A stretch of DNA of 64,000 nt from Acetobacter oeni (GTDB lineage: Bacteria; Pseudomonadota; Alphaproteobacteria; Acetobacterales; Acetobacteraceae): the NCBI RefSeq assembly GCF_011516825.1, contig NZ_WOTA01000001.1:1-64000 (forward strand), written 5' to 3'. The notes below the pieces were generated by a model, which had not been told where the DNA came from, did no database searches, and was given only the letters and a program-made list of their open reading frames with translations. Shown one piece after another: positions 1 to 64,000 of the stretch (positions are counted from its first letter, which is position 1; each line of letters opens with the position of its first letter). A program made the position numbers and the translations under genes.

Positions 1-130
1 GCCAGACCGCTTCATCGACCACGATACGCAGTTCGAGCAGTATAACGTCGCAAAACTCAACGCACCCGACATCGTGCACACCGCACTCGCTGCTCTCGGT
101 GTCAGCGAGAATAAAGAGCAGATTGCCTAA
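1..130 (+). CDS. dxs: 1-deoxy-D-xylulose-5-phosphate synthase, C-terminal end (partial)
   Basis: Only the last 42 codons are in the window; the gene enters from the left edge and stops with TAA at 128-130. The tail reads PDRFIDHDTQFEQYNV, then NAPDIVHTALAALG, which matches the conserved end of DXS (thiamine-diphosphate enzyme, first step of the MEP isoprenoid pathway). The next gene starts one base after the stop, so the two are probably co-transcribed. Isoprenoids made here would feed ubiquinone and hopanoids. The family call rests on a short tail, so confidence is below that of a full gene. Confidence 0.8.
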   Translation, partial: PDRFIDHDTQFEQYNVAKLNAPDIVHTALAALGVSENKEQIA

Positions 131-131
131 T

Positions 132-872
132 ATGGCGAAACGCCGGGCCGATCAGTTGCTCGTTGATCGTGGTCTGGCCGAAAGCCGGACCAGGGCGCAG
201 GCGCTGATTCTCGCCGGACTGGCGTATCACGGTGACAGACGCGTTAATAAGGCCGGGGATTTGCTGGCGGAAGACGCCTCTCTGAGCCTTAAAGGGCAGG
301 ATCACCCATGGGTTTCGCGAGGCGGACTTAAACTCGCGCATGCTTTGCCTTTTTTCGGGTTTTCACCTGCCGGGCAAACTGCCCTTGATGTCGGTTCATC
401 AACCGGAGGGTTTACCGATGTTCTGCTGACTAACGGCGCAGCGCGGGTTTACGCCGTTGATGTCGGGCATGGACAGCTTGCATGGAAGCTGCGATCCGAT
501 GACCGGGTTGTTGTGCTGGAAAAACAGAATGCACGTCATCTTGATAGCACGATTATTCCGGAATCGGTGGGAGCTGTGGTTTGCGATGCGAGCTTCATAG
601 GTTTGCGGACGGTGCTTCCTGCCGCTTTGTCACTGACGACGCCAGATGCGTGGGCAGTGGCCCTCATCAAACCTCAGTTTGAGGCCGGTCGCGAACACGT
701 TGGAGCAAAAGGTGTTGTGCGTGATCCGGCTGTTCATGAAAATGTTTGCCAGACGATTGCTGAATGGTGGCAGAGCCAGACAGGCTGGGATGTCCTCGGA
801 ATTGAGGCAAGTCCCATTACAGGACCTGAAGGGAATCGCGAGTTCCTGATCGGCGCCCGAAGGAACGGCTGA
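132..872 (+). CDS. tlyA: TlyA-family rRNA 2'-O-methyltransferase
   Basis: A 246-residue protein with an N-terminal S4 RNA-binding domain (RADQLLVDRGLAESRTRAQ, residues about 5-25) and an FtsJ-like SAM methyltransferase domain (DVGSSTGGFTDVLL as motif I, then VVCDASFIGL and ALIKPQFE). Known TlyA enzymes methylate 2'-OH groups of cytidines in 16S and/or 23S rRNA; older annotations say hemolysin. The reading frame is open to 99, but I chose the ATG at 132 because it begins the canonical MAKRRADQLL start and lies just after the dxs stop, implying translational coupling. Specific rRNA targets cannot be read from the sequence. Confidence 0.9.
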   Translation: MAKRRADQLLVDRGLAESRTRAQALILAGLAYHGDRRVNKAGDLLAEDASLSLKGQDHPWVSRGGLKLAHALPFFGFSPAGQTALDVGSSTGGFTDVLLTNGAARVYAVDVGHGQLAWKLRSDDRVVVLEKQNARHLDSTIIPESVGAVVCDASFIGLRTVLPAALSLTTPDAWAVALIKPQFEAGREHVGAKGVVRDPAVHENVCQTIAEWWQSQTGWDVLGIEASPITGPEGNREFLIGARRNG

Positions 873-963
873 TTCTGTCTCTGCCGATTTTGCTCCCTAT
901 TTGCTATCGCTCATGATAGGAGCGCGTCATAATCCCTTTGATTGTCGTATAGGATGACACGCC

Positions 964-2145
964 GTGAGCGACACAGCATTTGCGCTCGACGCAGCTGACC
1001 GGGAGCGGATACTCGCCAAGTCAGCATTGTTCTCGCCGCCTCCGGCACAGCTGGATGATGGACGTCGCGAGCTTATCGGTCTTTCGCGGGAAGAGATTAC
1101 AGAAGAACTGGCCGCTATCGGAGAGAAACCTTTCCGTACCAAGCAGCTCTGGCACTGGATTTATCATCAGGGTGTAACTGATTTCTCCCGGATGAGCAGC
1201 ATTGCTAAGCCCCTTCAGCAAAAACTGGCCGGGCGTTTCATCGTTGGACGCCCGGAGGCCGCTGTCGTCCAGACATCCACTGATGAAACGCGTAAATTTC
1301 TGTTTCGTTTCCGGGACGGGCAGGAAGCCGAGACAGTTTATATTCCGGATCGTAATGAAGATCGCGGCGCTGTCTGCATTTCATCCCAGGTAGGATGCAC
1401 GCTTTCATGCACGTTCTGCCATACCGGAACGCAGAAGCTGGTCCGTAACCTGGGTGCGGCTGAAATTGTCGGCCAGTTCATGGCGGCCCGCGATTCATAT
1501 GGTGAGTGGCCAAGCCCGAAAGGCGAGATTCCACGTCTGCTATCGACCATTGTGCTGATGGGTATGGGCGAACCGCTTTATAATTATGAAAATGTCGCGA
1601 AGGCGATGCGGATCATCATGGACGGTGAAGGGATTGGTTTGTCTCGTCGCCGGATTACGCTGTCGACCTCCGGTGTCGTGCCGCTGATGGATCGCTGTGG
1701 CGATGAACTCGGTATCAATCTGGCTGTTTCGCTGCACGCGGTGCGGGATGATCTGCGTGATCAGATCGTCCCCCTTAATCGTAAATATCCGATTGCTGAA
1801 GTTCTGGCTGCCTGTCGACGTTATCCGGCTGCCAGCAATGCCCGACGAATCACATTCGAATATATCATGCTGCGAGGTATCAATGACAGTGAAGCAGATG
1901 CCCGTGAACTGGTGCGTCTGATCAGTGGCATTCCCGCCAAGGTCAATCTGATTCCTTTTAATCCATGGCCAGGTAGCGATTACAGGCCGTCAACACGTGA
2001 GCAGCAGGTGAAGTTTGCCCGAATTGTCATGGAGGCCGGCTTTGCTTCACCGATCAGAGTCCCTCGTGGCCGCGATATTCTTGCCGCGTGCGGACAACTG
2101 AAGACAGAAAGCGAGCGTCAACGTCGGGTAACTGAAGGCGTCTGA
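964..2145 (+). CDS. rlmN: Dual-specificity RNA methyltransferase RlmN (23S A2503 / tRNA A37)
   Basis: A 393-residue radical-SAM enzyme. The 4Fe-4S binding motif CTLSCTFC (CxxxCxxC) lies near residue 145, after the conserved N-terminal segment [29 protein letters not shown] and the C-terminal [12 protein letters not shown], holding the methyl-carrying cysteine, are typical of RlmN. It makes 2-methyladenosine at 23S A2503 and tRNA A37. The start is a GTG with AGGA about eight bases upstream; no ATG fits better because the N-terminus runs directly into the family-conserved region. It follows tlyA by about 90 bases, giving two adjacent rRNA-modification genes. Confidence 0.95.
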
Positions 2146-2283
2146 AAGCGTTTCCTGAAAATATGATCGGAAAGGTCATCGTTCTCTGTGGTTCGCGTCT
2201 TGCGGCCGTGTTCACAAAGGGCGAAGTTTCCAGACTTTAAATCATATTTGTCCTGCGCTTCTGCTGCCAGGGAGTTTTTGTTC

Positions 2284-3153
2284 ATGTCCTATCTTGCTCA
2301 TCTTTCCGACCGGAAAGTCGTCGCTGTCAGCGGAGATGACCGGGTCCGGTTTCTGCAAGGGCTGGTCTCTAACGACGTGACAACTGTCGCTCCGGGACAA
2401 GCTGTGTGGGCTGCTCTGCTGACACCACAGGGGCGCTGGAAAGCAGATTTTTTCATTCTGGTAGATCCGGATGAACCACGTCTGCTTCTGGATTGTGCTG
2501 CCGTGCAGGCAGAGATGATTATTGCGACATTATCGAAATTCAGGCTTCGTTCGGATGTTTCTCTGCGTCTCGCCGATCTCGTTGTGCATGCGGCATGGGG
2601 AGGGCTGCCTGATGTCGCCACTGTAGAAAATGCCATTGTCGCACACGATCCGCGCCTGCCCGGAGCCGGGTGGCGATTGCTGTGCTCCGAGCCGTCACCG
2701 GTGGCCAGGGCTGATGCCGCTTCTTACGATCTGCATCGACTGGTCCTCGGGCTGCCAGATGGCGTGAGAGATTGCGAAGCAGAAAAAACACTTCTGCTGG
2801 AAGCGAATTTCGATCTGTTAAACGGTATTTCCTGGACAAAGGGATGCTATATGGGACAGGAACTGACGGCCCGTACCCGCTATCGTGGACTGGTAAAAAA
2901 ACGGCTTGTCCCGATTGCTTCAGAGGTTCCTGTTCCTGCATCAAGCACGCCTGTGATGACAGATGGCATGGAGGTCGGGCAGATCAGATCAAGTCATGAT
3001 CACTGCGGTCTCGCATTTCTGCGCCCGTCAGAAGTTGACAGTCATCTGACTGCGAGTGGTCACCGTATCGTTCCACGCATTCCTGCGTGGCTTGCCATGG
3101 CGCTTACCCCAAAGCCGGACCCTGACCTCAGACCAGAGGAGACACAGCCGTGA
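2284..3153 (+). CDS. ygfZ: Folate-binding YgfZ/CAF17-family protein (iron-sulfur cluster maintenance)
   Basis: A 289-residue protein related to glycine-cleavage T proteins. The diagnostic motif KGCYMGQE, followed by LTARTRYRG, lies near residue 195; this KGCYxGQE signature defines YgfZ (bacteria) and CAF17/IBA57 (mitochondria). These proteins bind folate and help assemble or repair 4Fe-4S clusters, plausibly including that of RlmN next door. The frame is open back to 2188, but the ATG at 2284 (MSYLAHLSDRKVVAVSGDDR) matches the usual family N-terminus. Its TGA overlaps the GTG of hisI by four bases (GTGA), implying translational coupling. Confidence 0.88.
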   Translation: MSYLAHLSDRKVVAVSGDDRVRFLQGLVSNDVTTVAPGQAVWAALLTPQGRWKADFFILVDPDEPRLLLDCAAVQAEMIIATLSKFRLRSDVSLRLADLVVHAAWGGLPDVATVENAIVAHDPRLPGAGWRLLCSEPSPVARADAASYDLHRLVLGLPDGVRDCEAEKTLLLEANFDLLNGISWTKGCYMGQELTARTRYRGLVKKRLVPIASEVPVPASSTPVMTDGMEVGQIRSSHDHCGLAFLRPSEVDSHLTASGHRIVPRIPAWLAMALTPKPDPDLRPEETQP

Positions 3154-3581
3154 GCGGGTTACGCACTGATGAAAAAATGGTGCTGAGCCAGGAAATCGTG
3201 GAGCATGAACTGAGTCGTCTGCGTTTCGATGCAGCCGGTCTGGTGTGCGGGATTGCGCAGCAGTACGATTCAGGTGAGGTGCTTATGGTAGCCTGGCTCA
3301 ACCGCGAGGCTCTTAAGGAAACTCTTCTGACCGGGCTGGTCTGCTATTATTCCCGCAGCCGTAAATCGCTCTGGCGTAAGGGGGAAACCTCAGGTCAGGT
3401 GCAGCGCCTTGTTGAAGCACGTCTGGATTGTGATGGAGACGCGGTTCTTCTGCTTGTCGACCAGACAGGGGTCGCATGTCATACCGGCAGAAGAAGCTGC
3501 TTTTATCGTCGTTTTTCTCCGAACGGCCTGGAGACCATCTCAGATCCTGTCATCGCCCCGGAAGCGCTTTACGGCCGTTAA
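3150..3581 (+). CDS. hisI: Phosphoribosyl-AMP cyclohydrolase
   Basis: A 143-residue HisI, third step of histidine biosynthesis (opening the purine ring of phosphoribosyl-AMP). Visible signatures are VCYYSRSRKSLWRKGETSG, the metal-binding LDCDGDAVLLLV and GVACHTGRRSCFYR, which contain the zinc and magnesium ligands. It lacks the HisE pyrophosphohydrolase domain, so hisE must be elsewhere, as is usual in Alphaproteobacteria. The GTG at 3150 overlaps the upstream stop codon; an ATG ten codons in is an alternative start. It is the only histidine gene in the window. Confidence 0.94.
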   Translation: MSGLRTDEKMVLSQEIVEHELSRLRFDAAGLVCGIAQQYDSGEVLMVAWLNREALKETLLTGLVCYYSRSRKSLWRKGETSGQVQRLVEARLDCDGDAVLLLVDQTGVACHTGRRSCFYRRFSPNGLETISDPVIAPEALYGR

Positions 3582-3676
3582 ATCTGGGATCGGCTGAGAA
3601 TTGATTGTGTGTATTCTCACTTTCGCTCATTCTCCGTGGGAATCGTAAACGGCGAAACGGAAAGGTCGGAGAAAGC

Positions 3677-4102
3677 ATGTTGGACAACCAGCCCGTTCAG
3701 CCGTCGGGTCATCTGACTATCCGGGTGATCGCAATGCCCGGGAACACAAATGCCGCGGGTGATGTCTTCGGTGGCTGGGTTATGTCGCAGATGGATCTGG
3801 CCGCCGGTTCCGCTGCGGGTACGCGAGCCCGCACCAAGACGGTAACGGTGGCAATTGATGGCGTGTCGTTTCTGGCGCCGATGACTGTGGGCGATGAGTT
3901 GTCCGTTTACACAAATATCGCACGTGTCGGGCGAACCTCAATGACGATTGAGGTGGAGGCCTGGCGCCGCGTCAGACAGTCAAAAGAAACACAACTGGTC
4001 ACACGTGGTCGCTTTATCTTCGTTGCGCTCGATGAAAATAATCGACCAGTTACGATTCCGCCTGAAAACTTAGTCTCAGAAGAAGGAAGCGAAGCGGGAT
4101 AA
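3677..4102 (+). CDS. Acyl-CoA thioesterase, YciA-type hotdog fold
   Basis: A 141-residue single-domain hotdog protein. The segment GNTNAAGDVFGGWVMSQMD, with the conserved N..GDVFGGW..S.MD pattern, is typical of YciA/acyl-CoA hydrolases that cleave acyl-CoA to free acid and CoA in the cytosol. The ATG at 3677 follows GGAGAAAGC; the longer open frame back to 3605 has no family-like sequence. The stop codon sits inside the left arm of a strong bidirectional terminator shared with rplT. Substrate chain length cannot be inferred. Confidence 0.88.
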   Translation: MLDNQPVQPSGHLTIRVIAMPGNTNAAGDVFGGWVMSQMDLAAGSAAGTRARTKTVTVAIDGVSFLAPMTVGDELSVYTNIARVGRTSMTIEVEAWRRVRQSKETQLVTRGRFIFVALDENNRPVTIPPENLVSEEGSEAG

Positions 4103-4135
4103 AAAGTTGCCAAAAAATGGCAATTTTTATCCCGC
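4094..4135. terminator. Bidirectional rho-independent terminator between thioesterase gene and rplT
   Basis: The left arm GCGGGATAAAAAGTTGCC and right arm GGCAATTTTTATCCCGC pair over 17 positions with one bulged G; the loop is AAAAAAT. A and T tracts lie within the stem on both strands. The element begins in the last codons of the thioesterase gene and lies between two convergent genes, so it can end transcription from both sides. Confidence 0.85.
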
Positions 4136-4185
4136 AAGCAGGCCGGAAGTGACCGGACTACCTGCAAAAAGCCAGTAAGACTGAT

Positions 4186-4542
4186 TCAGGCCAGTGCGGC
4201 CTGAGCCAGTTTTACAATTTCTGCAAAAGTAGCTGAATCGTCGAATGCAATTGCAGCAAGAACTTTGCGGTCAATCTCGATGCCTGCCTTATCCAGCCCG
4301 TTGATGAAACGGCTGTAGGTCAGACCATGCTCACGTACCGCAGCGTTAATACGCTGAATCCAGAGCCCCCGGAATTCGCGCTTCTTATTGCGGCGATCGC
4401 GATAAGCATAACGCAGAGCTTTCTCGACCCGCTCAAGCGCGATGCGGTAATTCGTCGAGGAACGACCGCGATAGCCCTTAGCAAGGTCAAGGACTTTTTT
4501 GTGACGGGCGTGAGTGGTAACGCCCCGTTTTACACGTGCCAT
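4186..4542 (-). CDS. rplT: 50S ribosomal protein L20
   Basis: A 118-residue basic protein matching L20 over its whole length ([53 protein letters not shown]). L20 binds 23S rRNA early in large-subunit assembly. It follows rpmI by 14 bases on the same strand, the standard rpmI-rplT pair. The usual partner infC is not upstream; an oppositely oriented dehydrogenase gene follows instead, so infC must be elsewhere. pheS/pheT, often downstream, are also absent. Confidence 0.98.
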
Positions 4543-4556
4543 AGTTCAGATGCTCC

Positions 4557-4760
4557 TCAGACCAGCCCGTAGGGGGCCCACTGTTTCACGGTCTTCGCAT
4601 CCATCTCTGTCATGGTCTGCGGGCCGCGATTTGTGCGCTTCATTTTCTGCGAGCGATTGATCAGTCCATGACGCTTATTGCCCGGACCACAGAGCACCTT
4701 GCCGGTCGCGGTGATTTTAAACCGCTTCTTGACCGACGATTTCGTCTTCATTTTGGGCAT
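4557..4760 (-). CDS. rpmI: 50S ribosomal protein L35
   Basis: A 67-residue basic protein with the L35 pattern [20 protein letters not shown] and [14 protein letters not shown]. It is first of the rpmI-rplT pair. The start codon has GGGAGAC as ribosome binding site nine bases upstream (minus strand). A short hairpin (CCTCAC/GTGAGG at 4785-4799) lies in the leader, a place where L20-type autoregulation acts in other bacteria, but I cannot show that it does so here. Confidence 0.98.
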
Positions 4761-5029
4761 TTCAGTCTCCCTGACATTTGGTCACCTCACAAAGTGAGGC
4801 AGACAAGTCACGGCCGGGCATGCCCTACAGGCCCGGGCGCGTGAACGAACGGCGGTCATAACGAACCCGGCGCGGAGTTTCAACCCCGATCGTGTAGCGA
4901 CGCCTCTGATGTAAAATGCGAAGCCGGCATTTATGCTATAGGACTCAGATCAATGCGTCATCGGCCCCTGTGATGTCATCACGAGCCGGTATAGCTCACG
5001 CAAATCTGAAAATAGAGGAAACTGTCTGA

Positions 5030-6496
5030 ATGACCGGCCTGTCGAATGCCACCCTGCACAAACTTCCGCCCGAGGTGCTGACACCCGTTTACGACAGGAA
5101 GAGCGTGTTCGTGGGTATCGCCCATATCGGTGTCGGCAATTTTCATCGTGCACATCAGGCTCTTTATATTGATCATATTCTCGGACGCGACGGTCAGAAG
5201 GACTGGGGGATTGCTGGTCTCGGGATACGGCAGGGACGTCGTGAAGAGGAACGGGCAGAGGCATTTCACAGGCAGGACGGCATGTTCACTCTGACCGAAT
5301 TTGCTCCTGACAATACGAGTACGATCCGTGCTGTTGGCTCGGTTGTAAGATATGTGAGCTGCCTCGATGGCTATGAGCCAATTATTGCGCAGCTGGCTGA
5401 CCCGGCAATCCGTATCGTGAGTCTGACGATTACAGAAGGCGGTTATTTTGTGGACGGTGAAGGCCACTTCCGGCTCGACGATCCGTTCATTGCCGGAGAC
5501 CTGAAGCGCGAGGTGCCGGAGAGTGCATTCGGCCTTGTGACCGAAGCACTTCGGCGCAGAAGAGAGTCGGGAGCAGGGCCATTTACGGTTCTGTGTTGCG
5601 ACAATCTTCAGCATAACGGGCGCGTGGCGCAGGCGGCTTTCTGCGGTTTTGCAGAAGCGCGCGATGCGTCTCTGGGGGCATGGATACGGGAGAATGTCTC
5701 GTTTCCATCATGCATGGTCGACAGAATTGCCCCTTCCGTTACTGATGAGGATATCCGCCGTCTTGATAAAGAGAGCGGCGTCGATGATCTGATGCCTGTT
5801 TATTCGGAAGATTTCATACAATGGGTCATTGAGGATAAATTTTGCGCCGGACGCCCGGAGTTTGAGGCTGTTGGCGTGCAGATGACTGAGAATGTCGAGC
5901 CTTATGAGCAGGTTAAACTCAGGATGCTGAACGCCGGTCATTCCGTCCTGGCATTCTGCGGGCTTATGCTGGGGTATCGCAAAGTCGATGAGGCGGTGGG
6001 AGACGCACGCCTCATTGCTCTGCTGGAGCGTTTTCTGAATGATGATGTGGCTCCTCTTCTTTCACCACCATCGGACATAAATCTGGCGGCATACGCTGCG
6101 CAGGTTGTGCATCGTTTTCGTAATCATGCCGTCGGTGATCAGCTTGAGCGCATTGCCTCCGACAGTTTTTCAAAACTACCGGTCTTTCTGGGGCAGACTG
6201 TTCATGAACTCATCAGGAAGGGGAGTGACACACGGCGTGAGGCATTCGCCCTTGCGTGCTGGGCGGAATGCGAATGCGGTAAGGATGGCAAGGGTAATCC
6301 GATTGAAATTAGCGAACCTGCGGCAACCGACGAGCAGAAAGCGGTTTTTAAAGACAGTAATCTGCTCGCGGTTTTCGATCTCCCGATGTTTGAGGGCTGG
6401 GGTATCGCTGACTGTCAGACCTTCCGGGAAATGTTCAGACATTACCGGTCAGACATCAGGTCAAAAGGTCCTGCCCGGGTTCTCTCAACACTCTGA
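5030..6496 (+). CDS. Long-chain polyol dehydrogenase, mannitol 2-dehydrogenase family
   Basis: A 488-residue protein of the mannitol dehydrogenase/fructuronate reductase family. The N-terminal nucleotide-binding segment is HIGVGNFHRAHQALYIDHIL (residues about 31-50). The catalytic pattern K-x4-N-x2-H is present as K296, N301, H304 (KLRMLNAGH). Family members interconvert mannitol and fructose, or related polyol/ketose pairs, with NAD(P) in the cytosol; acetic acid bacteria commonly use this for mannitol metabolism. No transporter or regulator gene is adjacent. The start ATG gives full family length. Mannitol is the likeliest substrate, but arabinitol, sorbitol or fructuronate cannot be excluded. 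Confidence 0.85.
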   Translation: MTGLSNATLHKLPPEVLTPVYDRKSVFVGIAHIGVGNFHRAHQALYIDHILGRDGQKDWGIAGLGIRQGRREEERAEAFHRQDGMFTLTEFAPDNTSTIRAVGSVVRYVSCLDGYEPIIAQLADPAIRIVSLTITEGGYFVDGEGHFRLDDPFIAGDLKREVPESAFGLVTEALRRRRESGAGPFTVLCCDNLQHNGRVAQAAFCGFAEARDASLGAWIRENVSFPSCMVDRIAPSVTDEDIRRLDKESGVDDLMPVYSEDFIQWVIEDKFCAGRPEFEAVGVQMTENVEPYEQVKLRMLNAGHSVLAFCGLMLGYRKVDEAVGDARLIALLERFLNDDVAPLLSPPSDINLAAYAAQVVHRFRNHAVGDQLERIASDSFSKLPVFLGQTVHELIRKGSDTRREAFALACWAECECGKDGKGNPIEISEPAATDEQKAVFKDSNLLAVFDLPMFEGWGIADCQTFREMFRHYRSDIRSKGPARVLSTL

Positions 6497-6523
6497 GCTT
6501 CATTTTTCCGCCGCTGTAAAATC

Positions 6524-6550
6524 GGCTGACCACTCACCAGGAGGTCAGCC
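6524..6550 (+). terminator. Possible terminator of the polyol dehydrogenase gene
   Basis: GGCTGACC and GGTCAGCC pair perfectly around an 11-base loop, 28 bases after the stop codon. There is no T run behind it, so it may be a weak or rho-assisted terminator, or only an mRNA 3' end stabiliser. Confidence 0.35.
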
Positions 6551-6678
6551 AGATTCATGTGGGTGAAAAACCGGTCATGGTAAATCAGGCCTGATTGCCA
6601 TTTCTTTTATGTGGGCTGCCGGAATGTTCCAGGGTCTCTTTGCATCCGTGGCGTAGCTGGCAAAGAAAACAAAACTAA

Positions 6679-6716
6679 GAATTCTGTCTGTATTCGTTCG
6701 TATACAGACAGAATTC
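6679..6716. repeat. Perfect 15-bp inverted repeat
   Basis: GAATTCTGTCTGTAT and ATACAGACAGAATTC pair without mismatch around the 8-base loop TCGTTCGT. On the minus strand the hairpin is followed by a T-rich run (TTAGTTTTGTTTTCTTTG); on the + strand it is not. It could be a terminator for antisense or leftward transcription, or a dyad operator for the operon at 6953. No gene on the minus strand needs ending here. Confidence 0.7.
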
Positions 6717-6952
6717 GCTAATTTCCTAGTACATATGGAAAAATAATCACAGTAGTGATAAAAATTCCGGCATGACATAAATCATATGCTTATTTTGCAG
6801 TTCTTCTGAATGAGTTATGCATTTATTGCAGGATGCGGAGCAACGGTCACCGATTCTGCATACGCGTAACAGGTCACACTTCATTTGCAGAAGTGCTGTA
6901 CGGCTATGTGCAGTGAAACGGGGCGGGCCGGTTTTCCGGTAGTGAGGGTTCA

Positions 6953-8290
6953 GTGATTAAACGCATACTCGCGATCATAGTCGGCGCAGGAATTGCCGGC
7001 GGAGCAGGTTTTCTCTGGTACGCGTGGTACCCTGCGCTACCAAAAGTGGCGCCGCCGCAGCCCGGGCAGTTCAGTGCGGCTAAGATTGAGCGCGGTCGTA
7101 TTGTCGCGGCCGAGAGTTACTGCGTTGAGTGTCATACGCGCCAGGATATCGGGGGAGGCCCCAGACTTGCCGGCGACTATAAGATGGTTTCGCCGTTCGG
7201 TGCCATTTATTCGTCAAATATTACGCCTGACCCTGAAACCGGGATCGGGAACTGGTCCGAAGAGGCTCTGCGTCGGGCTCTGAGATATGGCATTTCGCGC
7301 GATGGGTCTCATCTGCTGCCAGCCTTCGTATATGATCATTTCACGAAAATGACCGATGCGGATATCTCTGATCTCTATGCTTGGATCATGTCCCAGCCGG
7401 CAGTGCATATGACGCGCAGACCTAATGGTTTCCCGCTGTCTATTTCACCTCGTTTCACGCTGGCCGGGTGGAAGCTCCTTTATTTCCGGCCTGGTGTCTA
7501 TCAACCCGATCCGAAGCATGATGCGATGTGGAATCGCGGTGCATATCTTGCGGAAGGCGCGGCGCACTGTGGGGCATGTCATACGCCTCGTGGCCTGCTC
7601 GGCGCGGAAAAAGTGCCGGACGAAATGTATGACGGTGGCGCTGTTGATGGCTGGATTGCCCCGCCGCTGAACGATAAAAATCCGACGCCGGTCGTATGGA
7701 CGGAAGATGAATTATACGACTACCTGCGTAACGGCGTTGCGCCTCTTCATGGCCCTGCGGGTGGTCCGATGTCGCCGGTGGCGCACGATTTTCTGGCAAC
7801 CGTGCCGGAAGAAGATGTGCACGCGATTGCCCATTATTTTGCTGATGTGGACCATGCCGCACAGCGCGTGGGTGGCGACAAGGCTGCTCTCCGGACTGCA
7901 ATGGAGCAGTCGAAGCGGGATCTTGCGGGGAGTGTGCTGAGCACTGATCCGGATGCGCGCCTGTATCAGGGAGCCTGTGCGGCATGTCACTATAATGCCG
8001 CCCCGATGCCCGTGCTCGGTCGCCCGGAACTCGCGCTGAATAATGCGCTCTGGCTGGATGAGCCGACCAATCTGTATCTCGTGATGCTTCGCGGTCTGAC
8101 TGCGGAAGAGGGGCAGAGTGGCGTGGCAATGCCAAGTTTTTACAACGCACTGAGTGATCATGACATGGCGCGTATAGCTGCTTATCTCCGTCGTACACGG
8201 ACGACGCTGCCGCCATGGACCGATCTCGATAAGAAAGCCGCGGAAGCCCGCAAACTGGTGGAAGAACCGCCAGTCAATTCTTCGCACTGA
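6953..8290 (+). CDS. Tri-heme cytochrome c subunit of a membrane aldehyde dehydrogenase-type complex
   Basis: A 445-residue protein with an uncleaved-looking N-terminal membrane segment (residues about 4-28) and three CxxCH heme sites: C57-VE-CH, C206-GA-CH and C342-AA-CH. This matches the cytochrome subunits that pass electrons from periplasmic molybdenum or PQQ dehydrogenases to ubiquinone in acetic acid bacteria. The GTG start follows GAGGG. It is first of a tight three-gene operon with a [2Fe-2S] and a molybdopterin subunit. That composition matches the acetic acid bacterial AldFGH complex, but nicotinate- and isoquinoline-type dehydrogenases share it, so the substrate is inferred. Confidence 0.85.
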   Translation: MIKRILAIIVGAGIAGGAGFLWYAWYPALPKVAPPQPGQFSAAKIERGRIVAAESYCVECHTRQDIGGGPRLAGDYKMVSPFGAIYSSNITPDPETGIGNWSEEALRRALRYGISRDGSHLLPAFVYDHFTKMTDADISDLYAWIMSQPAVHMTRRPNGFPLSISPRFTLAGWKLLYFRPGVYQPDPKHDAMWNRGAYLAEGAAHCGACHTPRGLLGAEKVPDEMYDGGAVDGWIAPPLNDKNPTPVVWTEDELYDYLRNGVAPLHGPAGGPMSPVAHDFLATVPEEDVHAIAHYFADVDHAAQRVGGDKAALRTAMEQSKRDLAGSVLSTDPDARLYQGACAACHYNAAPMPVLGRPELALNNALWLDEPTNLYLVMLRGLTAEEGQSGVAMPSFYNALSDHDMARIAAYLRRTRTTLPPWTDLDKKAAEARKLVEEPPVNSSH

Positions 8291-8324
8291 GTCTCGCCAT
8301 GAGTTGGGATCACGGAGCCGTATT

Positions 8325-8810
8325 ATGATCAAATTCAAACTCAATGGCCGTGACGTATCGCTCGACGTGCCTGAAGATACACCTCTCCTGTGGGCCATTC
8401 GTGATGACCTGGGGCTGACCGGAACCAAATTCGGTTGCGGTGTCGGGCAGTGCGGTGCCTGCACTGTTCATGTTGGTGGTCGGGCAACACGATCCTGCAT
8501 TACGCCGGTTTCCGCGATTGAAGACGCGGAGGTGACGACGATTGAGGGGCTGGATCCGGCTGGCGACCATCCGGTGCAGGAAGCCTGGCGTGATATTCAG
8601 GTGCCGCAATGTGGTTACTGTCAGTCGGGGCAGATCATGCAGGCCGCAAGCCTGCTGAAAGACTATCCATCCCCGACAGATGAAGAAATTGACGGCGTCA
8701 TGGGCGGCAGTCTCTGCCGTTGCATGACGTATATCCGTATTCGTAAGGCCATTAAGCAGGCCGCTGCTGCGATGCAGTCCAAAAATTCCGGGGAGACGTC
8801 CAATGGGTAG
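8325..8810 (+). CDS. [2Fe-2S] subunit of xanthine oxidase-family dehydrogenase
   Basis: A 161-residue small iron-sulfur subunit. The N-terminal ferredoxin-like half has CGVGQCGACTVHVGG, and the C-terminal helical half has CGYCQSGQ and CRCMTYIRIRKAI, together ligating two [2Fe-2S] clusters. These relay electrons from the molybdenum centre to the cytochrome subunit. A frame from 8304 (TTG) exists, but the ATG at 8325 with CGGAG upstream begins the family N-terminus MIKFKLNGRDV. There is no signal peptide, so it probably travels with the Tat-exported large subunit. Its last eight bases overlap the next gene. Confidence 0.93.
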   Translation: MIKFKLNGRDVSLDVPEDTPLLWAIRDDLGLTGTKFGCGVGQCGACTVHVGGRATRSCITPVSAIEDAEVTTIEGLDPAGDHPVQEAWRDIQVPQCGYCQSGQIMQAASLLKDYPSPTDEEIDGVMGGSLCRCMTYIRIRKAIKQAAAAMQSKNSGETSNG

Positions 8811-11130
8811 GCTCGAACGCATTGCCGCCGAGCAGGACCGCGCCGCAGGCCGCGGTCTGTCCCGTCGTGGCTTTCTCTCTGCCGCTGCGGGCAGTACCCT
8901 TCTGTTCGGTTTTGCGCGTCAGACAAAGGCAGCTCAGCTTTATCCACCCGGGGCTCCGCTGCCACCGGAAGAATTTGAACCGACGATCTGGTGTTCGGTC
9001 GCACCTGACGGAACCGTTAACGTCAATATCATCCGGGCAGAGATGGGGCAGCACATTGGTACGGCCCTCGCAAGGATCATAGCTGATGAAATGGAAGCCG
9101 ACTGGGACAAGGTAAAGATTACCTATGTCGATACAGACCCGAAATGGGGACTGATGGTTACCGGTGGCTCGTGGTCTGTCTGGATGACGTGGGATGTCTT
9201 CCGTCAGGCCGGTGCGGCCGCGCGGACGGTGCTTGTCGAGGAAGGTGCTAAACTGCTCGGCGTGACGCCGGAGAAATGCGTTGCCCGCAACGGCATGGTC
9301 ATCGCAGGAGCGCGTTCGATTTCTTTTGGCGACATCGTGGCTCAGGCGAAACCTGTACGCAGCTTTACGCCGGACCAGATGAAAAATCTGCCCTTGAAGC
9401 CTGCGTCCGACCGTCGTCTGATAGGCAAGGAAGTCAAGGCGCTTGATATTCCATCTAAGACAGATGGGACGGCGATTTACGGTATTGATGCCAAAATTGA
9501 CGGAATGGTTTACGGGCGTCCGAAGATGCCGCCGACCCGATATGGCTCGAAAGTTGTGTCTGTTGATGACAGCGTGGCAAAGAAAGTTCGCGGTTATCTT
9601 CGCTACATAGTGCTTGATGATCCTTCTGATACGGTGCCAGGCTGGGTCGTTGTGCTGGCCTCCTCGTATCCCGCAGCAATCCGGGCGACAGATGCTCTGA
9701 AGGTTGAGTGGACGCCCGGTAAGACAGCTCACGTCATGGAGAAAGACATTCTCGATCACGGCCGCATGCAAATTGACGGCAGCGATGGCGGGACGATGAT
9801 ATTTAACGATCGCGGTGTTGATGACGCGTTCAAACGCGCTCATCGCGTTGTCGAGCGTGAATATACATGCGCGTCGGTGATGCACTATCAGCTGGAGCCG
9901 ATGAACGCGATTGCCCGGCTTAAAGACGGCATATGGGAAATCCATTGCGGCAATCAGTGGCAAACATTGTTTCTCCCGGTCATTGCCAAATCTCTGGCTG
10001 TTCCGGAATCCAAAGTGAAGATGATGAGCTATCTTCTCGGAGGGGGGTTCGGTCGCCGTCTGAATGGCGACTACGCTGTTCCGGCAGCTCTGACGTCTAA
10101 GGCAATCGGCGGCAAACCGGTCAAACTGATTCTGACGCGCTCCGACGACATGATGTTTGATTCAATCCGCTCGCCTTCTGTTCAGACGGTGCGGGTCGCT
10201 CTTGATGAGAAGAACACGCTCATCGGGATGCAGCATCATGCCGCAGCAGGCTGGCCCACACAGGTTATGGCCGCAGCCTTTATGCAAAAAGGAGTGGACG
10301 GCAAACCCTATGATCAGTTCGCGATTGCCGGTGCTGATCACTGGTATGATTGCGGTCCGGTCCGGGTGCGTGCTCTGAGCAATGATCTTGCTAATGACAC
10401 GTTTCGTCCTGGCTGGCTCCGCTCGGTAAGTTCTGGCTGGACGCCATGGGCAGCCGAGCAGTTCTGGGATGAAATCGCGCATGAGATCGGCAGAGATCCT
10501 GTTGAACTTCGCCTTTCTATGCTGAATGGCGGCGGACAGGACGGCAGAAATAAAGGCGAAGCTCCCGATTCAGTTGGCGGTGCTTTGCGGCAGGCTGCTG
10601 TGCTGAAACGACTGGCGCAAAAGGTCGAGTGGGGTAAACCGCTTCCGAAAGACACAGCTATCGGCATCGCAACCACGTTCGGGCAGGAACGTGGGATGCC
10701 GACCTGGACTGCCGGCGCTGTGCGGGTTCGGGTCGATCGTAAAACCGGAATCGTGACCTGTGAGAAAATATGGCTCGTGCTTGATGCAGGAACGGTGGTC
10801 GATCCCGACGGCGCTATGGCTCAGACAGAAGGCGGTGCGCTGTGGGGGCTGAGTATGGCCCTGTGCGAAGGTAGTGAGATTGTTGATGGCGTCTGTAAAG
10901 ATCGCAATCTGGACACTTACACGCCGCTTCGGATAGCCGATGTTCCTGAAATGGATATTGAATTCGTTGAAAGCACTGAAAAGCCAATGGGTCTGGGTGA
11001 GCCGGGAGTAACAACCATCGGCGCAGCTATTGGCAATGCGATCTTTAACGCGGTGGGTGTTCGTCTTCGACATCAGCCTGTTCGCCCGGCAGATGTGCTG
11101 GCTGCTCTGAAGGAAAAAAGCTCGACCTGA
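8803..11130 (+). CDS. Molybdopterin-binding large subunit of aldehyde dehydrogenase-type complex (Tat-exported)
   Basis: A 775-residue member of the xanthine oxidase family in its single-chain periplasmic form. A twin-arginine signal SRRGFLSAAAG (Arg21-Arg22) shows Tat export of the folded cofactor enzyme. GGGFGRRLNGDY near residue 415 and GEPGVTTIGAAIGNA near the C-terminus, with the expected catalytic glutamate, are molybdopterin-site motifs. With its partners it oxidises a small aldehyde or N-heterocycle and feeds the respiratory chain. The best guess in this genomic background is acetaldehyde-to-acetate type oxidation; nicotinate or isoquinoline hydroxylation is the main alternative. The gene overlaps the [2Fe-2S] gene by eight bases, and a long hairpin follows it. 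Confidence 0.85.
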   Translation: MGRLERIAAEQDRAAGRGLSRRGFLSAAAGSTLLFGFARQTKAAQLYPPGAPLPPEEFEPTIWCSVAPDGTVNVNIIRAEMGQHIGTALARIIADEMEADWDKVKITYVDTDPKWGLMVTGGSWSVWMTWDVFRQAGAAARTVLVEEGAKLLGVTPEKCVARNGMVIAGARSISFGDIVAQAKPVRSFTPDQMKNLPLKPASDRRLIGKEVKALDIPSKTDGTAIYGIDAKIDGMVYGRPKMPPTRYGSKVVSVDDSVAKKVRGYLRYIVLDDPSDTVPGWVVVLASSYPAAIRATDALKVEWTPGKTAHVMEKDILDHGRMQIDGSDGGTMIFNDRGVDDAFKRAHRVVEREYTCASVMHYQLEPMNAIARLKDGIWEIHCGNQWQTLFLPVIAKSLAVPESKVKMMSYLLGGGFGRRLNGDYAVPAALTSKAIGGKPVKLILTRSDDMMFDSIRSPSVQTVRVALDEKNTLIGMQHHAAAGWPTQVMAAAFMQKGVDGKPYDQFAIAGADHWYDCGPVRVRALSNDLANDTFRPGWLRSVSSGWTPWAAEQFWDEIAHEIGRDPVELRLSMLNGGGQDGRNKGEAPDSVGGALRQAAVLKRLAQKVEWGKPLPKDTAIGIATTFGQERGMPTWTAGAVRVRVDRKTGIVTCEKIWLVLDAGTVVDPDGAMAQTEGGALWGLSMALCEGSEIVDGVCKDRNLDTYTPLRIADVPEMDIEFVESTEKPMGLGEPGVTTIGAAIGNAIFNAVGVRLRHQPVRPADVLAALKEKSST

Positions 11131-11136
11131 ACTACT

Positions 11137-11179
11137 GGTTTCGATGCGGGCAGGGTGATGTTCTGTCTGCATCGAAACC
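11137..11179 (+). terminator. Terminator-like hairpin after the aldehyde dehydrogenase-type operon
   Basis: GGTTTCGATGC and GCATCGAAACC pair perfectly over 11 bp. The stem continues inward for six more pairs with two G-U pairs, leaving the loop GGTGATGTT. Only a TTT follows, so termination strength is uncertain. It starts seven bases after the stop codon of the large subunit. Confidence 0.6.
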
Positions 11180-11413
11180 TTTGACACTTATTTGAATTTC
11201 CCGGCCGGTATGGTCAGGGGAAACCCGGTTCGCCTGGACAAGATGACTTTGAATCTCTGTCTGCCGGATATCCGGATCACAACCTGTTCTGTTAAATACC
11301 TGGATCGCACATCAGGTTCTTCGTGAGTTTCTGCGGGCCTTAATCAAACAGAAAATTCTGATCTTATGCGACCGCTGCGTTCCGGTAAGTCGGAATCTTG
11401 TGTGCAGCTTATG

Positions 11414-11444
11414 GTTGAAAAGTGAATTACGACACCACACATAT
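11414..11444 (+). promoter_or_regulatory. Possible sigma32-like promoter of htpG
   Basis: GTTGAAA, then 14 bases, then CCACACATAT resembles the heat-shock pattern CTTGAAA-N(11-16)-CCCCATNT, with mismatches. It lies about 80 bases upstream of a gene that is a typical heat-shock target. This is a by-eye match only. Confidence 0.25.
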
Positions 11445-11523
11445 TTTCAGTAAAGAACTGCTCTCCTTAAAAGGCAGTCTATTTAATTGACCTAAAAGTT
11501 AAAAAAGAAGGGGATACTCATAA

Positions 11524-13434
11524 ATGGCTGAACAGGAGACCGGAACTCCGTCGACCTCGACCGGAGCGGAACAGCATGAATTCAGCGCGGAGGTCGGACG
11601 TCTTCTCGATCTTGTCGTCCATTCTCTTTATTCCGAACGTGAGATTTTTCTGCGTGAACTCGTCGCAAATGCGGCAGATGCGACAGATAAACGGCGGTTC
11701 GAGGCGCTGACGGATGGTGCCCGCGCTTTGCCGGATGATGCGAAAATTCGCATTAATCCTGATAAGGATGCCCGGCTGCTGACCATTTCTGATGATGGTT
11801 CCGGCATGAGCCGGGAAGAACTCGTCAGTAATCTGGGAACGATTGCCCGTTCGGGGACACGTGCGTTCGGCAAAGAACTGGAATCTGCCAAACCGGAAGA
11901 TAAGCCAAATCTGATTGGTCAGTTTGGTGTCGGCTTTTATGCCGCCTTTATGGTGGCGGATCGGGTTGAAGTTGTCTCACGTCGTGCCGGATCGGATGAG
12001 GCATGGCGCTGGGTATCTGAAGGAAAAGGTGCCTATACGATTGAGCCTGCGACGCGTGACAAAGCGGGCACCGACATCACGCTGCATATAAAAGAAGATG
12101 CGGACGAATTTCTTGAGCCATGGAAGCTTCAGGAGATTATCCGCAAATGGGCGGATCATATTTCCTGGCCTGTTACCATTTTGAAAGACGACGGTGAAAG
12201 CCCGGCCAATGAAGGTACAGCATTGTGGCGGAAGCCGAAAAGCGAACTAACCGACGATCAGATCAATGATTTTTATCGTCATATCACGCATAATTTCGAT
12301 ACCCCCTGGGCAACACTTCACTGGCATGCCGAAGGGACGATAGAATTTAGCGCCCTGCTGTTTATCCCCGGGTCCCGTCCGTTCGAATTTGGTGAACAGT
12401 CTCGGGAAAGTAAGATTCGCCTGCATGTCCGGCGCATGTTCATTACTGACGATGCGATGCTGCTTCCCGCATGGCTGCGTTTTGTTCAGGGCGTGGTGGA
12501 CACGGAAGACCTGCCGCTGAACGTCTCACGTGAAATGCTGCAATCGACGCCGGTTCTTGCGCGTATCCGCAAGGCTGTCACAGGTCGCGTGCTGAATGAA
12601 CTTAAATCCCGCTCATCTGACGCAGATTCATTCCTGACATTCTGGGAAAATTTTGGCTCGATTATCAAGGAAGGAATCTGGGAGGATGCCGAGCACCGTA
12701 CCGAACTGGCCGGTCTGGCCCGTTTCCGGTCGAGTGTTCTCTCTGTCACCGAAAATTCAGGGGATACGCCGAACTCCTGGACAACTCTGGTCGATTATAT
12801 TTCCCGGATGAAGCCAGAGCAGGACGCGATTTACTATCTCACAGGTGATAATGAAGAGGCGCTTGCCAGTTCACCGCAACTCGAGGGTTTTCGGGCGCGC
12901 GGGATCGAAGTTTTGCTGCTGTCCGAGCCGGTTGATTCTTTCTGGCCGGACCGTTTGACCAGCTTTGAAGGTAAGTCGCTGAAGAGCGTGACTCAGGGCC
13001 ATGCGGATCTTGAAAAGTTTCTGGTCGAGGGTGAGGCTGCGGAAGGAGAAGCCGCAGATCTGGAAATTCTGATCCCGGCGCTCAAAGAAGCTCTGGGCAA
13101 CGATGTTTCAGACGTCCGGGGTACTGATCGTCTGGTCACCAGTGCGGTTGTTCTGGCTGCTCCGGAGCATGGCATGGACCTGCAGATGCTCAAGCTTATG
13201 CGACGCAGTGGGCAGAAAGTCCCGGAGACAGCACCCATACTGGAGCTGAATCCTCGTAACGACCTTGTGAGGGAGCTTGCGCGTAAGGCTGCCGAGAAAA
13301 GTGCCGCAGTCAGCGAGTTGGCAAAAGTTCTTCTGGATGTTGCGCGTATTCAGGACGGGGAAAGCCCGAAAGATCCCGCTTTGTTTGCTCAGCGTCTGAC
13401 CGGGTTGCTGGCAGAAGCTGTCAAAGTCGGGTGA
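11524..13434 (+). CDS. htpG: Molecular chaperone HtpG (Hsp90)
   Basis: A 636-residue bacterial Hsp90. The N-terminal ATPase domain shows [40 protein letters not shown] and [13 protein letters not shown]; the middle domain includes [11 protein letters not shown]. Length is typical for HtpG. It is a dimeric ATP-dependent chaperone acting late in cytosolic protein folding under heat or other stress. The ATG at 11524 follows a GAAGGGGA ribosome binding site. It is a single-gene unit ended by a perfect 11-bp hairpin. Confidence 0.97.
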
Positions 13435-13500
13435 GAGAGGCTGTTTGGTCGTCGAATGACTGTATTTTTCGGCTGATACGGATGACCTGATTTTGAAGAC

Positions 13501-13529
13501 CGGCTGACTATTGAAAATATAGTCAGCCG
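13501..13529. terminator. Terminator between htpG and uup
   Basis: CGGCTGACTAT and ATAGTCAGCCG pair perfectly around TGAAAAT. It lies between convergent genes and could serve both, although only AGTTG follows on the + strand. A smaller CCTGA...TCAGG element with a T run follows at 13541-13557. Confidence 0.7.
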
Positions 13530-13552
13530 AGTTGAACGAGCCTGATTTTTTA

Positions 13553-15379
13553 TCAGGTCCCGAAAGTTTCGCGTTTTACTTCGAGTTCGAGCCACTGCTC
13601 TTCTGCTGTTGTCAGCGCGCGCTCGGCAGTGTCGAGTGCTTCGGTGTGGCGATTAAAAGCTTTCGGGTCGCGGGAATAGAGATCAGCATCAGCCAGTTTC
13701 CTGCGAAGCTTTTCGATCTCCGTTTCCAGCTCAGCGATCCGGCCAGGCAATTTCTCCAGGGCATGCTGGTCTTTATAAGACAACTTTCGTGTACCGACAG
13801 TTTTTTGCGTCGGAACCAAAGAGGGCAGAGCTTTCTCATGCTCCGGAGAGGGGTGCTGTTCCGGAACATGTCGTTCGTCAGGTGCTACACCCGCACGCTG
13901 CGCCAGCATGTCGCTATAGCCGCCAGCATATTCGGTCCATGAGCCGCCCCCCGTTGCTACCAGAACTGATGTTGCAACGCGGTCAAGAAAGTCGCGGTCG
14001 TGGCTGACAATCAGAACTGTTCCGTCATAGGCCGCCAGCATTTCCTGCAGAAGATCGAGTGTTTCAAGATCGAGATCATTTGTCGGTTCGTCGAGAACAA
14101 GCAGATTAGAGGGACGTGCAAGCGCACAGGCCAGCATCAGGCGCCCCCGTTCTCCACCTGACAGCCGTCCGACCGGAGTGCGTGCCTGCTCAGGACGAAA
14201 CAGAAAATCTTTCATGTAACCAATGACATGCCGCTTTTCATCTCCGACCTGAACCATATCGCCGCCACCGCCGGTCAGCGTGTCGGCAAGTGTCCGGTCC
14301 GGATCAAGGGCACGGCGTTGCTGGTCGAGTGTAATCATGGCGACGGAAGGCCCTAGGGTAACGGTGCCGGAGTCCGGAGTATCAACGCCCGTCAGCAACC
14401 GGAGCAGTGTGGTTTTGCCAGCTCCGTTCGCTCCGACAATCCCCATTCGGTCCCCTCGTATGACCCGAAGATCCAGATTTTTTACGATTGGTCTGTTGCC
14501 CCATGCCTTGGACACCTGCTCCGCTACGGAAACGAGCTTTCCGGACTGGCCTGTTGTCTGGGCTGTCAGGGTGACATTTCCCTGTGGACGTACGGCGTCC
14601 ATGCGTGCCGCACGAAGAGCTCCCAGTTCGGCTACCCGGCGGACATTCCGTTTGCGGCGTCCCGTGACGCCGTAGCGCATCCAGTCTTCCTCACGGGCAA
14701 TCTGTCGATCAAGTTTGTGGGCATCACGTTCTTCCTGCTCAAGAACCTCCTCGCGCCATGTTTCGAACCGCTCAAAACCCTGATCGAGACGTCGTGTTGT
14801 TCCCCGCTCGAGCCAGACTACGCTGCGTGACAGGGTTTCAAGCAGACGTCTGTCATGACTGATAATGACCATGGCTGTGCGAAGAGAAAGCAATTCGCGT
14901 TCCAGCCACTCAATGGTTGGCATGTCGAGGTGATTCGTAGGCTCATCAAGGAGCAGGACATCCGGTTCAGCGGCAAGAACACGGGCGAGAGCACAGCGTC
15001 GCGCTTCGCCACCCGACAAAGTCGCCGGATTTTCCTCCGGACTCATCCCGAGTGCGTCGAGCATGGCGCTGGCACGCCACTCGGCGGAAGGATCGGTCAG
15101 ACCGGCAAGAACGTAGTCGAGTGCGGTATTGTGTCCTGAAAGATCGGGCTCTTGCGGAAGGTAGCGCAGAGTCGTCCCGGGCTGGAGAAATCTGGTGCCG
15201 GAGTCAGCTAAAATTTCCCCGGCCGCAATGCGAAGAAGCGTTGATTTTCCGGAACCATTGCGTCCGACAAGGCATAGCCTTTCGCCCGCAGAGATCGAGA
15301 ATCCGGTCCCTTCCAGTAATGGTTTCCCACCAAGAGTGAGAGTGATGTCCTGAAGCAGGAGAAGAGGAGGAGCAGCCAT
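13553..15379 (-). CDS. uup: ABC-F family ATPase, Uup-type
   Basis: A 608-residue soluble protein with two ABC ATPase domains and no membrane segment. The first has GRNGSGKST, LSGGEARR and LLLDEPTNHLD; the second has GANGAGKTT, LSGGERGR and LVLDEPTNDLD. The C-terminal about 80 residues form a charged coiled coil (EKLPGRIAELETEIEKLRRK), the feature separating Uup from EttA. Uup proteins act on ribosomes or branched DNA and affect transposon excision. It lies 80 bases upstream of phyR's stop on the same strand, so it may share the phyR transcript. Confidence 0.88.
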   Translation of the reverse strand: MAAPPLLLLQDITLTLGGKPLLEGTGFSISAGERLCLVGRNGSGKSTLLRIAAGEILADSGTRFLQPGTTLRYLPQEPDLSGHNTALDYVLAGLTDPSAEWRASAMLDALGMSPEENPATLSGGEARRCALARVLAAEPDVLLLDEPTNHLDMPTIEWLERELLSLRTAMVIISHDRRLLETLSRSVVWLERGTTRRLDQGFERFETWREEVLEQEERDAHKLDRQIAREEDWMRYGVTGRRKRNVRRVAELGALRAARMDAVRPQGNVTLTAQTTGQSGKLVSVAEQVSKAWGNRPIVKNLDLRVIRGDRMGIVGANGAGKTTLLRLLTGVDTPDSGTVTLGPSVAMITLDQQRRALDPDRTLADTLTGGGGDMVQVGDEKRHVIGYMKDFLFRPEQARTPVGRLSGGERGRLMLACALARPSNLLVLDEPTNDLDLETLDLLQEMLAAYDGTVLIVSHDRDFLDRVATSVLVATGGGSWTEYAGGYSDMLAQRAGVAPDERHVPEQHPSPEHEKALPSLVPTQKTVGTRKLSYKDQHALEKLPGRIAELETEIEKLRRKLADADLYSRDPKAFNRHTEALDTAERALTTAEEQWLELEVKRETFGT

Positions 15380-15459
15380 GTCCGGAAAGTGCGGCCAAGC
15401 GCTGTGCGATGCAAGCTGTCAGACGGTTTTCTGCCTCAAATATCCGGCGCGGTGCCATA

Positions 15460-16197
15460 TCAGGGAAGAGGGACCCCGCCTGTGATGGCCTGATATGTCG
15501 CGGTTGCCAGCGTCATGGGTTCGAACGGTTTGGTGATGACGAAGGACGGTTCGACGGTGTTACCTGTCAGAAGACATTCAGGATAAGCAGTTACGAAGAT
15601 CACCGGGACAGTCATGGACTGCATGATTTCGGTGACGGCATCCATGCCATTGCCACCGTCACCGAGATTGATGTCGGCAAGAATCAGACCGGGGCGTGTT
15701 TCCTTTGCAAGGGCAACAGCTTCTGCCTGCGTATGTGCAACCCCCGCCACAGTATGACCACATCGCAGAACAAGATCTTCAATGTCCATGGCGATAATCG
15801 GTTCGTCTTCAATAATCAGAATTGACGTCTGGGAGACGGAGCGGATTGTTTTATGTGCCGCGGCGATCTGAGCTTCCGCTTCTTCAGGCTTCAGTTCCAG
15901 AATTCTGGCTGCCTGTCCGGCCGACACGCCTTCGAGCGTAGTAAGAAGTAAAAGCTCACGCTGTATGAGGGTGAGTGTATGTGGCTGCTCCCCATCGCTC
16001 AGGCTTGCCGCTTTTTGCGAAATCGCGCGATACAGACCATGGCGGGCCGGAAGCGCTTCTCCCGCGCGGGATGCAAGATCACGGAGGCTTTCAGCAACCA
16101 GAAGGTCGCCACGTGGCTGGCTTCCGGTCAGGGCCCGTGCATAACGTCGCGCATAGGGGAGGGCGCGGATCAGTTCGCTTCGTTGCGAATCGGGCAT
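15460..16197 (-). CDS. phyR: PhyR, response regulator and anti-anti-sigma factor of the general stress response
   Basis: A 245-residue protein with an N-terminal sigma-like domain (residues about 1-120, including LPYARRYARALTG and LLLTTLEGVSAGQAARIL) and a C-terminal receiver domain (ILIIEDEPIIAMDIEDLV, phospho-acceptor Asp in LILADINLGDG, then FVTAYPE). This order is unique to PhyR. When phosphorylated, its sigma-like domain binds NepR and frees EcfG. The gene is divergent from the ECF sigma gene with 54 bases between the starts, and nepR and a kinase follow on the other strand. Confidence 0.95.
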   Translation of the reverse strand: MPDSQRSELIRALPYARRYARALTGSQPRGDLLVAESLRDLASRAGEALPARHGLYRAISQKAASLSDGEQPHTLTLIQRELLLLTTLEGVSAGQAARILELKPEEAEAQIAAAHKTIRSVSQTSILIIEDEPIIAMDIEDLVLRCGHTVAGVAHTQAEAVALAKETRPGLILADINLGDGGNGMDAVTEIMQSMTVPVIFVTAYPECLLTGNTVEPSFVITKPFEPMTLATATYQAITGGVPLP

Positions 16198-16251
16198 CGT
16201 GGAGTTTCCTTACGCGGCAGGAACCGAAATGACAGGCGGTATTAAATTGGC

Positions 16252-16848
16252 ATGGCGGACCATGATCAGAAAAGGGCCTGTTTTCTGAGTGCTGCGGCAA
16301 ATTCCGATTGTGCGCCAGTGCCAGGAAACAATACGAAGGCAGAGAATGCTTCTGCTTCATCCCGGTTTCGTGATGAAATCGTTGGTCTTTTGCCTGAATT
16401 ACGCGCTTTTTCGCGTTTTCTGAGCCACGACAGGGTGCGGGCTGATGATCTTGTACAGGAAGCTGTCATGCGGGCTCTTGCATCACGGGCGCAATTTGAT
16501 CCTTCGACAAATCTGAAAGCCTGGACTTTTACCATTTTGCGCAATTTATTCTACGAGCAGGGGCGTCGCCGCAAACGTGAGCAGGCGGTTCTGGAACAAT
16601 ATGGTTCAGGCACCCGTATGAATGCCAGTCCGGATGCTGATTCTTATCAGGTATCCGATCTCGACAGCATGCTCTGGCAACTGTCGCCGCTTTTGCGTGA
16701 AGCTCTGATGCTCGTCGGAGCCCAGGAGATGTCATATGATGAGGCGGCTGTTATCTGTGGTGTGGCTGTCGGAACGATGAAAGCCCGTGTCTCCCGGGCT
16801 CGCGCGGCGCTTATCGCAATTCGGGATTGCGCCGTGAAAGACAATTAA
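16252..16848 (+). CDS. ECF sigma factor, EcfG type (first copy)
   Basis: A 198-residue sigma-70 family protein with region 2 (LPELRAFSRFLSHDRVRADD, LKAWTFTILRNLFYEQGRR) and region 4 (LLREALMLVGAQEMSYDEAA, GTMKARVSRARAAL). VGAQEMSYDEAAVICGVAVG fits the EcfG group that directs the alphaproteobacterial general stress response. The N-terminal about 40 residues are non-conserved. It is divergent from phyR and followed by a second ECF sigma gene and nepR. Which of the two sigmas NepR holds cannot be read from sequence. Confidence 0.88.
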   Translation: MADHDQKRACFLSAAANSDCAPVPGNNTKAENASASSRFRDEIVGLLPELRAFSRFLSHDRVRADDLVQEAVMRALASRAQFDPSTNLKAWTFTILRNLFYEQGRRRKREQAVLEQYGSGTRMNASPDADSYQVSDLDSMLWQLSPLLREALMLVGAQEMSYDEAAVICGVAVGTMKARVSRARAALIAIRDCAVKDN

Positions 16849-16970
16849 ACGGGTCTGTTTTCTGCTCTGGTATGAATGGTCTCTCGTTTTCGTGATATCT
16901 TTCTTCAGGTTCGATGCAACCAAATCAGTTCCCCATTCATTCATTGTTCAGAATAAGGGGAATAAAGATA

Positions 16971-17555
16971 ATGGCTGATACATTCCATACCCAGATTGTT
17001 TCTATCCTGCCGAAGCTTCGTGTTCAGGCTCTCGCTCTGACCCGCAATCGCGCACAGGCTGAAGATCTGGTTCAGGATGCGGTGTGCAACGCTTTGAATG
17101 CACGCGACAGCTTCATTCCCGGAACGAATTTTGCGGCATGGATGCATCGTATCCTTCGTAACCGTTTCATATCGGATCTCAGAAAACAGCGGGCTACATC
17201 TGACATTGATGATGTTCCGGGTGAGCTTTTGTCCAGTAAGGCGGATCACGAAGACCGCCTGGCTGTGAAAGATCTTGGATATGCTCTGGCCCGACTTCCG
17301 GATGACCAGCGTGAGGCGCTGGTTATGGTTGTGCTGCATGGTATGAGCTATCAGGAGCTGGCGGAATCCACAGGATGTGCTGTGGGAACGGCAAAGAGCC
17401 GTGTCTTCAGGGCGCGGCGTCAGCTTGAAGCCTGGATGACCGGGGAGCTTCCGGAAGATGACGGGTTGCGTCAGCGTGCATCTGCGTTGCGTAACGAGGT
17501 TGATCGCCGGAAAATGATGGGCGCAGCAACCCGTTCGAACGGGTTGCGTGGATAA
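16971..17555 (+). CDS. ECF sigma factor, EcfG-like (second copy)
   Basis: A 194-residue sigma-70 family protein with region 2 (LPKLRVQALALTRNRAQAEDLV, AAWMHRILRNRFISDLRK) and region 4 (LPDDQREALVMVVLHGMSYQ, GCAVGTAKSRVFRARRQL). The ATG at 16971 follows AAGGGGAATAAAG, a good ribosome binding site; the frame is open to 16914 but the extra residues are not family-like. It sits between the first sigma gene and nepR, as ecfG does in canonical loci. It diverges clearly from the first copy, so this is not a recent tandem duplication. Confidence 0.88.
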   Translation: MADTFHTQIVSILPKLRVQALALTRNRAQAEDLVQDAVCNALNARDSFIPGTNFAAWMHRILRNRFISDLRKQRATSDIDDVPGELLSSKADHEDRLAVKDLGYALARLPDDQREALVMVVLHGMSYQELAESTGCAVGTAKSRVFRARRQLEAWMTGELPEDDGLRQRASALRNEVDRRKMMGAATRSNGLRG

Positions 17556-17595
17556 ATTAAGATTCGGGGAATAAATTTTTAAGCCGGGGTATGGT

Positions 17596-17832
17596 ATGGT
17601 GACCCATTCTTTCCCGGCATCGCGCCCGGAGCCTTTGGAACATTTGCCGGGATGGTTGTCGATGTCGGCCAGGGACGAGAAGTCCGTATCTGCGAAAAAA
17701 AGCAGAAAAAGAGGGGACGACGCCTTTGAGATATGGCTCCGGCGTGGGTTGCATCAGCTTTTTGATGATGTGGCAAAGGAGCCTGTCCCGGAGGAATTGC
17801 TGAAGATTATCGAAGAGGACAGGGATTCATGA
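17596..17832 (+). CDS. nepR: NepR anti-sigma factor
   Basis: A 78-residue protein. Its C-terminal half, WLRRGLHQLFDDVAKEPVPE then ELLKIIEE, matches the NepR core helices that clamp EcfG. The N-terminal half is variable and basic (SAKKSRKRG), as usual. It lies 40 bases after the second sigma gene. An ATG at 17662 is an alternative start that keeps the core; I kept 17596 because GGGG lies just upstream. The partner switch is PhyR-P binding NepR and releasing the sigma factor. Confidence 0.9.
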   Translation: MVTHSFPASRPEPLEHLPGWLSMSARDEKSVSAKKSRKRGDDAFEIWLRRGLHQLFDDVAKEPVPEELLKIIEEDRDS

Positions 17833-18014
17833 GGCGACTTCGCCGAAGATTTTTGTCATTTTCTGAATAATCTCTGGCGGGCTGATTGTGTGTGTCCCTG
17901 TAAAAACCTCTTTGCCCCGCAATTATCCTGTAATCTGAACCTGTTGCGAATTCCTGCGGATTTTCTGAGGGCTGTTATGGCTTGCATCTCATGAAAGTGG
18001 TGTCGGGAGAGCAG

Positions 18015-19772
18015 ATGCTGCAGCAGCGCAAGAAGGGTATGCTGCGAGTCGCTTTTTGCTTTGCCCGGCTCTTCGATTCGGTCAGAGCGCGTATGGCCAC
18101 TATAATTATAGGCTCTGTTTTGCCTGTGGCTATTCTCGGAACTATTCTCATCTGGCAGGACTACGGAAATCTTTCCAGAAGCAGCGAGCGGCGCAGTGAA
18201 ATCGCGGTCAGGGAGATCGACCAGCATCTGCGACATGATGCTGAGCGCACGGTCGCTATGTTGCAGACACTTAGCGACTCGATGGTGGATGATGATTCAG
18301 CCCGGCGGCTTTTACAGCTCGCGCAGTCAGCAAGTGGAACGCGCTACTGTCTGTTAGCTATCGTCGATAGTGACGGAGCAATTGCGCATCAGTTAACAAC
18401 GACTTCGGGTTCTTTTAAATCCTGCGAAAGCGGGGCGAGGCCGGCTATTACGTATGAAAAATCTGCTGCCATCTGGGTTGATAACGGGCGTCCGTATCTC
18501 AGTGTGCGGGTCCCCGTATCCGTAACATCCCTCAATAGATCAGATGACAGGTCTACGTTTCTGATAGCGATCGAGCCCCTTGATCAGACTGCAATCCCAT
18601 CTCAGACACATTTTTCATCGGACGGAGGAACTGCACCGCGGCTGATGACTAATGCAGAAGCATGGCTGATGGCGCCGGATGCCGGCCTGGTCTCCTTGTG
18701 TTCGGATTGTGGCTGGCCTCCCCCCGATGGCGCGATCATCCGTAAGCTTGTCAGTCTCGCGACCGAAGATGTTCTGGGAAGATCATCCCTGCAACTATCG
18801 AGTCGCTTTTGTGCTTATGGCCCGGTTGGTGGTGTAGGAACGGTTGTTGTGGAGGCTGCACGCCTTCCGCAGGAAACGCGAACTATGTGGATGCTTGGCG
18901 TCTGGATCGCTCTCGTGCTTGCGCTCCTGCTGGCCGGCCTCGCGGGGGTGATGATCGCAGGGCATCGTCTCGTTATTCATCCTCTGCGCAGGCTGACTGA
19001 AGCTGTGCAGGAATGGGAGCGGGCAGGAGCGTTCGATGCTTCGGTAAGTCTTTCCGCGCCGCAGGAATACAGGAAACTTGCCTGGGCGTTCGGGACCGCT
19101 ACACGTCGTCTGGCAAGACGCGAGCAGGAACTTCAGAAAGCTGTCAATCATCAGAAGATACTTCTGGGAGAAATCCACCATCGCGTTAAAAACAACCTGC
19201 AGATTGTGGCTTCTCTGCTCAGCCTGCAGGGGAGTCGGATCAGAGACGATGACGTCCGGCAGGAGTTTATGCTTGCCCGCGATCGTGTGAGAACACTCGA
19301 AACGCTCCACAGGCATCTTTATGTTGAGGGTGAGCTTGAAAGCCTCAACATGAACAGTTTCCTCGACGAACTCAGCGCACAGCTTCTCACTGCCGCAGGG
19401 CAGGACGTGCGGTCGCGCATTGTAATGCATGTCGACGCCGGCGGCATTGTGATGGCACCGGATCAGGCGACATCAATTGCTCTGATTGTATCGGAAGTGG
19501 TTTCAAATGCGCTAAAATTTGCATTTCCAGGGGACCGTCACGGTACAATTTCGATTTCGATGTCCCGGACCGGTAACCTTATAACACTCATCATCGCGGA
19601 TGACGGGATTGGCCTTTCGACGTCGGCTGACAATGGTGATCGGGAAGGAATCGGTCTGCAACTGATCCGGGGATTTGCGCGGCAGATATCTGCAAGCCTC
19701 CGGGTTGAAGAAGGTGACGGGACACGATTTATCGTTGAATATTCCGTGCCTGCAAACCGCGCCCCAACATAG
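18015..19772 (+). CDS. Membrane sensor histidine kinase, HisKA_2/HWE-like (PhyK-type)
   Basis: A 585-residue protein with a membrane segment near residues 28-50, a periplasmic sensor domain of about 220 residues (with cysteines), a second membrane segment (MLGVWIALVLALLLAGLAGV), a HAMP-like linker and a kinase core. The H-box EIHHRVKNNLQIVASLLSLQ has His388-His389; VVSNALKFAFPG and ADDGIGLS are N and G boxes. This kinase class typically phosphorylates PhyR, and it sits directly downstream of nepR. I chose the ATG at 18015 because GGGAGAG lies six bases upstream; an in-frame TTG at 17982 is possible. Confidence 0.85.
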   Translation: MLQQRKKGMLRVAFCFARLFDSVRARMATIIIGSVLPVAILGTILIWQDYGNLSRSSERRSEIAVREIDQHLRHDAERTVAMLQTLSDSMVDDDSARRLLQLAQSASGTRYCLLAIVDSDGAIAHQLTTTSGSFKSCESGARPAITYEKSAAIWVDNGRPYLSVRVPVSVTSLNRSDDRSTFLIAIEPLDQTAIPSQTHFSSDGGTAPRLMTNAEAWLMAPDAGLVSLCSDCGWPPPDGAIIRKLVSLATEDVLGRSSLQLSSRFCAYGPVGGVGTVVVEAARLPQETRTMWMLGVWIALVLALLLAGLAGVMIAGHRLVIHPLRRLTEAVQEWERAGAFDASVSLSAPQEYRKLAWAFGTATRRLARREQELQKAVNHQKILLGEIHHRVKNNLQIVASLLSLQGSRIRDDDVRQEFMLARDRVRTLETLHRHLYVEGELESLNMNSFLDELSAQLLTAAGQDVRSRIVMHVDAGGIVMAPDQATSIALIVSEVVSNALKFAFPGDRHGTISISMSRTGNLITLIIADDGIGLSTSADNGDREGIGLQLIRGFARQISASLRVEEGDGTRFIVEYSVPANRAPT

Positions 19773-19877
19773 AATCAGGGCACGAATCCGGCTGATTAAT
19801 CGGGGATGATAATCCGGGAAGGCAGCATCGCGTGATAGGCTCTGTTTTGGTGAGATCGTCTTCGATATAGAGAACAC

Positions 19878-21605
19878 ATGAACGAGAGCAAGGCGGCGAT
19901 CCGGGCGTGGACCCGTGCGCAGGCGCGCCTTGGCCTGCGTATGGCCCGGCCGTCCATAATTCTGAGTGTGATGTCGTGCCTGCTGGCTGCTGCGCAGATG
20001 TGGTGCATAGCCAATATTCTTGGGCCGGCCCTTACAACATTGCTTCCTCTGTCCGGTGCGGCAGGAGTTGATGAGCCGTTATGGCCTTTTATCGGCTTTA
20101 TCGCCGCGGCGCTTCTGCGCGTTGCGGTCAATATTACCAGCGAACTGTCAGCCGCCGCCGCCGGGCGCGCTGCGCGCAGACGGCTTCGCAGCGAAGTGTT
20201 GTCCGCAATCGTCGGAGCGGGGCCTGCCGTTCTTCGGCAGGCGCATAGTGGTGCCCTGGCATCCCTCGCTGTTGATCGCATCGAAGCGCTGGACGGATAT
20301 TTTTCCCGATGGGCGCCTGCTTCCGTGCTGTGGATCATTGCGCCGGCCTGTCTTTTACTGTCTGTCCTGTGGGCTCAGCCACGTGCCGCTTTGATCCTTG
20401 CAATCTGCGGCGCCGCAGTGCCTGTTGCACAAGCGGTCTTTGGAGTTGGTGCCGCCGTTGCCTCTCGCAATCAGTTTCTTGCGATGACCCGTCTTCAGGC
20501 CCGTTTTCTGGATCGTATTCGCGGCATTGCAACGATCGTCCTGTCCGGTCGCGCCGATGAAGAAGCTTTGCATCTTTCTGAAGCCGCCGAAGATCTGCGT
20601 GTGCGGACGATGAAAATTCTGCGTATCGCATTTCTTTCATCGGCCTCCATCGACTGTGCGATGATCGTTGCGCTCATCGCTATTGCCATTGCCGACGGCC
20701 ATCATGCTCTTATCGCCACGAGTGGCGCCGATCGTCAGTATCTGCCTCATTTTGTGGTCGACAGTCTTTTCGCCCTCCTTATTGTCCCGGAGTTTTTCGC
20801 GCCATTTCGCGGCCTCGCTCTGGCTTATCAGGACAGGGCTCTGGCGCAGGGAGCCGCCGCGGAGATTCTTGCCCTTCCGGAGCCGCAGCCGCTAACCGAA
20901 GGACAGCCGGTTCGCACGGTCGAGGCGCATGGGGTGACGATCGTTTTTGAAGACGTAAGCTTCACATGGGATGCGTCGCGCGGTCCGGCGCTTGACCATG
21001 TGTCTTTTACTGTACCAGCTGGTGAGACTACGGTTCTTGCCGGGCCGTCCGGCTCAGGTAAGTCGACGGTTATGGAACTGCTGCTAGGTTTTATCCGGCC
21101 TGACAGTGGCCGTATTATTTTTAATGGCGCGGATATGCAGACTATCGTGCCCGAAGCCCTTGCAAAAATGACGTCGTGGATAGGCCAGCGGCCAGTCCTG
21201 TTTGCGGGTACGCTGAGGGAAAATATTACTTTCGCAAAACCGGATGCAAATGTCGAAGAGCTTGCCGCCGCCCTGCGCTCCTCTGCTGTTGACCGATTTC
21301 TTTCCGAACTTCCTGATGGCCTGGAGACAATCATCGGTGAAGGCGGATTCGGGCTTTCCGGCGGGCAGGCGCAGCGTATCGCTATCGCGCGAGCCTATCT
21401 GAAGAATGCACCGGTTTTGTTGCTTGATGAACCGACCGCTTATCTTGATCCGGTGACTGAAGCTGATGTTTTTGAAAGTCTGAAGCGTCTTGCCCTGAAG
21501 CGCACGGTCATTCTTGCGAGCCATTCGACGGCCGTCCATATGTTCACCGGACGCCGGGTTGATCTCGTGCATGGTCGTGTCGCGGCCCGACAGGGGGCGG
21601 CATGA
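19878..21605 (+). CDS. cydD: ABC transporter CydD (thiol reductant exporter, cytochrome bd assembly)
   Basis: A 575-residue half-transporter with an N-terminal six-helix membrane domain (to about residue 320) and a C-terminal ATPase domain (GPSGSGKST, LSGGQAQRIAIARAY, LLLDEPTAYLD). Followed by cydC, it forms the heterodimer that exports glutathione/cysteine to the periplasm and is needed for cytochrome bd maturation. CydD and CydC are told apart by order and N-terminal sequence. cydAB are not in the window, although in many bacteria the four genes are together. Confidence 0.9.
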   Translation: MNESKAAIRAWTRAQARLGLRMARPSIILSVMSCLLAAAQMWCIANILGPALTTLLPLSGAAGVDEPLWPFIGFIAAALLRVAVNITSELSAAAAGRAARRRLRSEVLSAIVGAGPAVLRQAHSGALASLAVDRIEALDGYFSRWAPASVLWIIAPACLLLSVLWAQPRAALILAICGAAVPVAQAVFGVGAAVASRNQFLAMTRLQARFLDRIRGIATIVLSGRADEEALHLSEAAEDLRVRTMKILRIAFLSSASIDCAMIVALIAIAIADGHHALIATSGADRQYLPHFVVDSLFALLIVPEFFAPFRGLALAYQDRALAQGAAAEILALPEPQPLTEGQPVRTVEAHGVTIVFEDVSFTWDASRGPALDHVSFTVPAGETTVLAGPSGSGKSTVMELLLGFIRPDSGRIIFNGADMQTIVPEALAKMTSWIGQRPVLFAGTLRENITFAKPDANVEELAAALRSSAVDRFLSELPDGLETIIGEGGFGLSGGQAQRIAIARAYLKNAPVLLLDEPTAYLDPVTEADVFESLKRLALKRTVILASHSTAVHMFTGRRVDLVHGRVAARQGAA

Positions 21606-21633
21606 ATACGGTTCCGGCAAGGGAGTTCATTCT

Positions 21634-23343
21634 GTGAGTGACTCAATGCCTGATTTTCCTAATGGTGCCCGCAACAGGAAGGAGGGGGCCGATCGCCATG
21701 CGCTTGTGCGAATCATGGAGGTCTGGCGCCCCCATGCTGTCCGTCTCGCAGTCGGGCTGGTCTTATCGCTTCTGGCTGTAATGGCGGGCCTGGCGCTGAT
21801 GAGCAGTGCCGGACTACGGTTTGCCGGAGCGGCGCTGGGTGTTGTTATTGTTACCACAGCCTCCTTGCGGCTTCTGGGTATAAGCCGCGTCGCGCTTCGC
21901 TACAGCGAGCGACTATTCGCGCATGATGCGATGTTCCGGGCTCTGGCAACGCTTCGTGTCTGGTTCTTCAGATCACTTGCCAGCGGTGCGGCTGCCGGTC
22001 TCGGGTTCCGTCGCGCCGGTGATCTGTTGTCCCGTCTCGTGTCGGACGTTGAAGTTCTGGACGGGCTTTATCTCAGAATTCTTCTGCCACTGGCCGGTGC
22101 CTGTGTTACGTTCCCGGTTCTCGTTGCGGTCATATTTCGGACAAATCCTCTCCTTGCTGTTCTTGTTGGCGTGCTGTTCTGCGCTTCAGCATTCGTGGTT
22201 CCGCTGGCTGCCGCACGTGTAAGCCGGAAGGAGGGAGGTGCACTGAACCGTGCTCAGGCCGGGCTTCGTGTCGGTGTGCTCGATCTGGTTGGCGGCATGC
22301 GGGAGATCAGGGCATTCGGTGCGGAAACGCGAATGCTGGATCGGGTGACATCCGATAATGATACCCTGTTGAGACGTCAGGCCGAATTATCAGCCCGGAT
22401 GGCTTATGCAGGCGCGTTTTCTCAGTGCTGCACCCAGCTTGCCATCCTTCTCGTTCTGACAGCGATTGCCGGTGTCGGGTTTGCGCGCATCCCTGTTGTG
22501 CAGGGGATCGGAATTCTGTTTCTGACGCTGGCCGCATTTGAGAGCGCGTCCGGGCTGACGCGGGCCGGAATGCTGGCTGGAAACATGGGCGCCGCCGCGC
22601 GCCGTGTTGTTGCCGTTGCGGAAAAACAAGGAACACCGGATGCTTCCGTGGTTCAGTCTGATGAGATGCCGGCAAATTTTGATATCCGTTTTGAAGATAT
22701 TGATTTTCGCTGGCAGCCCGGGAGAGCACCGGTGCTCGATAATTTTTCTCTCGAGATTCCGGCAGGCTCGCGGGTCGCACTTCTTGGTTCTTCCGGAGCC
22801 GGAAAATCCACAGTAGCGGCATTGCTGCTGAAAGCGGCGTTCCCGCAGGCCGGCCGCATTCTTCTGGGCGGGGTCGATATTGCGACTTTGCCGGATACCT
22901 GGCTCCGAAGAAAAATCGCCTGGTTATCGCAGGCAACTCATCTTTTCGATGATACGATCCGGAATAATCTTCTGCTGGGCGCACCGCAGGCCACTGAAGA
23001 GGCGCTCTGGAAAGCTCTTGATGAGGCGGCCATAGGCGATTTTGTCCGAACTTTGCCTGAACAGCTTGATACCTGGCTCGGCGAAGGGGGGGTGAAGGTT
23101 TCAGGCGGGCAGGGAAGGCGGATTGCGCTTGCAAGGACGCTCTTGTCGGATGCCCCCGTGATCGTGCTTGATGAGCCGGCTACCGGGCTCGATGCGCAGA
23201 CTGAGCAGGAGTTTTTCAGAACTCTGAATACTGTCGCTGCTCATCGTTCGGTCTTGCTGATCGCTCACCGTCTGACGGGCGTTGAGAAGCTGGATCGTGT
23301 CTGGAGAATTTCCGGAGGCAGGGCGACAGCCGCTACAGCGTGA
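21634..23343 (+). CDS. cydC: ABC transporter CydC (thiol reductant exporter, cytochrome bd assembly)
   Basis: A 569-residue half-transporter: membrane domain to about residue 330, then ATPase domain with GSSGAGKST, VSGGQGRRIALARTL and IVLDEPATGLD. It pairs with CydD. The frame is open back to 21514 inside cydD, but the GTG at 21634 with AAGGGAG upstream is the likely start and leaves a 28-base gap after cydD. In acetic acid bacteria a cyanide-insensitive bd-type quinol oxidase often works in acid, which would be the physiological reason for this pair. Confidence 0.9.
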   Translation: MSDSMPDFPNGARNRKEGADRHALVRIMEVWRPHAVRLAVGLVLSLLAVMAGLALMSSAGLRFAGAALGVVIVTTASLRLLGISRVALRYSERLFAHDAMFRALATLRVWFFRSLASGAAAGLGFRRAGDLLSRLVSDVEVLDGLYLRILLPLAGACVTFPVLVAVIFRTNPLLAVLVGVLFCASAFVVPLAAARVSRKEGGALNRAQAGLRVGVLDLVGGMREIRAFGAETRMLDRVTSDNDTLLRRQAELSARMAYAGAFSQCCTQLAILLVLTAIAGVGFARIPVVQGIGILFLTLAAFESASGLTRAGMLAGNMGAAARRVVAVAEKQGTPDASVVQSDEMPANFDIRFEDIDFRWQPGRAPVLDNFSLEIPAGSRVALLGSSGAGKSTVAALLLKAAFPQAGRILLGGVDIATLPDTWLRRKIAWLSQATHLFDDTIRNNLLLGAPQATEEALWKALDEAAIGDFVRTLPEQLDTWLGEGGVKVSGGQGRRIALARTLLSDAPVIVLDEPATGLDAQTEQEFFRTLNTVAAHRSVLLIAHRLTGVEKLDRVWRISGGRATAATA

Positions 23344-23468
23344 ATAGTCTGTTCGGATGGTATGCCTTGGTTGACGTGGAGCGTCGGCGCAGGCACGAAA
23401 TTACTGACTGAACCCGATCTGTAACGGGACGGGGTCCGGAACTGAACACTTCTTCCAGGAGATTTTTA

Positions 23469-23843
23469 ATGCGTCGGTTGCTCCCTGTCGTTGGCCTCTG
23501 CTTCCTCGCCGGCTGTGCGGCGGGGCCGGGTCGGCAATACGTAGTATTTTTCGGTTCTGGCTCAACGGCGCTTGATGACCCGGCAAAAAATGTTGTCGCC
23601 GAAGCAGCCGCATGGTCCGCAAAACGACCTGACCTTACTGTTGAAGTCGAAGGGTACGCGCGGAACGGCGGCGATCTGTCGGCCGACGAACTTCTTGCCA
23701 TTGATCGGGCGAAGGTGGTCGCTCAGCAACTGGTAGCGGACGGGGTGCCCGCCAGGCGTATTTTGCAGAAACCCCGGGCGCCTTCAAATTCGGAAGGCGT
23801 AGTCGGCTCGCGCAGGGTTGAAATCGAACTTGTTTCATCCTGA
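23469..23843 (+). CDS. OmpA-like peptidoglycan-associated lipoprotein
   Basis: A 124-residue protein with a lipoprotein signal ending LAGC (Cys15) followed by a compact OmpA C-like domain: VVFFGSGSTALDDPAKNVV, VEVEGYARNGGD and IDRAKVVAQQLVADGVPARR. Such domains bind peptidoglycan from the outer membrane. The RV-EIEL ending matches the family terminus. It lies between cydC and recQ with no obvious link to either. Nine bases separate it from the recQ start. Confidence 0.82.
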   Translation: MRRLLPVVGLCFLAGCAAGPGRQYVVFFGSGSTALDDPAKNVVAEAAAWSAKRPDLTVEVEGYARNGGDLSADELLAIDRAKVVAQQLVADGVPARRILQKPRAPSNSEGVVGSRRVEIELVSS

Positions 23844-23865
23844 CGTTATCTCGTGTCGGATGAAA
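23833..23865 (+). repeat. Inverted repeat enclosing the recQ start codon
   Basis: TTTCATCC and GGATGAAA pair perfectly around a 17-base loop that contains the recQ GTG (23853-23855). The left arm overlaps the last codons of the lipoprotein gene. In mRNA this could hold the recQ start in a loop, but an effect on translation is only a guess. Confidence 0.4.
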
Positions 23866-25751
23866 AACTTTTTGAAGAGCCGGTAGCGGCACTCTCAGAT
23901 CAGACGCCACAACGCCGCAGTCGGGACCGCTTTGTCGGTGTGCCCCCGGTTGAAGTGCTGCAAAGTGTTTTCGGGTTCCCCGCATTTCGCGGGTTGCAGG
24001 AAGACGCTGTCAGCCGTGTGATGGCAGGCGAGGACACACTGGTCCTGATGCCGACCGGTGGCGGCAAAAGCATTTGTTATCAGGTGCCCGCTCTTTGTCG
24101 TCCCGGCATGGGGCTGGTGGTTTCGCCACTCATAGCCCTTATGGATGACCAGGTCGCGGCCCTGCGGCAGCTTGGCATAAACGCAGCGGCTCTGCATTCT
24201 GAACTGGACGGAGATGAATCGTCCCGAATTCACTTTGAGCTGACAGCCGGACAGATTGATATTCTGTACGTTTCTCCGGAAAGACTGCTTTCGCCCGGAA
24301 CGCTCGGCCGCCTGTCCCGGATGCAGGTTTCCGTTATCGCGATTGACGAAGCTCACTGCGTTTCGGCCTGGGGGCACGAATTCCGGCCGGAATATCGTGC
24401 ACTTGAAAATCTGCCGCAGCATTTTTCCGGTGTGCCCCGTATCGCCCTCACCGCAACGGCCGATCCCAGGACCAGGAAAGATATTCTGGCGGCTCTGGCG
24501 ATGCCCGGGGCTGCTGTTCTCTCCGCGAGCTTTCACCGGTCTAATCTGATCATTTCCGCCCGTCCGAAAGGGGGAGAGATGAAGCAGGTAACGGCAATCC
24601 TGAATCGTCACAAAGGCGAGGCCTGCATCGTCTATTGCGGATCACGTGCACGCACAGAAAGAGTCGCGGCCTCTCTGCGGGAGCGAGGATGGCCTGCCTG
24701 TGCATTTCATGCCGGCCTGTCGCCGATTGAGAAACGTGCGGCACTGCATCGTTTCCGTTCCGGTGAGCCGATTGTGATGGTGGCGACAATCGCTTTCGGC
24801 ATGGGAATCGATCGTCCGGATGTGCGGGCTGTGGTTCATCTTGATATGCCGTCATCACCAGAGGCTTACTATCAGCAGATCGGCCGAGCCGGTCGCGACG
24901 GATTACCGTCCGATACGCTGCTGCTTTACGGCGGCGAGGACATGACCCGCGCCCGGTACTGGCTGGATCAGTCTGCGGCTCCGGACAGTGAAAAACGCGT
25001 GATGCGGTCCCGTCTGGAAGCAATGATCGCGCTGACCGAGACGACAGCCTGCCGTACGCGTGCTTTGCTGACCTGTTTCGGCGAGACGCTGCAGAAACCC
25101 TGCGGGCATTGTGACAATTGTCGCAGTCCGGTGCCAACCTTCGATGGGACGAAGGCGGCACGCATGTTGCTTTCGGCGATTTACCGGACGGGGCAGCGTT
25201 TTGGCGCATTGCACGTTATCGGCGTGTTGCGGGGTAAGGTCTCTGAACCTGCAACCCGGAACGGACATGATAAACTCTCAGTATGGGGTATCGGCAAGGA
25301 ACACAGCGAGAATTTCTGGCGTGGTGTTGTCAGGCAACTGATTGCCCGGGGAGCGTTGATGATGGGTAACGAGCATGGAGGTCTGATGCTGCAGAATGAC
25401 ATTGCTCGTCCCATTCTGCGCGGCGAAGAAGAAGTCCGCCTTCGCGAGGATGCTGTTCAGGCTGAGACCGGTGGTGCTCGCGGCGGGCGTGCAGGTTCTG
25501 TTTCCGATGAATTGCCTGACGACGCACGCGCACGTTTCGATACCCTCAGGCAATGGCGGCGAGACGAAGCCAGAGAGCAGGAAATCCCGCCTTATGTTAT
25601 TTTTCATGATGCGACTTTGCGGGATATCGCTCTCGAATGTCCGGGTTCGCTTACTGAACTCGGGCAGATCAAAGGGGTCGGTGGCTCAAAACTGGAACGA
25701 TATGGTGCATCGGTCCTGAAGTCTCTGAGTGATGCGCATTCCGGTGCGTGA
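23853..25751 (+). CDS. recQ: ATP-dependent DNA helicase RecQ
   Basis: A 632-residue superfamily 2 helicase. Motifs in order: LMPTGGGKSICYQ (Walker A), IAIDEAHCVSAWGHEFRPEY (DEAH), LTATADPRTR, FGMGIDRPDVR and QIGRAGRDG. Zinc-binding cysteines follow in CRTRALLTCFGE and CGHCDNC, then a winged-helix region and a C-terminal HRDC domain (LRDIALECPGSLTELGQIKG). Length and domain order are those of full RecQ, a 3'-5' helicase in recombination and fork repair. The start is GTG. Its stop overlaps a GTG of the glpR frame, but the better glpR start is three bases after the stop. Confidence 0.96.
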   Translation: MSDEKLFEEPVAALSDQTPQRRSRDRFVGVPPVEVLQSVFGFPAFRGLQEDAVSRVMAGEDTLVLMPTGGGKSICYQVPALCRPGMGLVVSPLIALMDDQVAALRQLGINAAALHSELDGDESSRIHFELTAGQIDILYVSPERLLSPGTLGRLSRMQVSVIAIDEAHCVSAWGHEFRPEYRALENLPQHFSGVPRIALTATADPRTRKDILAALAMPGAAVLSASFHRSNLIISARPKGGEMKQVTAILNRHKGEACIVYCGSRARTERVAASLRERGWPACAFHAGLSPIEKRAALHRFRSGEPIVMVATIAFGMGIDRPDVRAVVHLDMPSSPEAYYQQIGRAGRDGLPSDTLLLYGGEDMTRARYWLDQSAAPDSEKRVMRSRLEAMIALTETTACRTRALLTCFGETLQKPCGHCDNCRSPVPTFDGTKAARMLLSAIYRTGQRFGALHVIGVLRGKVSEPATRNGHDKLSVWGIGKEHSENFWRGVVRQLIARGALMMGNEHGGLMLQNDIARPILRGEEEVRLREDAVQAETGGARGGRAGSVSDELPDDARARFDTLRQWRRDEAREQEIPPYVIFHDATLRDIALECPGSLTELGQIKGVGGSKLERYGASVLKSLSDAHSGA

Positions 25752-25753
25752 AG

Positions 25754-26548
25754 ATGTCTGATCTCTCGACAGGGGCATCCCGACATCGGGCTATCGCTGT
25801 AATGGTTCGTAAGCATGGCTATGTCTCAAATGAGGAACTGGCCCGCGTCTTTGATGTGGCCGTGCAGACCATTCGTCGCGACATTCGTGGCCTTGATGCG
25901 GCTGGCGAGGTTGTCCGTCATCACGGGGGAGCAAGTGGTCCGTCTTCTGTCGAAAATATCGCGTATTCGCAGAGGCAGATTTTGAACCGACGTGAAAAAG
26001 AGGCGATCGGACGCAGCGCCGCTGCCGCGATCCCCGACGGGGCGTCCCTGTTTGTGAATATAGGCACAACCACTGAAGCTTTCGCCCGATCGCTCGGGGG
26101 GCATCACGGACTTCAGGTCATCACAAACAATCTGCATGTCGCATCCTTGCTCGCCGGTGGCCCGGACTGTCGCGTCGTGGTGACCGGCGGAACAGTGCGC
26201 GTGCGTGACGGCGGAATCCTTGGCCCCGATTCATTGACAATGCTTGGTCAATATCGGGCAGATTACGGGGTGATAGGTATCAGCGGAATTGATGAGGACG
26301 GGACGCTCCTGGACTTCGATTCAGACGAGATCAGGGCCTCCGCACAGATACGCAGCAATTCCAGAAAAGTATTTCTCCTGGCTGACCACGCGAAGTTCGG
26401 TCGTCGCCCACTGGTGCGGGCTGGTCATATTTCGGAGGTGAGTGCTTTCTTCACCGACCGGATGCCTTCGGCCGCCATTTGCGATGTGCTTTCTGCTGCC
26501 GGTGTCGCGCTGCATGTTGCCGCTCCGGATGTTCGAAAACGAACATAA
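25754..26548 (+). CDS. glpR: Glycerol-3-phosphate regulon repressor GlpR (DeoR family)
   Basis: A 264-residue DeoR-type regulator. The N-terminal helix-turn-helix is HGYVSNEELARVFDVAVQTI then RRDIRGLD (residues about 18-45). The C-terminal effector domain has the sugar-phosphate isomerase-like fold (NIGTTTEAFARSL, VTGGTVRVRDGGILG, DGTLLDFDSDE). It heads glpR-glpD-glpF-glpK and should repress glycerol use until glycerol-3-phosphate binds. A perfect GlpR-type palindrome overlaps its own stop codon, upstream of glpD. The ATG at 25754 was preferred to the overlapping GTG at 25748. Confidence 0.93.
   Translation: MSDLSTGASRHRAIAVMVRKHGYVSNEELARVFDVAVQTIRRDIRGLDAAGEVVRHHGGASGPSSVENIAYSQRQILNRREKEAIGRSAAAAIPDGASLFVNIGTTTEAFARSLGGHHGLQVITNNLHVASLLAGGPDCRVVVTGGTVRVRDGGILGPDSLTMLGQYRADYGVIGISGIDEDGTLLDFDSDEIRASAQIRSNSRKVFLLADHAKFGRRPLVRAGHISEVSAFFTDRMPSAAICDVLSAAGVALHVAAPDVRKRT
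26529..26546. promoter_or_regulatory. GlpR operator, perfect dyad
   Basis: ATGTTCGAAAACGAACAT is a perfect palindrome of two 7-bp half-sites with a 4-bp spacer. It has the same form as the known GlpR operator (ATGTTCG-N4-CGAACAT). It overlaps the last codons of glpR and lies about 120 bases upstream of the glpD start. Confidence 0.85.
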
Positions 26549-26616
26549 TATTTTTTATGTAAATTTTATGGAACAGGCCGCTCGGGCGAAGGTTATACCC
26601 ATTGTCAAATGGCACG

Positions 26617-26634
26617 ATGTTCGGATACGAATTT
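26617..26634. promoter_or_regulatory. Second GlpR operator upstream of glpD
   Basis: ATGTTCG-GATA-CGAATTT has one perfect half-site and one with changed ends, at the same 4-bp spacing. It lies 34 bases before the chosen glpD start, which argues that glpD does not start upstream of it. A related GTTCGCGAAC core at 26644-26653 may be a spacer-less partial site. Confidence 0.65.
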
Positions 26635-26667
26635 CACGGCCTAGTTCGCGAACCTGAAACGGATAAC

Positions 26668-28191
26668 ATGATGACGGCAGCTTCCAGCGACTCTTCCTGT
26701 GTATTTGATCTTCTGATCGTAGGAGGAGGCGTAAATGGTACCGGAATTGCTCGTGATGCCGCCGGTCGGGGGGCCTCGGTCCTGCTGGTCGAGCAGGACG
26801 ATCTTGCAAGCTATACGTCGTCTGCAAGCACAAAGCTGATTCATGGTGGCTTGCGCTACCTCGAATATTATGAATTCCGTCTGGTGCGGGAGGCTCTGAT
26901 CGAGCGTGATCGTCTGCTGGCGATTGCACCTCACATCATGTGGCCACTGCGTTTTGTGTTGCCGCATTCAGAAGGTATGCGTCCGGTCTGGATGCTGAAG
27001 CTGGGCCTGTTTCTTTACGACCATCTCGCACCCGGCATGAAGCTGCCGAAGTCGAGAGAGCTTGACCTCACGAAACACTCTGCCGGTAAGCCGCTGCAGG
27101 ATCGCTATAAAAAAGGTTTTGTCTATTCAGATGGCTGGGTTCAGGACAGTCGTCTGGTCGTGCTTAACGCGATGGACGCGGCTGCGCGGGGCGCCGAAAT
27201 CCGGACCCGGCAGCGTCTTATCAGTGCGCGTCGTGTTGACGGTATGTGGGAAGCCGAAATCCGGGATATGCTTCACGATGCTGTGACAACGGTGCGGGCC
27301 AGGGCGATCGTGAATGCGGCGGGGCCGTGGGTTGCCCGGCTTTTGTCGGACCAGCTGGCTGTGCCGAACTCGAAGTCGGTACGTCTTGTGAAAGGCAGCC
27401 ACATAGTCGTGCCGCAGATATTCGATGGCCCTCAGTGTTACATTTTCCAGAACCCTGACAAACGAATCGTTTTTGCTATTCCGTATGAACAGCGCTTCAC
27501 ACTTATCGGCACGACGGATGTTGCCTGGAACGAAGAGCCGGGGCTGGTAGAGATTTCACCACAGGAGGTCAGCTATCTGTGTGAAAGTGTAAATCGATAC
27601 TTCAACAAATCCATAAAGCCGTCAGACGCGGTGTGGAGCTACGCAGGTCTGCGTCCGCTTTATGATGATGCTGCTGCGAATGCATCAGCTGTGACACGTG
27701 ACTATGTTCTGGATCTGGACACAACGGGTGGCGCTCCGCTTCTGTCAATTTTTGGCGGGAAAATTACGACATTTCGTAAACTGGCTGAACACGCACTTGA
27801 AAAACTGGCGCCTGTGCTGCCGGCTGTTGCCGGACATTCCTGGACCGCCGATGCGGCTCTGCCGGGTGGTGATCTGGGAAGCGGAGGCTTTGAGGCTGCT
27901 CTTCGTCGCTTTCGGGATGCCGCGCCCTTTCTGCCTTTGCAGCTCGCCTGGCGGCTGATGCGATCCTACGGCATGAGGGCCTACGATATCGTCGGGAATG
28001 CAAAAGAACTTGCTGACCTGGGAGAAGATCTCGGGCAGGGTATGACGACAGCCGAGGTCGATTACCTTGTTGAAAACGAATGGGCGAAAGCGCCGGAGGA
28101 TGTCCTCTGGCGTCGTAGTAAAATCGGTCTTCACATGACTGAAAAAGAACGTCAGAAGGTGACGGATTACATACACCAGAAGCTGGGCTGA
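26668..28191 (+). CDS. glpD: Aerobic glycerol-3-phosphate dehydrogenase (FAD, quinone-linked)
   Basis: A 507-residue flavoprotein with the FAD dinucleotide motif LIVGGGVNGTGIARDAAGRG, then ASTKLIHGGLRYLEYYEF and IVNAAGPWV, as in GlpD. It oxidises glycerol-3-phosphate to dihydroxyacetone phosphate at the inner membrane and passes electrons to ubiquinone. The frame is open to 26602, but the ATG at 26668 (or the adjacent one at 26671) gives the usual family length and leaves the GlpR operators upstream in the promoter. The C-terminal domain (TTAEVDYLVENEWAKAPEDV) is complete. Confidence 0.95.
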   Translation: MMTAASSDSSCVFDLLIVGGGVNGTGIARDAAGRGASVLLVEQDDLASYTSSASTKLIHGGLRYLEYYEFRLVREALIERDRLLAIAPHIMWPLRFVLPHSEGMRPVWMLKLGLFLYDHLAPGMKLPKSRELDLTKHSAGKPLQDRYKKGFVYSDGWVQDSRLVVLNAMDAAARGAEIRTRQRLISARRVDGMWEAEIRDMLHDAVTTVRARAIVNAAGPWVARLLSDQLAVPNSKSVRLVKGSHIVVPQIFDGPQCYIFQNPDKRIVFAIPYEQRFTLIGTTDVAWNEEPGLVEISPQEVSYLCESVNRYFNKSIKPSDAVWSYAGLRPLYDDAAANASAVTRDYVLDLDTTGGAPLLSIFGGKITTFRKLAEHALEKLAPVLPAVAGHSWTADAALPGGDLGSGGFEAALRRFRDAAPFLPLQLAWRLMRSYGMRAYDIVGNAKELADLGEDLGQGMTTAEVDYLVENEWAKAPEDVLWRRSKIGLHMTEKERQKVTDYIHQKLG

Positions 28192-28249
28192 CCGTCTGGT
28201 TTCAATGGGTGTCGTTCCTGTAGAAAATAAAAAATAAGAGCGGGACAGC

Positions 28250-29077
28250 ATGACATTACAGAAGAAGTTTCTCGGAGAACTGATCTCCGAATGTATCGCG
28301 GTGGTGATTATTGTCCTTATGGGCGATTCCTCCGCTGCGATGTTTTTTCTCTATGACCCCAGCCCTTACAAGACAGCCTATTGGGGATTGTGTATCGTGT
28401 GGGGACTTTCCGTCACCACCGCAATTTATGTAACGGGTGCTGTTTCCGGAACGCACGCTAATCCGGCCGTTACGCTTTCTCTTGCTATTTTTCGGGGCTT
28501 TTCCTGGCGCAAGGTGCCTTTCTACATGGCCGCGCAGGTGGTTGGCGGGGTGATCGGCGCAGCCGGCGTTTACACGCTGTTCGCGCCGGTGATCGATCAT
28601 TTTGCTGCTGCGCATAATATAGATCGCCTGCATGACGGCGCGGCGGCCGGGGTCTTTTTCACACATCCAGGTGACTTTGTGACGCCGCTGCATTCCTTCG
28701 TCGTTCAGATTATCCTGACTGGTCTGTTGCTGCTAGGGATTTTCGCGATCACCTACGAATATAATACGATGGCGCCGCAAGCCAATTCCAGCGCCCTGAT
28801 GATTGGTCTTCTCGTGGCGGGAATCGGTGCTTCCGCTGGGTTTCTCGACGGCTGGGCCATTAATCCCGCCCGTGATTTTGGTCCCCGGCTGTTCTGTTAT
28901 TTCGCAGGCTGGGGAACGTCTGCTCTGCCTTCGCCAGGTAATTACTGGTGGGTGCCCATCGCAGGCCCGCTCATTGGCGGTGTCGCCGGCGCCGGGATTT
29001 ATCAGACACTGATACGTCCTTTTATCCCTCGCAACGCGCCCGTTGTTGCGGTTTCTTCCACTGACCAGTCTGTGTGA
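28250..29077 (+). CDS. glpF: Glycerol uptake facilitator (aquaglyceroporin)
   Basis: A 275-residue six-helix channel of the MIP family. The two pore motifs are present as HANPAVTLS and [10 protein letters not shown]; the Asp after the second NPA arginine is typical of glycerol facilitators rather than water channels. It lets glycerol cross the inner membrane, where GlpK traps it. GAGCGGGA gives a ribosome binding site. It lies between glpD and glpK, with 19 bases to glpK. Confidence 0.95.
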
Positions 29078-29096
29078 CACCCAAGGAGCTGACGTC

Positions 29097-30587
29097 ATGA
29101 TCAAACAGGATCGCATCCTGGCCATCGACCAGGGGACTACCTCCACCCGCAGCATTGTTTTCGATGCTAAAGGACAGGAAATTTCTGTCGCGCGTCAGGA
29201 GTTTCCACAATATTACCCTAATCAGGGCTGGGTGGAGCATGATCCTGAAGATATCTGGCGGGATGCAAAGGCCACGGCCCAGGAAGCCGTTGAGAGATCC
29301 GGCGGCGTGGATCGTATTGCAGCGATTGGCATTACGAATCAGCGCGAAACGATCGTTGTATGGGATCGTGCAACCGGTAAGCCTGTCCATAACGCCATCG
29401 TCTGGCAGGACCGCCGGACGGCAAAACTGTGCGGTGAACTGAAAAAAGAGGGAGCTGAAAAGCTGGTTACGGAGCGAACCGGCCTTCTGCTCGATCCCTA
29501 CTTCAGTGCGACCAAACTGGCATGGATTCTTGATAACGTCGCCGGGGTCCGCGAACGCGCGGAAAAAGGCGAACTGGCTTGCGGAACCATCGACTGCTTT
29601 TTGCTGTGGCGACTCACTGGTGGTAAATCTCATGCCACCGACATCACTAATGCCTGTCGTACCTTGCTGTTTGATATTCACCGTCAACAGTGGGATGCGG
29701 AACTGCTCAGACTGTTCCGCATCCCCGAATCGCTTCTTCCTGAAGTCAAAGATAATAGCTGCGTTTTCGGAGAAACAACGCCCGATCTGTTCGGTCGTGC
29801 TGTCGTGGTCGCGGGAATGGCGGGTGATCAGCAGTCCGCCGTGGTCGGTCAGGCGTGTTTTAAGGTTGGTACTGCGAAGGCGACCTACGGCACAGGATGC
29901 TTTGTCCTTCTGAATACCGGCGAAACGCCGATTGTTTCGCGTAACCGGATGCTGACGACGATAGCTTATCGTCTGAACGGTAAGACTGCGTATGCACTTG
30001 AAGGGTCAATCTTCGTTGCCGGAGCGGCAATCAAGTGGTTGCGGGATGGTCTGCATCTCATCACTCATGCGTCGCAGACTGACGATATGGCGACGCGTGT
30101 CCCGCATAACCATGGTGTTTATATGGTGCCGGGCTTTGTCGGACTTGGTGCGCCACACTGGGATCCGGATGCTCGTGGTCTGATCTGCGGACTGACACTG
30201 GATGCCACGGAGGCGCATATTGCCCGTGCTGCGCTCGAATCTGTTGCGTATCAGACACTGGATCTTGTGGCTGCGATGACGCAGGACGGAGGCGGGACAG
30301 CCAGTACGTTGCGGATCGACGGGGGTATGTCCGCCAATGACTGGTTCAGCCAGTTTCTGGCGGACATGCTGCAGGCCAGGGTAGAAAGGCCGAAGCAGAT
30401 CGAAACTACGGCTCTCGGTGCAGCATATCTCGCCGGGATCGGTGTCGGTGTGTGGAATGGTCTCGACGAGGTCGCCTCGGAGTGGGAGCGGGGAGCGTTG
30501 TTCGAACCGAAGATGGATGCAGCACAGCGAAAAATGATGATTGATGGCTGGCATATGGCCGTCCGCCGGACGCTTACGCAGCGCTGA
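29097..30587 (+). CDS. glpK: Glycerol kinase
   Basis: A 496-residue FGGY-family kinase: [15 protein letters not shown] at the N-terminus, [19 protein letters not shown], and the C-terminal [19 protein letters not shown]. It phosphorylates glycerol to glycerol-3-phosphate, the inducer for GlpR and substrate of GlpD. The ATG at 29097 follows AAGGAG; the longer frame from 29043 overlaps glpF and is not family-like. It is the last gene of the operon, with a terminator hairpin overlapping its stop codon. Confidence 0.97.
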
Positions 30588-30603
30588 ACTCTTCAGCTTT
30601 TTT
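30583..30603 (+). terminator. Rho-independent terminator of the glp operon
   Basis: GCTGAACTCTTCAGC folds into a 6-bp stem with a CTC loop and is followed at once by TTTTTT. The stop codon of glpK is inside the stem. Confidence 0.75.
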
Positions 30604-30869
30604 ACGGGTTTCTTTCCGGCGTGTTCCGGAAGAGGCCTGTGATTGCATTAGGCTGGAATGAAAAAACTGATTATTATTCGGAGTAATATCATCCATTTAA
30701 TCACTGCCTTCACGAAAAGCCGTCAGAAATTTTCTTTTCCAAAATCCATTCCTGATAATCTGTGTAATTTCTCGTAGTATTTGTATCGTTTGTTTGTTCT
30801 GACTGCTTTTTCATTTTCAGAAACGGGTGTGCATCCCGTTCCATGGAGATCCGTGCTACATATCTGATC

Positions 30870-33800
30870 ATGTCGTATGCAGATTTCGTTCATCTCAGAG
30901 TCCATTCCGCTTACTCGCTCAGTCAGGGCGCGATTCGTATCCCTGAACTGGTTGCGCTTGCGGATGGCATGAACATGCCGGCCGTCGCTATTACCGACAC
31001 TGGTAATCTGTTCGGTGGCCTCGAATTTTCGCAGTACTGCACAGGTAAAGGCGTTCAGCCAGTTGTCGGGTGCCAGATAGGCCTGCCGTCCCGAAGTGAC
31101 CTTCCCGGTAGTTCTTCAGAGCCCGTTGTACTGCTGGCACGGAATGAAACTGGCCTTACGAATCTCCAGTTTCTGTCATCAGCAGGCTTCCTTGAGGGAG
31201 ATACGACGGATCCGTCCGTCAGTCTCGATCTGCTCTGCGAGCGTGCCGAAGGATTATTCTGCCTCACAGGCGGTACACGTGGCCCTCTCTATAATATGCT
31301 GGGGGAAGGTCTTGAAAGCGAAGCTGAGACTTGGCTGGCCCGGCTGAAAGAGGCGTTTGGCGACTCTCTTGTGGTGGAGCTCAACCGCTTCGGAATGCCG
31401 ATCGAAGAAGCTGTTGAACCTGGTGTCATCGCCCTGGCCGATCGGCTGCGAGTGCCGCTGGTGGCGACGAATGAGTGCTTTTTTCCACGTCCGGAGATGC
31501 ACGAGGCTCATGACGCTCTGATCTGCATCGCGCAGGGGCGCACGATGGCAGAAAAGGATCGCTGGAAAGTCTCCCCTGAGAACTGGTTCAAACCGCCGTC
31601 ACTGATGCGTGCGCTGTTTGCTGATCTCCCGGATGCCTGCGACAATACACTTGCTATTGCAAGGAGTTGCGCGGTGAAAGTGGAAACACGCAAACCGCTG
31701 CTGCCGGTTTGTCCGAAAGTTCGCGAAGGTTCGAATGAGGACGAAACGGTTCGCGCTATGGCGCGTGAAGGACTCGAACTTCGTTTGCAGGCCATGAACG
31801 CGGACGAAGAGATCCGGAAAATTTATTCTGAACGGCTTGAATTCGAGCTCGACATCATTTCGGGCATGGGATTTCCGGGTTATTTTCTCATTGTTGCCGA
31901 TTTTATTCAGTGGGCGAAAAAGCATGACATTCCGGTCGGCCCGGGACGTGGATCGGGTGCCGGTTCGCTGGCTGCCTATGCGCTGACCATTACCGACATT
32001 GATCCGCTTCCGTTCAATCTTCTGTTCGAGCGATTTCTGAATCCTGAACGCGTCTCAATGCCGGATTTTGATATCGATTTCTGTCAGGATCGCCGGGACG
32101 AAGTCATCTCTTATGTCCGGCGTGAATATGGTGCTGACCGGGTTGCGCAGATCATTACCTTTGGAAAACTTCAGGCCCGTGCCGCTGTACGCGATGTCGG
32201 CCGTGTGCTCGGCTTACCCTATGGCATGGTCAACCGGGTCGCCGAACTGATCCCGAACAATCCGGCCAAACCCGTCACGCTGAAACAGGCCATCGAAGGG
32301 GAGCCAAAACTCCAGGAAATGCGTGAGAGCGACGAGGCGCTGCGCCGGCTGATGGAAATCGGCCAGCAGCTCGAAGGTCTCTATCGTCACGCTTCTACTC
32401 ACGCGGCAGGAGTCGTGATCGGTGATCGCCAGCTTGTTGATCTGGTGCCGCTTTACCGGGATCCGAAAAGCGACATGCTGGTCACGCAGTTTAACATGAA
32501 GTTTGTTGAACAGGCCGGACTGGTAAAATTTGACTTCCTTGGCCTGACCACGCTGACAATTCTTCAGCGTGGAGTGCGTTTCCTCAAAGGTCTCGGTATC
32601 GAGGTTGATCTCGCAAAAATCCCTTTGAATGACGCGACGACTTACGAAATGCTGGCGCGTGGCGATACTGCGGGTGTCTTCCAGTTCGAAGGCGCGGGCA
32701 TGAGGGATGTGCTCAAGCAGATGCGGCCGACCCGGCTTGAAGATCTGATTGCTGCCGTTGCCCTCTACCGCCCTGGCCCCATGGCCAATATCCCCGATTA
32801 CTGCCGAAGAAAGCATGGCGAGGAATGGCAGCCTCCGCATGAAGAAATTCGCGACATCCTGGAAGAGACCTACGGCATTATGGTCTATCAGGAGCAGGTC
32901 ATGCAGATCGCCCAGAAAATGGCCGGCTACAGTCTTGGCGCTGCCGATCTGTTACGTCGCGCCATGGGTAAGAAAATCCGGGCTGAAATGGATAAGCAGC
33001 GCGAGATTTTCACCGAAGGCGCGACAAAACGCGGGATTCCAAAGGATAAAGCTGTCGAGGTCTTTGACCTGATGGCAAAGTTTGCTGACTACGGCTTCAA
33101 TAAATCGCACGCAGCTGCCTACGCGCTTGTGTCGTACCAAACTGCATGGATGAAGGCGAATTATCCGGTTGCCTTCCTTGCCGGCTGTATGTCGCTCGCC
33201 CGGGAGCGGACGGAAAAACTGGCTGCCTTGCGTCAGGAAGCAGAGCGGCTCGGTATTTCCGTGATGCCGCCGGATATTAATCAGTCCGGAGCGGATTTCA
33301 GGGTTGAGACACAGGCGGACGGTAAACTCTGTATCCGCTATGCTTTGGCCGCGGTGAAGAAAGTCGGCTTTTCGGCAATGCTGAGTCTCGAAGAGGTAAG
33401 GGGAAAAACGCCGTTTCGGAACCTCGCCGATTTTGCGGCCCGGATAGATCCGAAGCAACTCAACAAGATGCAACTGGAAAATCTGGCGAGAGCAGGCGCA
33501 TTTGATTCGCTTGAGCCGAATCGTGCCCGTGTTTTCGGTTCAATTGAAACGATTTTGCGGAGTGCCCAGGCGCGCGCCCAGGAAGCTGCCAGCGGGCAGA
33601 CCGGTCTGTTTGGCGATACTTCTGAGCCGGAGCCTCTTCGTCTCTGTCAGGACACTGACTGGCCTGAGTTCGAAAAGCTTTCCTACGAAGCGGATGCGAT
33701 CGGATTCCATATGACGGCCCACCCGCTGGATTCTTACCGGGCGGTACTCCGTCGGCTGGGTGTAATCCCGATGGCTCGTCTTCTGACGGCGGCAGAAGGA

Positions 33801-34289
33801 GGCATCATACGCGTCAAAATCGCCGGGTGTGTCGTGGACAGGAAGGAGCGCCCGACCCGCAGTGGAAGCAAAATGGCATGGGTCAGACTTTCCGATGCCA
33901 GCGGCAGTTGCGAGGTTACGTTGTTTTCTGAGGTACTGAGCCGTGTCCGCGAACTTCTGATCGCCGGTCAGGCTGTACTGGTGACAGCTGATCTGAAGCT
34001 GGAAGGTGAGGCTCTGCGAATCACAGCGACAGACGTTAGCCATCTGGAAGATGTGGCGGCACAGGCTGGCGGAGAGATGCGCATCTGGCTCGATAATGCA
34101 GATGCTGTCAGTGGAGTTCATGCGGTTTTGTCCAGGCAGCAGGAGGGGCGCGGCCGGATTGTTTTATTGCCGAGTATTGCCGAAACGCAGGAAGTAGAGG
34201 TGCGTCTGAGAGGCGGTTACCGGATCAGCCCGGTGGTAGGGCAGGCGCTCAGGACAATTGCAGGCGTAACGCGTATCGAGACAGTTTAA
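30870..34289 (+). CDS. dnaE: DNA polymerase III alpha subunit
   Basis: A 1139-residue replicative polymerase of the DnaE1 type. The N-terminal PHP domain begins FVHLRVHSAYSLSQGA. The polymerase core shows KKHDIPVGPGRGSGAGSLAA and the catalytic aspartates in PDFDIDFCQDRRDE. A helix-hairpin-helix and an OB fold (KIAGCVVDRKERPTRSGSKM) follow. The ATG at 30870 gives the usual MSYADFVHLR start; the frame also offers an ATG at 30843, and neither has a strong ribosome binding site. A small hairpin (AACGGG/CCCGTT, 30822-30840) precedes the upstream ATG. It stands alone in the transcript. Confidence 0.97.
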   Translation: MSYADFVHLRVHSAYSLSQGAIRIPELVALADGMNMPAVAITDTGNLFGGLEFSQYCTGKGVQPVVGCQIGLPSRSDLPGSSSEPVVLLARNETGLTNLQFLSSAGFLEGDTTDPSVSLDLLCERAEGLFCLTGGTRGPLYNMLGEGLESEAETWLARLKEAFGDSLVVELNRFGMPIEEAVEPGVIALADRLRVPLVATNECFFPRPEMHEAHDALICIAQGRTMAEKDRWKVSPENWFKPPSLMRALFADLPDACDNTLAIARSCAVKVETRKPLLPVCPKVREGSNEDETVRAMAREGLELRLQAMNADEEIRKIYSERLEFELDIISGMGFPGYFLIVADFIQWAKKHDIPVGPGRGSGAGSLAAYALTITDIDPLPFNLLFERFLNPERVSMPDFDIDFCQDRRDEVISYVRREYGADRVAQIITFGKLQARAAVRDVGRVLGLPYGMVNRVAELIPNNPAKPVTLKQAIEGEPKLQEMRESDEALRRLMEIGQQLEGLYRHASTHAAGVVIGDRQLVDLVPLYRDPKSDMLVTQFNMKFVEQAGLVKFDFLGLTTLTILQRGVRFLKGLGIEVDLAKIPLNDATTYEMLARGDTAGVFQFEGAGMRDVLKQMRPTRLEDLIAAVALYRPGPMANIPDYCRRKHGEEWQPPHEEIRDILEETYGIMVYQEQVMQIAQKMAGYSLGAADLLRRAMGKKIRAEMDKQREIFTEGATKRGIPKDKAVEVFDLMAKFADYGFNKSHAAAYALVSYQTAWMKANYPVAFLAGCMSLARERTEKLAALRQEAERLGISVMPPDINQSGADFRVETQADGKLCIRYALAAVKKVGFSAMLSLEEVRGKTPFRNLADFAARIDPKQLNKMQLENLARAGAFDSLEPNRARVFGSIETILRSAQARAQEAASGQTGLFGDTSEPEPLRLCQDTDWPEFEKLSYEADAIGFHMTAHPLDSYRAVLRRLGVIPMARLLTAAEGGIIRVKIAGCVVDRKERPTRSGSKMAWVRLSDASGSCEVTLFSEVLSRVRELLIAGQAVLVTADLKLEGEALRITATDVSHLEDVAAQAGGEMRIWLDNADAVSGVHAVLSRQQEGRGRIVLLPSIAETQEVEVRLRGGYRISPVVGQALRTIAGVTRIETV

Positions 34290-34343
34290 TGCAACTTATG
34301 ATTGCAAAATGAAAATTTATTCTCCATAAAGCTTAATGAAATT

Positions 34344-34356
34344 AACCTCCGAGGTT
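34344..34356. repeat. Palindrome over the ribosome binding site of the small gene at 34361
   Basis: AACCTCCGAGGTT is a perfect 13-base odd palindrome. Its right arm GAGGT is the likely ribosome binding site for the ATG at 34361. It could be a protein-binding dyad or chance; the loop is too tight for a stable RNA hairpin. Confidence 0.35.
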
Positions 34357-34360
34357 CCCG

Positions 34361-34642
34361 ATGCAAATATCGGTCAGTCCTGCAAAGCAGGCATCAGTTC
34401 TGTTTACAGGTGAAAATAACAGCGTTGACAGTAATCGACAGCAGACCACTGCACCGTCGGCTATAAGTAAAATATCTTCTTCTGTCCCTGCTGTTAATCC
34501 CGCTTCTCATATCGATCCTGCGCTGGGTATCGTCGTGCTCGAAAAATATGGGAATGACGGAGAGATTGCTGAGCAATATCCTACTGCGCATATGATGCTC
34601 CAGTATAAGCTCTACGGGCTGGGTTCGGGCACAGACAACTGA
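34361..34642 (+). CDS. Small hypothetical protein, 93 residues
   Basis: I do not recognise this gene. The N-terminal about 45 residues are Ser/Thr/Gln-rich and look disordered. The C-terminal half is more ordered (IDPALGIVVLEKYGNDGEIA, then EQYPTAHMMLQYKLYG) and, from memory, resembles the ends of short alphaproteobacterial proteins of unknown role, sometimes near flagellar genes; this is unverified. There is no signal peptide, membrane segment or cysteine. GAGGT precedes the ATG. It lies between dnaE and the Rieske oxygenase with gaps on both sides, so it is probably its own unit. Confidence 0.6.
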   Translation: MQISVSPAKQASVLFTGENNSVDSNRQQTTAPSAISKISSSVPAVNPASHIDPALGIVVLEKYGNDGEIAEQYPTAHMMLQYKLYGLGSGTDN

Positions 34643-34898
34643 GTTCTGCGGAATATGACACGGAACATTCTACTCAAAAGTGCTTGGTGATTTTCCATAT
34701 GTCGTTCAGCTATGCATCGGCTGGTCTTGCATCGTATAGTGGACCGCTCAATCCTGTATAACAGCGGCGTGATGTTATGCACTTAATGCTGTCAGCGCCG
34801 GGATTCGCTCGCGGACTGGCGGCCCTGTTTTGCAACGGAGCCGGATAGTCACGAAGCGATTCCACATAAGAGTTGGTGCGCGACGTGGAGATCGAAAT

Positions 34899-36032
34899 AT
34901 GTTGATGCAGAAGAGTCGGGAAGATCAGTCTTCAGAGCGACGCCCGGATAGTGAACAGCCTGCCATTACAAGCGAGTTGTATCAGAGGCAGGGACCGGAT
35001 CTTCGGCGCATTAACCTGAACCCTGATTTCTGGCATCCGGTTGCCTGGTCGCATAAAATCCGCCCGGGAAAAGCGTTTGCGACACGTTATGCGGGCGATC
35101 CGATTGTTATTGTGCGTCCGGAAAACGGTGGGGCGGTTTATGCCCTTGAGGATCGTTGTGCTCATCGTCAGGTCCCCCTCAGCAAGGGGCACGTAGACGG
35201 TGAGGTAGTGCGCTGCTGTTATCATGGCTGGGCTTTTGACCGGAAAGGCGATTGCATCACTGTTCCATATCTGAACAGGCCCGGAGTAGGGCGCGGTGTA
35301 AAAGCCTATCCATGCCAGGAAAGCGGAGGCCTGGTGTTTATTTTCCCCGGTGATCCGGCAGTTGCAGAACATATCCCGGTGCCTGTCCCCGCTCAGGTCA
35401 ATAACCCTGAATTTAAGACACGCCGCTTTGATCCACGTGTGAACTGCCATTATTCCTTTATGCATGAAAACCTGATGGACATGAATCATCAGTGTCTGCA
35501 CCGAAAGCAGATGGGGCAGATCACGTCCCGTTTTATGGGGCAGGACAAAGGTGAGAACTTTGTTGAGGCTCGCTACAGCTTCGCGCGTAAAGGTGGAGAT
35601 CAGCCGCTGGCAGAGCGACTTCTCTTTGGGAAGCATAATAAAAATATCGATGTGAAGGATCAGCCTGTCGACGAAATCGTGACAGTTCGTACCGCTTATC
35701 CTTACCAGACCCTGCAGATACACGATAAAGATGGCGATCTGATCATGGATCTCTGGGCCGCCTATGTGCCGCAGGGAAAAAATGAGGATGAAACGCAGAC
35801 TTTCGGGCTGCTGTCGGTAAAGCGTCCGAAGTGGAAATTTCTGCTGGACCTTGCCTGGCCGGTGTTAGGCATTTTTACCAATCGGATATTTCTCGAAGAT
35901 AAAGATATTGTGGAACTGGAGCAGCAGGCCTGGAGAGAACTGGGGGGTGACCATAACGTCGAAGTTTTCCCCGTTGTGCGCAATTTGCGGGAGCTTCTGA
36001 TGCGGTCCGGTATCCCGGCTGAGGCGCAATAA
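34899..36032 (+). CDS. Rieske non-heme iron oxygenase, alpha-subunit type
   Basis: A 377-residue oxygenase. The Rieske [2Fe-2S] site is C87-x-H89 and C106-x2-H109 (CAHRQ and CCYHGWAFD). The mononuclear iron site is in ENLMDMNHQCLHRKQMG, with the D-x2-H-x4-H pattern. Such enzymes hydroxylate, demethylate or desaturate ring or lipid substrates using electrons from a reductase. No ferredoxin or reductase gene is adjacent, so electron supply is unknown. The ATG at 34899 has GGAG eight bases upstream; the frame is open to 34830. The substrate cannot be inferred; rpsB follows and gives no hint. Confidence 0.85.
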   Translation: MLMQKSREDQSSERRPDSEQPAITSELYQRQGPDLRRINLNPDFWHPVAWSHKIRPGKAFATRYAGDPIVIVRPENGGAVYALEDRCAHRQVPLSKGHVDGEVVRCCYHGWAFDRKGDCITVPYLNRPGVGRGVKAYPCQESGGLVFIFPGDPAVAEHIPVPVPAQVNNPEFKTRRFDPRVNCHYSFMHENLMDMNHQCLHRKQMGQITSRFMGQDKGENFVEARYSFARKGGDQPLAERLLFGKHNKNIDVKDQPVDEIVTVRTAYPYQTLQIHDKDGDLIMDLWAAYVPQGKNEDETQTFGLLSVKRPKWKFLLDLAWPVLGIFTNRIFLEDKDIVELEQQAWRELGGDHNVEVFPVVRNLRELLMRSGIPAEAQ

Positions 36033-36137
36033 GCCTTCTTCGTTCTTTCTGAACTTGCATTTCGGGCAGAAAACCGCCATATCCGCCCCGGCCTGTATCG
36101 GGAGATACGGGACTTCACACGCAGTGCTCGTCCTGGT

Positions 36138-36158
36138 GTCCGGTTTTACCGGACTTTT
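36138..36158 (+). terminator. Hairpin with T run between the Rieske gene and rpsB
   Basis: GTCCGG and CCGGAC pair around TTTTA and are followed by TTTT. It is 105 bases after the oxygenase stop and 45 bases before the rpsB start. It either ends the oxygenase transcript or acts as an attenuator in the rpsB leader. Confidence 0.55.
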
Positions 36159-36202
36159 AAGCGTGCTGCGGAGGAATAACCGGAACGTAAGGATTTCAAA
36201 TC

Positions 36203-37015
36203 ATGGCGATGCCTGATTTTACTCTGCGTCAGCTTCTTGAAGCTGGCGTTCACTTTGGACATCATACCCGCCGCTGGAACCCGCGTATGGCGCCGTATCT
36301 GTTCGGCGTGCGCAATCAGGTGCATATCATTGATCTGCAGCAGACTGTCGTGCTGCTTGATCGCGCTCTGAAAGTAATCCGCGATACCGTGGCCGGAGGT
36401 GGCCGCGTACTTTTCGTCGGAACGAAGCGTGCCGCATCCGATATGGTTGCCGAAGCTGCTCAGCGTTGTGGTCAGTATTATGTTAATCACCGCTGGCTTG
36501 GCGGAATGCTGACGAACTGGAAGACCATCACGGGTTCCATTAAGCGTCTGCGTCAGATCGAGGACATGCTTGCAGGTGATACGCATGGCCTGACGAAGAA
36601 AGAAATTCTGGATATTACCCGCGACAAGGAAAAGCTTGAGCGCTCTCTTGGTGGTATCAAGGAAATGGGTGGCCTGCCTGATATCCTGTTCGTGATTGAC
36701 ACGACGAAGGAGAAACTGGCGGTTGAGGAAGCCACCAAGCTGGGTATTCCTGTTGTCGCCATTCTTGACAGCAACTCAAATCCGCAGGGCGTGACATACC
36801 CGATCCCAGGTAATGATGACGCTATCCGTGCGATCGAACTGTATTGCAACCTTGTTGCCGGTGCCGTTCTGGATGGTATTTCGGCCGAACTGGGCGCCTC
36901 GGGTCAGGACTTCGGCGCATCGGAAGAGCTGCCGGTTGAGCAGGCTTTTATTGAAGCAGCGCCGGTTGCCGAAGCTGCCGCCGCTGAGCCGGCGCCTGCC
37001 GCTGCTGCAGGCTGA
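36203..37015 (+). CDS. rpsB: 30S ribosomal protein S2
   Basis: A 270-residue S2 ([55 protein letters not shown]) with an alanine- and proline-rich C-terminal extension of about 25 residues, common in Alphaproteobacteria. S2 joins the 30S subunit late and is needed for mRNA binding. It forms the standard rpsB-tsf pair; a 105-base spacer with two hairpins separates it from tsf. The ATG at 36203 has AAGGA upstream. Confidence 0.98.
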
Positions 37016-37024
37016 TAGCTATGT

Positions 37025-37042
37025 CTCGCCATAAATGGCGAG
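37025..37042 (+). repeat. Hairpin in the rpsB-tsf spacer (first)
   Basis: CTCGCCA and TGGCGAG pair perfectly around a 4-base TAAA loop. It is ten bases after the rpsB stop codon. No T run follows, so it looks more like an RNA processing or stability element than a terminator. Confidence 0.55.
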
Positions 37043-37068
37043 GTCAGGGCAAGGCATTGCGCATGAAT

Positions 37069-37099
37069 GCAAGCACGTCCCGTGCGGTGACGTGCTTGC
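37069..37099 (+). repeat. Hairpin in the rpsB-tsf spacer (second)
   Basis: GCAAGCACGTC and GACGTGCTTGC pair perfectly over 11 bp with a 9-base loop. It ends 21 bases before the tsf start. It may partly terminate or help process the transcript, so as to set the ratio of S2 to EF-Ts. Confidence 0.6.
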
Positions 37100-37120
37100 T
37101 GCTATTCTGGAGATAGAACA

Positions 37121-38026
37121 ATGGCGGAAATTACCGCAGCCCTCGTTAAGGAGCTTCGTGAGAAGACCGGGGCAGGCATGATGGATTGCAAAAAGGCGCT
37201 GAAGGAAGTGGCTGGCGACATTGAAGGAGCCATTGACTGGTTGCGCACGAAAGGCCTCGCAGCGGCAGCCAAGAAATCTGGTCGTGTGACAGCGGAAGGG
37301 CTCATCGGGGTCGCGTCGGAAGACCGGCGTGCCGCTATGGTCGAAATCAATGCGGAAACGGACTTCGTAGCGCGAAACGAGGCATTTCAGGCTTTTGTCG
37401 AAGATGTGGCTAAGGCTGCTCTTAAAGTTGGCGATGATCTCGAAAAAGTAAAAACAACTCTGCTTGCAAGTGGTCGCACGGTTGCTGATGAGCTGACGCA
37501 TCTTATCTCGACAATTGGCGAGAATATGTCGATCCGTCGCGTTCGCGTTCTGGAAGTGCCGTCCGGTGTGGTTGCGACCTATATTCATGGCTCTCTGAAG
37601 CCGGGTCTTGGAAAAATCGGTGTACTGGCGGCGATTGAAGCTCCTTCCGAGAGCGAAGCCATTATTACTCTGGGACGCCAGGTCGGTATGCACATCGCGG
37701 CAACACGGCCTGCCGCGCTTGATGTCAGCAGTATCAACCCCGCTGAAGTTGAGCGTGAGCGGGAAGTGCTGAAAGAGCAGGCCAGAGCCTCCGGCAAGCC
37801 GGATGCGATCATTGAGAAGATGATCGAAGGTCGCATTCGCAAGTTCTATGAAGAGGTTGTTCTTCTGGAGCAGGTATGGGTTCACGATGGTGAAAGCCGC
37901 GTGAAAGCCGTTCTCGATAAGGCGGGCGTGAAGCTGGTCGGCTTTGATCGCTTCCAGCTCGGGGAAGGTATCGAGAAAGAAGATAATGACTTCGCGGCAG
38001 AAGTCGCGAAGGCCGCTGGTGGCTGA
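37121..38026 (+). CDS. tsf: Translation elongation factor Ts
   Basis: A 301-residue EF-Ts, the guanine nucleotide exchange factor of EF-Tu. The N-terminal [15 protein letters not shown] and [15 protein letters not shown] are signature segments, and the C-terminal part is [10 protein letters not shown] then [20 protein letters not shown]. Length is normal. GGAGATAGA is the ribosome binding site. recO starts 17 bases after its stop and may be co-transcribed. Confidence 0.98.
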
Positions 38027-38043
38027 TCAGGCCCGAAGCTGAA

Positions 38044-38868
38044 ATGACAAAGGGCGGGGCATCCCTGAACTGGGAAGCACCCGCCCTTGTTTTATCCGCG
38101 TCTCTGTTTGGTGAAGCGAACGCGCTTGTTCATCTCTTTACGGCAGAGCATGGCGTGGCTCATGGTTTGGTACGGGGAGGCATGGGGCGGCGGAATGCTG
38201 CGACCTGGCAGCCCGGCAATGTCGTGCAGGCGCGCTGGAATGCCCGTCTGGCCGAACAACTCGGTACGGTTTCAGGTGAAATGCTTCAGGCCAATGCTGC
38301 ACGAGCCCTCGGTTCCAGGCTCAGTCTGGCATGTTTGTCGTCAATCTGTGCTGTCGCAGACGCAGCACTGCCGGAAAGCGAAGTTTATTCCGGATTATTT
38401 GACGACACAGTAAGGGTTCTTTCTGCCATCGGCATGGGTAACGAATCTGATCAGAACGGACCCGCAGAATTAGCGACGCTGATTCGCTGGGAGATGGTTC
38501 TGCTGCAGGATCTGGGATTTTCGCTCGACCTGACAAAGTGCGCCGTTACAGGAACACGGACAGAGCTTGCCTATGTGTCGCCTCGTTCCGGACGTGCCGT
38601 GTCGCGGAAAGGTGCGGGGGAGTGGATTTCCCGTCTGTTACCACTTCCTGCTTTTTTGCTGAATTCTGACGATACCGGCACGCCGTCTGAGCGCGATGAT
38701 GGCCTGCGCCTTACGGGGCATTTTCTGACAAGAGATGTTTTCGGGCCGCTGCATCGTCCGTTGCCGGCTGCCCGGATACGTCTCGCTGACATAGTCAGGT
38801 CATTGTTTTCTCCGGCGGAAAGAGAAAAATTTTCAGATTCAGGCCAGGAAAGTGGAAACCCGACCTGA
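38044..38868 (+). CDS. recO: DNA repair protein RecO
   Basis: A 274-residue protein. The N-terminal OB-fold region reads ALVLSASLFGEANALVHLFT then AEHGVAHGLVRGG, and the LIRWEMVLLQDLGFSLDLTK segment is also typical of RecO. With RecR it loads RecA on gapped DNA. It follows tsf closely. Its 3' end overlaps the convergent hydratase-family gene by 30 bases, so the two transcripts run into each other without a terminator in between. The zinc-finger cysteines of some RecO proteins are not present; only one Cys remains near CAVTGTRTELAYVS. Confidence 0.88.
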   Translation: MTKGGASLNWEAPALVLSASLFGEANALVHLFTAEHGVAHGLVRGGMGRRNAATWQPGNVVQARWNARLAEQLGTVSGEMLQANAARALGSRLSLACLSSICAVADAALPESEVYSGLFDDTVRVLSAIGMGNESDQNGPAELATLIRWEMVLLQDLGFSLDLTKCAVTGTRTELAYVSPRSGRAVSRKGAGEWISRLLPLPAFLLNSDDTGTPSERDDGLRLTGHFLTRDVFGPLHRPLPAARIRLADIVRSLFSPAEREKFSDSGQESGNPT

Positions 38869-39606
38869 TGTTCCAAATTCCGCACTCAGATGCGTGCGAT
38901 GCGGAACAAACAACGTGCCTGTCAGAGAGCCTGTTGTCACGATTGTTCCTGCCCCAAAAGGCATACCACGCTGCACAGCATGACCCGCCAGCCACATGAG
39001 TAGTCGTATTGGATCACCGGCTGCATTTCTGGCTACCTTTTCTAAAGATTTCCCGTGATCAACACGAACCGTGATTGTTTCGGAAAACGAATCAGTCAGG
39101 CACCAGTTTCTGATGGCATCCCCGACAATCAGCACACCATGACTCTGCTGGTCGGCCAGATGCGCGAGACGGTGTTGCGACCCAGGTTCTGCAAATCGTG
39201 TATCGACAAGTTCTATCACCGGGTGCACGCTTTCGATCGCATTCAGCACGGTCTCCCGTGTTGTATTTGCCGGATCTCCTTCCGGATGATGTCTGAATCG
39301 ATAGGCAATTTCAGCCTCTGCGCCACGGTGGCGGCACATCTCTGCCGGGATGACAGCACCATTCGGGAAAATCGTTTCTGCGTGCAGGGGGGCCGCTGCG
39401 GGAACGGCGTCCGGACTGCCCGCTCCCACCTTCCATCCACGTATGTCACCGAGTTGCCGGGCCACACGATCCTGGATTTCGTAAGCCGCATGTTCATCCG
39501 CGGGTATGAGCACTTCAGGCACAGTAATTAACGGCTCGGAACGGGAATCCCGGATGCTCAGAAGATATTCAGTCAGATTATCGGGTGTGTTCGCAGCTGT
39601 GGCCAT
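38839..39606 (-). CDS. 2-keto-4-pentenoate hydratase / fumarylacetoacetate hydrolase-family protein
   Basis: A 255-residue protein of the hydratase/decarboxylase branch of the FAH superfamily: AYEIQDRVARQLGDIRGWKV, then the acidic metal-site region RGAEAEIAYRF, VHPVIELVDTRF and FGAGTIVTTGSLTG. Family members hydrate 2-oxopent-4-enoate or decarboxylate oxo-acids in aromatic meta-cleavage. No other ring-cleavage gene is nearby, so the substrate here is open. I chose the ATG at 39606 because the upstream residues are hydrophobic and non-conserved. It converges on and overlaps recO. Confidence 0.8.
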   Translation of the reverse strand: MATAANTPDNLTEYLLSIRDSRSEPLITVPEVLIPADEHAAYEIQDRVARQLGDIRGWKVGAGSPDAVPAAAPLHAETIFPNGAVIPAEMCRHRGAEAEIAYRFRHHPEGDPANTTRETVLNAIESVHPVIELVDTRFAEPGSQHRLAHLADQQSHGVLIVGDAIRNWCLTDSFSETITVRVDHGKSLEKVARNAAGDPIRLLMWLAGHAVQRGMPFGAGTIVTTGSLTGTLFVPHRTHLSAEFGTSGRVSTFLA

Positions 39607-39718
39607 AAGGAAGAAAAACGTCCCTGGGAATGAGGCGGTGATGCCGGTCAATGAGTGTTCGACAACTCCGTCATAGAATCGCTGTCGGATTTTCGCACGC
39701 AGCCTTTTGCTCCTGTCA

Positions 39719-40165
39719 TTACCATTCGGCTCCGATAAGATGCTTTGGCTGATTAGGTCCCGGGTCCGCGCTTTCGGACCATATGCTCCAGTCCCAGCCC
39801 GGATGCTGATTGATCTCAGCGGTCATATCATCATGTACGGGAACAGGGTGAGTATGCGAATAATCACTAAACGCTGACATGGAACCCATATAAACGCAGC
39901 CACAACCGATTCGGTCGGCGTAGAGATAAACTAGGCCTGTGCTTGTCGGACGATAAGTCAGCATCCCCGCAGGCAGCAGATTCAGCATCTCGTATCGGGC
40001 CGTGGTATCCGCCGGATGGGCGGTAAACCCGCTATGAGCAAGGTCGCTGCCAGTGTGAAGGTAAGGATCGGCAGGCGAGCAGGCGGCAAGCGCGGCAAGC
40101 ACCGGCAGGCAAAATGCGAAGCGGGCAGGGTGCGGAAACGAAAAATCCGGTGGAACATTGGCCAA
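39719..40165 (-). CDS. Predicted lipoprotein of unknown function
   Basis: I do not recognise the family. With the TTG at 40163-40165 as start, the 148-residue product has a lipoprotein signal with hydrophobic core ARFAFCLPVLAALAAC (lipobox LAAC), then a mature part with DRIGCGCVYMGSMSAFSDYS and QHPGWDWSIWSES. The TTG has GGAGAG seven bases upstream. A longer frame to an ATG at 40210 would overlap the start of parC and put the signal too far in. It is divergent from parC (43 bases apart) and 112 bases upstream of the hydratase gene on the same strand. Confidence 0.65.
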   Translation of the reverse strand: MANVPPDFSFPHPARFAFCLPVLAALAACSPADPYLHTGSDLAHSGFTAHPADTTARYEMLNLLPAGMLTYRPTSTGLVYLYADRIGCGCVYMGSMSAFSDYSHTHPVPVHDDMTAEINQHPGWDWSIWSESADPGPNQPKHLIGAEW

Positions 40166-40208
40166 TGCGTGTCTCTCCGTTAAGGGTGCGCGACACGGAG
40201 GACAGGAC

Positions 40209-42422
40209 ATGAGTGACACGTTCGAAGGCCATATTGAGGACACCAGGCTCTCTGACGCACTGAGCGAACGGTATCTGGCATATGCGCTGTCCACTATCAT
40301 GTCCCGCTCGCTGCCGGACGTGCGGGACGGGCTGAAACCAGTGCACCGGCGTCTTGTTTTCGCGATGCACCAACTACGGCTTGATCCCACATCGGGGTTT
40401 AAAAAGTGTGCACGTGTCGTCGGTGACGTGATCGGTAAATATCATCCTCATGGCGACGCCTCCGTCTACGAGGCTCTGGTCAGGCTCGCTCAGGATTTTG
40501 CGGTCCGCTTTCCGCTGGTGGAAGGGCAGGGCAATTTCGGTTCGGTCGACGGCGATAATGCTGCTGCGATGCGGTATACCGAAGCCAGGCTGACACGTGT
40601 TGCGCAGGCCTTGCTTGAGGGCATCGCAGACGATGCTGTCGATTTCCGGGCAACCTACGATGGCGAGGATTCCGAACCGGTTGTCCTTCCCGCCGCCTTC
40701 CCCAACCTGCTTGCTAACGGGGCTGCCGGCATCGCCGTGGGGATGGCAACCAGTATCCCGCCGCATAACGCCGGTGAAATCTGTGCTGCGGCAGGATTTC
40801 TGATTCGCAAACCCGAGGCGACCGTAGCCGAACTGCTACGGTATATGCCCGGTCCTGATTTTCCCACCGGGGGAATCATCGTCGAGGAGCCAGATGCCAT
40901 TCTGAAGGCCTACGAGACAGGCCGTGGCGGCTTTCGTATCCGGGCACGATGGGAGGTTGATCAGGGGCGTTTCGGAACGTGGAATATCGTGGTCACCGAG
41001 ATCCCGTATCAGGTGCAGAAGTCACGACTGATTGAGCAGATCGCTGACCTGCTGATTCAGAAAAAACTCCCGCTGCTCGCAGATATCCGGGATGAAAGCA
41101 CAAGCGATATCCGTCTGGTTCTTGAGCCGAAATCACGCGGTGTCGAACCCGAAGTGCTTATGGAGACGTTGTTCCGGGCTACACAGCTTGAGAGCCGGTT
41201 TTCGCTCAACATGAATGTTATCGGTCCGGATCGTGCGCCTGGCGTGCTGGACCTTCGCCAGGTCCTGCAGGCCTGGCTTGATCATCGTCATGAAGTGCTG
41301 GAGCGGCGAAGCACGCACAGACTTGCCGCCGTCGAGCGTCGTCTGGAGATTCTGGAGGGGTTCCTCGCAGTCTATCTTAATCTTGATGAGGTCATTCGCA
41401 TCATCCGGGAGGAGGACGACGCAAAAGCATCTCTCATGCAGACATTTAGTCTCACGGATATTCAGGCTGAGGCTGTGCTGAATATGCGTCTGCGCAGTCT
41501 GAGGAAGCTTGAAGAGATCGAAATCCGGAAGGAACACGACAAGCTGACTACGGAGCGGGACGATCTTCGCGCGTTGCTGGGCGATGAAAAACTTCGCTGG
41601 TCCCATATTGCCAGCGAAGTAAAGACGATCGGCAAAACCTTCGGCGCCGGACCGCTGGGAGAACGGCGCAGCACGCTTGGCACGGCACCGCAAAAAATTG
41701 ATATTTCGGCGGCCACTCTCGTGGAGCGAGAGCCTCTGACCATGATTTTATCTCAAAAAGGCTGGGTCAGAGCCGTTCGCGGACATGGCATCGACGGAGC
41801 GGCGCAGAAATTTAAGGAAGGTGATGAATTACGGCTTGCCCTTCCCTGCCAGAGTACTGACAGACTTGGATTTTTCGCAACCGATGGACGCGCTTTTACC
41901 GTCAGTGTTGCCGATCTTCCTCGTGGACGGGGTGATGGTCAGCCTCTTCGCCTTTTGATGGATCTCTCGAATGACGAGGATATTCTTGCCGTTTTTGTTC
42001 TGGGTGCGGAGGAAAAGTGGCTGGTCGCATCGAGCGCGGGACGTGGCATGATTGTGGCTGATGCTGATTTCTCTGCTGAAAAACGAGGCGGACGGCAGAT
42101 TCTTAACCTTAAAGGTGATGAAAGCGCCCGTCTTTGTGTTCCTGCGGACGGCGATCATGTCGCTGTGCTTGGCGGCGACAAGCGTCTGCTTGTTTTTCCG
42201 GCGGATCAGGTGCCGGTCATGACGCGAGGACTGGGTGTCGCTTTACAGAAATATCAGGATACAGGGCCGGGTCTGAAGCAGGCTGTCGTTTTCAGCGCCT
42301 CAAAGGGGTTGTTATGGCCCGGAACCGTAAGAGTAAGGGCATTCGATGATCTGAAGCCGTGGCTCGGCAAACGCGGAGCCAGCGGTAAAACAGCTCCTCC
42401 CTGGGCTTTACGAAAAACTTAA
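40209..42422 (+). CDS. parC: DNA topoisomerase IV subunit A
   Basis: A 737-residue type IIA topoisomerase A subunit. The start [20 protein letters not shown] is followed by [35 protein letters not shown] and the catalytic tyrosine in [10 protein letters not shown] (Tyr about 125). The length and the short, weakly conserved C-terminal beta-propeller fit ParC rather than GyrA (which has a GyrA-box and is usually longer). It decatenates daughter chromosomes. The ATG at 40209 was preferred to the frame start at 40158. parE is not in the window. Confidence 0.93.
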
Positions 42423-42443
42423 TAACGCAAAGCGGCCATTAAT

Positions 42444-42470
42444 CAGAAATCTTTCATTAATGAATTTCTG
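42444..42470. repeat. Inverted repeat between parC and the TraT-like gene
   Basis: CAGAAAT and ATTTCTG pair around a core that contains the palindrome TTCATTAATGAA. ATTAAT also occurs just to the left. No T run follows. It could be a weak terminator of parC or an operator for the next gene, whose start is 14 bases away. Confidence 0.4.
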
Positions 42471-42483
42471 ACAGATTCCGGGT

Positions 42484-43260
42484 ATGAGAATTCCTGGCGG
42501 CAGTCACTTTACAATCAGAGGCAGGGCAGAAGACATCGCGGCGTGGTTCCGCATGGTCGTGATGCTTCTGTTTGTGCTTTCCGGATGTGCGAGTGAGGAA
42601 GCCATAACAGCTCAGAATCAGATGGCTGTTCACACCAGGATGTCAGAAACGATCTTCCTTGATCCGGTGGCGCCCGATCAGCGTACGATTTACGTCGGTG
42701 TGAGGAATACGTCCGATTTTCCGGGTATTGATGTTAAAGCCCAGCTTGTGCATGCGCTCCGGAAGCGGGGCTACACGCTTGTCGATGACCCGGATATTGC
42801 CCGGTTTGAACTCCAGGTAAATGTTCTTCAGGCCGGGCGCATCAGGCGTAGTCGCCAGAATCCCTCTCTTATGAGAGGTTCCGTGCCTGGCGGGCTTGTA
42901 TCGACCTATATCGGTAACATTCCGACGGGGCTTTTCAGCCAGATCATGGGTGGTGACGTTACGTTTGCGGTGATAACTGACGTTCGCCTGGCTGAACGCC
43001 CGGGCAGTGGACTTCCAGTGCAACAACTGATCCGGACGAGCCGGGAAAGCGCTGCTGTCAGTGCAGATCCTGTATCAGGAACAGCGACGAACGTCGTAAA
43101 TTCAAATGCACGATATCAGGAGAGTGGCGAGGCTTCAGCCTTCAGAATTTATAATGTTCAGGACGTGGCTTACGTTGACCAGGCCGGTCTGACTGTCGAT
43201 AAGGTCATTCCGATTCTGACGGCACATATCGCTTCTTCTCTGGCGAATCTGTTTGAATAA
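42484..43260 (+). CDS. TraT-family outer-membrane lipoprotein (chromosomal)
   Basis: A 258-residue lipoprotein with lipobox LSGC (Cys about 36). The mature part follows plasmid TraT closely in pattern: QMAVHTRMSETIFLDPV (TraT has MSETIWLEPA), YVGVRNTSDFPGIDVKAQLV, LRKRGYTLVDDPDIARFELQ, VITDVRLAER and a final HIASSLANLF. F-plasmid TraT blocks mating-pair formation and confers complement resistance. No conjugation gene is nearby, so the chromosomal role is unknown. ATG at 42484 gives a long n-region; 42553 (MVVMLLFVLSGC) is a plausible shorter start. It lies about 100 bases upstream of the hydrogenase-4-like operon and could share its transcript. Confidence 0.85.
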   Translation: MRIPGGSHFTIRGRAEDIAAWFRMVVMLLFVLSGCASEEAITAQNQMAVHTRMSETIFLDPVAPDQRTIYVGVRNTSDFPGIDVKAQLVHALRKRGYTLVDDPDIARFELQVNVLQAGRIRRSRQNPSLMRGSVPGGLVSTYIGNIPTGLFSQIMGGDVTFAVITDVRLAERPGSGLPVQQLIRTSRESAAVSADPVSGTATNVVNSNARYQESGEASAFRIYNVQDVAYVDQAGLTVDKVIPILTAHIASSLANLFE

Positions 43261-43291
43261 ACAAGCGCGTCAGCCTCCGCATAGTCGCGGA

Positions 43292-43321
43292 TTGCACCTT
43301 TCAGACACGATGCATTAGGAT
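43292..43321 (+). promoter_or_regulatory. Possible promoter of the hydrogenase-4-like operon
   Basis: TTGCAC, an 18-base spacer and TAGGAT approximate a sigma70 promoter, just before the first gene of the operon. This is a by-eye match; the operon could equally be read from the TraT-like gene. Confidence 0.3.
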
Positions 43322-43384
43322 AATACGGCAGAGTTATTCGGCTTCTGTCATGATGGGTATCTGACAATCCTGACAATCATTGCC

Positions 43385-45157
43385 TTGTTGCTCATTGTCT
43401 CGGCATGCGGGCTCGCTGTCGCGCCATCCTCATGGGTCAGGCTTTCGCCGGAACAGCTTAGTCTTGCTGCCCGCATATGCTGGGGGCTCGTCGCGCTGAC
43501 CGCCCTTATATCTCTTGCATGGACAACGGCACCCGGCGCCGATTTTGTTCTGGGCCTGAGGACGGGTGCTCAGGAAGCGATATTCCTGTTTCCTTTTGCG
43601 ATGACAGGTCTGTTTATCGAGGTGTCCGATGATCGGTTCGGGCGCCGTGTCACTTTTGCCTGTGCGATGGCGTCATTGGGTGCGCTTTCTGTGGAGCCGT
43701 GGCTTCTGGCCATGACCGGGGCCGGAGCACAGATGCTTCTGTTTTCGTCCCGACAGAGTCTTTTCGGAAGCGGGCTTCGTTCACTTTTGTTTGTCGCATC
43801 ATGTGCCCCGGGCACCGGGTGGATCGCATGCATTCCGGCACTTGTTTCCGGTTGTGCAGCCGCCCCGGGACGTGGGGCGTTTGCCCTGGCACCCTCTCTT
43901 GAAATGGGTTGCAGTCTTCTTGTTCTCAGCCGAAACGGTCTGCACACTCAGAACACATCGATCCGGCAAATGGCAGGTCTGCTTCTGGTTGGTGGAGTGA
44001 TACTGGGCATTACACGCGCGACAGACGCTCTTTTCACCCGTCGGGCCAGCACGGCTTTCGGTGGAATTTTTGCTCTTACCCATGTGCTGGCTGTTATTGC
44101 ATCCGGCCTTTATCTCCTGGCCATTGCAGCAGACTCTCCTTTATCCGCCCATGCTGCGCTCAGCGCATTTGTCGTCGACCTCATATGCGTCTGGCCCGTG
44201 GCGATCGCACTTCTGTATCTCGGTGATCATGTTGTCAGAAGTGGTGGTTCAGATCGTCTGTCCCTGTTGGGTGGTCTTGGGCTGTTTGCTCCCCGGCTGA
44301 CCGGAGCATTCGCTGTGGCAATGTGTGTAATGGCTTTGCTACCCCCTGCAGCCGGGTTCAGCGTGCTCTGGCTGGTGGTGACAACAGCACTGGCGCTGTT
44401 GCCGGAAGGATATGCGCCTGCTCTGCCGTCAATTACATTTCTGGCTGGCTTTGGTGTGGTCGTCACTCTGTTCTGTCTGGCCATTCTTCGGCTTGTGATT
44501 CTGGTTGTGTTCGGAGTGCCGCGTTCTCCTCGAATGGCGGCCAGCACAGATGTATCCATGTCGGTAATGCAGCCTGTTCTCATCTGTCTGTTCATTTCAG
44601 GGATAATGTCTGTATTTCCCGGAATGGTGACATTTCAGGCAACCGGTATCGGAGCACCATTTCATGATGAACATAGCACAATAGTCACTTCATCATCTTT
44701 CGTTACTCTTGTCGGTCCCGATGGTCTCTCTTCCTGGACACCGATTGCGGTAACATTCATGCTTGCAGCTATTGCAGTGCCAGTCGTCCTGTTGAGACGG
44801 CGCACTCCACGTCAGCCGCTACCATCCTCGTTGCCTCGTAAGATATTTCCGGACGTATCGGCAACCGGGGAAATGCCATGGTCGGGTGGCCTGAAATGGC
44901 GTTCTTCCTGTCTCCCTTTCGGAGAGCCCCTGTTGTGGCCAGGGACAGATATGGCCAGCGCAATTCTGAAACAAGCGGTCCCGGCTCTGCCAGCATTCAT
45001 AAGCAATGCACGTTCTTATATCAGGAAGACTCTGTTTCTGACTCCTCGTTTGCTCAGGTTTGTCCTTTGTCGAATTCATACAATTGAAACGCATGGTCTG
45101 GCCGTTGTACTTTTGATCATAGCTGCAGGTCTGTGGTTCGCAGCATTAAGATTATGA
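43385..45157 (+). CDS. HyfB/NuoL-like membrane subunit of a hydrogenase-4-related complex, divergent
   Basis: A protein of at least 590 residues and about 14 hydrophobic segments, first of a B-C-E-F-G-I ordered operon. Family traces: VMALLPPAAGFSVLWLVVTT (cf. LPPLxGFxSEWL) and ILRLVILVVFGVPRSPR near residues 320-395. The conserved KAG...HxWLP...MxKxGIYG block of NuoL/HyfB is replaced by ASCAPGTGWIACIPALVSG. There is no lysine from residue 1 to 485, so the buried lysines of the proton path are absent. The start is unclear: no ATG or GTG in frame, only TTG 43385 or CTG 43361; an ATG-ATG at 43350 is one frame off. It ends in ATGA overlap with the next gene. Confidence 0.7.
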   Translation: MLLIVSACGLAVAPSSWVRLSPEQLSLAARICWGLVALTALISLAWTTAPGADFVLGLRTGAQEAIFLFPFAMTGLFIEVSDDRFGRRVTFACAMASLGALSVEPWLLAMTGAGAQMLLFSSRQSLFGSGLRSLLFVASCAPGTGWIACIPALVSGCAAAPGRGAFALAPSLEMGCSLLVLSRNGLHTQNTSIRQMAGLLLVGGVILGITRATDALFTRRASTAFGGIFALTHVLAVIASGLYLLAIAADSPLSAHAALSAFVVDLICVWPVAIALLYLGDHVVRSGGSDRLSLLGGLGLFAPRLTGAFAVAMCVMALLPPAAGFSVLWLVVTTALALLPEGYAPALPSITFLAGFGVVVTLFCLAILRLVILVVFGVPRSPRMAASTDVSMSVMQPVLICLFISGIMSVFPGMVTFQATGIGAPFHDEHSTIVTSSSFVTLVGPDGLSSWTPIAVTFMLAAIAVPVVLLRRRTPRQPLPSSLPRKIFPDVSATGEMPWSGGLKWRSSCLPFGEPLLWPGTDMASAILKQAVPALPAFISNARSYIRKTLFLTPRLLRFVLCRIHTIETHGLAVVLLIIAAGLWFAALRL

Positions 45158-46173
45158 ACAGAATGTCCTTTTTTTCGGCATCAGCACTTTCAGTTATTCA
45201 GACGGGATTAGTCATTCTGGTTGCACCCGTAATGTCGGGTTTTCATAGCTTTATGTCCGCGCGGTTTGCCGGAGTTGCCGCGCCTCCTGTGCTTCGTCGC
45301 CTGTATCTGACCAGGAAATACTGGAGCGAACTTTCTGTTCAGCCCGCGAATGTCGATGTAATGGCGTCTCAGGCAAATGTCATTGTTGCGGTTGCAGCGA
45401 CGAGTGGAATAACATCTGCACTTGTCGCATCGGCATTAGTGCCGACATCTGCGCTTGGACTTGCTACAGCGCCCTTATCAGATATTTTAACTATTACTTT
45501 CTTGTTAATGGCTTCTTATATTTCCTGTCAGCTTGTTTTGTTGAATGGTCTGTCAGAAACGGCAGCGAATACTTTTCGTGGCATAATTTCAGTTGCAGCC
45601 ATCATTCCGGTAATATTTCTGGTTTCGGTAATCTTTTTTACTAAAAGTGCGACAACAAACCTTGATGTTGTTTTAAGCAGTCTCAGATCCGAAAGCCCAT
45701 TTGGAGATGGAGCTCCGTTCGTTCTCGCTGCCTTAGCGCTCCTCATTTCTGGCTCATCTTCGGGTTCCGACGAGATTGAAACCAGTGCTCAGGGAACAGA
45801 TCGCGCCATGCTGATGCTGGCCTGTGACAGCATTTCTCTTGTCTGGCTGACACTGGCTGGCGACCTTCTCTGGCCGGGCTCGCTGGTGGTCATTTCGGAA
45901 TCCGCAGGGATTCTGGACAGCCTCGGTAATCTCGGTCTCGGCTTTCTGCTCTGGATAGTTCGCTGCATTATGCTGTGCATTGTTCTTTCTGTCAGTCGTC
46001 TGATCGTTGCGGGACCCGTTGCTGTCATTCGTATGCGAACGACAGCGGCGTTACTTTTACTGCTGTTCGCGATCCAGATTGTATTCGGTTCACATCTCGC
46101 CTCAGTGAATTCCCTTGGGGAGACGTTGCAGCAGGAAATCTCCCGCGACCATGCGGAGGGAAAAAGGTTGTGA
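45154..46173 (+). CDS. HyfC/NuoH-like membrane subunit, divergent
   Basis: A 339-residue membrane protein with about eight hydrophobic segments. Position and the N-terminal pattern (VAPVMSGFHSFMSARFAG, cf. PLLSGxxRxxRARM in HyfC; later LSDILTITFLLMASY) identify it as the NuoH/HyfC homologue. The acidic quinone-side loop of the family (E..LPFDLAEAEQEL...EYSG) is not recognisable; a serine-rich stretch SGSSSGSDEIETSAQGTD stands near that place. ATG at 45154 overlaps the stop of the gene before (ATGA), and its own TGA overlaps the GTG of the next. This coupling implies made-together subunits. Confidence 0.68.
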   Translation: MNRMSFFSASALSVIQTGLVILVAPVMSGFHSFMSARFAGVAAPPVLRRLYLTRKYWSELSVQPANVDVMASQANVIVAVAATSGITSALVASALVPTSALGLATAPLSDILTITFLLMASYISCQLVLLNGLSETAANTFRGIISVAAIIPVIFLVSVIFFTKSATTNLDVVLSSLRSESPFGDGAPFVLAALALLISGSSSGSDEIETSAQGTDRAMLMLACDSISLVWLTLAGDLLWPGSLVVISESAGILDSLGNLGLGFLLWIVRCIMLCIVLSVSRLIVAGPVAVIRMRTTAALLLLLFAIQIVFGSHLASVNSLGETLQQEISRDHAEGKRL

Positions 46174-46769
46174 CACTCGCTTTGGCGCTCCTGCCTTTCC
46201 TGGCACTGCTGACAGCTTTTAGCGGGCCGGCGGTTCTCCCGGCTCTGGGGTTGCTGACGGCAATTTCAGTCGTGACGCTTCATCATTTAAATCCTGCTCT
46301 CGATACGGGCCGGATATTATTTGTTGCATTTGTAGCACTTGTTATTTCAATAGTCCCGGTCTGGAGGCTGGGCGCTTATGCGGAGCAGTCCGAACCAGCC
46401 CGCATTCCCGCAGCTCTTTCCCTCTCGCTTACTCTTAGTGTCGGCGTTTGTATGAATTTGTCCGCGGGCGAAATTTTTCCGTTTCTGTCCGGCGTGCCGG
46501 TAAATCCGTCCGCTATCACAACGGCTCTTATGATTGTTTTTGCCGGGCTTGCCACGCTTGCGGTTCGTCCCGGAATTAAATTCCAGCTTGCGGGCCTTCT
46601 CTCAGCATGTGACGGAATTCTTCTCGCAGCAGCTGATACAGCTCAGACACACGTGGTCTGGCTCTTAGGCATTGGCATTCTTTTTCTGGCTGGCGCGGGT
46701 TCGTGGCTGGCGCAACGTCTTTCATTGCTAAGTATAACATCCAACAGATACGAGCATGATAATCCCTGA
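46170..46769 (+). CDS. HyfE/NuoK-like membrane subunit, divergent
   Basis: A 199-residue protein with about six membrane segments and little else; size and place match HyfE (about 216 residues), whose C-terminal part is NuoK-like. The GTG start at 46170 overlaps the previous stop (GTGA) and has GGAGGG upstream; the longer frame from 45975 is an overlap shadow. The TGA overlaps the ATG of the next gene (TGATG). The assignment rests mainly on order and topology. Confidence 0.6.
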   Translation: MTLALALLPFLALLTAFSGPAVLPALGLLTAISVVTLHHLNPALDTGRILFVAFVALVISIVPVWRLGAYAEQSEPARIPAALSLSLTLSVGVCMNLSAGEIFPFLSGVPVNPSAITTALMIVFAGLATLAVRPGIKFQLAGLLSACDGILLAAADTAQTHVVWLLGIGILFLAGAGSWLAQRLSLLSITSNRYEHDNP

Positions 46770-47935
46770 TGGAAGCAGTATCTGAAATTTTACTTTTCCT
46801 CGCTCTCATCTGGCCGTTTCTCGCCGGGGGAGCTCTTGTTGCCTCAGTGGGGCCAGGTGCGAATGACGGCGGTGAGTTCCGTGATAATGATACTCTTCGG
46901 ATGCCATTCTCTATTTCTGGACTGGTAATGAGCGTCCTTAATTTGCCATTTGCAATTTATCTGACAATAATAAATGCGAGCACTACGCATTTCTGGCTGG
47001 TTGAGACGCCCCTGGCTGTAGTGGGAAGTGTTCTTCTGTCTGTCAGTTTGCTAACAGAATGCGCCTGCCTTCGTGCCGAGAAATATCAAAAGTATCAGCC
47101 TCTGCAGTATGCGCGGCCGTACTGGACGACAGGTCTTGTTATTGTCGCGGTTTTTCTTGCTGATCCGTTTTTGAAAATAGCAACGCTGCTTCTGGCCTCA
47201 ATCCTGAGTGTTGTCATGACTGACAGGGGGCAGGGACGTGCTGTTACAGGCTGGATGGCGCTGCGCGTAAAGGCTTCTGGAGCACTGCTTGTCCTTGCCG
47301 GGCTGCTTTTTCCAGGCCCTGCCAGCGGGCTTTTGGCCGGGGCAGGTTATGCGGTTCTGGGGGGGCTTTTTCCGGTTACCGCCTTTCCGGTGGAAAATTG
47401 TGATCAGAAGCCCGCGGATGTTCGGACAGTCTGCGCGACGTTTCGAACCGCTGCCGGCGCCTTGCTTGTTGCCGGTTCTCTGGCAATGCATCCATTATCA
47501 GTTGATGGAGGCATAATATTTTCCACGGTGTTCATTGGTTTTGGTTTCGTGACGCTTTTTGTAACGACGCTTCGGATGCAGTTTTTGACCCCTGGATATA
47601 CTGTCCGGTGGCGTCAGGGCTATAATCTGACACAGGCATGTCTTGCGCTTGCTGCTGTTGCGGCAGGACTGGAGTTGCCAGAGGTAGTCTGTCTGGCGCT
47701 GACAGCGCCGACGCTCACATTGCCATGGTTTATGTCCGGTAAAACAAAATCAGACTCTGTCCGGACCATGAGAACCGTTGAGCGGCTGGCCTGTCTTCTG
47801 CCTTTCGTAACGGTCCTGATCATTCTGTATGTCATGGCACCACGATCGGTTGCTATGATGCTGGCGCTGACAATCATTGTACTACCAGCAATCCGTCGTG
47901 TCGGACGCGATCTTCTGCCGACAGAGACTACGTAA
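46769..47935 (+). CDS. HyfF/NuoN-like membrane subunit, divergent and short
   Basis: A 388-residue multi-spanning protein in the HyfF position; HyfF in E. coli is about 526 residues, so this one is short. It keeps few lysines in hydrophobic context (FLADPFLKIATLLLASI and WMALRVKASGALLVLAGLL). The family's conserved HxWxPxAH-type region is not visible. Start ATG at 46769 overlaps the hyfE-like stop. The next gene's probable start is 67 bases after its stop, the only sizeable gap in the operon until hyfI. Confidence 0.62.
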   Translation: MEAVSEILLFLALIWPFLAGGALVASVGPGANDGGEFRDNDTLRMPFSISGLVMSVLNLPFAIYLTIINASTTHFWLVETPLAVVGSVLLSVSLLTECACLRAEKYQKYQPLQYARPYWTTGLVIVAVFLADPFLKIATLLLASILSVVMTDRGQGRAVTGWMALRVKASGALLVLAGLLFPGPASGLLAGAGYAVLGGLFPVTAFPVENCDQKPADVRTVCATFRTAAGALLVAGSLAMHPLSVDGGIIFSTVFIGFGFVTLFVTTLRMQFLTPGYTVRWRQGYNLTQACLALAAVAAGLELPEVVCLALTAPTLTLPWFMSGKTKSDSVRTMRTVERLACLLPFVTVLIILYVMAPRSVAMMLALTIIVLPAIRRVGRDLLPTETT

Positions 47936-48002
47936 TGATATTGCCTCAGACTGTCTCTGCGCCATTACAAATTTCTGCGGACAGGTTTCCGGAGTTCGGG
48001 GG

Positions 48003-49616
48003 GTGAGCGGCGGCCCGTTCCTCTTCAGTAGTGTACCGGCACTTTCTGCTCCTCAGCGGATGTCAGTCCGGCGGATCATTCGGGCGGGTCAACAGACAGC
48101 ATGTACCTGGCATTTTCGGCTGGATGAACCGGCATGGCATGAATTTGTCCAGTATCTGGTCGATGACCCCGTCGTTTTTGTGGGATTGTGGTGTGACGGA
48201 AATGAAATTTATGCGCTGCTCAACGACGGCAGTACGGCAGAAGCCGGGCCTCGACCACTGATGGCCTCTTATACGCTGGAAGGCCCGCGTTATCGCGGTT
48301 TGTCCGGCGTGCGGGCGGCGGCCGCACCGTTCGAGCGTATGATTCGGGATCTGTGGGGTGTGGAAGCAATGGAAGCTTCAGACACACGTCCTCTCATCGA
48401 TCATGGAGCGTGGACGTCTGCGGCTCCACTGGCAACAAGATCTGTTCCTTCCTCTCCAGCCTCGGGTCTCGCCGAATTTGAACCTCCCGATAAGCGGGTT
48501 GCGGCGCATGGCATGATCTTCGGCCGGGGGCCGGCAACCGGCAATACGGAAGGGCCGGTTCATTTTCGTCTCGGTGTTGCGGACGGTGTAATTCGTACAG
48601 TTGAGACACGCGCCGGATACGCACATCGCGGAATCACCGCCCGTATGCGTGAGGCAACGCTTGCCAGTGCGCTGCATCTCGCCGGGCGTGTCGGCGCCGG
48701 CTCCGCTGTCGCACATCAGTGGGCATTCAGTGCTGCCGCTGAAAACGCTCTTGGTATTGAGACCCAGAGGAGCACTAACCGCTGCCGCGTCGTTTTTTGT
48801 GAAACTGAACGTATAGCAACCCATCTTCTTATTCTTGCCCGAACAGCCAGAGCGGCAGATGCGCAGATTGCGGCAACCGGACTTTACGGTTTACGTGAGC
48901 GGATTTTACAGCTGTGCGAAGCGGCGACTGGTCATCGGCTGCTTATGGATTGTGTATGCTTCGGAAGGGAAGCGCCTGAGTGCTGGCAGGACAATGTGAC
49001 TGTCCGGGAGAAATTGCAGGCGCTCTGTGGCGAACTGATGTCTTTTTCCCGTTCCGGGATGAAAGAACTGGAACTGTTATGGCGAACAATCCCTGGTTTC
49101 CGACAACGATTGCAACAGGCCGGACGACTTTCTGATGCGAAGGCGAGGGCCCTGGAACTACAGGGTGTTGCGGGACGGGCATGCGGGCATGGCAGTGATC
49201 TCCGGACTCATCTGGAAGCTTATGACGATGCGTTGTTTCGTCCCGTGGTGTCATCCGGTGGTGATGCGTTGACGCGATGTGACGTCATGTTTGAAGAAAT
49301 CAGTGAGAGTTTCAGAATTCTGGAAAGCATCTCGGAGCAGCTTCTTAACAGTCATGATAATGGAGAAACAGGATCAGGTCCGGCGGTTGTCATGCTGGCG
49401 GAACCTTGCAAAGGCTACGCGGCCATCGAAGGGCCTCATGGTCCGGTGTGGTATGTCGTCAGCTTGCAGGATGGGAGGGTAAGACAATGTTATATCTCCG
49501 ACCCGGCATCCAGGCTGCTGATGGCTCTTGAACAAAGTGTTCCGGGAACCACTCCCGACAATTTTGATCTGGTAAGATGCTCTTTCGGCATTTCGATTGC
49601 AGCCGCTGATCTGTAA
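48003..49616 (+). CDS. HyfG/HycE-like large subunit (NuoC-NuoD fusion) lacking Ni-Fe cysteines
   Basis: A 537-residue protein with an N-terminal NuoC-like part (to about residue 140) and a NuoD/hydrogenase large-subunit part. EGPVHFRLGVADGVIRTVE, GYAHRGITARMREATL and AAAENALGIE align with HycE (GHFRL, YVHRGMEKL, SVENAMGI). Where HycE has RVCGICGFAH this protein reads RVGAGSAVAHQ, and the C-terminal DPCxSC is replaced by the end CSFGISIAAADL. All four nickel-iron ligands are therefore missing and it cannot be a hydrogenase. GTG 48003 with GGAG upstream was chosen; the open frame begins at 47877 inside the previous gene, and ATG 48060 is another option. Confidence 0.8.
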   Translation: MSGGPFLFSSVPALSAPQRMSVRRIIRAGQQTACTWHFRLDEPAWHEFVQYLVDDPVVFVGLWCDGNEIYALLNDGSTAEAGPRPLMASYTLEGPRYRGLSGVRAAAAPFERMIRDLWGVEAMEASDTRPLIDHGAWTSAAPLATRSVPSSPASGLAEFEPPDKRVAAHGMIFGRGPATGNTEGPVHFRLGVADGVIRTVETRAGYAHRGITARMREATLASALHLAGRVGAGSAVAHQWAFSAAAENALGIETQRSTNRCRVVFCETERIATHLLILARTARAADAQIAATGLYGLRERILQLCEAATGHRLLMDCVCFGREAPECWQDNVTVREKLQALCGELMSFSRSGMKELELLWRTIPGFRQRLQQAGRLSDAKARALELQGVAGRACGHGSDLRTHLEAYDDALFRPVVSSGGDALTRCDVMFEEISESFRILESISEQLLNSHDNGETGSGPAVVMLAEPCKGYAAIEGPHGPVWYVVSLQDGRVRQCYISDPASRLLMALEQSVPGTTPDNFDLVRCSFGISIAAADL

Positions 49617-49675
49617 TAAGAGTAAACGGGCAGGTCTTCACCGGGGAGGCCCGCATCAGAGGGAGATAGGATGTC

Positions 49676-50191
49676 GTGTCGACTGTTCTGATGCGTGCAT
49701 TGTTTGCGTCTCTGCTGGCACCGTCCGGTCCGGCTCTGCCGCCCGTGGTATCCCGGTCGCCTCTGATGCTGTTTCACGTTGATAGCGGCGGATGTGAAGC
49801 CTGTGGCTCCGAAGTGGAGGCCCTAATTAATGGCGGTTTCGGTCTGGCCGAAGCCGGGGTGGGTTTTGCAGGTAATCCCCGGACTGCGGATATGCTGCTC
49901 GTGACCGGCGCCTGTTCGCGCATGATGGCACCTGTGGTCAGAGCGGCGTGGGACGCCATGCCTTGCCCAAAAGGCTTGCTGGCTGTCGGATCGTGCGCCA
50001 TTGATGGCGGTCCGTTCTCAGCAAATTATGCCATGCTTGGTGGTCTTGGCGGGTGTTCTTCGGTTGACTGTGCCATTCCGGGATGCCCGCCTTCACCGCA
50101 TCATATTCTGGAAGGGATCGTAGCGTTAATTGCAACGACTCCGTTCAGTCCGGATCATCAGGACGGCAGCGCGTCCGCGGTAACCGGTTAG
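49676..50191 (+). CDS. HyfI/NuoB-like [4Fe-4S] small subunit
   Basis: A 171-residue NuoB/HycG-type protein. The four expected cluster ligands are present: SGGCEACGSEV (CxxC), LAVGSCAIDGG and CAIPGCPPSPHH. Extra cysteines occur in VTGACSR and GCSSVDC. The retained cluster suggests the complex still carries electrons at the N2 position although the large subunit has no nickel site. The start is GTG 49676 (GGGAGATAGG upstream) or ATG 49691. It is the last operon gene; pss lies convergent 36 bases away. Confidence 0.85.
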   Translation: MSTVLMRALFASLLAPSGPALPPVVSRSPLMLFHVDSGGCEACGSEVEALINGGFGLAEAGVGFAGNPRTADMLLVTGACSRMMAPVVRAAWDAMPCPKGLLAVGSCAIDGGPFSANYAMLGGLGGCSSVDCAIPGCPPSPHHILEGIVALIATTPFSPDHQDGSASAVTG

Positions 50192-50227
50192 GGTAATGAT
50201 GAAAAAAATCTGCGGCCCGTAAATTTC

Positions 50228-51115
50228 TCAGGCCTCCGGAACGTCTTCCTCTTCCTGAAGAGCTTCGGCCGCCCGTCTCAGGCGGAGAAAACTTATCCGG
50301 CTCAGAGGCAGAAGGGCAACGTAAGCAATGCCCATTCCGGCCAGTACGCCCCAGGGATCGGCCACAAGAACGACGACATAGGCGCCGCAACCGAGCATGA
50401 CAGGCAATACAAACCTGGCCGGGACTTTAAAGTTTTTGAATGACCAGACAGGAAGCGTCGAAACGAGCAGAAACGCCGTGCTGGCAAGTGTGAGAGCAGG
50501 CAACCACGGAAGGCGTGTCAGTTCATAAAGATTCCGATACCCGAGTTTGTCGGCTTCCAGACCTAAAAAGAGCGGAAACAATGCAAGACCCGCCCCGGCC
50601 GGAGCGGGGACACCGGTAAAAAAATTACTGGCATATTTGGGCTTCTCTTCTTCTCCGTCCAAGCTCGCATTAAAGCGTGCCAGCCGTAATGCCATGCATA
50701 CAGTGAAAAGAATGCAGGGAAGAAAGGCGTACCGGCCAGCATCTTTTAATGCCCACAAATAAAGCACAAACGAGGGTGCAACACCGAAGCACAGAAAATC
50801 AGAGAGGCTGTCAAATTCCGCGCCAAAACGCGTCGATCCACGAAGCAGACGGGCAATACGCCCGTCGAGTCCGTCTATAACCGCCGAAATCAGCAACGCG
50901 ATGGCAGCGCTCTGAAAGCGTCCATCCAGTGCAAACCGCATTCCCATGAGGCCGCTGCACAGACCAAGCATGGTAAGAAGGTTAGGGATCAGCCGGTTGA
51001 AGGACGGCCCTCTTACACGCCTGCGCGGTAAGCGGGTGGCTCTGAGCCGTCGCCGTTTGCGACGCTGGGGTGCTGTCTCTGCCATATCAGCTGTCGTGCC
51101 CGGGTCTGCTAACAT
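50228..51115 (-). CDS. pssA: CDP-diacylglycerol-serine O-phosphatidyltransferase
   Basis: A 295-residue membrane enzyme with the CDP-alcohol phosphotransferase motif DGRIARLLRGSTRFGAEFDS followed by LSD (DG-x2-AR-x8-G-x3-D-x3-D). It makes phosphatidylserine from CDP-diacylglycerol and serine. The N-terminus is strongly basic (QRRKRRRLRATRLPRRRVR), and about eight membrane segments follow. An ATG ten codons in (MAETAPQ) is an alternative start. psd, the next step, lies 86 bases upstream on the same strand, and plsC is divergent, so three phospholipid genes are together. Confidence 0.93.
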   Translation of the reverse strand: MLADPGTTADMAETAPQRRKRRRLRATRLPRRRVRGPSFNRLIPNLLTMLGLCSGLMGMRFALDGRFQSAAIALLISAVIDGLDGRIARLLRGSTRFGAEFDSLSDFLCFGVAPSFVLYLWALKDAGRYAFLPCILFTVCMALRLARFNASLDGEEEKPKYASNFFTGVPAPAGAGLALFPLFLGLEADKLGYRNLYELTRLPWLPALTLASTAFLLVSTLPVWSFKNFKVPARFVLPVMLGCGAYVVVLVADPWGVLAGMGIAYVALLPLSRISFLRLRRAAEALQEEEDVPEA

Positions 51116-51201
51116 GGTGCGCTGAATAACCTGAAATCGACCAGGTAATCCGCTTCCATGGGCATGGGAACGCAGGACTGCGAATTGGCCGCAGTCCGAA
51201 T

Positions 51202-51897
51202 TTACGACGCAAGCTGCGCGATGACGGTTTCGCCACCGATCATCGTCTGACCCACTTCTGTCAGAGGTGTTACGCCCGGTGGCAGATAGACATCAGTGCG
51301 GGAACCGAATCGAATCAGACCAAACCGCTCGCCTGCTTCCAGCCGGTCTCCCGGTTTGACCGAGCAGACAATACGACGTGCGATCAGACCGGCAATCTGA
51401 ACGACCGCAACCATACGTCCGTCTGGCAGCGTCACGCTCAGGGCATTTCGCTCATTTTCCGTCGAAGCCTTATCGAGGCTGGCGTTGAGAAACTTGCCGG
51501 GATGGTAGGCTATGCGTGTAACTGTACCTGCGACAGGGATACGGTTCACATGCACGTCCAGAACCGACAGGAAGGTGGCAACACGCCAGACAGGCGTATC
51601 GCCCATTCCAAGTTCAGGCGGAGGTGCAATTTTCTCGATTGAGACGATACGACCATCCGCAGGTGCCAGCACCAGGCCTTCGCGGGCCGGAGGAACCCGG
51701 TTCGGATCCCGAAAAAAATACAGACAAAAGCCGAAAAACAGACCACTTGCCATGCCGACCCGACGCAAGACCGGACAATTGAGGCGCCACCCCAAATAGC
51801 GGGCGACAAGTGTCGCCGCGCCTGAAACACCCAGGAACGGGCGGGCTTCAGGATGAGGGCGGGCAATGACAAGTTTGATCGAATTGAGAAGCGACAT
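51202..51897 (-). CDS. psd: Phosphatidylserine decarboxylase proenzyme
   Basis: A 231-residue short-type Psd. [13 protein letters not shown] near the C-terminus holds the Gly-Ser self-cleavage site that makes the pyruvoyl group. [23 protein letters not shown] and [15 protein letters not shown] are typical segments. It converts phosphatidylserine to phosphatidylethanolamine at the inner membrane, directly after the PssA step. One membrane segment lies near residues 15-50. It is divergent from plsC. Confidence 0.95.
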
Positions 51898-52065
51898 GGT
51901 TCGGTTTCTGGCCGGTCAGCGCGGGATAATCAAGTGTCATATCGGAGTGGCAGCCCTCAGGCTTGCACGGGCAGGGGTTTTCTGGTCTGCATCCGGCGCT
52001 TCACGGTTCGGGTCGGGACTGGTCAGGCTCGCCTGCAGCCACCACAACACGGAGGCCGCTGCTCC

Positions 52066-52812
52066 ATGATTATGCTCCGCTCCGCTGCGTTCAGGGCGTA
52101 TCTCGTTGTCGCGACCATTTTGCTGGGGCTGGTTTCCTTGCCTCTGCGGGCGTTTGCTCACGGATTCGCTCTGCCTTATGCGCGATTATGGAGTGCCGTC
52201 CTTCTCGAAGGTATGCGGCGGATCTGCCGAATTAAAACCCGTGTCATCGGGCTTGAAAAACTCCCGCTGGATCGTCCGTTTATCATAGCATCACAGCATC
52301 AGTCGGCTTTCGATACGCTGGTCTGGATGACCCTGGTGCCACGACCCGCCTATGTCATGAAACAGGAGCTTCTGCGTGTTCCTTTCATGGGGCCAATGCT
52401 CAAACTCACCGGAATGATTGCTATCGAACGGACAGCCGGCAGCAAGGCCATGCGCGCGTTGCTGCGCGAAACCGACAGGGCAGCAAAAGAAGGGCGGCAA
52501 ATGATTATTTTTCCGGAAGGCAGCCGCCTGGCCCCTGGCGAGAAGACAGCCCTCAGGCCCGGGATTGTCGCAATGGCCCGCCACACCCGGCTGCCGGTTT
52601 ATCCTGTTGTCACCAATTCAGGACTTTTCTGGCCCAATAAGGGCATTCTTAAGCGACCCGGAACGATCTCGATCGTTGTGTGTGATCCCGTTGAAGGGGC
52701 AGATCGCCGCGTTATGCTCGGAGCGATCGAGCAGGCATGGCGTGACGCCGAGCCGCTTCTGGTGAACAGGAGCGAAGCTCAGCATCCTCTTGTGGATAAC
52801 TCTGTGGGATAA
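52066..52812 (+). CDS. plsC: 1-acyl-sn-glycerol-3-phosphate acyltransferase
   Basis: A 248-residue membrane acyltransferase with the catalytic SQHQSAFDT (H-x4-D) and the acceptor-binding IIFPEGSRLAPGE. It makes phosphatidic acid, the precursor of CDP-diacylglycerol used by PssA. An N-terminal membrane helix (AYLVVATILLGLVSLPLRAF) precedes the domain. ATG 52066 has GGAGG ten bases upstream; the open frame back to 51853 overlaps psd and is not family-like. A DnaA-box-like sequence lies in its last codons. Confidence 0.92.
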   Translation: MIMLRSAAFRAYLVVATILLGLVSLPLRAFAHGFALPYARLWSAVLLEGMRRICRIKTRVIGLEKLPLDRPFIIASQHQSAFDTLVWMTLVPRPAYVMKQELLRVPFMGPMLKLTGMIAIERTAGSKAMRALLRETDRAAKEGRQMIIFPEGSRLAPGEKTALRPGIVAMARHTRLPVYPVVTNSGLFWPNKGILKRPGTISIVVCDPVEGADRRVMLGAIEQAWRDAEPLLVNRSEAQHPLVDNSVG

Positions 52813-53041
52813 AACGCGGCGTGTTCATGGCTATATTGTGAAAGCCGGAAGTTCAAACGGGATATGGCAGTTTCCTGAGTCAAGATCGATTTTCAGCATG
52901 ACCTGCACTTTATTCGAAAGCCGCAGAAAACAGCGATTTTTATCGATTCGCATCGAACGTCGCATCGCCAGAAAATGATAAGATTGCAGGGGATAACTTT
53001 CCCGATTTTCGTGGATGAAACCTACGCTGACCTGTGGATAA
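52791..53041. promoter_or_regulatory. DnaA-box cluster in and after plsC
   Basis: TGTGGATAA (complement TTATCCACA, the strong DnaA box) occurs exactly at 52791-52799 and at 53033-53041. Weaker relatives lie between (TGTGGGATAA, GGGGATAAC, GTGGATGAA). The 286-base gap 52813-53098 is otherwise featureless and fairly AT-rich, with AGATCGATTTT and TTTTTATCGATTC runs. It could be a DnaA-regulated promoter, a DnaA-titration site or an origin; no hemE, parA or dnaA gene is next to it. Confidence 0.45.
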
Positions 53042-53098
53042 AATCCGCGAGCCGTCAGGGCACATCACACTGACGAGGCATAATTCCATATTGAGTTC

Positions 53099-54265
53099 AT
53101 GGATTTACGCGTGGAAGATGAGGCGATGTACGAGGCGAAAATCCTGCTGTGGGGCATGTGTGGGCTGGCGCTGGCAGGCCTGACCGGTTTCGCTCTGATT
53201 GCCGTTAACGCATCTGAAAATCGGGCCGCGACAAAGGCGCTTCTGACTGCGCGGGACGATCTCGCACAAGCCGGATGGAGACTGAACTGGCGTACTATGT
53301 CTTCACGTTTCGCGATTTTATCGACAGAAACCGATCTTACGGATGTCAGATTATCCGGATATGTCGGGGATAAACACCTGTTGTATGGCTGTGACCACGT
53401 TACCGTTAAAACAGGTCGATTTCAGTCAGGACATATCAGGCTGACTTTTGGCGGTTCGCAGGCTCTTGCTGTTGCCAGCGGCACGGATAAATCCGGAAGT
53501 GTCATATTTGCAATGCGGTTGAGCGGACACGGGAGCGCTGCATCCGTACATTTTGCTGAAAATTCCGATGCAGGCGGAAAAGCAATATTCATCTTACCTG
53601 AAGAAACTGCCGATATCGAAGTTTCACCGATTCGTTATGGTGCAACTTCAGGGCCGTTGATTTTGCAATTAATCGGTGTGCGCTCGGTCATTACATGGAG
53701 CTCTGTCAGCAAGAGTCAGTTCACACTGGCCTCCGATACTTCACTGGCCTCGGTGAGGCTGCCTTTTTCCGTGACGGGCCTGGGTAACCGGATAACTGCG
53801 CTCCGGGCGGCGGCCTCTGTCAGCGGATCATCTGGTGATGCGGCAAATGGTGGCGGAAATCACAGTAACACAACTTTCACTCTTCATATCGGGGAAGGAA
53901 AGCTCGGGCCTCTGTCTGCAACACTCGCCGGACGGCTTGTTTATGAAAAACAAAGCACCGGCGATTTTAATCTCACCCTTCATGGACTCGATCAGACCGC
54001 ACACAATTTGTCGGAAGCCGGGAGCATCTCTCCTCCGGTCGCACAGATCGCGCATCTTTTTTCTCTGGCAGTGACCCGAGCGTCGCGCGGTTTATCTGTA
54101 AAGGAAAATCCTGTCGGGCCAGACGATAATGATCCGGGCCAGACCGCCGATAAAACCTCGCTCACCCTTCCGGTTCGGATTCGAAACGGATCATGGATGG
54201 TGGGTAACCTGCCTGTGGAAACTCTCGGTTCTCTGTTGCCCGGTAATATGCGTCCGGTCCGGTAA
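53099..54265 (+). CDS. DUF2125-like periplasmic/membrane-anchored protein
   Basis: A 388-residue protein with one N-terminal membrane helix (LLWGMCGLALAGLTGFALIA, near residues 16-36) and a large exported part rich in beta-type segments. SRFAILSTETDLTDVRLSGY and the alternating pattern after it recall alphaproteobacterial DUF2125 proteins, but I am not certain. No catalytic motif is seen. An ATG at 53126 with GAGG just before it is an alternative start. Function is unknown; its neighbours are plsC and gloB. Confidence 0.55.
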   Translation: MDLRVEDEAMYEAKILLWGMCGLALAGLTGFALIAVNASENRAATKALLTARDDLAQAGWRLNWRTMSSRFAILSTETDLTDVRLSGYVGDKHLLYGCDHVTVKTGRFQSGHIRLTFGGSQALAVASGTDKSGSVIFAMRLSGHGSAASVHFAENSDAGGKAIFILPEETADIEVSPIRYGATSGPLILQLIGVRSVITWSSVSKSQFTLASDTSLASVRLPFSVTGLGNRITALRAAASVSGSSGDAANGGGNHSNTTFTLHIGEGKLGPLSATLAGRLVYEKQSTGDFNLTLHGLDQTAHNLSEAGSISPPVAQIAHLFSLAVTRASRGLSVKENPVGPDDNDPGQTADKTSLTLPVRIRNGSWMVGNLPVETLGSLLPGNMRPVR

Positions 54266-54285
54266 CGGTCCTGAAAAGCGGTTTG

Positions 54286-55014
54286 TTATCTGGCCTGATC
54301 TTTTTCATGCCTCAGCCTGGCGAGTGTTTCGATGTCCGGCGCCCGCAGAAACGGATTGCAGGCACGTTCGCTGCCCAGCGTGGAAGGCAGGGTCGGTTTA
54401 TGTTCAGCCCGTAAAGCGAAAACCTCCGCAGCTTTTCTTGCTAAAGCAGCGTTATCGGGATCAATGCGAAGATCAAATCTGGCGTTCGATTCGGTATATT
54501 CATGTCCGCAATAGACACGCGTCTGGTCCGGGAGAGCGTCAAACCGACGAAAGCTGTCGAACAGGTCTTTTGCCGTTCCCTCGAACAGCCGGCCGCAACC
54601 CAGGCTGAACAGAGTATCTCCACAAAACAGGGAAGGCGGATCTGCAAAGTAATAGGCAATGTGGCCAAGGGTATGCCCTGGCGTGTCAATCACTGATGCC
54701 CGGCTGTCGCCGAGTGTTACATGATCGCCAGCACGCACGGCCTGATCCAGGCGGGGCAGGCGGGCTTCATCTGCCTCAGCGCCGACCATTCGTGCGCCAT
54801 AACGTTCCCGGAGGACTTCCGCGCCGCCTGTATGATCGGAATGATGGTGCGTCAGCAGAATAAGGTCCAGCCGACCGCCATGAGCTTCAATCACAGTACG
54901 AACCGGAGCCGGGTCTCCGGGGTCAACCACGGCAACAGCACCGGTTTTCTCATCGGTCAATAACCAGACATAATTGTCTGACAGAGCGGGAATAGGCAAA
55001 ACTGTGACTGGCAT
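54286..55014 (-). CDS. gloB: Hydroxyacylglutathione hydrolase (glyoxalase II)
   Basis: A 242-residue metallo-beta-lactamase fold protein with the metal site THHHSDHTGG, then IDTPGHTLGHIAYYF, FCGDTLFSLGCGRLFEGT and VYCGHEYTESN. The C-terminal glyoxalase II substrate domain (LPSTLGSERACNPFLR) is present. It hydrolyses S-lactoylglutathione in methylglyoxal detoxification. ATG at 55014 with GGAG upstream was chosen over the frame start at 55053. It is divergent from the methyltransferase gene. Confidence 0.95.
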   Translation of the reverse strand: MPVTVLPIPALSDNYVWLLTDEKTGAVAVVDPGDPAPVRTVIEAHGGRLDLILLTHHHSDHTGGAEVLRERYGARMVGAEADEARLPRLDQAVRAGDHVTLGDSRASVIDTPGHTLGHIAYYFADPPSLFCGDTLFSLGCGRLFEGTAKDLFDSFRRFDALPDQTRVYCGHEYTESNARFDLRIDPDNAALARKAAEVFALRAEHKPTLPSTLGSERACNPFLRAPDIETLARLRHEKDQAR

Positions 55015-55076
55015 CCGGTGATCTCCGCCTGTGCTGCTGTCGCCTCGTGGCATGGCTTTCTGATAGTGTACGCATC

Positions 55077-55799
55077 ATGCATGATGAAGTTCGCACGGCA
55101 GCGGCATTTTACGCGAGCCCCGCGGGAGAACGTACCGTTCGCCTGCTCGGTCCTCATCTCACGCGCCGCTGGCCGGAGTTGACAGGGCAGCGGCTGCTCG
55201 GGCTCGGTTTTGCCGCTCCTTATCTGCCTCTCTGGGATGACAGCAGCGCCCTTACCGTGGCTGCCAGGCTCAAAGCTGCAATATCATCATCAGAATCAAG
55301 CATAATACATTACCCCAGAGAGTGCGTCGTCAGCGGGAAAGGTCTCCCTTTCGACGATCTGTCTTTCGATCGCATTCTGATGATCCATGCGCTTGAGACC
55401 GATCATGCCGAGGCTGGCCTGCTACGCGCAGTATGGAAAATATTAAAGGATGATGGCAGACTCCTGCTGGTTATTCCTAACCGCCGGGGCCTGTGGGCCT
55501 TTAGTGACACCACTCCTTTTGGCCAGGGAACACCGTTTTCTCAAGGACAGATACGGCTTCGTCTCGGGCAGGCCATGTTCCATGTCGAGCACAGCGAAAC
55601 AGGTCTTTACGTGCCACCTTTTCGTAAATTTGGCAGCGGAAAAATCGGGCAGACGATCGAAAAAGCAGGGGGAACCGTTCTTCCCGCTTTTGGGGGTGTT
55701 GTGATCGTCGAGGCTGTTAAAAATATCTGGAGCGGGCTCCCTTTGCTGACAGCAAAATCACGGATACCTGCCAGACGCCGTATTTTCGAAGCTGGTTGA
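55077..55799 (+). CDS. SAM-dependent methyltransferase domain protein
   Basis: A 240-residue protein. GQRLLGLGFAAPYLPLW stands at the nucleotide-binding start but lacks the classic GxGxG; FDDLSFDRILMIHALETDH and LKDDGRLLLVIPNRRGLWAF are class I methyltransferase motifs. This form resembles alphaproteobacterial type 11 methyltransferases usually next to gloB. The substrate is unknown. ATG 55077 (or 55080) starts close to the divergent gloB. Seven bases separate it from the chorismate lyase-like gene. Confidence 0.75.
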   Translation: MHDEVRTAAAFYASPAGERTVRLLGPHLTRRWPELTGQRLLGLGFAAPYLPLWDDSSALTVAARLKAAISSSESSIIHYPRECVVSGKGLPFDDLSFDRILMIHALETDHAEAGLLRAVWKILKDDGRLLLVIPNRRGLWAFSDTTPFGQGTPFSQGQIRLRLGQAMFHVEHSETGLYVPPFRKFGSGKIGQTIEKAGGTVLPAFGGVVIVEAVKNIWSGLPLLTAKSRIPARRRIFEAG

Positions 55800-55806
55800 G
55801 GCGACC

Positions 55807-56325
55807 ATGCATATGTCCCTGGGTCAGACCAGTCTTCTTCAGAAACTTGATGAGACGCTGCTCGCCGCGTCGAGCGCAACGCGGGCTATGGAACTGTGGT
55901 GTGAAGACCTTCTGCTTTTTCCTGCGCCTGTCAGGATGACAGCATCTGTTGAGCGAAACGGGCCGGGCAGGCCGCCAGATCAGATCAGAGAACTTCTCGC
56001 CGTCAGACCAGATGAGATCGTGCAGTATCGCCGCGTAAGCCTTTCTGTACACAGACATATTCTGTCGCGGGCTGAGAACTGGTATGTACCAGCGCGACTT
56101 CCGGATACCATGAATCACGTCCTCACAATGACGTCGGAACCTTTTGGACGCGTTGTGTCTCCCCTTACGATTTCACGGACAACACTGGAAAGCGTCAGGC
56201 TTCAGCCACGAACAGGCGGAGATGAAATCCTTCGGCATGTCGCAGTGCTGCGTCGTAAGGACGGGATTCCGATAAGTATTGTTACGGAAATTTATATGAC
56301 CACGCTTTTGCAACGTCATGTGTGA
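55807..56325 (+). CDS. Chorismate lyase-like (UbiC/UTRA fold) protein
   Basis: A 172-residue protein that I align by eye with UbiC: YRRVSLSVHRHILSRAENWY (cf. REVLL...GRTVIP), SEPFGRVVSPLTISRTTLES (cf. PLGRYLFTSSTLTRDFIE) and ISIVTEIYMTTLL (cf. LLLTELFLPASPL), which keeps the catalytic-type glutamate. UbiC cleaves chorismate to 4-hydroxybenzoate and pyruvate for ubiquinone synthesis. Many Alphaproteobacteria lack a clear UbiC, so this is a candidate, but other members of the fold only bind ligands. It is tightly downstream of a methyltransferase gene. Confidence 0.55.
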   Translation: MHMSLGQTSLLQKLDETLLAASSATRAMELWCEDLLLFPAPVRMTASVERNGPGRPPDQIRELLAVRPDEIVQYRRVSLSVHRHILSRAENWYVPARLPDTMNHVLTMTSEPFGRVVSPLTISRTTLESVRLQPRTGGDEILRHVAVLRRKDGIPISIVTEIYMTTLLQRHV

Positions 56326-56439
56326 GTAAAGCCGGTGGCCGGATCTCATATTGCTATATGCACGAAGCTCCCCCTGACACCGGATTCATCACAGAGTCGT
56401 GCCTGTCAGGCAGCCGATTGTAAAAGATAGTATATCTGC

Positions 56440-57384
56440 ATGACAGCCACAGGCGACATCCGGGACTCCTCCTCCACAGGTCAGAACTGGTTCGTTCTCG
56501 GGTTTCTTTCCGTGCTTTGGGGCGGCTCGTTCTTTTTTTACAAAATACTGGCTCCCGTGCTTCCGCCTGCGACGCTTGTCCTGGGGCGTGTGGGACTGGC
56601 TGCCCTGGTTTTGCATGTGATTCTGCGCCTGAGCGGCGGTCGCCTGTCACTGACACTTTATAAGGCCCGGTGGTTTCTGATCCTCGGAATTTTTAACTGT
56701 GCTCTCCCGTTTTGCCTCTACGCATGGAGCGAAAGGTCCGTGCCGAGTGGTGTCGCGGCCACTCTTAATGCGACCACTCCGATTTTTACGGCAATTGCCA
56801 TGCATCTGACGACGAAAGACGAGCGTCTGACGCGATCTGTCATGACCGGCATTGGCTGTGCGTTCGCGGGTGTGGCCATTTTGATCGGACGTGATCTGGT
56901 GGGCGGTTTATCGCTGACGGAGTTGCCCGGTGAACTGGCCTGTCTCGGAGCAACGACGTCCTATGCGACTGGCAACGCTCTTTCACGGAAGCTGAAGGGG
57001 ATATCGGCACTTCAGCTAACAACCGGCCAGCTGACAGGCGCAGCCATAGCTGTTGCGCCATTCGCCATCTTCGTGGACCGGCTCCAGGTCATTTCCCCAC
57101 TTACACTTTCCGGCTGGGCGGCTCTTCTGGGGATTGCGTTGCTCAGCACAGCGCTCGCTTACCTGATTTACTTTCGCATTCTTGCGCGTCAGGGAGCGAC
57201 CCGGGCCGCTCTTGTGACGTTCCTGGTGCCTGTGAGCGCCATTATGATGGGCGCTGTATTTCTCGGTGAGCCAGTCGCCTGGAATACTATCGCGGGTGTA
57301 GCCCTGATCGGCATCGGACTGGCCGCGATTGACGGGCGTCTGATGCGAAGACTGTGGCGGCGGGAAGACCCGACGGCGGCGTAA
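56440..57384 (+). CDS. EamA/DMT-family transporter
   Basis: A 314-residue protein with ten predicted membrane helices in two EamA repeats. WGGSFFFYKILAPVLPPATL and FCLYAWSERSVPSGVAATLN in the first, LGATTSYATGNALSRKLKGI and GATRAALVTFLVPVSAIMMG in the second, are typical of the RhaT/EamA drug-metabolite exporters. Substrate cannot be predicted. A short odd palindrome TGCCTGTCAGGCA lies upstream near 56400. The flavoprotein gene follows after 93 bases. Confidence 0.9.
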   Translation: MTATGDIRDSSSTGQNWFVLGFLSVLWGGSFFFYKILAPVLPPATLVLGRVGLAALVLHVILRLSGGRLSLTLYKARWFLILGIFNCALPFCLYAWSERSVPSGVAATLNATTPIFTAIAMHLTTKDERLTRSVMTGIGCAFAGVAILIGRDLVGGLSLTELPGELACLGATTSYATGNALSRKLKGISALQLTTGQLTGAAIAVAPFAIFVDRLQVISPLTLSGWAALLGIALLSTALAYLIYFRILARQGATRAALVTFLVPVSAIMMGAVFLGEPVAWNTIAGVALIGIGLAAIDGRLMRRLWRREDPTAA

Positions 57385-57477
57385 AGGTCTTATGAAGTAT
57401 CGTTTTTCCGGTATGGATTTTTCCGCCGGAGTGAAGCAAGCCTGCTGATCGATTACCCGAACAGGACTGAAACATTT

Positions 57478-58674
57478 ATGGCAGGCAGGCAACATGAGGT
57501 CTTTGACGCAATTGTCCTGGGGGCAGGGGCTGCCGGACTGATGACTGCCCTGACAGCCGGGCAGCGTGGAAAGCGTGTTCTTGTTCTGGAGCATAATAAT
57601 GAGCCGGGCCGGAAGATTCTGATTTCCGGGGGCGGACGATGTAATTTCACCAATCTGCATGTCGAGCCGCGACGATTTATCTCATCTAATCCACATTTCG
57701 TTCGCTCGGCGCTGGCCAGATTTACGCCAGTTGATTTTCTCGACATGATCGCAAAGCACCGGATTGCCTGGCATGAAAAGACGCTCGGTCAGCTTTTTTG
57801 CGATGGCTCGGCTCGCTCTGTCCTGGCAATGTTGCTGGATGAATGCGCCGCCGGGAATGTTTCACTTCGTCTGAGTGAAACCATTCAGGATGTCCGTCAT
57901 AACGGCCAGTTCGTCGTTAAGACGGACAGTGGCGTTTTTGAAGCGCCCGCGATGGTGCTGGCCTGCGGTGGTCTTTCGATTCCGAAACTGGGGGCAACCG
58001 GTCTCGCATACCGGCTGGCAGGACAATTTGGTGTTCCTGTCGTGTCGACGGCGCCTGGCCTCGTACCACTACAACTGCCTGACGACGTGTCTGATCGGGT
58101 GAAGGCGTTAGCCGGTGTTTCGCTACCTGTGCGGGTCACCTGCGGCAAAGCTACTTTTGATGAGTCCATGTTGTTCACCCATCGTGGATTATCAGGTCCG
58201 GCGATCCTGCAAATTTCATCTTACTGGCGTGATGGACAGTCACTTTCGACAGATCTGTTACCAGGAAAAGATGCCTTCACGCTTCTGAAAACGGCGCGGA
58301 CAACCCGATCGCGGGCACATGCCGTCGCTATTCTTTCGGAATGGTTGCCCCGACGTCTGGCGGAAGCGCTGGGTCCGGGATTGCTTGGCGAGAAGGCGGC
58401 GGGAGAATGGTCGGATAAACTCCTGCGAAGCGCCAGTGCCGCGCTGAAAGCATGGAGTGTCACGCCTGATCGCAGTGAGGGATATGCCAAAGCTGAAGTC
58501 ACGACCGGAGGGATCGACACCCGTGCGTTGTCGTCCCGGTCAATGGAGATAACAGAAGTGCCCGGGCTTTATGCCGTCGGCGAAGCGGTTGATGTTACCG
58601 GCTGGCTGGGTGGTTATAATTTTCACTGGGCGTGGGCCAGCGGGCGGGCTGCCGGCAATGCGATTGCCGGATAA
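57478..58674 (+). CDS. NAD(P)/FAD-dependent oxidoreductase, HI0933/BaiN family
   Basis: A 398-residue flavoprotein. The FAD motif LGAGAAGLMTALTAGQRGKR is followed by the family signature NEPGRKILISGGGRCNFTNL, then ACGGLSIPKLGATGLAYRLA, LFTHRGLSGPAILQIS, TTGGIDTRALSSRSMEI and the C-terminal GWLGGYNFHWAWASGRAAG. This family (YhiN/BaiN) is widespread; a few members reduce bile-acid intermediates, but most have no known substrate. Length is normal. Confidence 0.9.
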   Translation: MAGRQHEVFDAIVLGAGAAGLMTALTAGQRGKRVLVLEHNNEPGRKILISGGGRCNFTNLHVEPRRFISSNPHFVRSALARFTPVDFLDMIAKHRIAWHEKTLGQLFCDGSARSVLAMLLDECAAGNVSLRLSETIQDVRHNGQFVVKTDSGVFEAPAMVLACGGLSIPKLGATGLAYRLAGQFGVPVVSTAPGLVPLQLPDDVSDRVKALAGVSLPVRVTCGKATFDESMLFTHRGLSGPAILQISSYWRDGQSLSTDLLPGKDAFTLLKTARTTRSRAHAVAILSEWLPRRLAEALGPGLLGEKAAGEWSDKLLRSASAALKAWSVTPDRSEGYAKAEVTTGGIDTRALSSRSMEITEVPGLYAVGEAVDVTGWLGGYNFHWAWASGRAAGNAIAG

Positions 58675-58779
58675 GGCTGCATCTTCGACATTCTTCTGAC
58701 GTATAATAATCGTCATGGTCGCGTGATGGCTCGTGGCTGAGTCATCTGATCGTCTCAATTAACGCAGGAAATTGTCACT

Positions 58780-59037
58780 GTGAAAATATCGCATTTGCCA
58801 TTAACCCGTTCTCCCGGAAAAGTTCTGGCGGCCCTTATCGCCCTCGGATTGTCAGCATGCACCGGCCAGGCCGGAACCCCTGTGGCCCCGGGTTCTTACC
58901 CGCCGAATACACCTCTCGGTGGTACCTGTAAGGCCGGTATTTACACCTGCCAGTTGCCACTGGCGTCGCCCGTCGGAGCACCATGCAGTTGCCCCGGTCT
59001 TGGCGCGGCCTCTTACGGGAAGGTTTATCAAAAATAA
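58780..59037 (+). CDS. Small cysteine-containing lipoprotein, 85 residues
   Basis: The product has a lipoprotein signal ending LSAC (Cys27). The mature part of about 58 residues contains GTCKAGIYTCQLPLASPVGA followed by PCSCPG, four cysteines that may form two disulfides. The start is GTG. I do not recognise the family; similar tiny Gly/Pro/Cys lipoproteins occur in acetic acid bacteria, from memory only. An inverted repeat (AACGCCGG/CCGGCGTT, 59060-59093) follows and may end the transcript. Confidence 0.6.
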   Translation: MKISHLPLTRSPGKVLAALIALGLSACTGQAGTPVAPGSYPPNTPLGGTCKAGIYTCQLPLASPVGAPCSCPGLGAASYGKVYQK

Positions 59038-59059
59038 GACGCCCCGTCGGCTGTTGATA

Positions 59060-59093
59060 AACGCCGGATTTGCCTTTCCACCTTGCCGGCGTT
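59060..59093 (+). terminator. Possible terminator after the small lipoprotein
   Basis: AACGCCGG and CCGGCGTT pair perfectly over 8 bp with an 18-base loop, 22 bases after the stop codon. No T run follows, so confidence is low. Confidence 0.35.
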
Positions 59094-59185
59094 ACGTCGG
59101 CTAACAATGGCGCGGCGACCTGTATGCCGTGCCAGTGAGGATCAAAGACATTAATCCACCGGGCAGCAGAGAGAGACGACACCGC

Positions 59186-59596
59186 ATGAACCCGAACGAC
59201 GATAGTTTTCGGTCACGTTATCCTGCCGAATTTGGCGGAGAACGATCTGCGGGGTCACGTCTGACATCGGTGATCCGGCTGGGGATCTGGTCGACGCTGT
59301 ATTTCCTTTTTTATCTGGCCCAGCAGATCGCTGAACTGCTGGCTCCTCTGCTACTTATCCTGGGAATCGGATGGGCTGCGTTGCCCTATATTGTAGGTGC
59401 TGTGTCATCAGGTGCCAGCAGCGTTGATGCTCAGGCGCGTGACGTTATGTCGCATATGGCGGATGCAATTCCCCATCAGGTCGTCGTGGGGTCGCACTTG
59501 CTTACGCCCTCAGGACTGATTTTCGATGGAATTTTACTGATGGCAGTTGCTGCACTGGGTGCAACGCTTTCAGCGATTGCTGCGCGCTCCATGTGA
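59186..59596 (+). CDS. Hypothetical membrane protein, 136 residues
   Basis: An unrecognised protein with a hydrophilic N-terminus (NPNDDSFRSRYPAEFGGERS), one long hydrophobic stretch (LGIWSTLYFLFYLAQQIAEL then LAPLLLILGIGWAALPYIVG, perhaps two helices) and a C-terminal helix (GILLMAVAALGATLSAIAA). ATG 59186 has GAGAGA upstream; the frame extends to 59129. It is convergent with the zinc-ribbon gene. Function unknown. Confidence 0.6.
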   Translation: MNPNDDSFRSRYPAEFGGERSAGSRLTSVIRLGIWSTLYFLFYLAQQIAELLAPLLLILGIGWAALPYIVGAVSSGASSVDAQARDVMSHMADAIPHQVVVGSHLLTPSGLIFDGILLMAVAALGATLSAIAARSM

Positions 59597-59607
59597 TGGA
59601 TCTTTCA

Positions 59608-59631
59608 GGGTGCCGGGTTTATCCGGCGCCC
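59608..59631. terminator. Hairpin between convergent genes
   Basis: GGGTGCCGG and CCGGCGCCC form a 9-bp stem with one T-G pair and a 6-base loop. It lies between the end of the membrane protein gene and the end of the zinc-ribbon gene. T tracts are short on both sides. Confidence 0.5.
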
Positions 59632-59643
59632 CGGATTACTTTA

Positions 59644-61173
59644 TCAGAGCAGATTGAGAACAGGCCAGACTGTTCGCAGAGCACCAAACCAGTGCCAGCA
59701 GACGGCCACACCGACGACCGCGCATACACCACTGGCAATCCAGGCTTTTTTCCAGAACTCAGGCTGTTCCAGTAAGGAGGCTGGCTTCCTGCTTTGTGGA
59801 GCAGGTGAGTCTCTTTGCAGAATGTCATTGCGCAGCCGTGCCGCTATATCCACGGTCGGGGCTACATGGCGGGTCTCAGCCTCATGTGTTTCAACGGGTG
59901 CGCTTTCGGACTGATCAGTCTGCGCGGTTGCTAATTCGCTTTCAGGCGCTGTTCTTGCCCAGACGGGCAGTTCTTCATCTTCATTATGCTCAGCCTCGGC
60001 CGTTTCAGCGGGCTGCTCGCGTTCCCATGCCGGAACCCAGGGGGCAGACGGTTCATGATGCGCGCGTGCAGGTGCCGGAGTTTCCGTCTCCGGCGCGCTG
60101 CTGCCGTCTGCTACACCTGTTCGCGCTGCCCGGAGCCGGGTTACGACGTCATCGAAAGACTCCTGATTCGGATTTCCCTGCGAAGCCTGCCCTTGTCCCG
60201 CATCGGTTTCGTCATGTCCGGGGCCCGAGTAATCGTGCTGTATCTGCTCGGACTGGCTGGCGCCGCGTTGCATAAGGGCATGGAGATCCTCCGGCTCCAT
60301 TTCATCCAGATTCCGGGGCTCATCCGCAAGACTTGCGTGCTGTCCGGGATGCTGCTGCTCCCAGGATGAATGAGCAATCTGATCCTCAAGTTCAGCTTCG
60401 TCCCAGACGGACATCTGAGGCGACTGAGGTGTTCTGTTTTCGCTCGCGTCCCTGGCAAGCGCTTCATCCAGAAAACTGAAATGTGAGTGTTCAGACTCCC
60501 CTTCAGAATCCGGCTGAAGAGCCGGCGAGGAGGAAGGGGGATTTTCCGGTGCGTCGACATTATTCTCTATCCCGACGGCCGGCAGCGCTGATATTCCCGG
60601 AACCGCATGCTTTGCACGCTCATTCGCAGTTTCCGGGGCGCCTGATACGTCCCGGGCTGAATCTTCCGAAGATTTTTCGGGGAACGGTTCGACATGCGTT
60701 ACCTCGGCAGGGACAGGCCGGGATTTTTCCTGACTTTTCGGTTTCTGCCCTGTTCCGATGCTTTCTGAGCCGGAGAAAGCTTTCCCTGTAATGTTTGCGT
60801 TCAGGACGTGAGACGGCGTGCTTTCGGCGGCGTCAGTGACACCGGGAACGGGGCCTGCCTCAGATATGCTCTCGCAGCCGTCATTCGGATTGGCGGCATT
60901 ACCACCGGCAGCAGCGTTAGATTTTTCTTCGGGGGAGGCCTTTCCCAGTTCACCGGATCCGTCGGTTTCGATATTCGATGTCGTCGCCTTTGTTGCCTCC
61001 AGGGCCGGCGAAGTGGCAGCCTCTTTCGCAGACGGAGCCTGCTCAGTCGTGGCGCTGATGGCCGGAACAACCCAGTTGGTGCCGCAGTTCGCGCATTTGA
61101 GCACGCGATCCTTTTTCAGGTACGACGCGGGCACATTGTATTTAATGCCACAGGACGGACAAACGATTAGCAT
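59644..61173 (-). CDS. MJ0042-type zinc-ribbon protein with long acidic linker and C-terminal membrane helix
   Basis: A 509-residue protein. The N-terminal zinc ribbon has CPSCGIKYNVPASYLKK and CANCGTNW (two CxxC). About 400 residues of Glu/Ser/Pro/Ala-rich low-complexity sequence follow, without repeats that I can phase. A membrane helix (WIASGVCAVVGVAVCWHWFG) lies about 20 residues from the end. Shorter proteins of this plan often sit upstream of ftsE in Alphaproteobacteria, as here (divergent, 218 bases). The role is unknown; a cell-division or envelope link is an inference from position. Confidence 0.75.
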   Translation of the reverse strand: MLIVCPSCGIKYNVPASYLKKDRVLKCANCGTNWVVPAISATTEQAPSAKEAATSPALEATKATTSNIETDGSGELGKASPEEKSNAAAGGNAANPNDGCESISEAGPVPGVTDAAESTPSHVLNANITGKAFSGSESIGTGQKPKSQEKSRPVPAEVTHVEPFPEKSSEDSARDVSGAPETANERAKHAVPGISALPAVGIENNVDAPENPPSSSPALQPDSEGESEHSHFSFLDEALARDASENRTPQSPQMSVWDEAELEDQIAHSSWEQQHPGQHASLADEPRNLDEMEPEDLHALMQRGASQSEQIQHDYSGPGHDETDAGQGQASQGNPNQESFDDVVTRLRAARTGVADGSSAPETETPAPARAHHEPSAPWVPAWEREQPAETAEAEHNEDEELPVWARTAPESELATAQTDQSESAPVETHEAETRHVAPTVDIAARLRNDILQRDSPAPQSRKPASLLEQPEFWKKAWIASGVCAVVGVAVCWHWFGALRTVWPVLNLL

Positions 61174-61391
61174 CCGGCTTCCTCATCTGGGCCACAGGGG
61201 GCCAGTCCCCCATGACTTACGCAATCTTTGTTAACAGTATGTCTCTGATTGGTTCCTGATTTCTAAACGCGATAGAGCAATCGGGAAAGACTGCAGCAAA
61301 AGAGCGTCGACACCATCATTGCCAGTGCGGTATGCTGGATAGTGTTCATTCGTGACCCTGTTTTAACCCGACTGGTTCAGCGTGCGTCGTT

Positions 61392-62078
61392 ATGATTCGA
61401 CTTCGCAACGTCACATGGCGTCATGGCCGGCAGATGCGCGGCAGGCAGAGTGAAGACCTTCCGCCGCTGGCAGCGGTCAGCTTTTCAGTCGCGCAGGGTG
61501 AATTCCGCTGGCTTCTGGGGCCATCAGGTGCCGGGAAATCGTCGCTTCTCCGGTTGCTTCATCTTGAATCCCTGCCTGCATCAGGTCAGTTCGAATTGCT
61601 CGGTACCGATGTCGTCTCAGGGACGAAACGCTCGGTTCTTGCACGTCTCCGGCAGCGAATCGGCATGGTGCATCAGGATTTTCGCCTTATGCCAACACTG
61701 TCTGTTGCTGATAATGTTGCCTTGCCGTTAAGGCTGCAGAAACAGCCTGAAGATGCCGTGGCGTCAGAGGTGGATGCGATTCTGAACTGGGTCGGTCTGA
61801 CGGCACGTCGGGATGCACGCCCGGCGGAACTGTCAGGGGGAGAACAGCAGCGCACTGCCGTTGCCCGCGCGGTGATTACTCGACCTGCACTGATACTTGC
61901 CGATGAGCCGACCAACGCTCTCGAAGACAGCCAGGCTATCCGGGTCATCAGCATGCTTCGTGAAATTTCGGCTATGGGCGCGACAGTTATCGTTGCTACG
62001 CATAATGATGCGCTGGTCCACCGGTTTCCGGCGCCGGCTCTGCGCCTTGAACATGGTCGGCTGAAGAGCGATGAGTAA
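61392..62078 (+). CDS. ftsE: Cell division ATP-binding protein FtsE
   Basis: A 228-residue ABC ATPase: GPSGAGKSSLLRLLHLESLP, MVHQDFRLMPTLSVADNVAL, LSGGEQQRTAVARAV and LILADEPTNALED. MVHQDFRLMP is typical of FtsE. With FtsX it couples the divisome to periplasmic peptidoglycan hydrolase activation. The ATG of ftsX overlaps its last codons by eight bases. Confidence 0.94.
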   Translation: MIRLRNVTWRHGRQMRGRQSEDLPPLAAVSFSVAQGEFRWLLGPSGAGKSSLLRLLHLESLPASGQFELLGTDVVSGTKRSVLARLRQRIGMVHQDFRLMPTLSVADNVALPLRLQKQPEDAVASEVDAILNWVGLTARRDARPAELSGGEQQRTAVARAVITRPALILADEPTNALEDSQAIRVISMLREISAMGATVIVATHNDALVHRFPAPALRLEHGRLKSDE

Positions 62079-63030
62079 ACCCCGATGGCGGGTACGTGAC
62101 GGCCTCGCCCTTGCCCGTGCACTTCCGGACCGCAGCATTGTGGCCATGGTCACTGCAATGAGTCTTCTGGCTGCTCTTACCTGGGCCGGCGCGTTCGGAG
62201 CGCAGTCTCTGTCCGCCCGATGGGCCGGCGGCGCCGAGAATCTCGTTACAGTGCAGGTACCGGACCCGGAGAAACCGGCTTCATCTCTGTCGAATAATCA
62301 GCTGTCGCGGATTGATGCTGTGATAGACGCCCTTCGGACGGAGCCGGAATGTTCGGCGATCCATCGGCTGGACGCGCAGGAACTGGACCGGCTTCTGAAG
62401 CCGTGGCTCGGGACAGAAGGTGCGGCTGCCCTTGCGCTTCCGGGTGTTATCGAAATTCATCTTGCGCCCGATACAAGCCTTCCCAAAACATTTTCCTCCC
62501 GCCTGACTTCCCTTGCCCCGGGAACGCTGATCGAACAGAACGATGACTGGCGGAAAAGGCTGCTTGTCGTTGCGAGAAGTCTTCTTGGCTGCGCGGCTCT
62601 GGCTATCGCACTCGTCGGCGGAATCAGTGCGGCGGTGATCGGGATGGCAACCCGCATGGGTCTGGGTGCACGCCGTGAAAGTATTATGATTTTGCATGGC
62701 CTGGGCGCGGCAGATGGCTATGTGGCAAGTCGGTTTGGCAGACGCGTCGCCTGGCTTTCTCTGGTGGGAGGAATGGCCGGGACCACGCTGGCATTGCCTC
62801 CGATTGTGATTATCGCACGATTCATGGCGCCTCTTTCCGGCCCGCAAACCGTGATGACGCCTGAAGCGGGCGGCATAGCCACAGTTTCGCAAATTTTTAC
62901 TTCTTTTGGGAACGGAGACGTTCCTGCCGGTCTCATGACCGGCCTCGCGTGTATCCCGCTGATTGCGATGATGACCGGCTGGCTGACGGCCCAGGTTATC
63001 GTTCGGGTCTGGTTGCGTCGCCTGCCATGA
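62071..63030 (+). CDS. ftsX: Cell division protein FtsX
   Basis: A 319-residue membrane protein with the FtsX layout: one N-terminal helix (residues about 24-45), a periplasmic domain of about 120 residues, then three helices (VVARSLLGCAALAIALVGGI, WLSLVGGMAGTTLALPPIVI, GLACIPLIAMMTGWLTAQVI). ATRMGLGARRESIMILHGLG and ASRFGRRVAW match the conserved cytosolic loop. It overlaps ftsE and the ydcF-like gene (ATGA), so the three are translationally coupled. Confidence 0.9.
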   Translation: MSKPRWRVRDGLALARALPDRSIVAMVTAMSLLAALTWAGAFGAQSLSARWAGGAENLVTVQVPDPEKPASSLSNNQLSRIDAVIDALRTEPECSAIHRLDAQELDRLLKPWLGTEGAAALALPGVIEIHLAPDTSLPKTFSSRLTSLAPGTLIEQNDDWRKRLLVVARSLLGCAALAIALVGGISAAVIGMATRMGLGARRESIMILHGLGAADGYVASRFGRRVAWLSLVGGMAGTTLALPPIVIIARFMAPLSGPQTVMTPEAGGIATVSQIFTSFGNGDVPAGLMTGLACIPLIAMMTGWLTAQVIVRVWLRRLP

Positions 63031-63629
63031 CAGAGCATCGCCATGGTGCCGGACGACTGCTTGTTTTTATCCTCGCAACCGGTTGTCTGGCAGGCCTGTG
63101 GCTTGCAGGATTTGTGTGGTTCGTCTTCGATGCCATGCGATCACCACCGCTGCCTCCGCCATCAGATGGAATTGTAGCACTTACTGGTGGCAACGGACGG
63201 GTTGAAGCGTCACTCTGGCTGCTAAGCCATGGTTCCGGTCATCTTTTGCTCATTTCCGGCGTGGATCCGCACGTTACACTGGCGGGTTTGATGCCTGCAT
63301 TGCAACCGGACCTCGCAAATCGTGTCACACTTGGATATCGCGCAACATCGACGGCCGGAAATGCGATCGAGACAACCTCCTGGGTCCGCCATAATGGCAT
63401 CCACAGTCTGATTGTGGTGACAGCCGGATATCATATCCGGCGCGCAATGCTGGAAATGTCCCGGTCTCTCCCGGATATCGCGCTCCATCCTTATGCGGTG
63501 CAGTCTCCTGCTCTGAGGCGACCGTTTGGTCGTAAAACATTCCGCCTTCTGGCCATGGAATACGATAAGCTTCTTCTGGCCTTTATCGGTCCGGTCAGTT
63601 TTTTTCGCCACAGTAGTGACGCATTCTGA
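63027..63629 (+). CDS. YdcF/DUF218-family membrane protein
   Basis: A 200-residue protein with an N-terminal membrane helix (LLVFILATGCLAGLWLAGFV) and a DUF218 domain: GIVALTGGNGRVEASLWLLS, HLLLISGVDP, STAGNAIETTSWV and LIVVTAGYHIRRAMLEMSRS. The family includes ElyC, which affects envelope lipid carriers; the role here is unknown. Its ATG overlaps the ftsX stop. The usual genomic neighbour of FtsEX in Acetobacteraceae and Rhizobiales is a protein of this type followed by an acyltransferase; that acyltransferase is not here. Confidence 0.85.
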   Translation: MTEHRHGAGRLLVFILATGCLAGLWLAGFVWFVFDAMRSPPLPPPSDGIVALTGGNGRVEASLWLLSHGSGHLLLISGVDPHVTLAGLMPALQPDLANRVTLGYRATSTAGNAIETTSWVRHNGIHSLIVVTAGYHIRRAMLEMSRSLPDIALHPYAVQSPALRRPFGRKTFRLLAMEYDKLLLAFIGPVSFFRHSSDAF

Positions 63630-63812
63630 CCAGCATCCAGATTTTATAAGTAAAAAGCAATCATCGAAGTGAAATGATCCGATACATAGTCTGAAGCACC
63701 TGTAGGCAACTTACAGCCTCAGCACGCATTAGCATCGCGGGAATAATGGAGATCAGAGCAGCCTTATTTTAAGCGCGTTCATCGCAATAACCTCGTAGAA
63801 ACGGAATGGCGA

Positions 63813-64000
63813 ATGGATCGTCTGATCGAAGACTACGCTCTTGTCAGTTCGGCTCGCTGCGCGGGTCTTATCCATCGCGGCGGAACCATCGAATGGCTTT
63901 GTATGCCGCGTTTTGATGCAGAGGCGATTTTCGCGTCTCTGCTTGGGACGCCCGAAAACGGAGAATGGTCCCTTCGTCCTGTCGATCCCGATGCAAAAGT
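63813..64000 (+). CDS. Glycoside hydrolase family 15 protein, N-terminal start (partial)
   Basis: The first 62 codons before the window edge read MDRLIEDYALVSSARCAGLI, then GTIEWLCMPRFDAEAIFASL and LGTPENGEWSLRP. This matches the N-terminal domain of GH15 enzymes (glucoamylase/trehalase-like), where the conserved I-DYALISNxxTxALVxxxGSIDWLCxPRFDSxxxFAxLLG is typical. Such enzymes release glucose from alpha-glucans or trehalose in the cytosol. No strong ribosome binding site is seen (ACGGA). The catalytic domain is outside the window. Confidence 0.85.
   Translation, partial: MDRLIEDYALVSSARCAGLIHRGGTIEWLCMPRFDAEAIFASLLGTPENGEWSLRPVDPDAK

Follow-up and report, generated by a model that had tools for sequence, protein, structure and literature searches.

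Additional EcfG genes were reported in 2013 to occur in half of the completed alphaproteobacterial genomes, with a role that the available part of that report describes as not satisfactorily explained (PMC3892343). The nearest described parallel to the locus analysed here is Sphingopyxis granuli TFA, in which, within the available text of the source, EcfG2 drives nepR2-ecfG1 from a GGAAC-N16-CGTT promoter, ecfG2 is divergent from nepR2-ecfG1 with nepR before ecfG1, and the ecfG2 gene itself is without an EcfG-type sequence upstream (PMC7083833). The likeness lies in two EcfG genes per locus, one of them beside nepR, and in one factor that drives (in Acetobacter, would drive) the other's nepR-ecfG operon (PMC7083833, available part); in Acetobacter, by contrast, phyR is followed by both ecf genes in tandem and only then by nepR, and the promoter reads GYAAC-N16/17-CATT. 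The Caulobacter sigmaT/sigmaU pair is similar in that one EcfG factor controls expression of the second and different in that sigmaT is reportedly autoregulated as well (PMC7083833, same part). Several EcfG factors alongside few NepR proteins are described in M. extorquens and Rhizobium etli (PMC4814048, PMC3892343 and PMC8103513, in the portions available); the second R. etli EcfG gene differs in being plasmid-borne and separate from the first, and some promoter sequences of the R. etli factors are reported to be distinct, with no pairing of one residue with one base in those portions. Canonical-type loci share with the Acetobacter locus a divergent phyR, an EcfG factor, usually NepR and often a HisKA_2 kinase, but have a single ecfG, placed after nepR, with GGAAC-N16/17-CGTT upstream of it in 19 of the 37 canonical-type loci that we chose from fetched loci (8 of them from this family; nepR was detected in some but not all of the 37). 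To our knowledge, the Caulobacter sigmaT and sigmaU genes share no locus of the kind described below.

The window, that is, the whole 64,000-nucleotide stretch of Acetobacter oeni DNA analysed here, carries these genes in the order phyR (minus strand), ecf1, ecf2, nepR and a HisKA_2 kinase gene. The anti-anti-sigma response regulator PhyR (15460..16197, minus strand, 245 aa) matched NCBIfam NF006623 (sigma-like domain plus receiver) at 281 bits (cut-off 240), PF22029 at 41.3 bits and PF22233 at 28.3 bits (both cut-offs 27), and its sigma-like domain has one match in the assembly (E ≤ 1e-4). Beside it lies ecf1 (16252..16848, plus strand, 198 aa), encoding a fast-evolving EcfG-type sigma factor, followed by ecf2 (16971..17555, plus strand, 194 aa; the program-made list of open reading frames puts its start at 16914), encoding a conserved one that adjoins nepR. 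Both proteins consist of sigma2 and sigma4 domains only (PF04542 and PF08281, above the Pfam cut-offs), both have 5uxx_A as their best solved relative, and they are 41% identical over 151 aa. The anti-sigma factor gene nepR (17596..17832, plus strand) fell below cut-off with PF18557 (23.6–24.2 bits, E 4.1e-5; cut-off 25.7) and with NF051865 (26.5 bits; cut-off 100), and a profile of its relatives led to the solved NepR 3t0y_B (E 2.3e-5), the sole chain at E ≤ 0.1; its frame is open from 17596, yet conservation across the family begins only at 17662. The PhyK-like sensor kinase (17982..19772, plus strand) exceeded the cut-off of PF07568 (77.3 bits), scored 158 bits against NF051872 (PhyK; cut-off 750) and is thus classed as HisKA_2 only; it is the probable input of PhyR, and some of the tandem loci have a comparable kinase 3′ of nepR. 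The preliminary description of this DNA had noted two diverged EcfG-type genes in tandem before a single shared nepR, the first neighbouring phyR and the second nepR. The coordinates above agree with each of these points, the order departs from phyR-nepR-ecfG, and the sharing of nepR holds across the assembly, which contains two EcfG-like genes (E ≤ 1e-10) and one NepR match. On either side, 11524-13434, 13553-15379 and 19878-23343 presumably encode HtpG, an ABC-F ATPase and a CydDC-like exporter pair, which they resemble by eye.

The arrangement had been presented as special to this locus; instead, it is widespread. Among 120 genomes sampled from the family, 89 had an ECF1 match, and 54 of the 78 genomes among the matches listed had the two ecf genes adjacent and co-oriented, with nepR next in 54 of 54 (window copies L001 and L112 are excluded from locus counts); the order phyR-ecf1-ecf2-nepR thus recurs across the family more than chance would allow. 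The tandem locus was interrupted by contig ends in two genomes (G012 and G017). It was split into phyR-ecf1 and ecf2-nepR-kinase in G043 (L162/L163, mid-contig) and in G449 (L197/L274, ~190 kb between the parts), neither of which has lost any of the four genes. Four genomes (G020, G028, G042 and G115) had ecf2-nepR without ecf1, and in nine family genomes the EcfG belonged to the canonical clade, immediately preceded by nepR in eight of them (G426 and G456, whose sequence was partly unread, do not enter the tally of ECF1 losses); no architecture is given for 8 of the 78 (G002, G038, G050, G051, G058, G075, G082 and G099). The same locus occurs in Acetobacter tropicalis and A. senegalensis (records L032 and L033), L032 clustering with a congener of the window in the 94-row tree described below, and, outside the family, in L113, L114, L116 and L117 (among 30 loci taken from 85 matching genomes in a class sample of 289). 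Two further genomes stood out: one with a lone ECF2 gene (L183, 4908-5360) beside genes like those downstream in the window, 2.2 Mb in size (G407) and with no NepR (E ≤ 1e-4) and no PhyR (E ≤ 1e-8) match; the other, G088, with six NepR-like matches, of which one (C1:4596815-4596940) belongs to the tandem locus and five lie elsewhere.

Phylogeny, which the preliminary description had named as a check and as a possible source of refutation, placed neither sigma factor outside EcfG in either of two trees. In the 94-row tree (short, surplus and near-identical rows thinned; ECF1 of L014 and L020 absent because their frames were read too short), EcfG including ECF1 and ECF2 was split from an outgroup of only three Bacteroidota rows with support of 100/100, ECF1 and ECF2 each formed a clade (99/94 and 100/97, respectively, that of ECF2 taking in two non-tandem rows), and the EcfG backbone was without resolution. 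A second tree, which included in-family canonical genes and omitted long-branch rows, the outgroup, most Sphingomonadaceae rows and three in-family ECFs, was concordant. With ECF1 and ECF2 each forming its own clade, the tandem pair is, on these sequence comparisons, old. A recent tandem duplication is ruled out, both clades being family-wide; a joint ECF1 and ECF2 clade apart from all other EcfG was compatible with the data (p-AU 0.27 and 0.413), so an ancient tandem duplication is possible. The two proteins have diverged at different rates: across 33 tandem loci, mean pairwise identity was 0.555 for ECF1, 0.775 for ECF2, 0.607 for PhyR and 0.70 for NepR, with ECF1 below ECF2 in 528 of 528 locus pairs and below PhyR in 454 of 528 (the near-duplicate L033 is excluded here and from the word count below). 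Mirror-tree comparison with NepR, a short protein, gave no signal (rank correlations 0.05 and −0.04).

A count of words in the ecf1-ecf2 gap revealed two that are conserved and that together form G[C/T]AAC-N16/17-CATT. This element was present in 33 of the 38 tandem ecf1-ecf2 gaps (shuffles: mean 0.08, maximum 2) and in none of 33 phyR-ecf1 and none of 33 ecf2-nepR gaps; under the loosest pattern, the counts were 37 of 38, 1 of 33 and 2 of 33, respectively. All 18 additional loci with both genes also carried it (20 were fetched, two of them without ecf2 in the stretch; L195 and L200 seem to repeat the L032 and L033 genomes). The copy in the window constitutes a predicted EcfG-like promoter of ecf2, and possibly of ecf2-nepR, on the plus strand (16916..16941: GCAAC at 16916-16920, N17, CATT at 16938-16941), ending 29 bases 5′ of the ecf2 start codon. 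Variants outside the family form a graded series from the canonical sequence, with GGAAC-N16-CGTT in L114, GCAAC-N16-CGTT in L113 and GTAAC-N16-CATT in L116 and L117, leading to mostly G[CT]AAC-N17-CATT in the family; since the L114 and L113 variants are spaced from ecf2 much as the element is, they link it to the EcfG promoter. The canonical GGAAC-N16/17-CGTT itself had no match in the window and occurred in 2 of the 38 tandem ecf1-ecf2 gaps; in its strict form on the plus strand, it was found in 1, 2 and 1 of 33 gaps in tandem loci (before ecf1, 1 of 33). L020 has an additional GGAAC-N16-CGTT match, and there the match nearest ecf2 was counted. For the shift of the −10 element from CGTT to CATT, we saw no matching change in the sigma factors.

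The −35 element was more informative. In E. coli sigmaE, S172 contacts base −34, the second base of GGAAC (PMC3397946 and PMC6713349, in the parts available). Gapless alignment (for ECF1, to 2h27_A and 1or7_A) places ECF1 Ala178 (codon 16783..16785, plus strand) and ECF2 Ser143 at this position, and together with the covariation it marks Ala178 as the predicted reader of the second −35 base. Across 56 promoter-bearing loci (split genomes included; duplicates L195, L200 and L011 removed; the near-identical L186 and L187 both kept), the second base was C or T in 54, with ECF1 Ala (48), Thr (5) or Val (1), and G in two (L114 and L197), both with ECF1 Ser (Fisher P = 6.5e-4, uncorrected for descent). 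Restricting the comparison to 56 adjacent tandem loci gave 54 with C or T and Ala (46), Thr (7) or Val (1), one with G and Ser, and one (L024) without a promoter. Only 4 of 176 ECF1 columns separated the C/T loci from the G loci, three of them hypervariable and the fourth the S172 equivalent, and 0 of 197 ECF2 columns tracked the base. One of the two Ser loci had been forecast: G426 and G456, relatives of G449, have GGAAC, and in G449 (85% DNA identity to G456 over 1.2 kb at phyR) ECF1 indeed has Ser and ecf2, ~190 kb away, is preceded by GGAAC-N17-CATT. Such coupling of residue and base in trans favours ECF1 as the factor that reads the promoter; the combination of Ser and G occurs in two genomes only, which leaves about two events behind the covariation. 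ECF1 Ala also occurs where the promoter was not recognisable (L024 and the split locus of G043), and ECF1 Ala and ECF2 Cys stand side by side in L168 and L169.

From the gene order, the two clades, the conserved promoter and the covariation, we infer, for Acetobacteraceae and some relatives, a two-step PhyR-NepR-EcfG general-stress-response switch in which ECF1 would transcribe ecf2-nepR from a private promoter, a reading that we think rather probable. ECF1, which adjoins phyR and as a rule lacks an EcfG-type promoter of its own, would be the first sigma factor: by analogy with the known switch, stress would lead PhyR to sequester NepR and free ECF1, which would then transcribe ecf2 and nepR, and perhaps the kinase gene, from G[C/T]AAC-N16/17-CATT. 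ECF2 would in turn act on a set of targets of its own, and newly made NepR, presumed to bind both sigma factors, would close a feedback loop. The privacy of the promoter would come from the change of the ECF1 S172 equivalent from Ser to Ala or Thr as the second −35 base changed from G to C or T; ECF2 still has Ser, and should therefore stay off the promoter. That this insulated pair arose within EcfG by joint drift of residue and base, with at least one return to Ser and G in the window's genus at sites ~190 kb apart, seems to us about an even proposition.

The leading alternative to an ECF1-driven ecf2-nepR promoter is that ECF2 autoregulates its own operon, with ECF1 parallel and dispensable. 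Autoregulation is common among EcfG factors in the available text of PMC7083833, and the canonical promoter upstream of ecfG in the canonical-type loci counted above is in keeping with it; furthermore, ECF1 is absent from the ECF2-NepR loci of several lineages, and none of the 70 genomes that could be assigned, out of the 78 listed, was recognised as having ECF1 but no ECF2. ECF1-less genomes that keep the promoter also count against ECF1 as its reader: L147 and L149 retain GCAAC-N17-CATT and L178 a variant, GCAAC-N16-CGTT. However, ECF2 in these three loci has Cys instead at the S172 position, and may read the promoter there (in the likewise ECF1-less L146, ECF2 has Cys and the element is absent), whereas in 52 of the 54 tandem loci with GCAAC or GTAAC it keeps Ser, the reader of GGAAC, and none of its columns follows the −35 base. 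In one genus (g42), the promoter was found in 5 of 5 fetched ECF1-positive genomes and in 0 of 5 ECF1-less ones, a contrast that probably reflects one event and in which the promoter may have left with the same deletion as ecf1; two of these five ECF1-less loci (L173 and L174) have GGAAC-N16-CATT ~284 bases 5′ of ecf2, either by chance or as a site that ECF2, with its Ser, could read once ECF1 was lost. We regard ECF2 autoregulation with a dispensable ECF1 as unlikely.

Other readings dispense with a hierarchy or with ECF1 function altogether. A single NepR might govern two EcfG factors that act in parallel, or leave one of the two uncontrolled. This would be consistent with two intact EcfG factors and a single NepR match, and an M. 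extorquens NepR that binds two EcfG paralogues in two-hybrid tests (PMC4814048, available part) shows that such sharing can occur; against it, the ecf1-ecf2 gap holds a conserved promoter that covaries with ECF1, which implies a serial link, and we rate a purely parallel arrangement as quite improbable. Taken together, this sequence evidence points to a series, with ECF1 acting on the ecf2-nepR promoter, rather than to two parallel outputs. ECF1 might also be a degenerating sigma factor or a PhyR-like decoy for NepR, as its low conservation relative to ECF2 and PhyR, a PhyR_sigma2 match at 40.9 bits and its absence from some lineages could suggest. Its core residues (W, I and RN of sigma2; GT-K-R of sigma4) are, however, fixed or nearly so (0.95–1.00), and the same DNA-binding residues are kept in ECF2 and lost from the PhyR of tandem loci (except one sigma2 Arg, 0.89), so neither sigma factor resembles a decoy, and decay or decoy function is very doubtful. 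Finally, discovery of the element rested on conservation alone, and it could in principle be an operator or the promoter of some other sigma factor, unrelated to ECF1 and ECF2; its 16/17 spacing, its graded change from the canonical promoter (L114 and L113) and its covariation with an ECF1 residue make this explanation scarcely credible.

If ECF1 does act in series with ECF2, the tandem locus would suggest a concrete role for an extra EcfG gene, combining a cascade, negative feedback and a private promoter. The covariation of residue and base would make cross-talk between sigma paralogues a question of one codon and one base, and the insulated pair, if true, would be a natural record of paralogous stress sigma factors becoming orthogonal. 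Our search, which covered literature outside subscription, found no account of an EcfG/NepR/PhyR system in Acetobacter or Acetobacteraceae, and, relative to the literature found, both the conservation of the tandem locus and the joint change of a −35 base and the residue that would recognise it appear to be new.

Searches for further targets centred on whole genomes. GGAAC-N16/17-CGTT occurred 79 times in G000 versus 81 times at wrong spacing, giving no excess that would reveal ECF2 targets there; even genomes with canonical loci had no clear excess of this sequence, so such whole-genome counts are uninformative. A strict search of G000 for the drifted promoter gave 5 matches versus 2 in the control. 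Across six genomes, 26 strict matches lay outside ecf2; of the 21 inspected, 17 were inside open frames, and no second target was common to the genomes, so ecf2 may be nearly the only gene that the promoter serves; alternatively, the pattern may be too stringent, as the ecf2 sites of G117 and G022 escaped it. One additional site was seen in a second copy in G006 (L160), a 4.3-kb stretch with no phyR or nepR match, in which GTAAC-N17-CATT lies upstream of an ECF2-like gene (1928-2401) and, by its sequence, may mark this gene as another target served by the drifted promoter.
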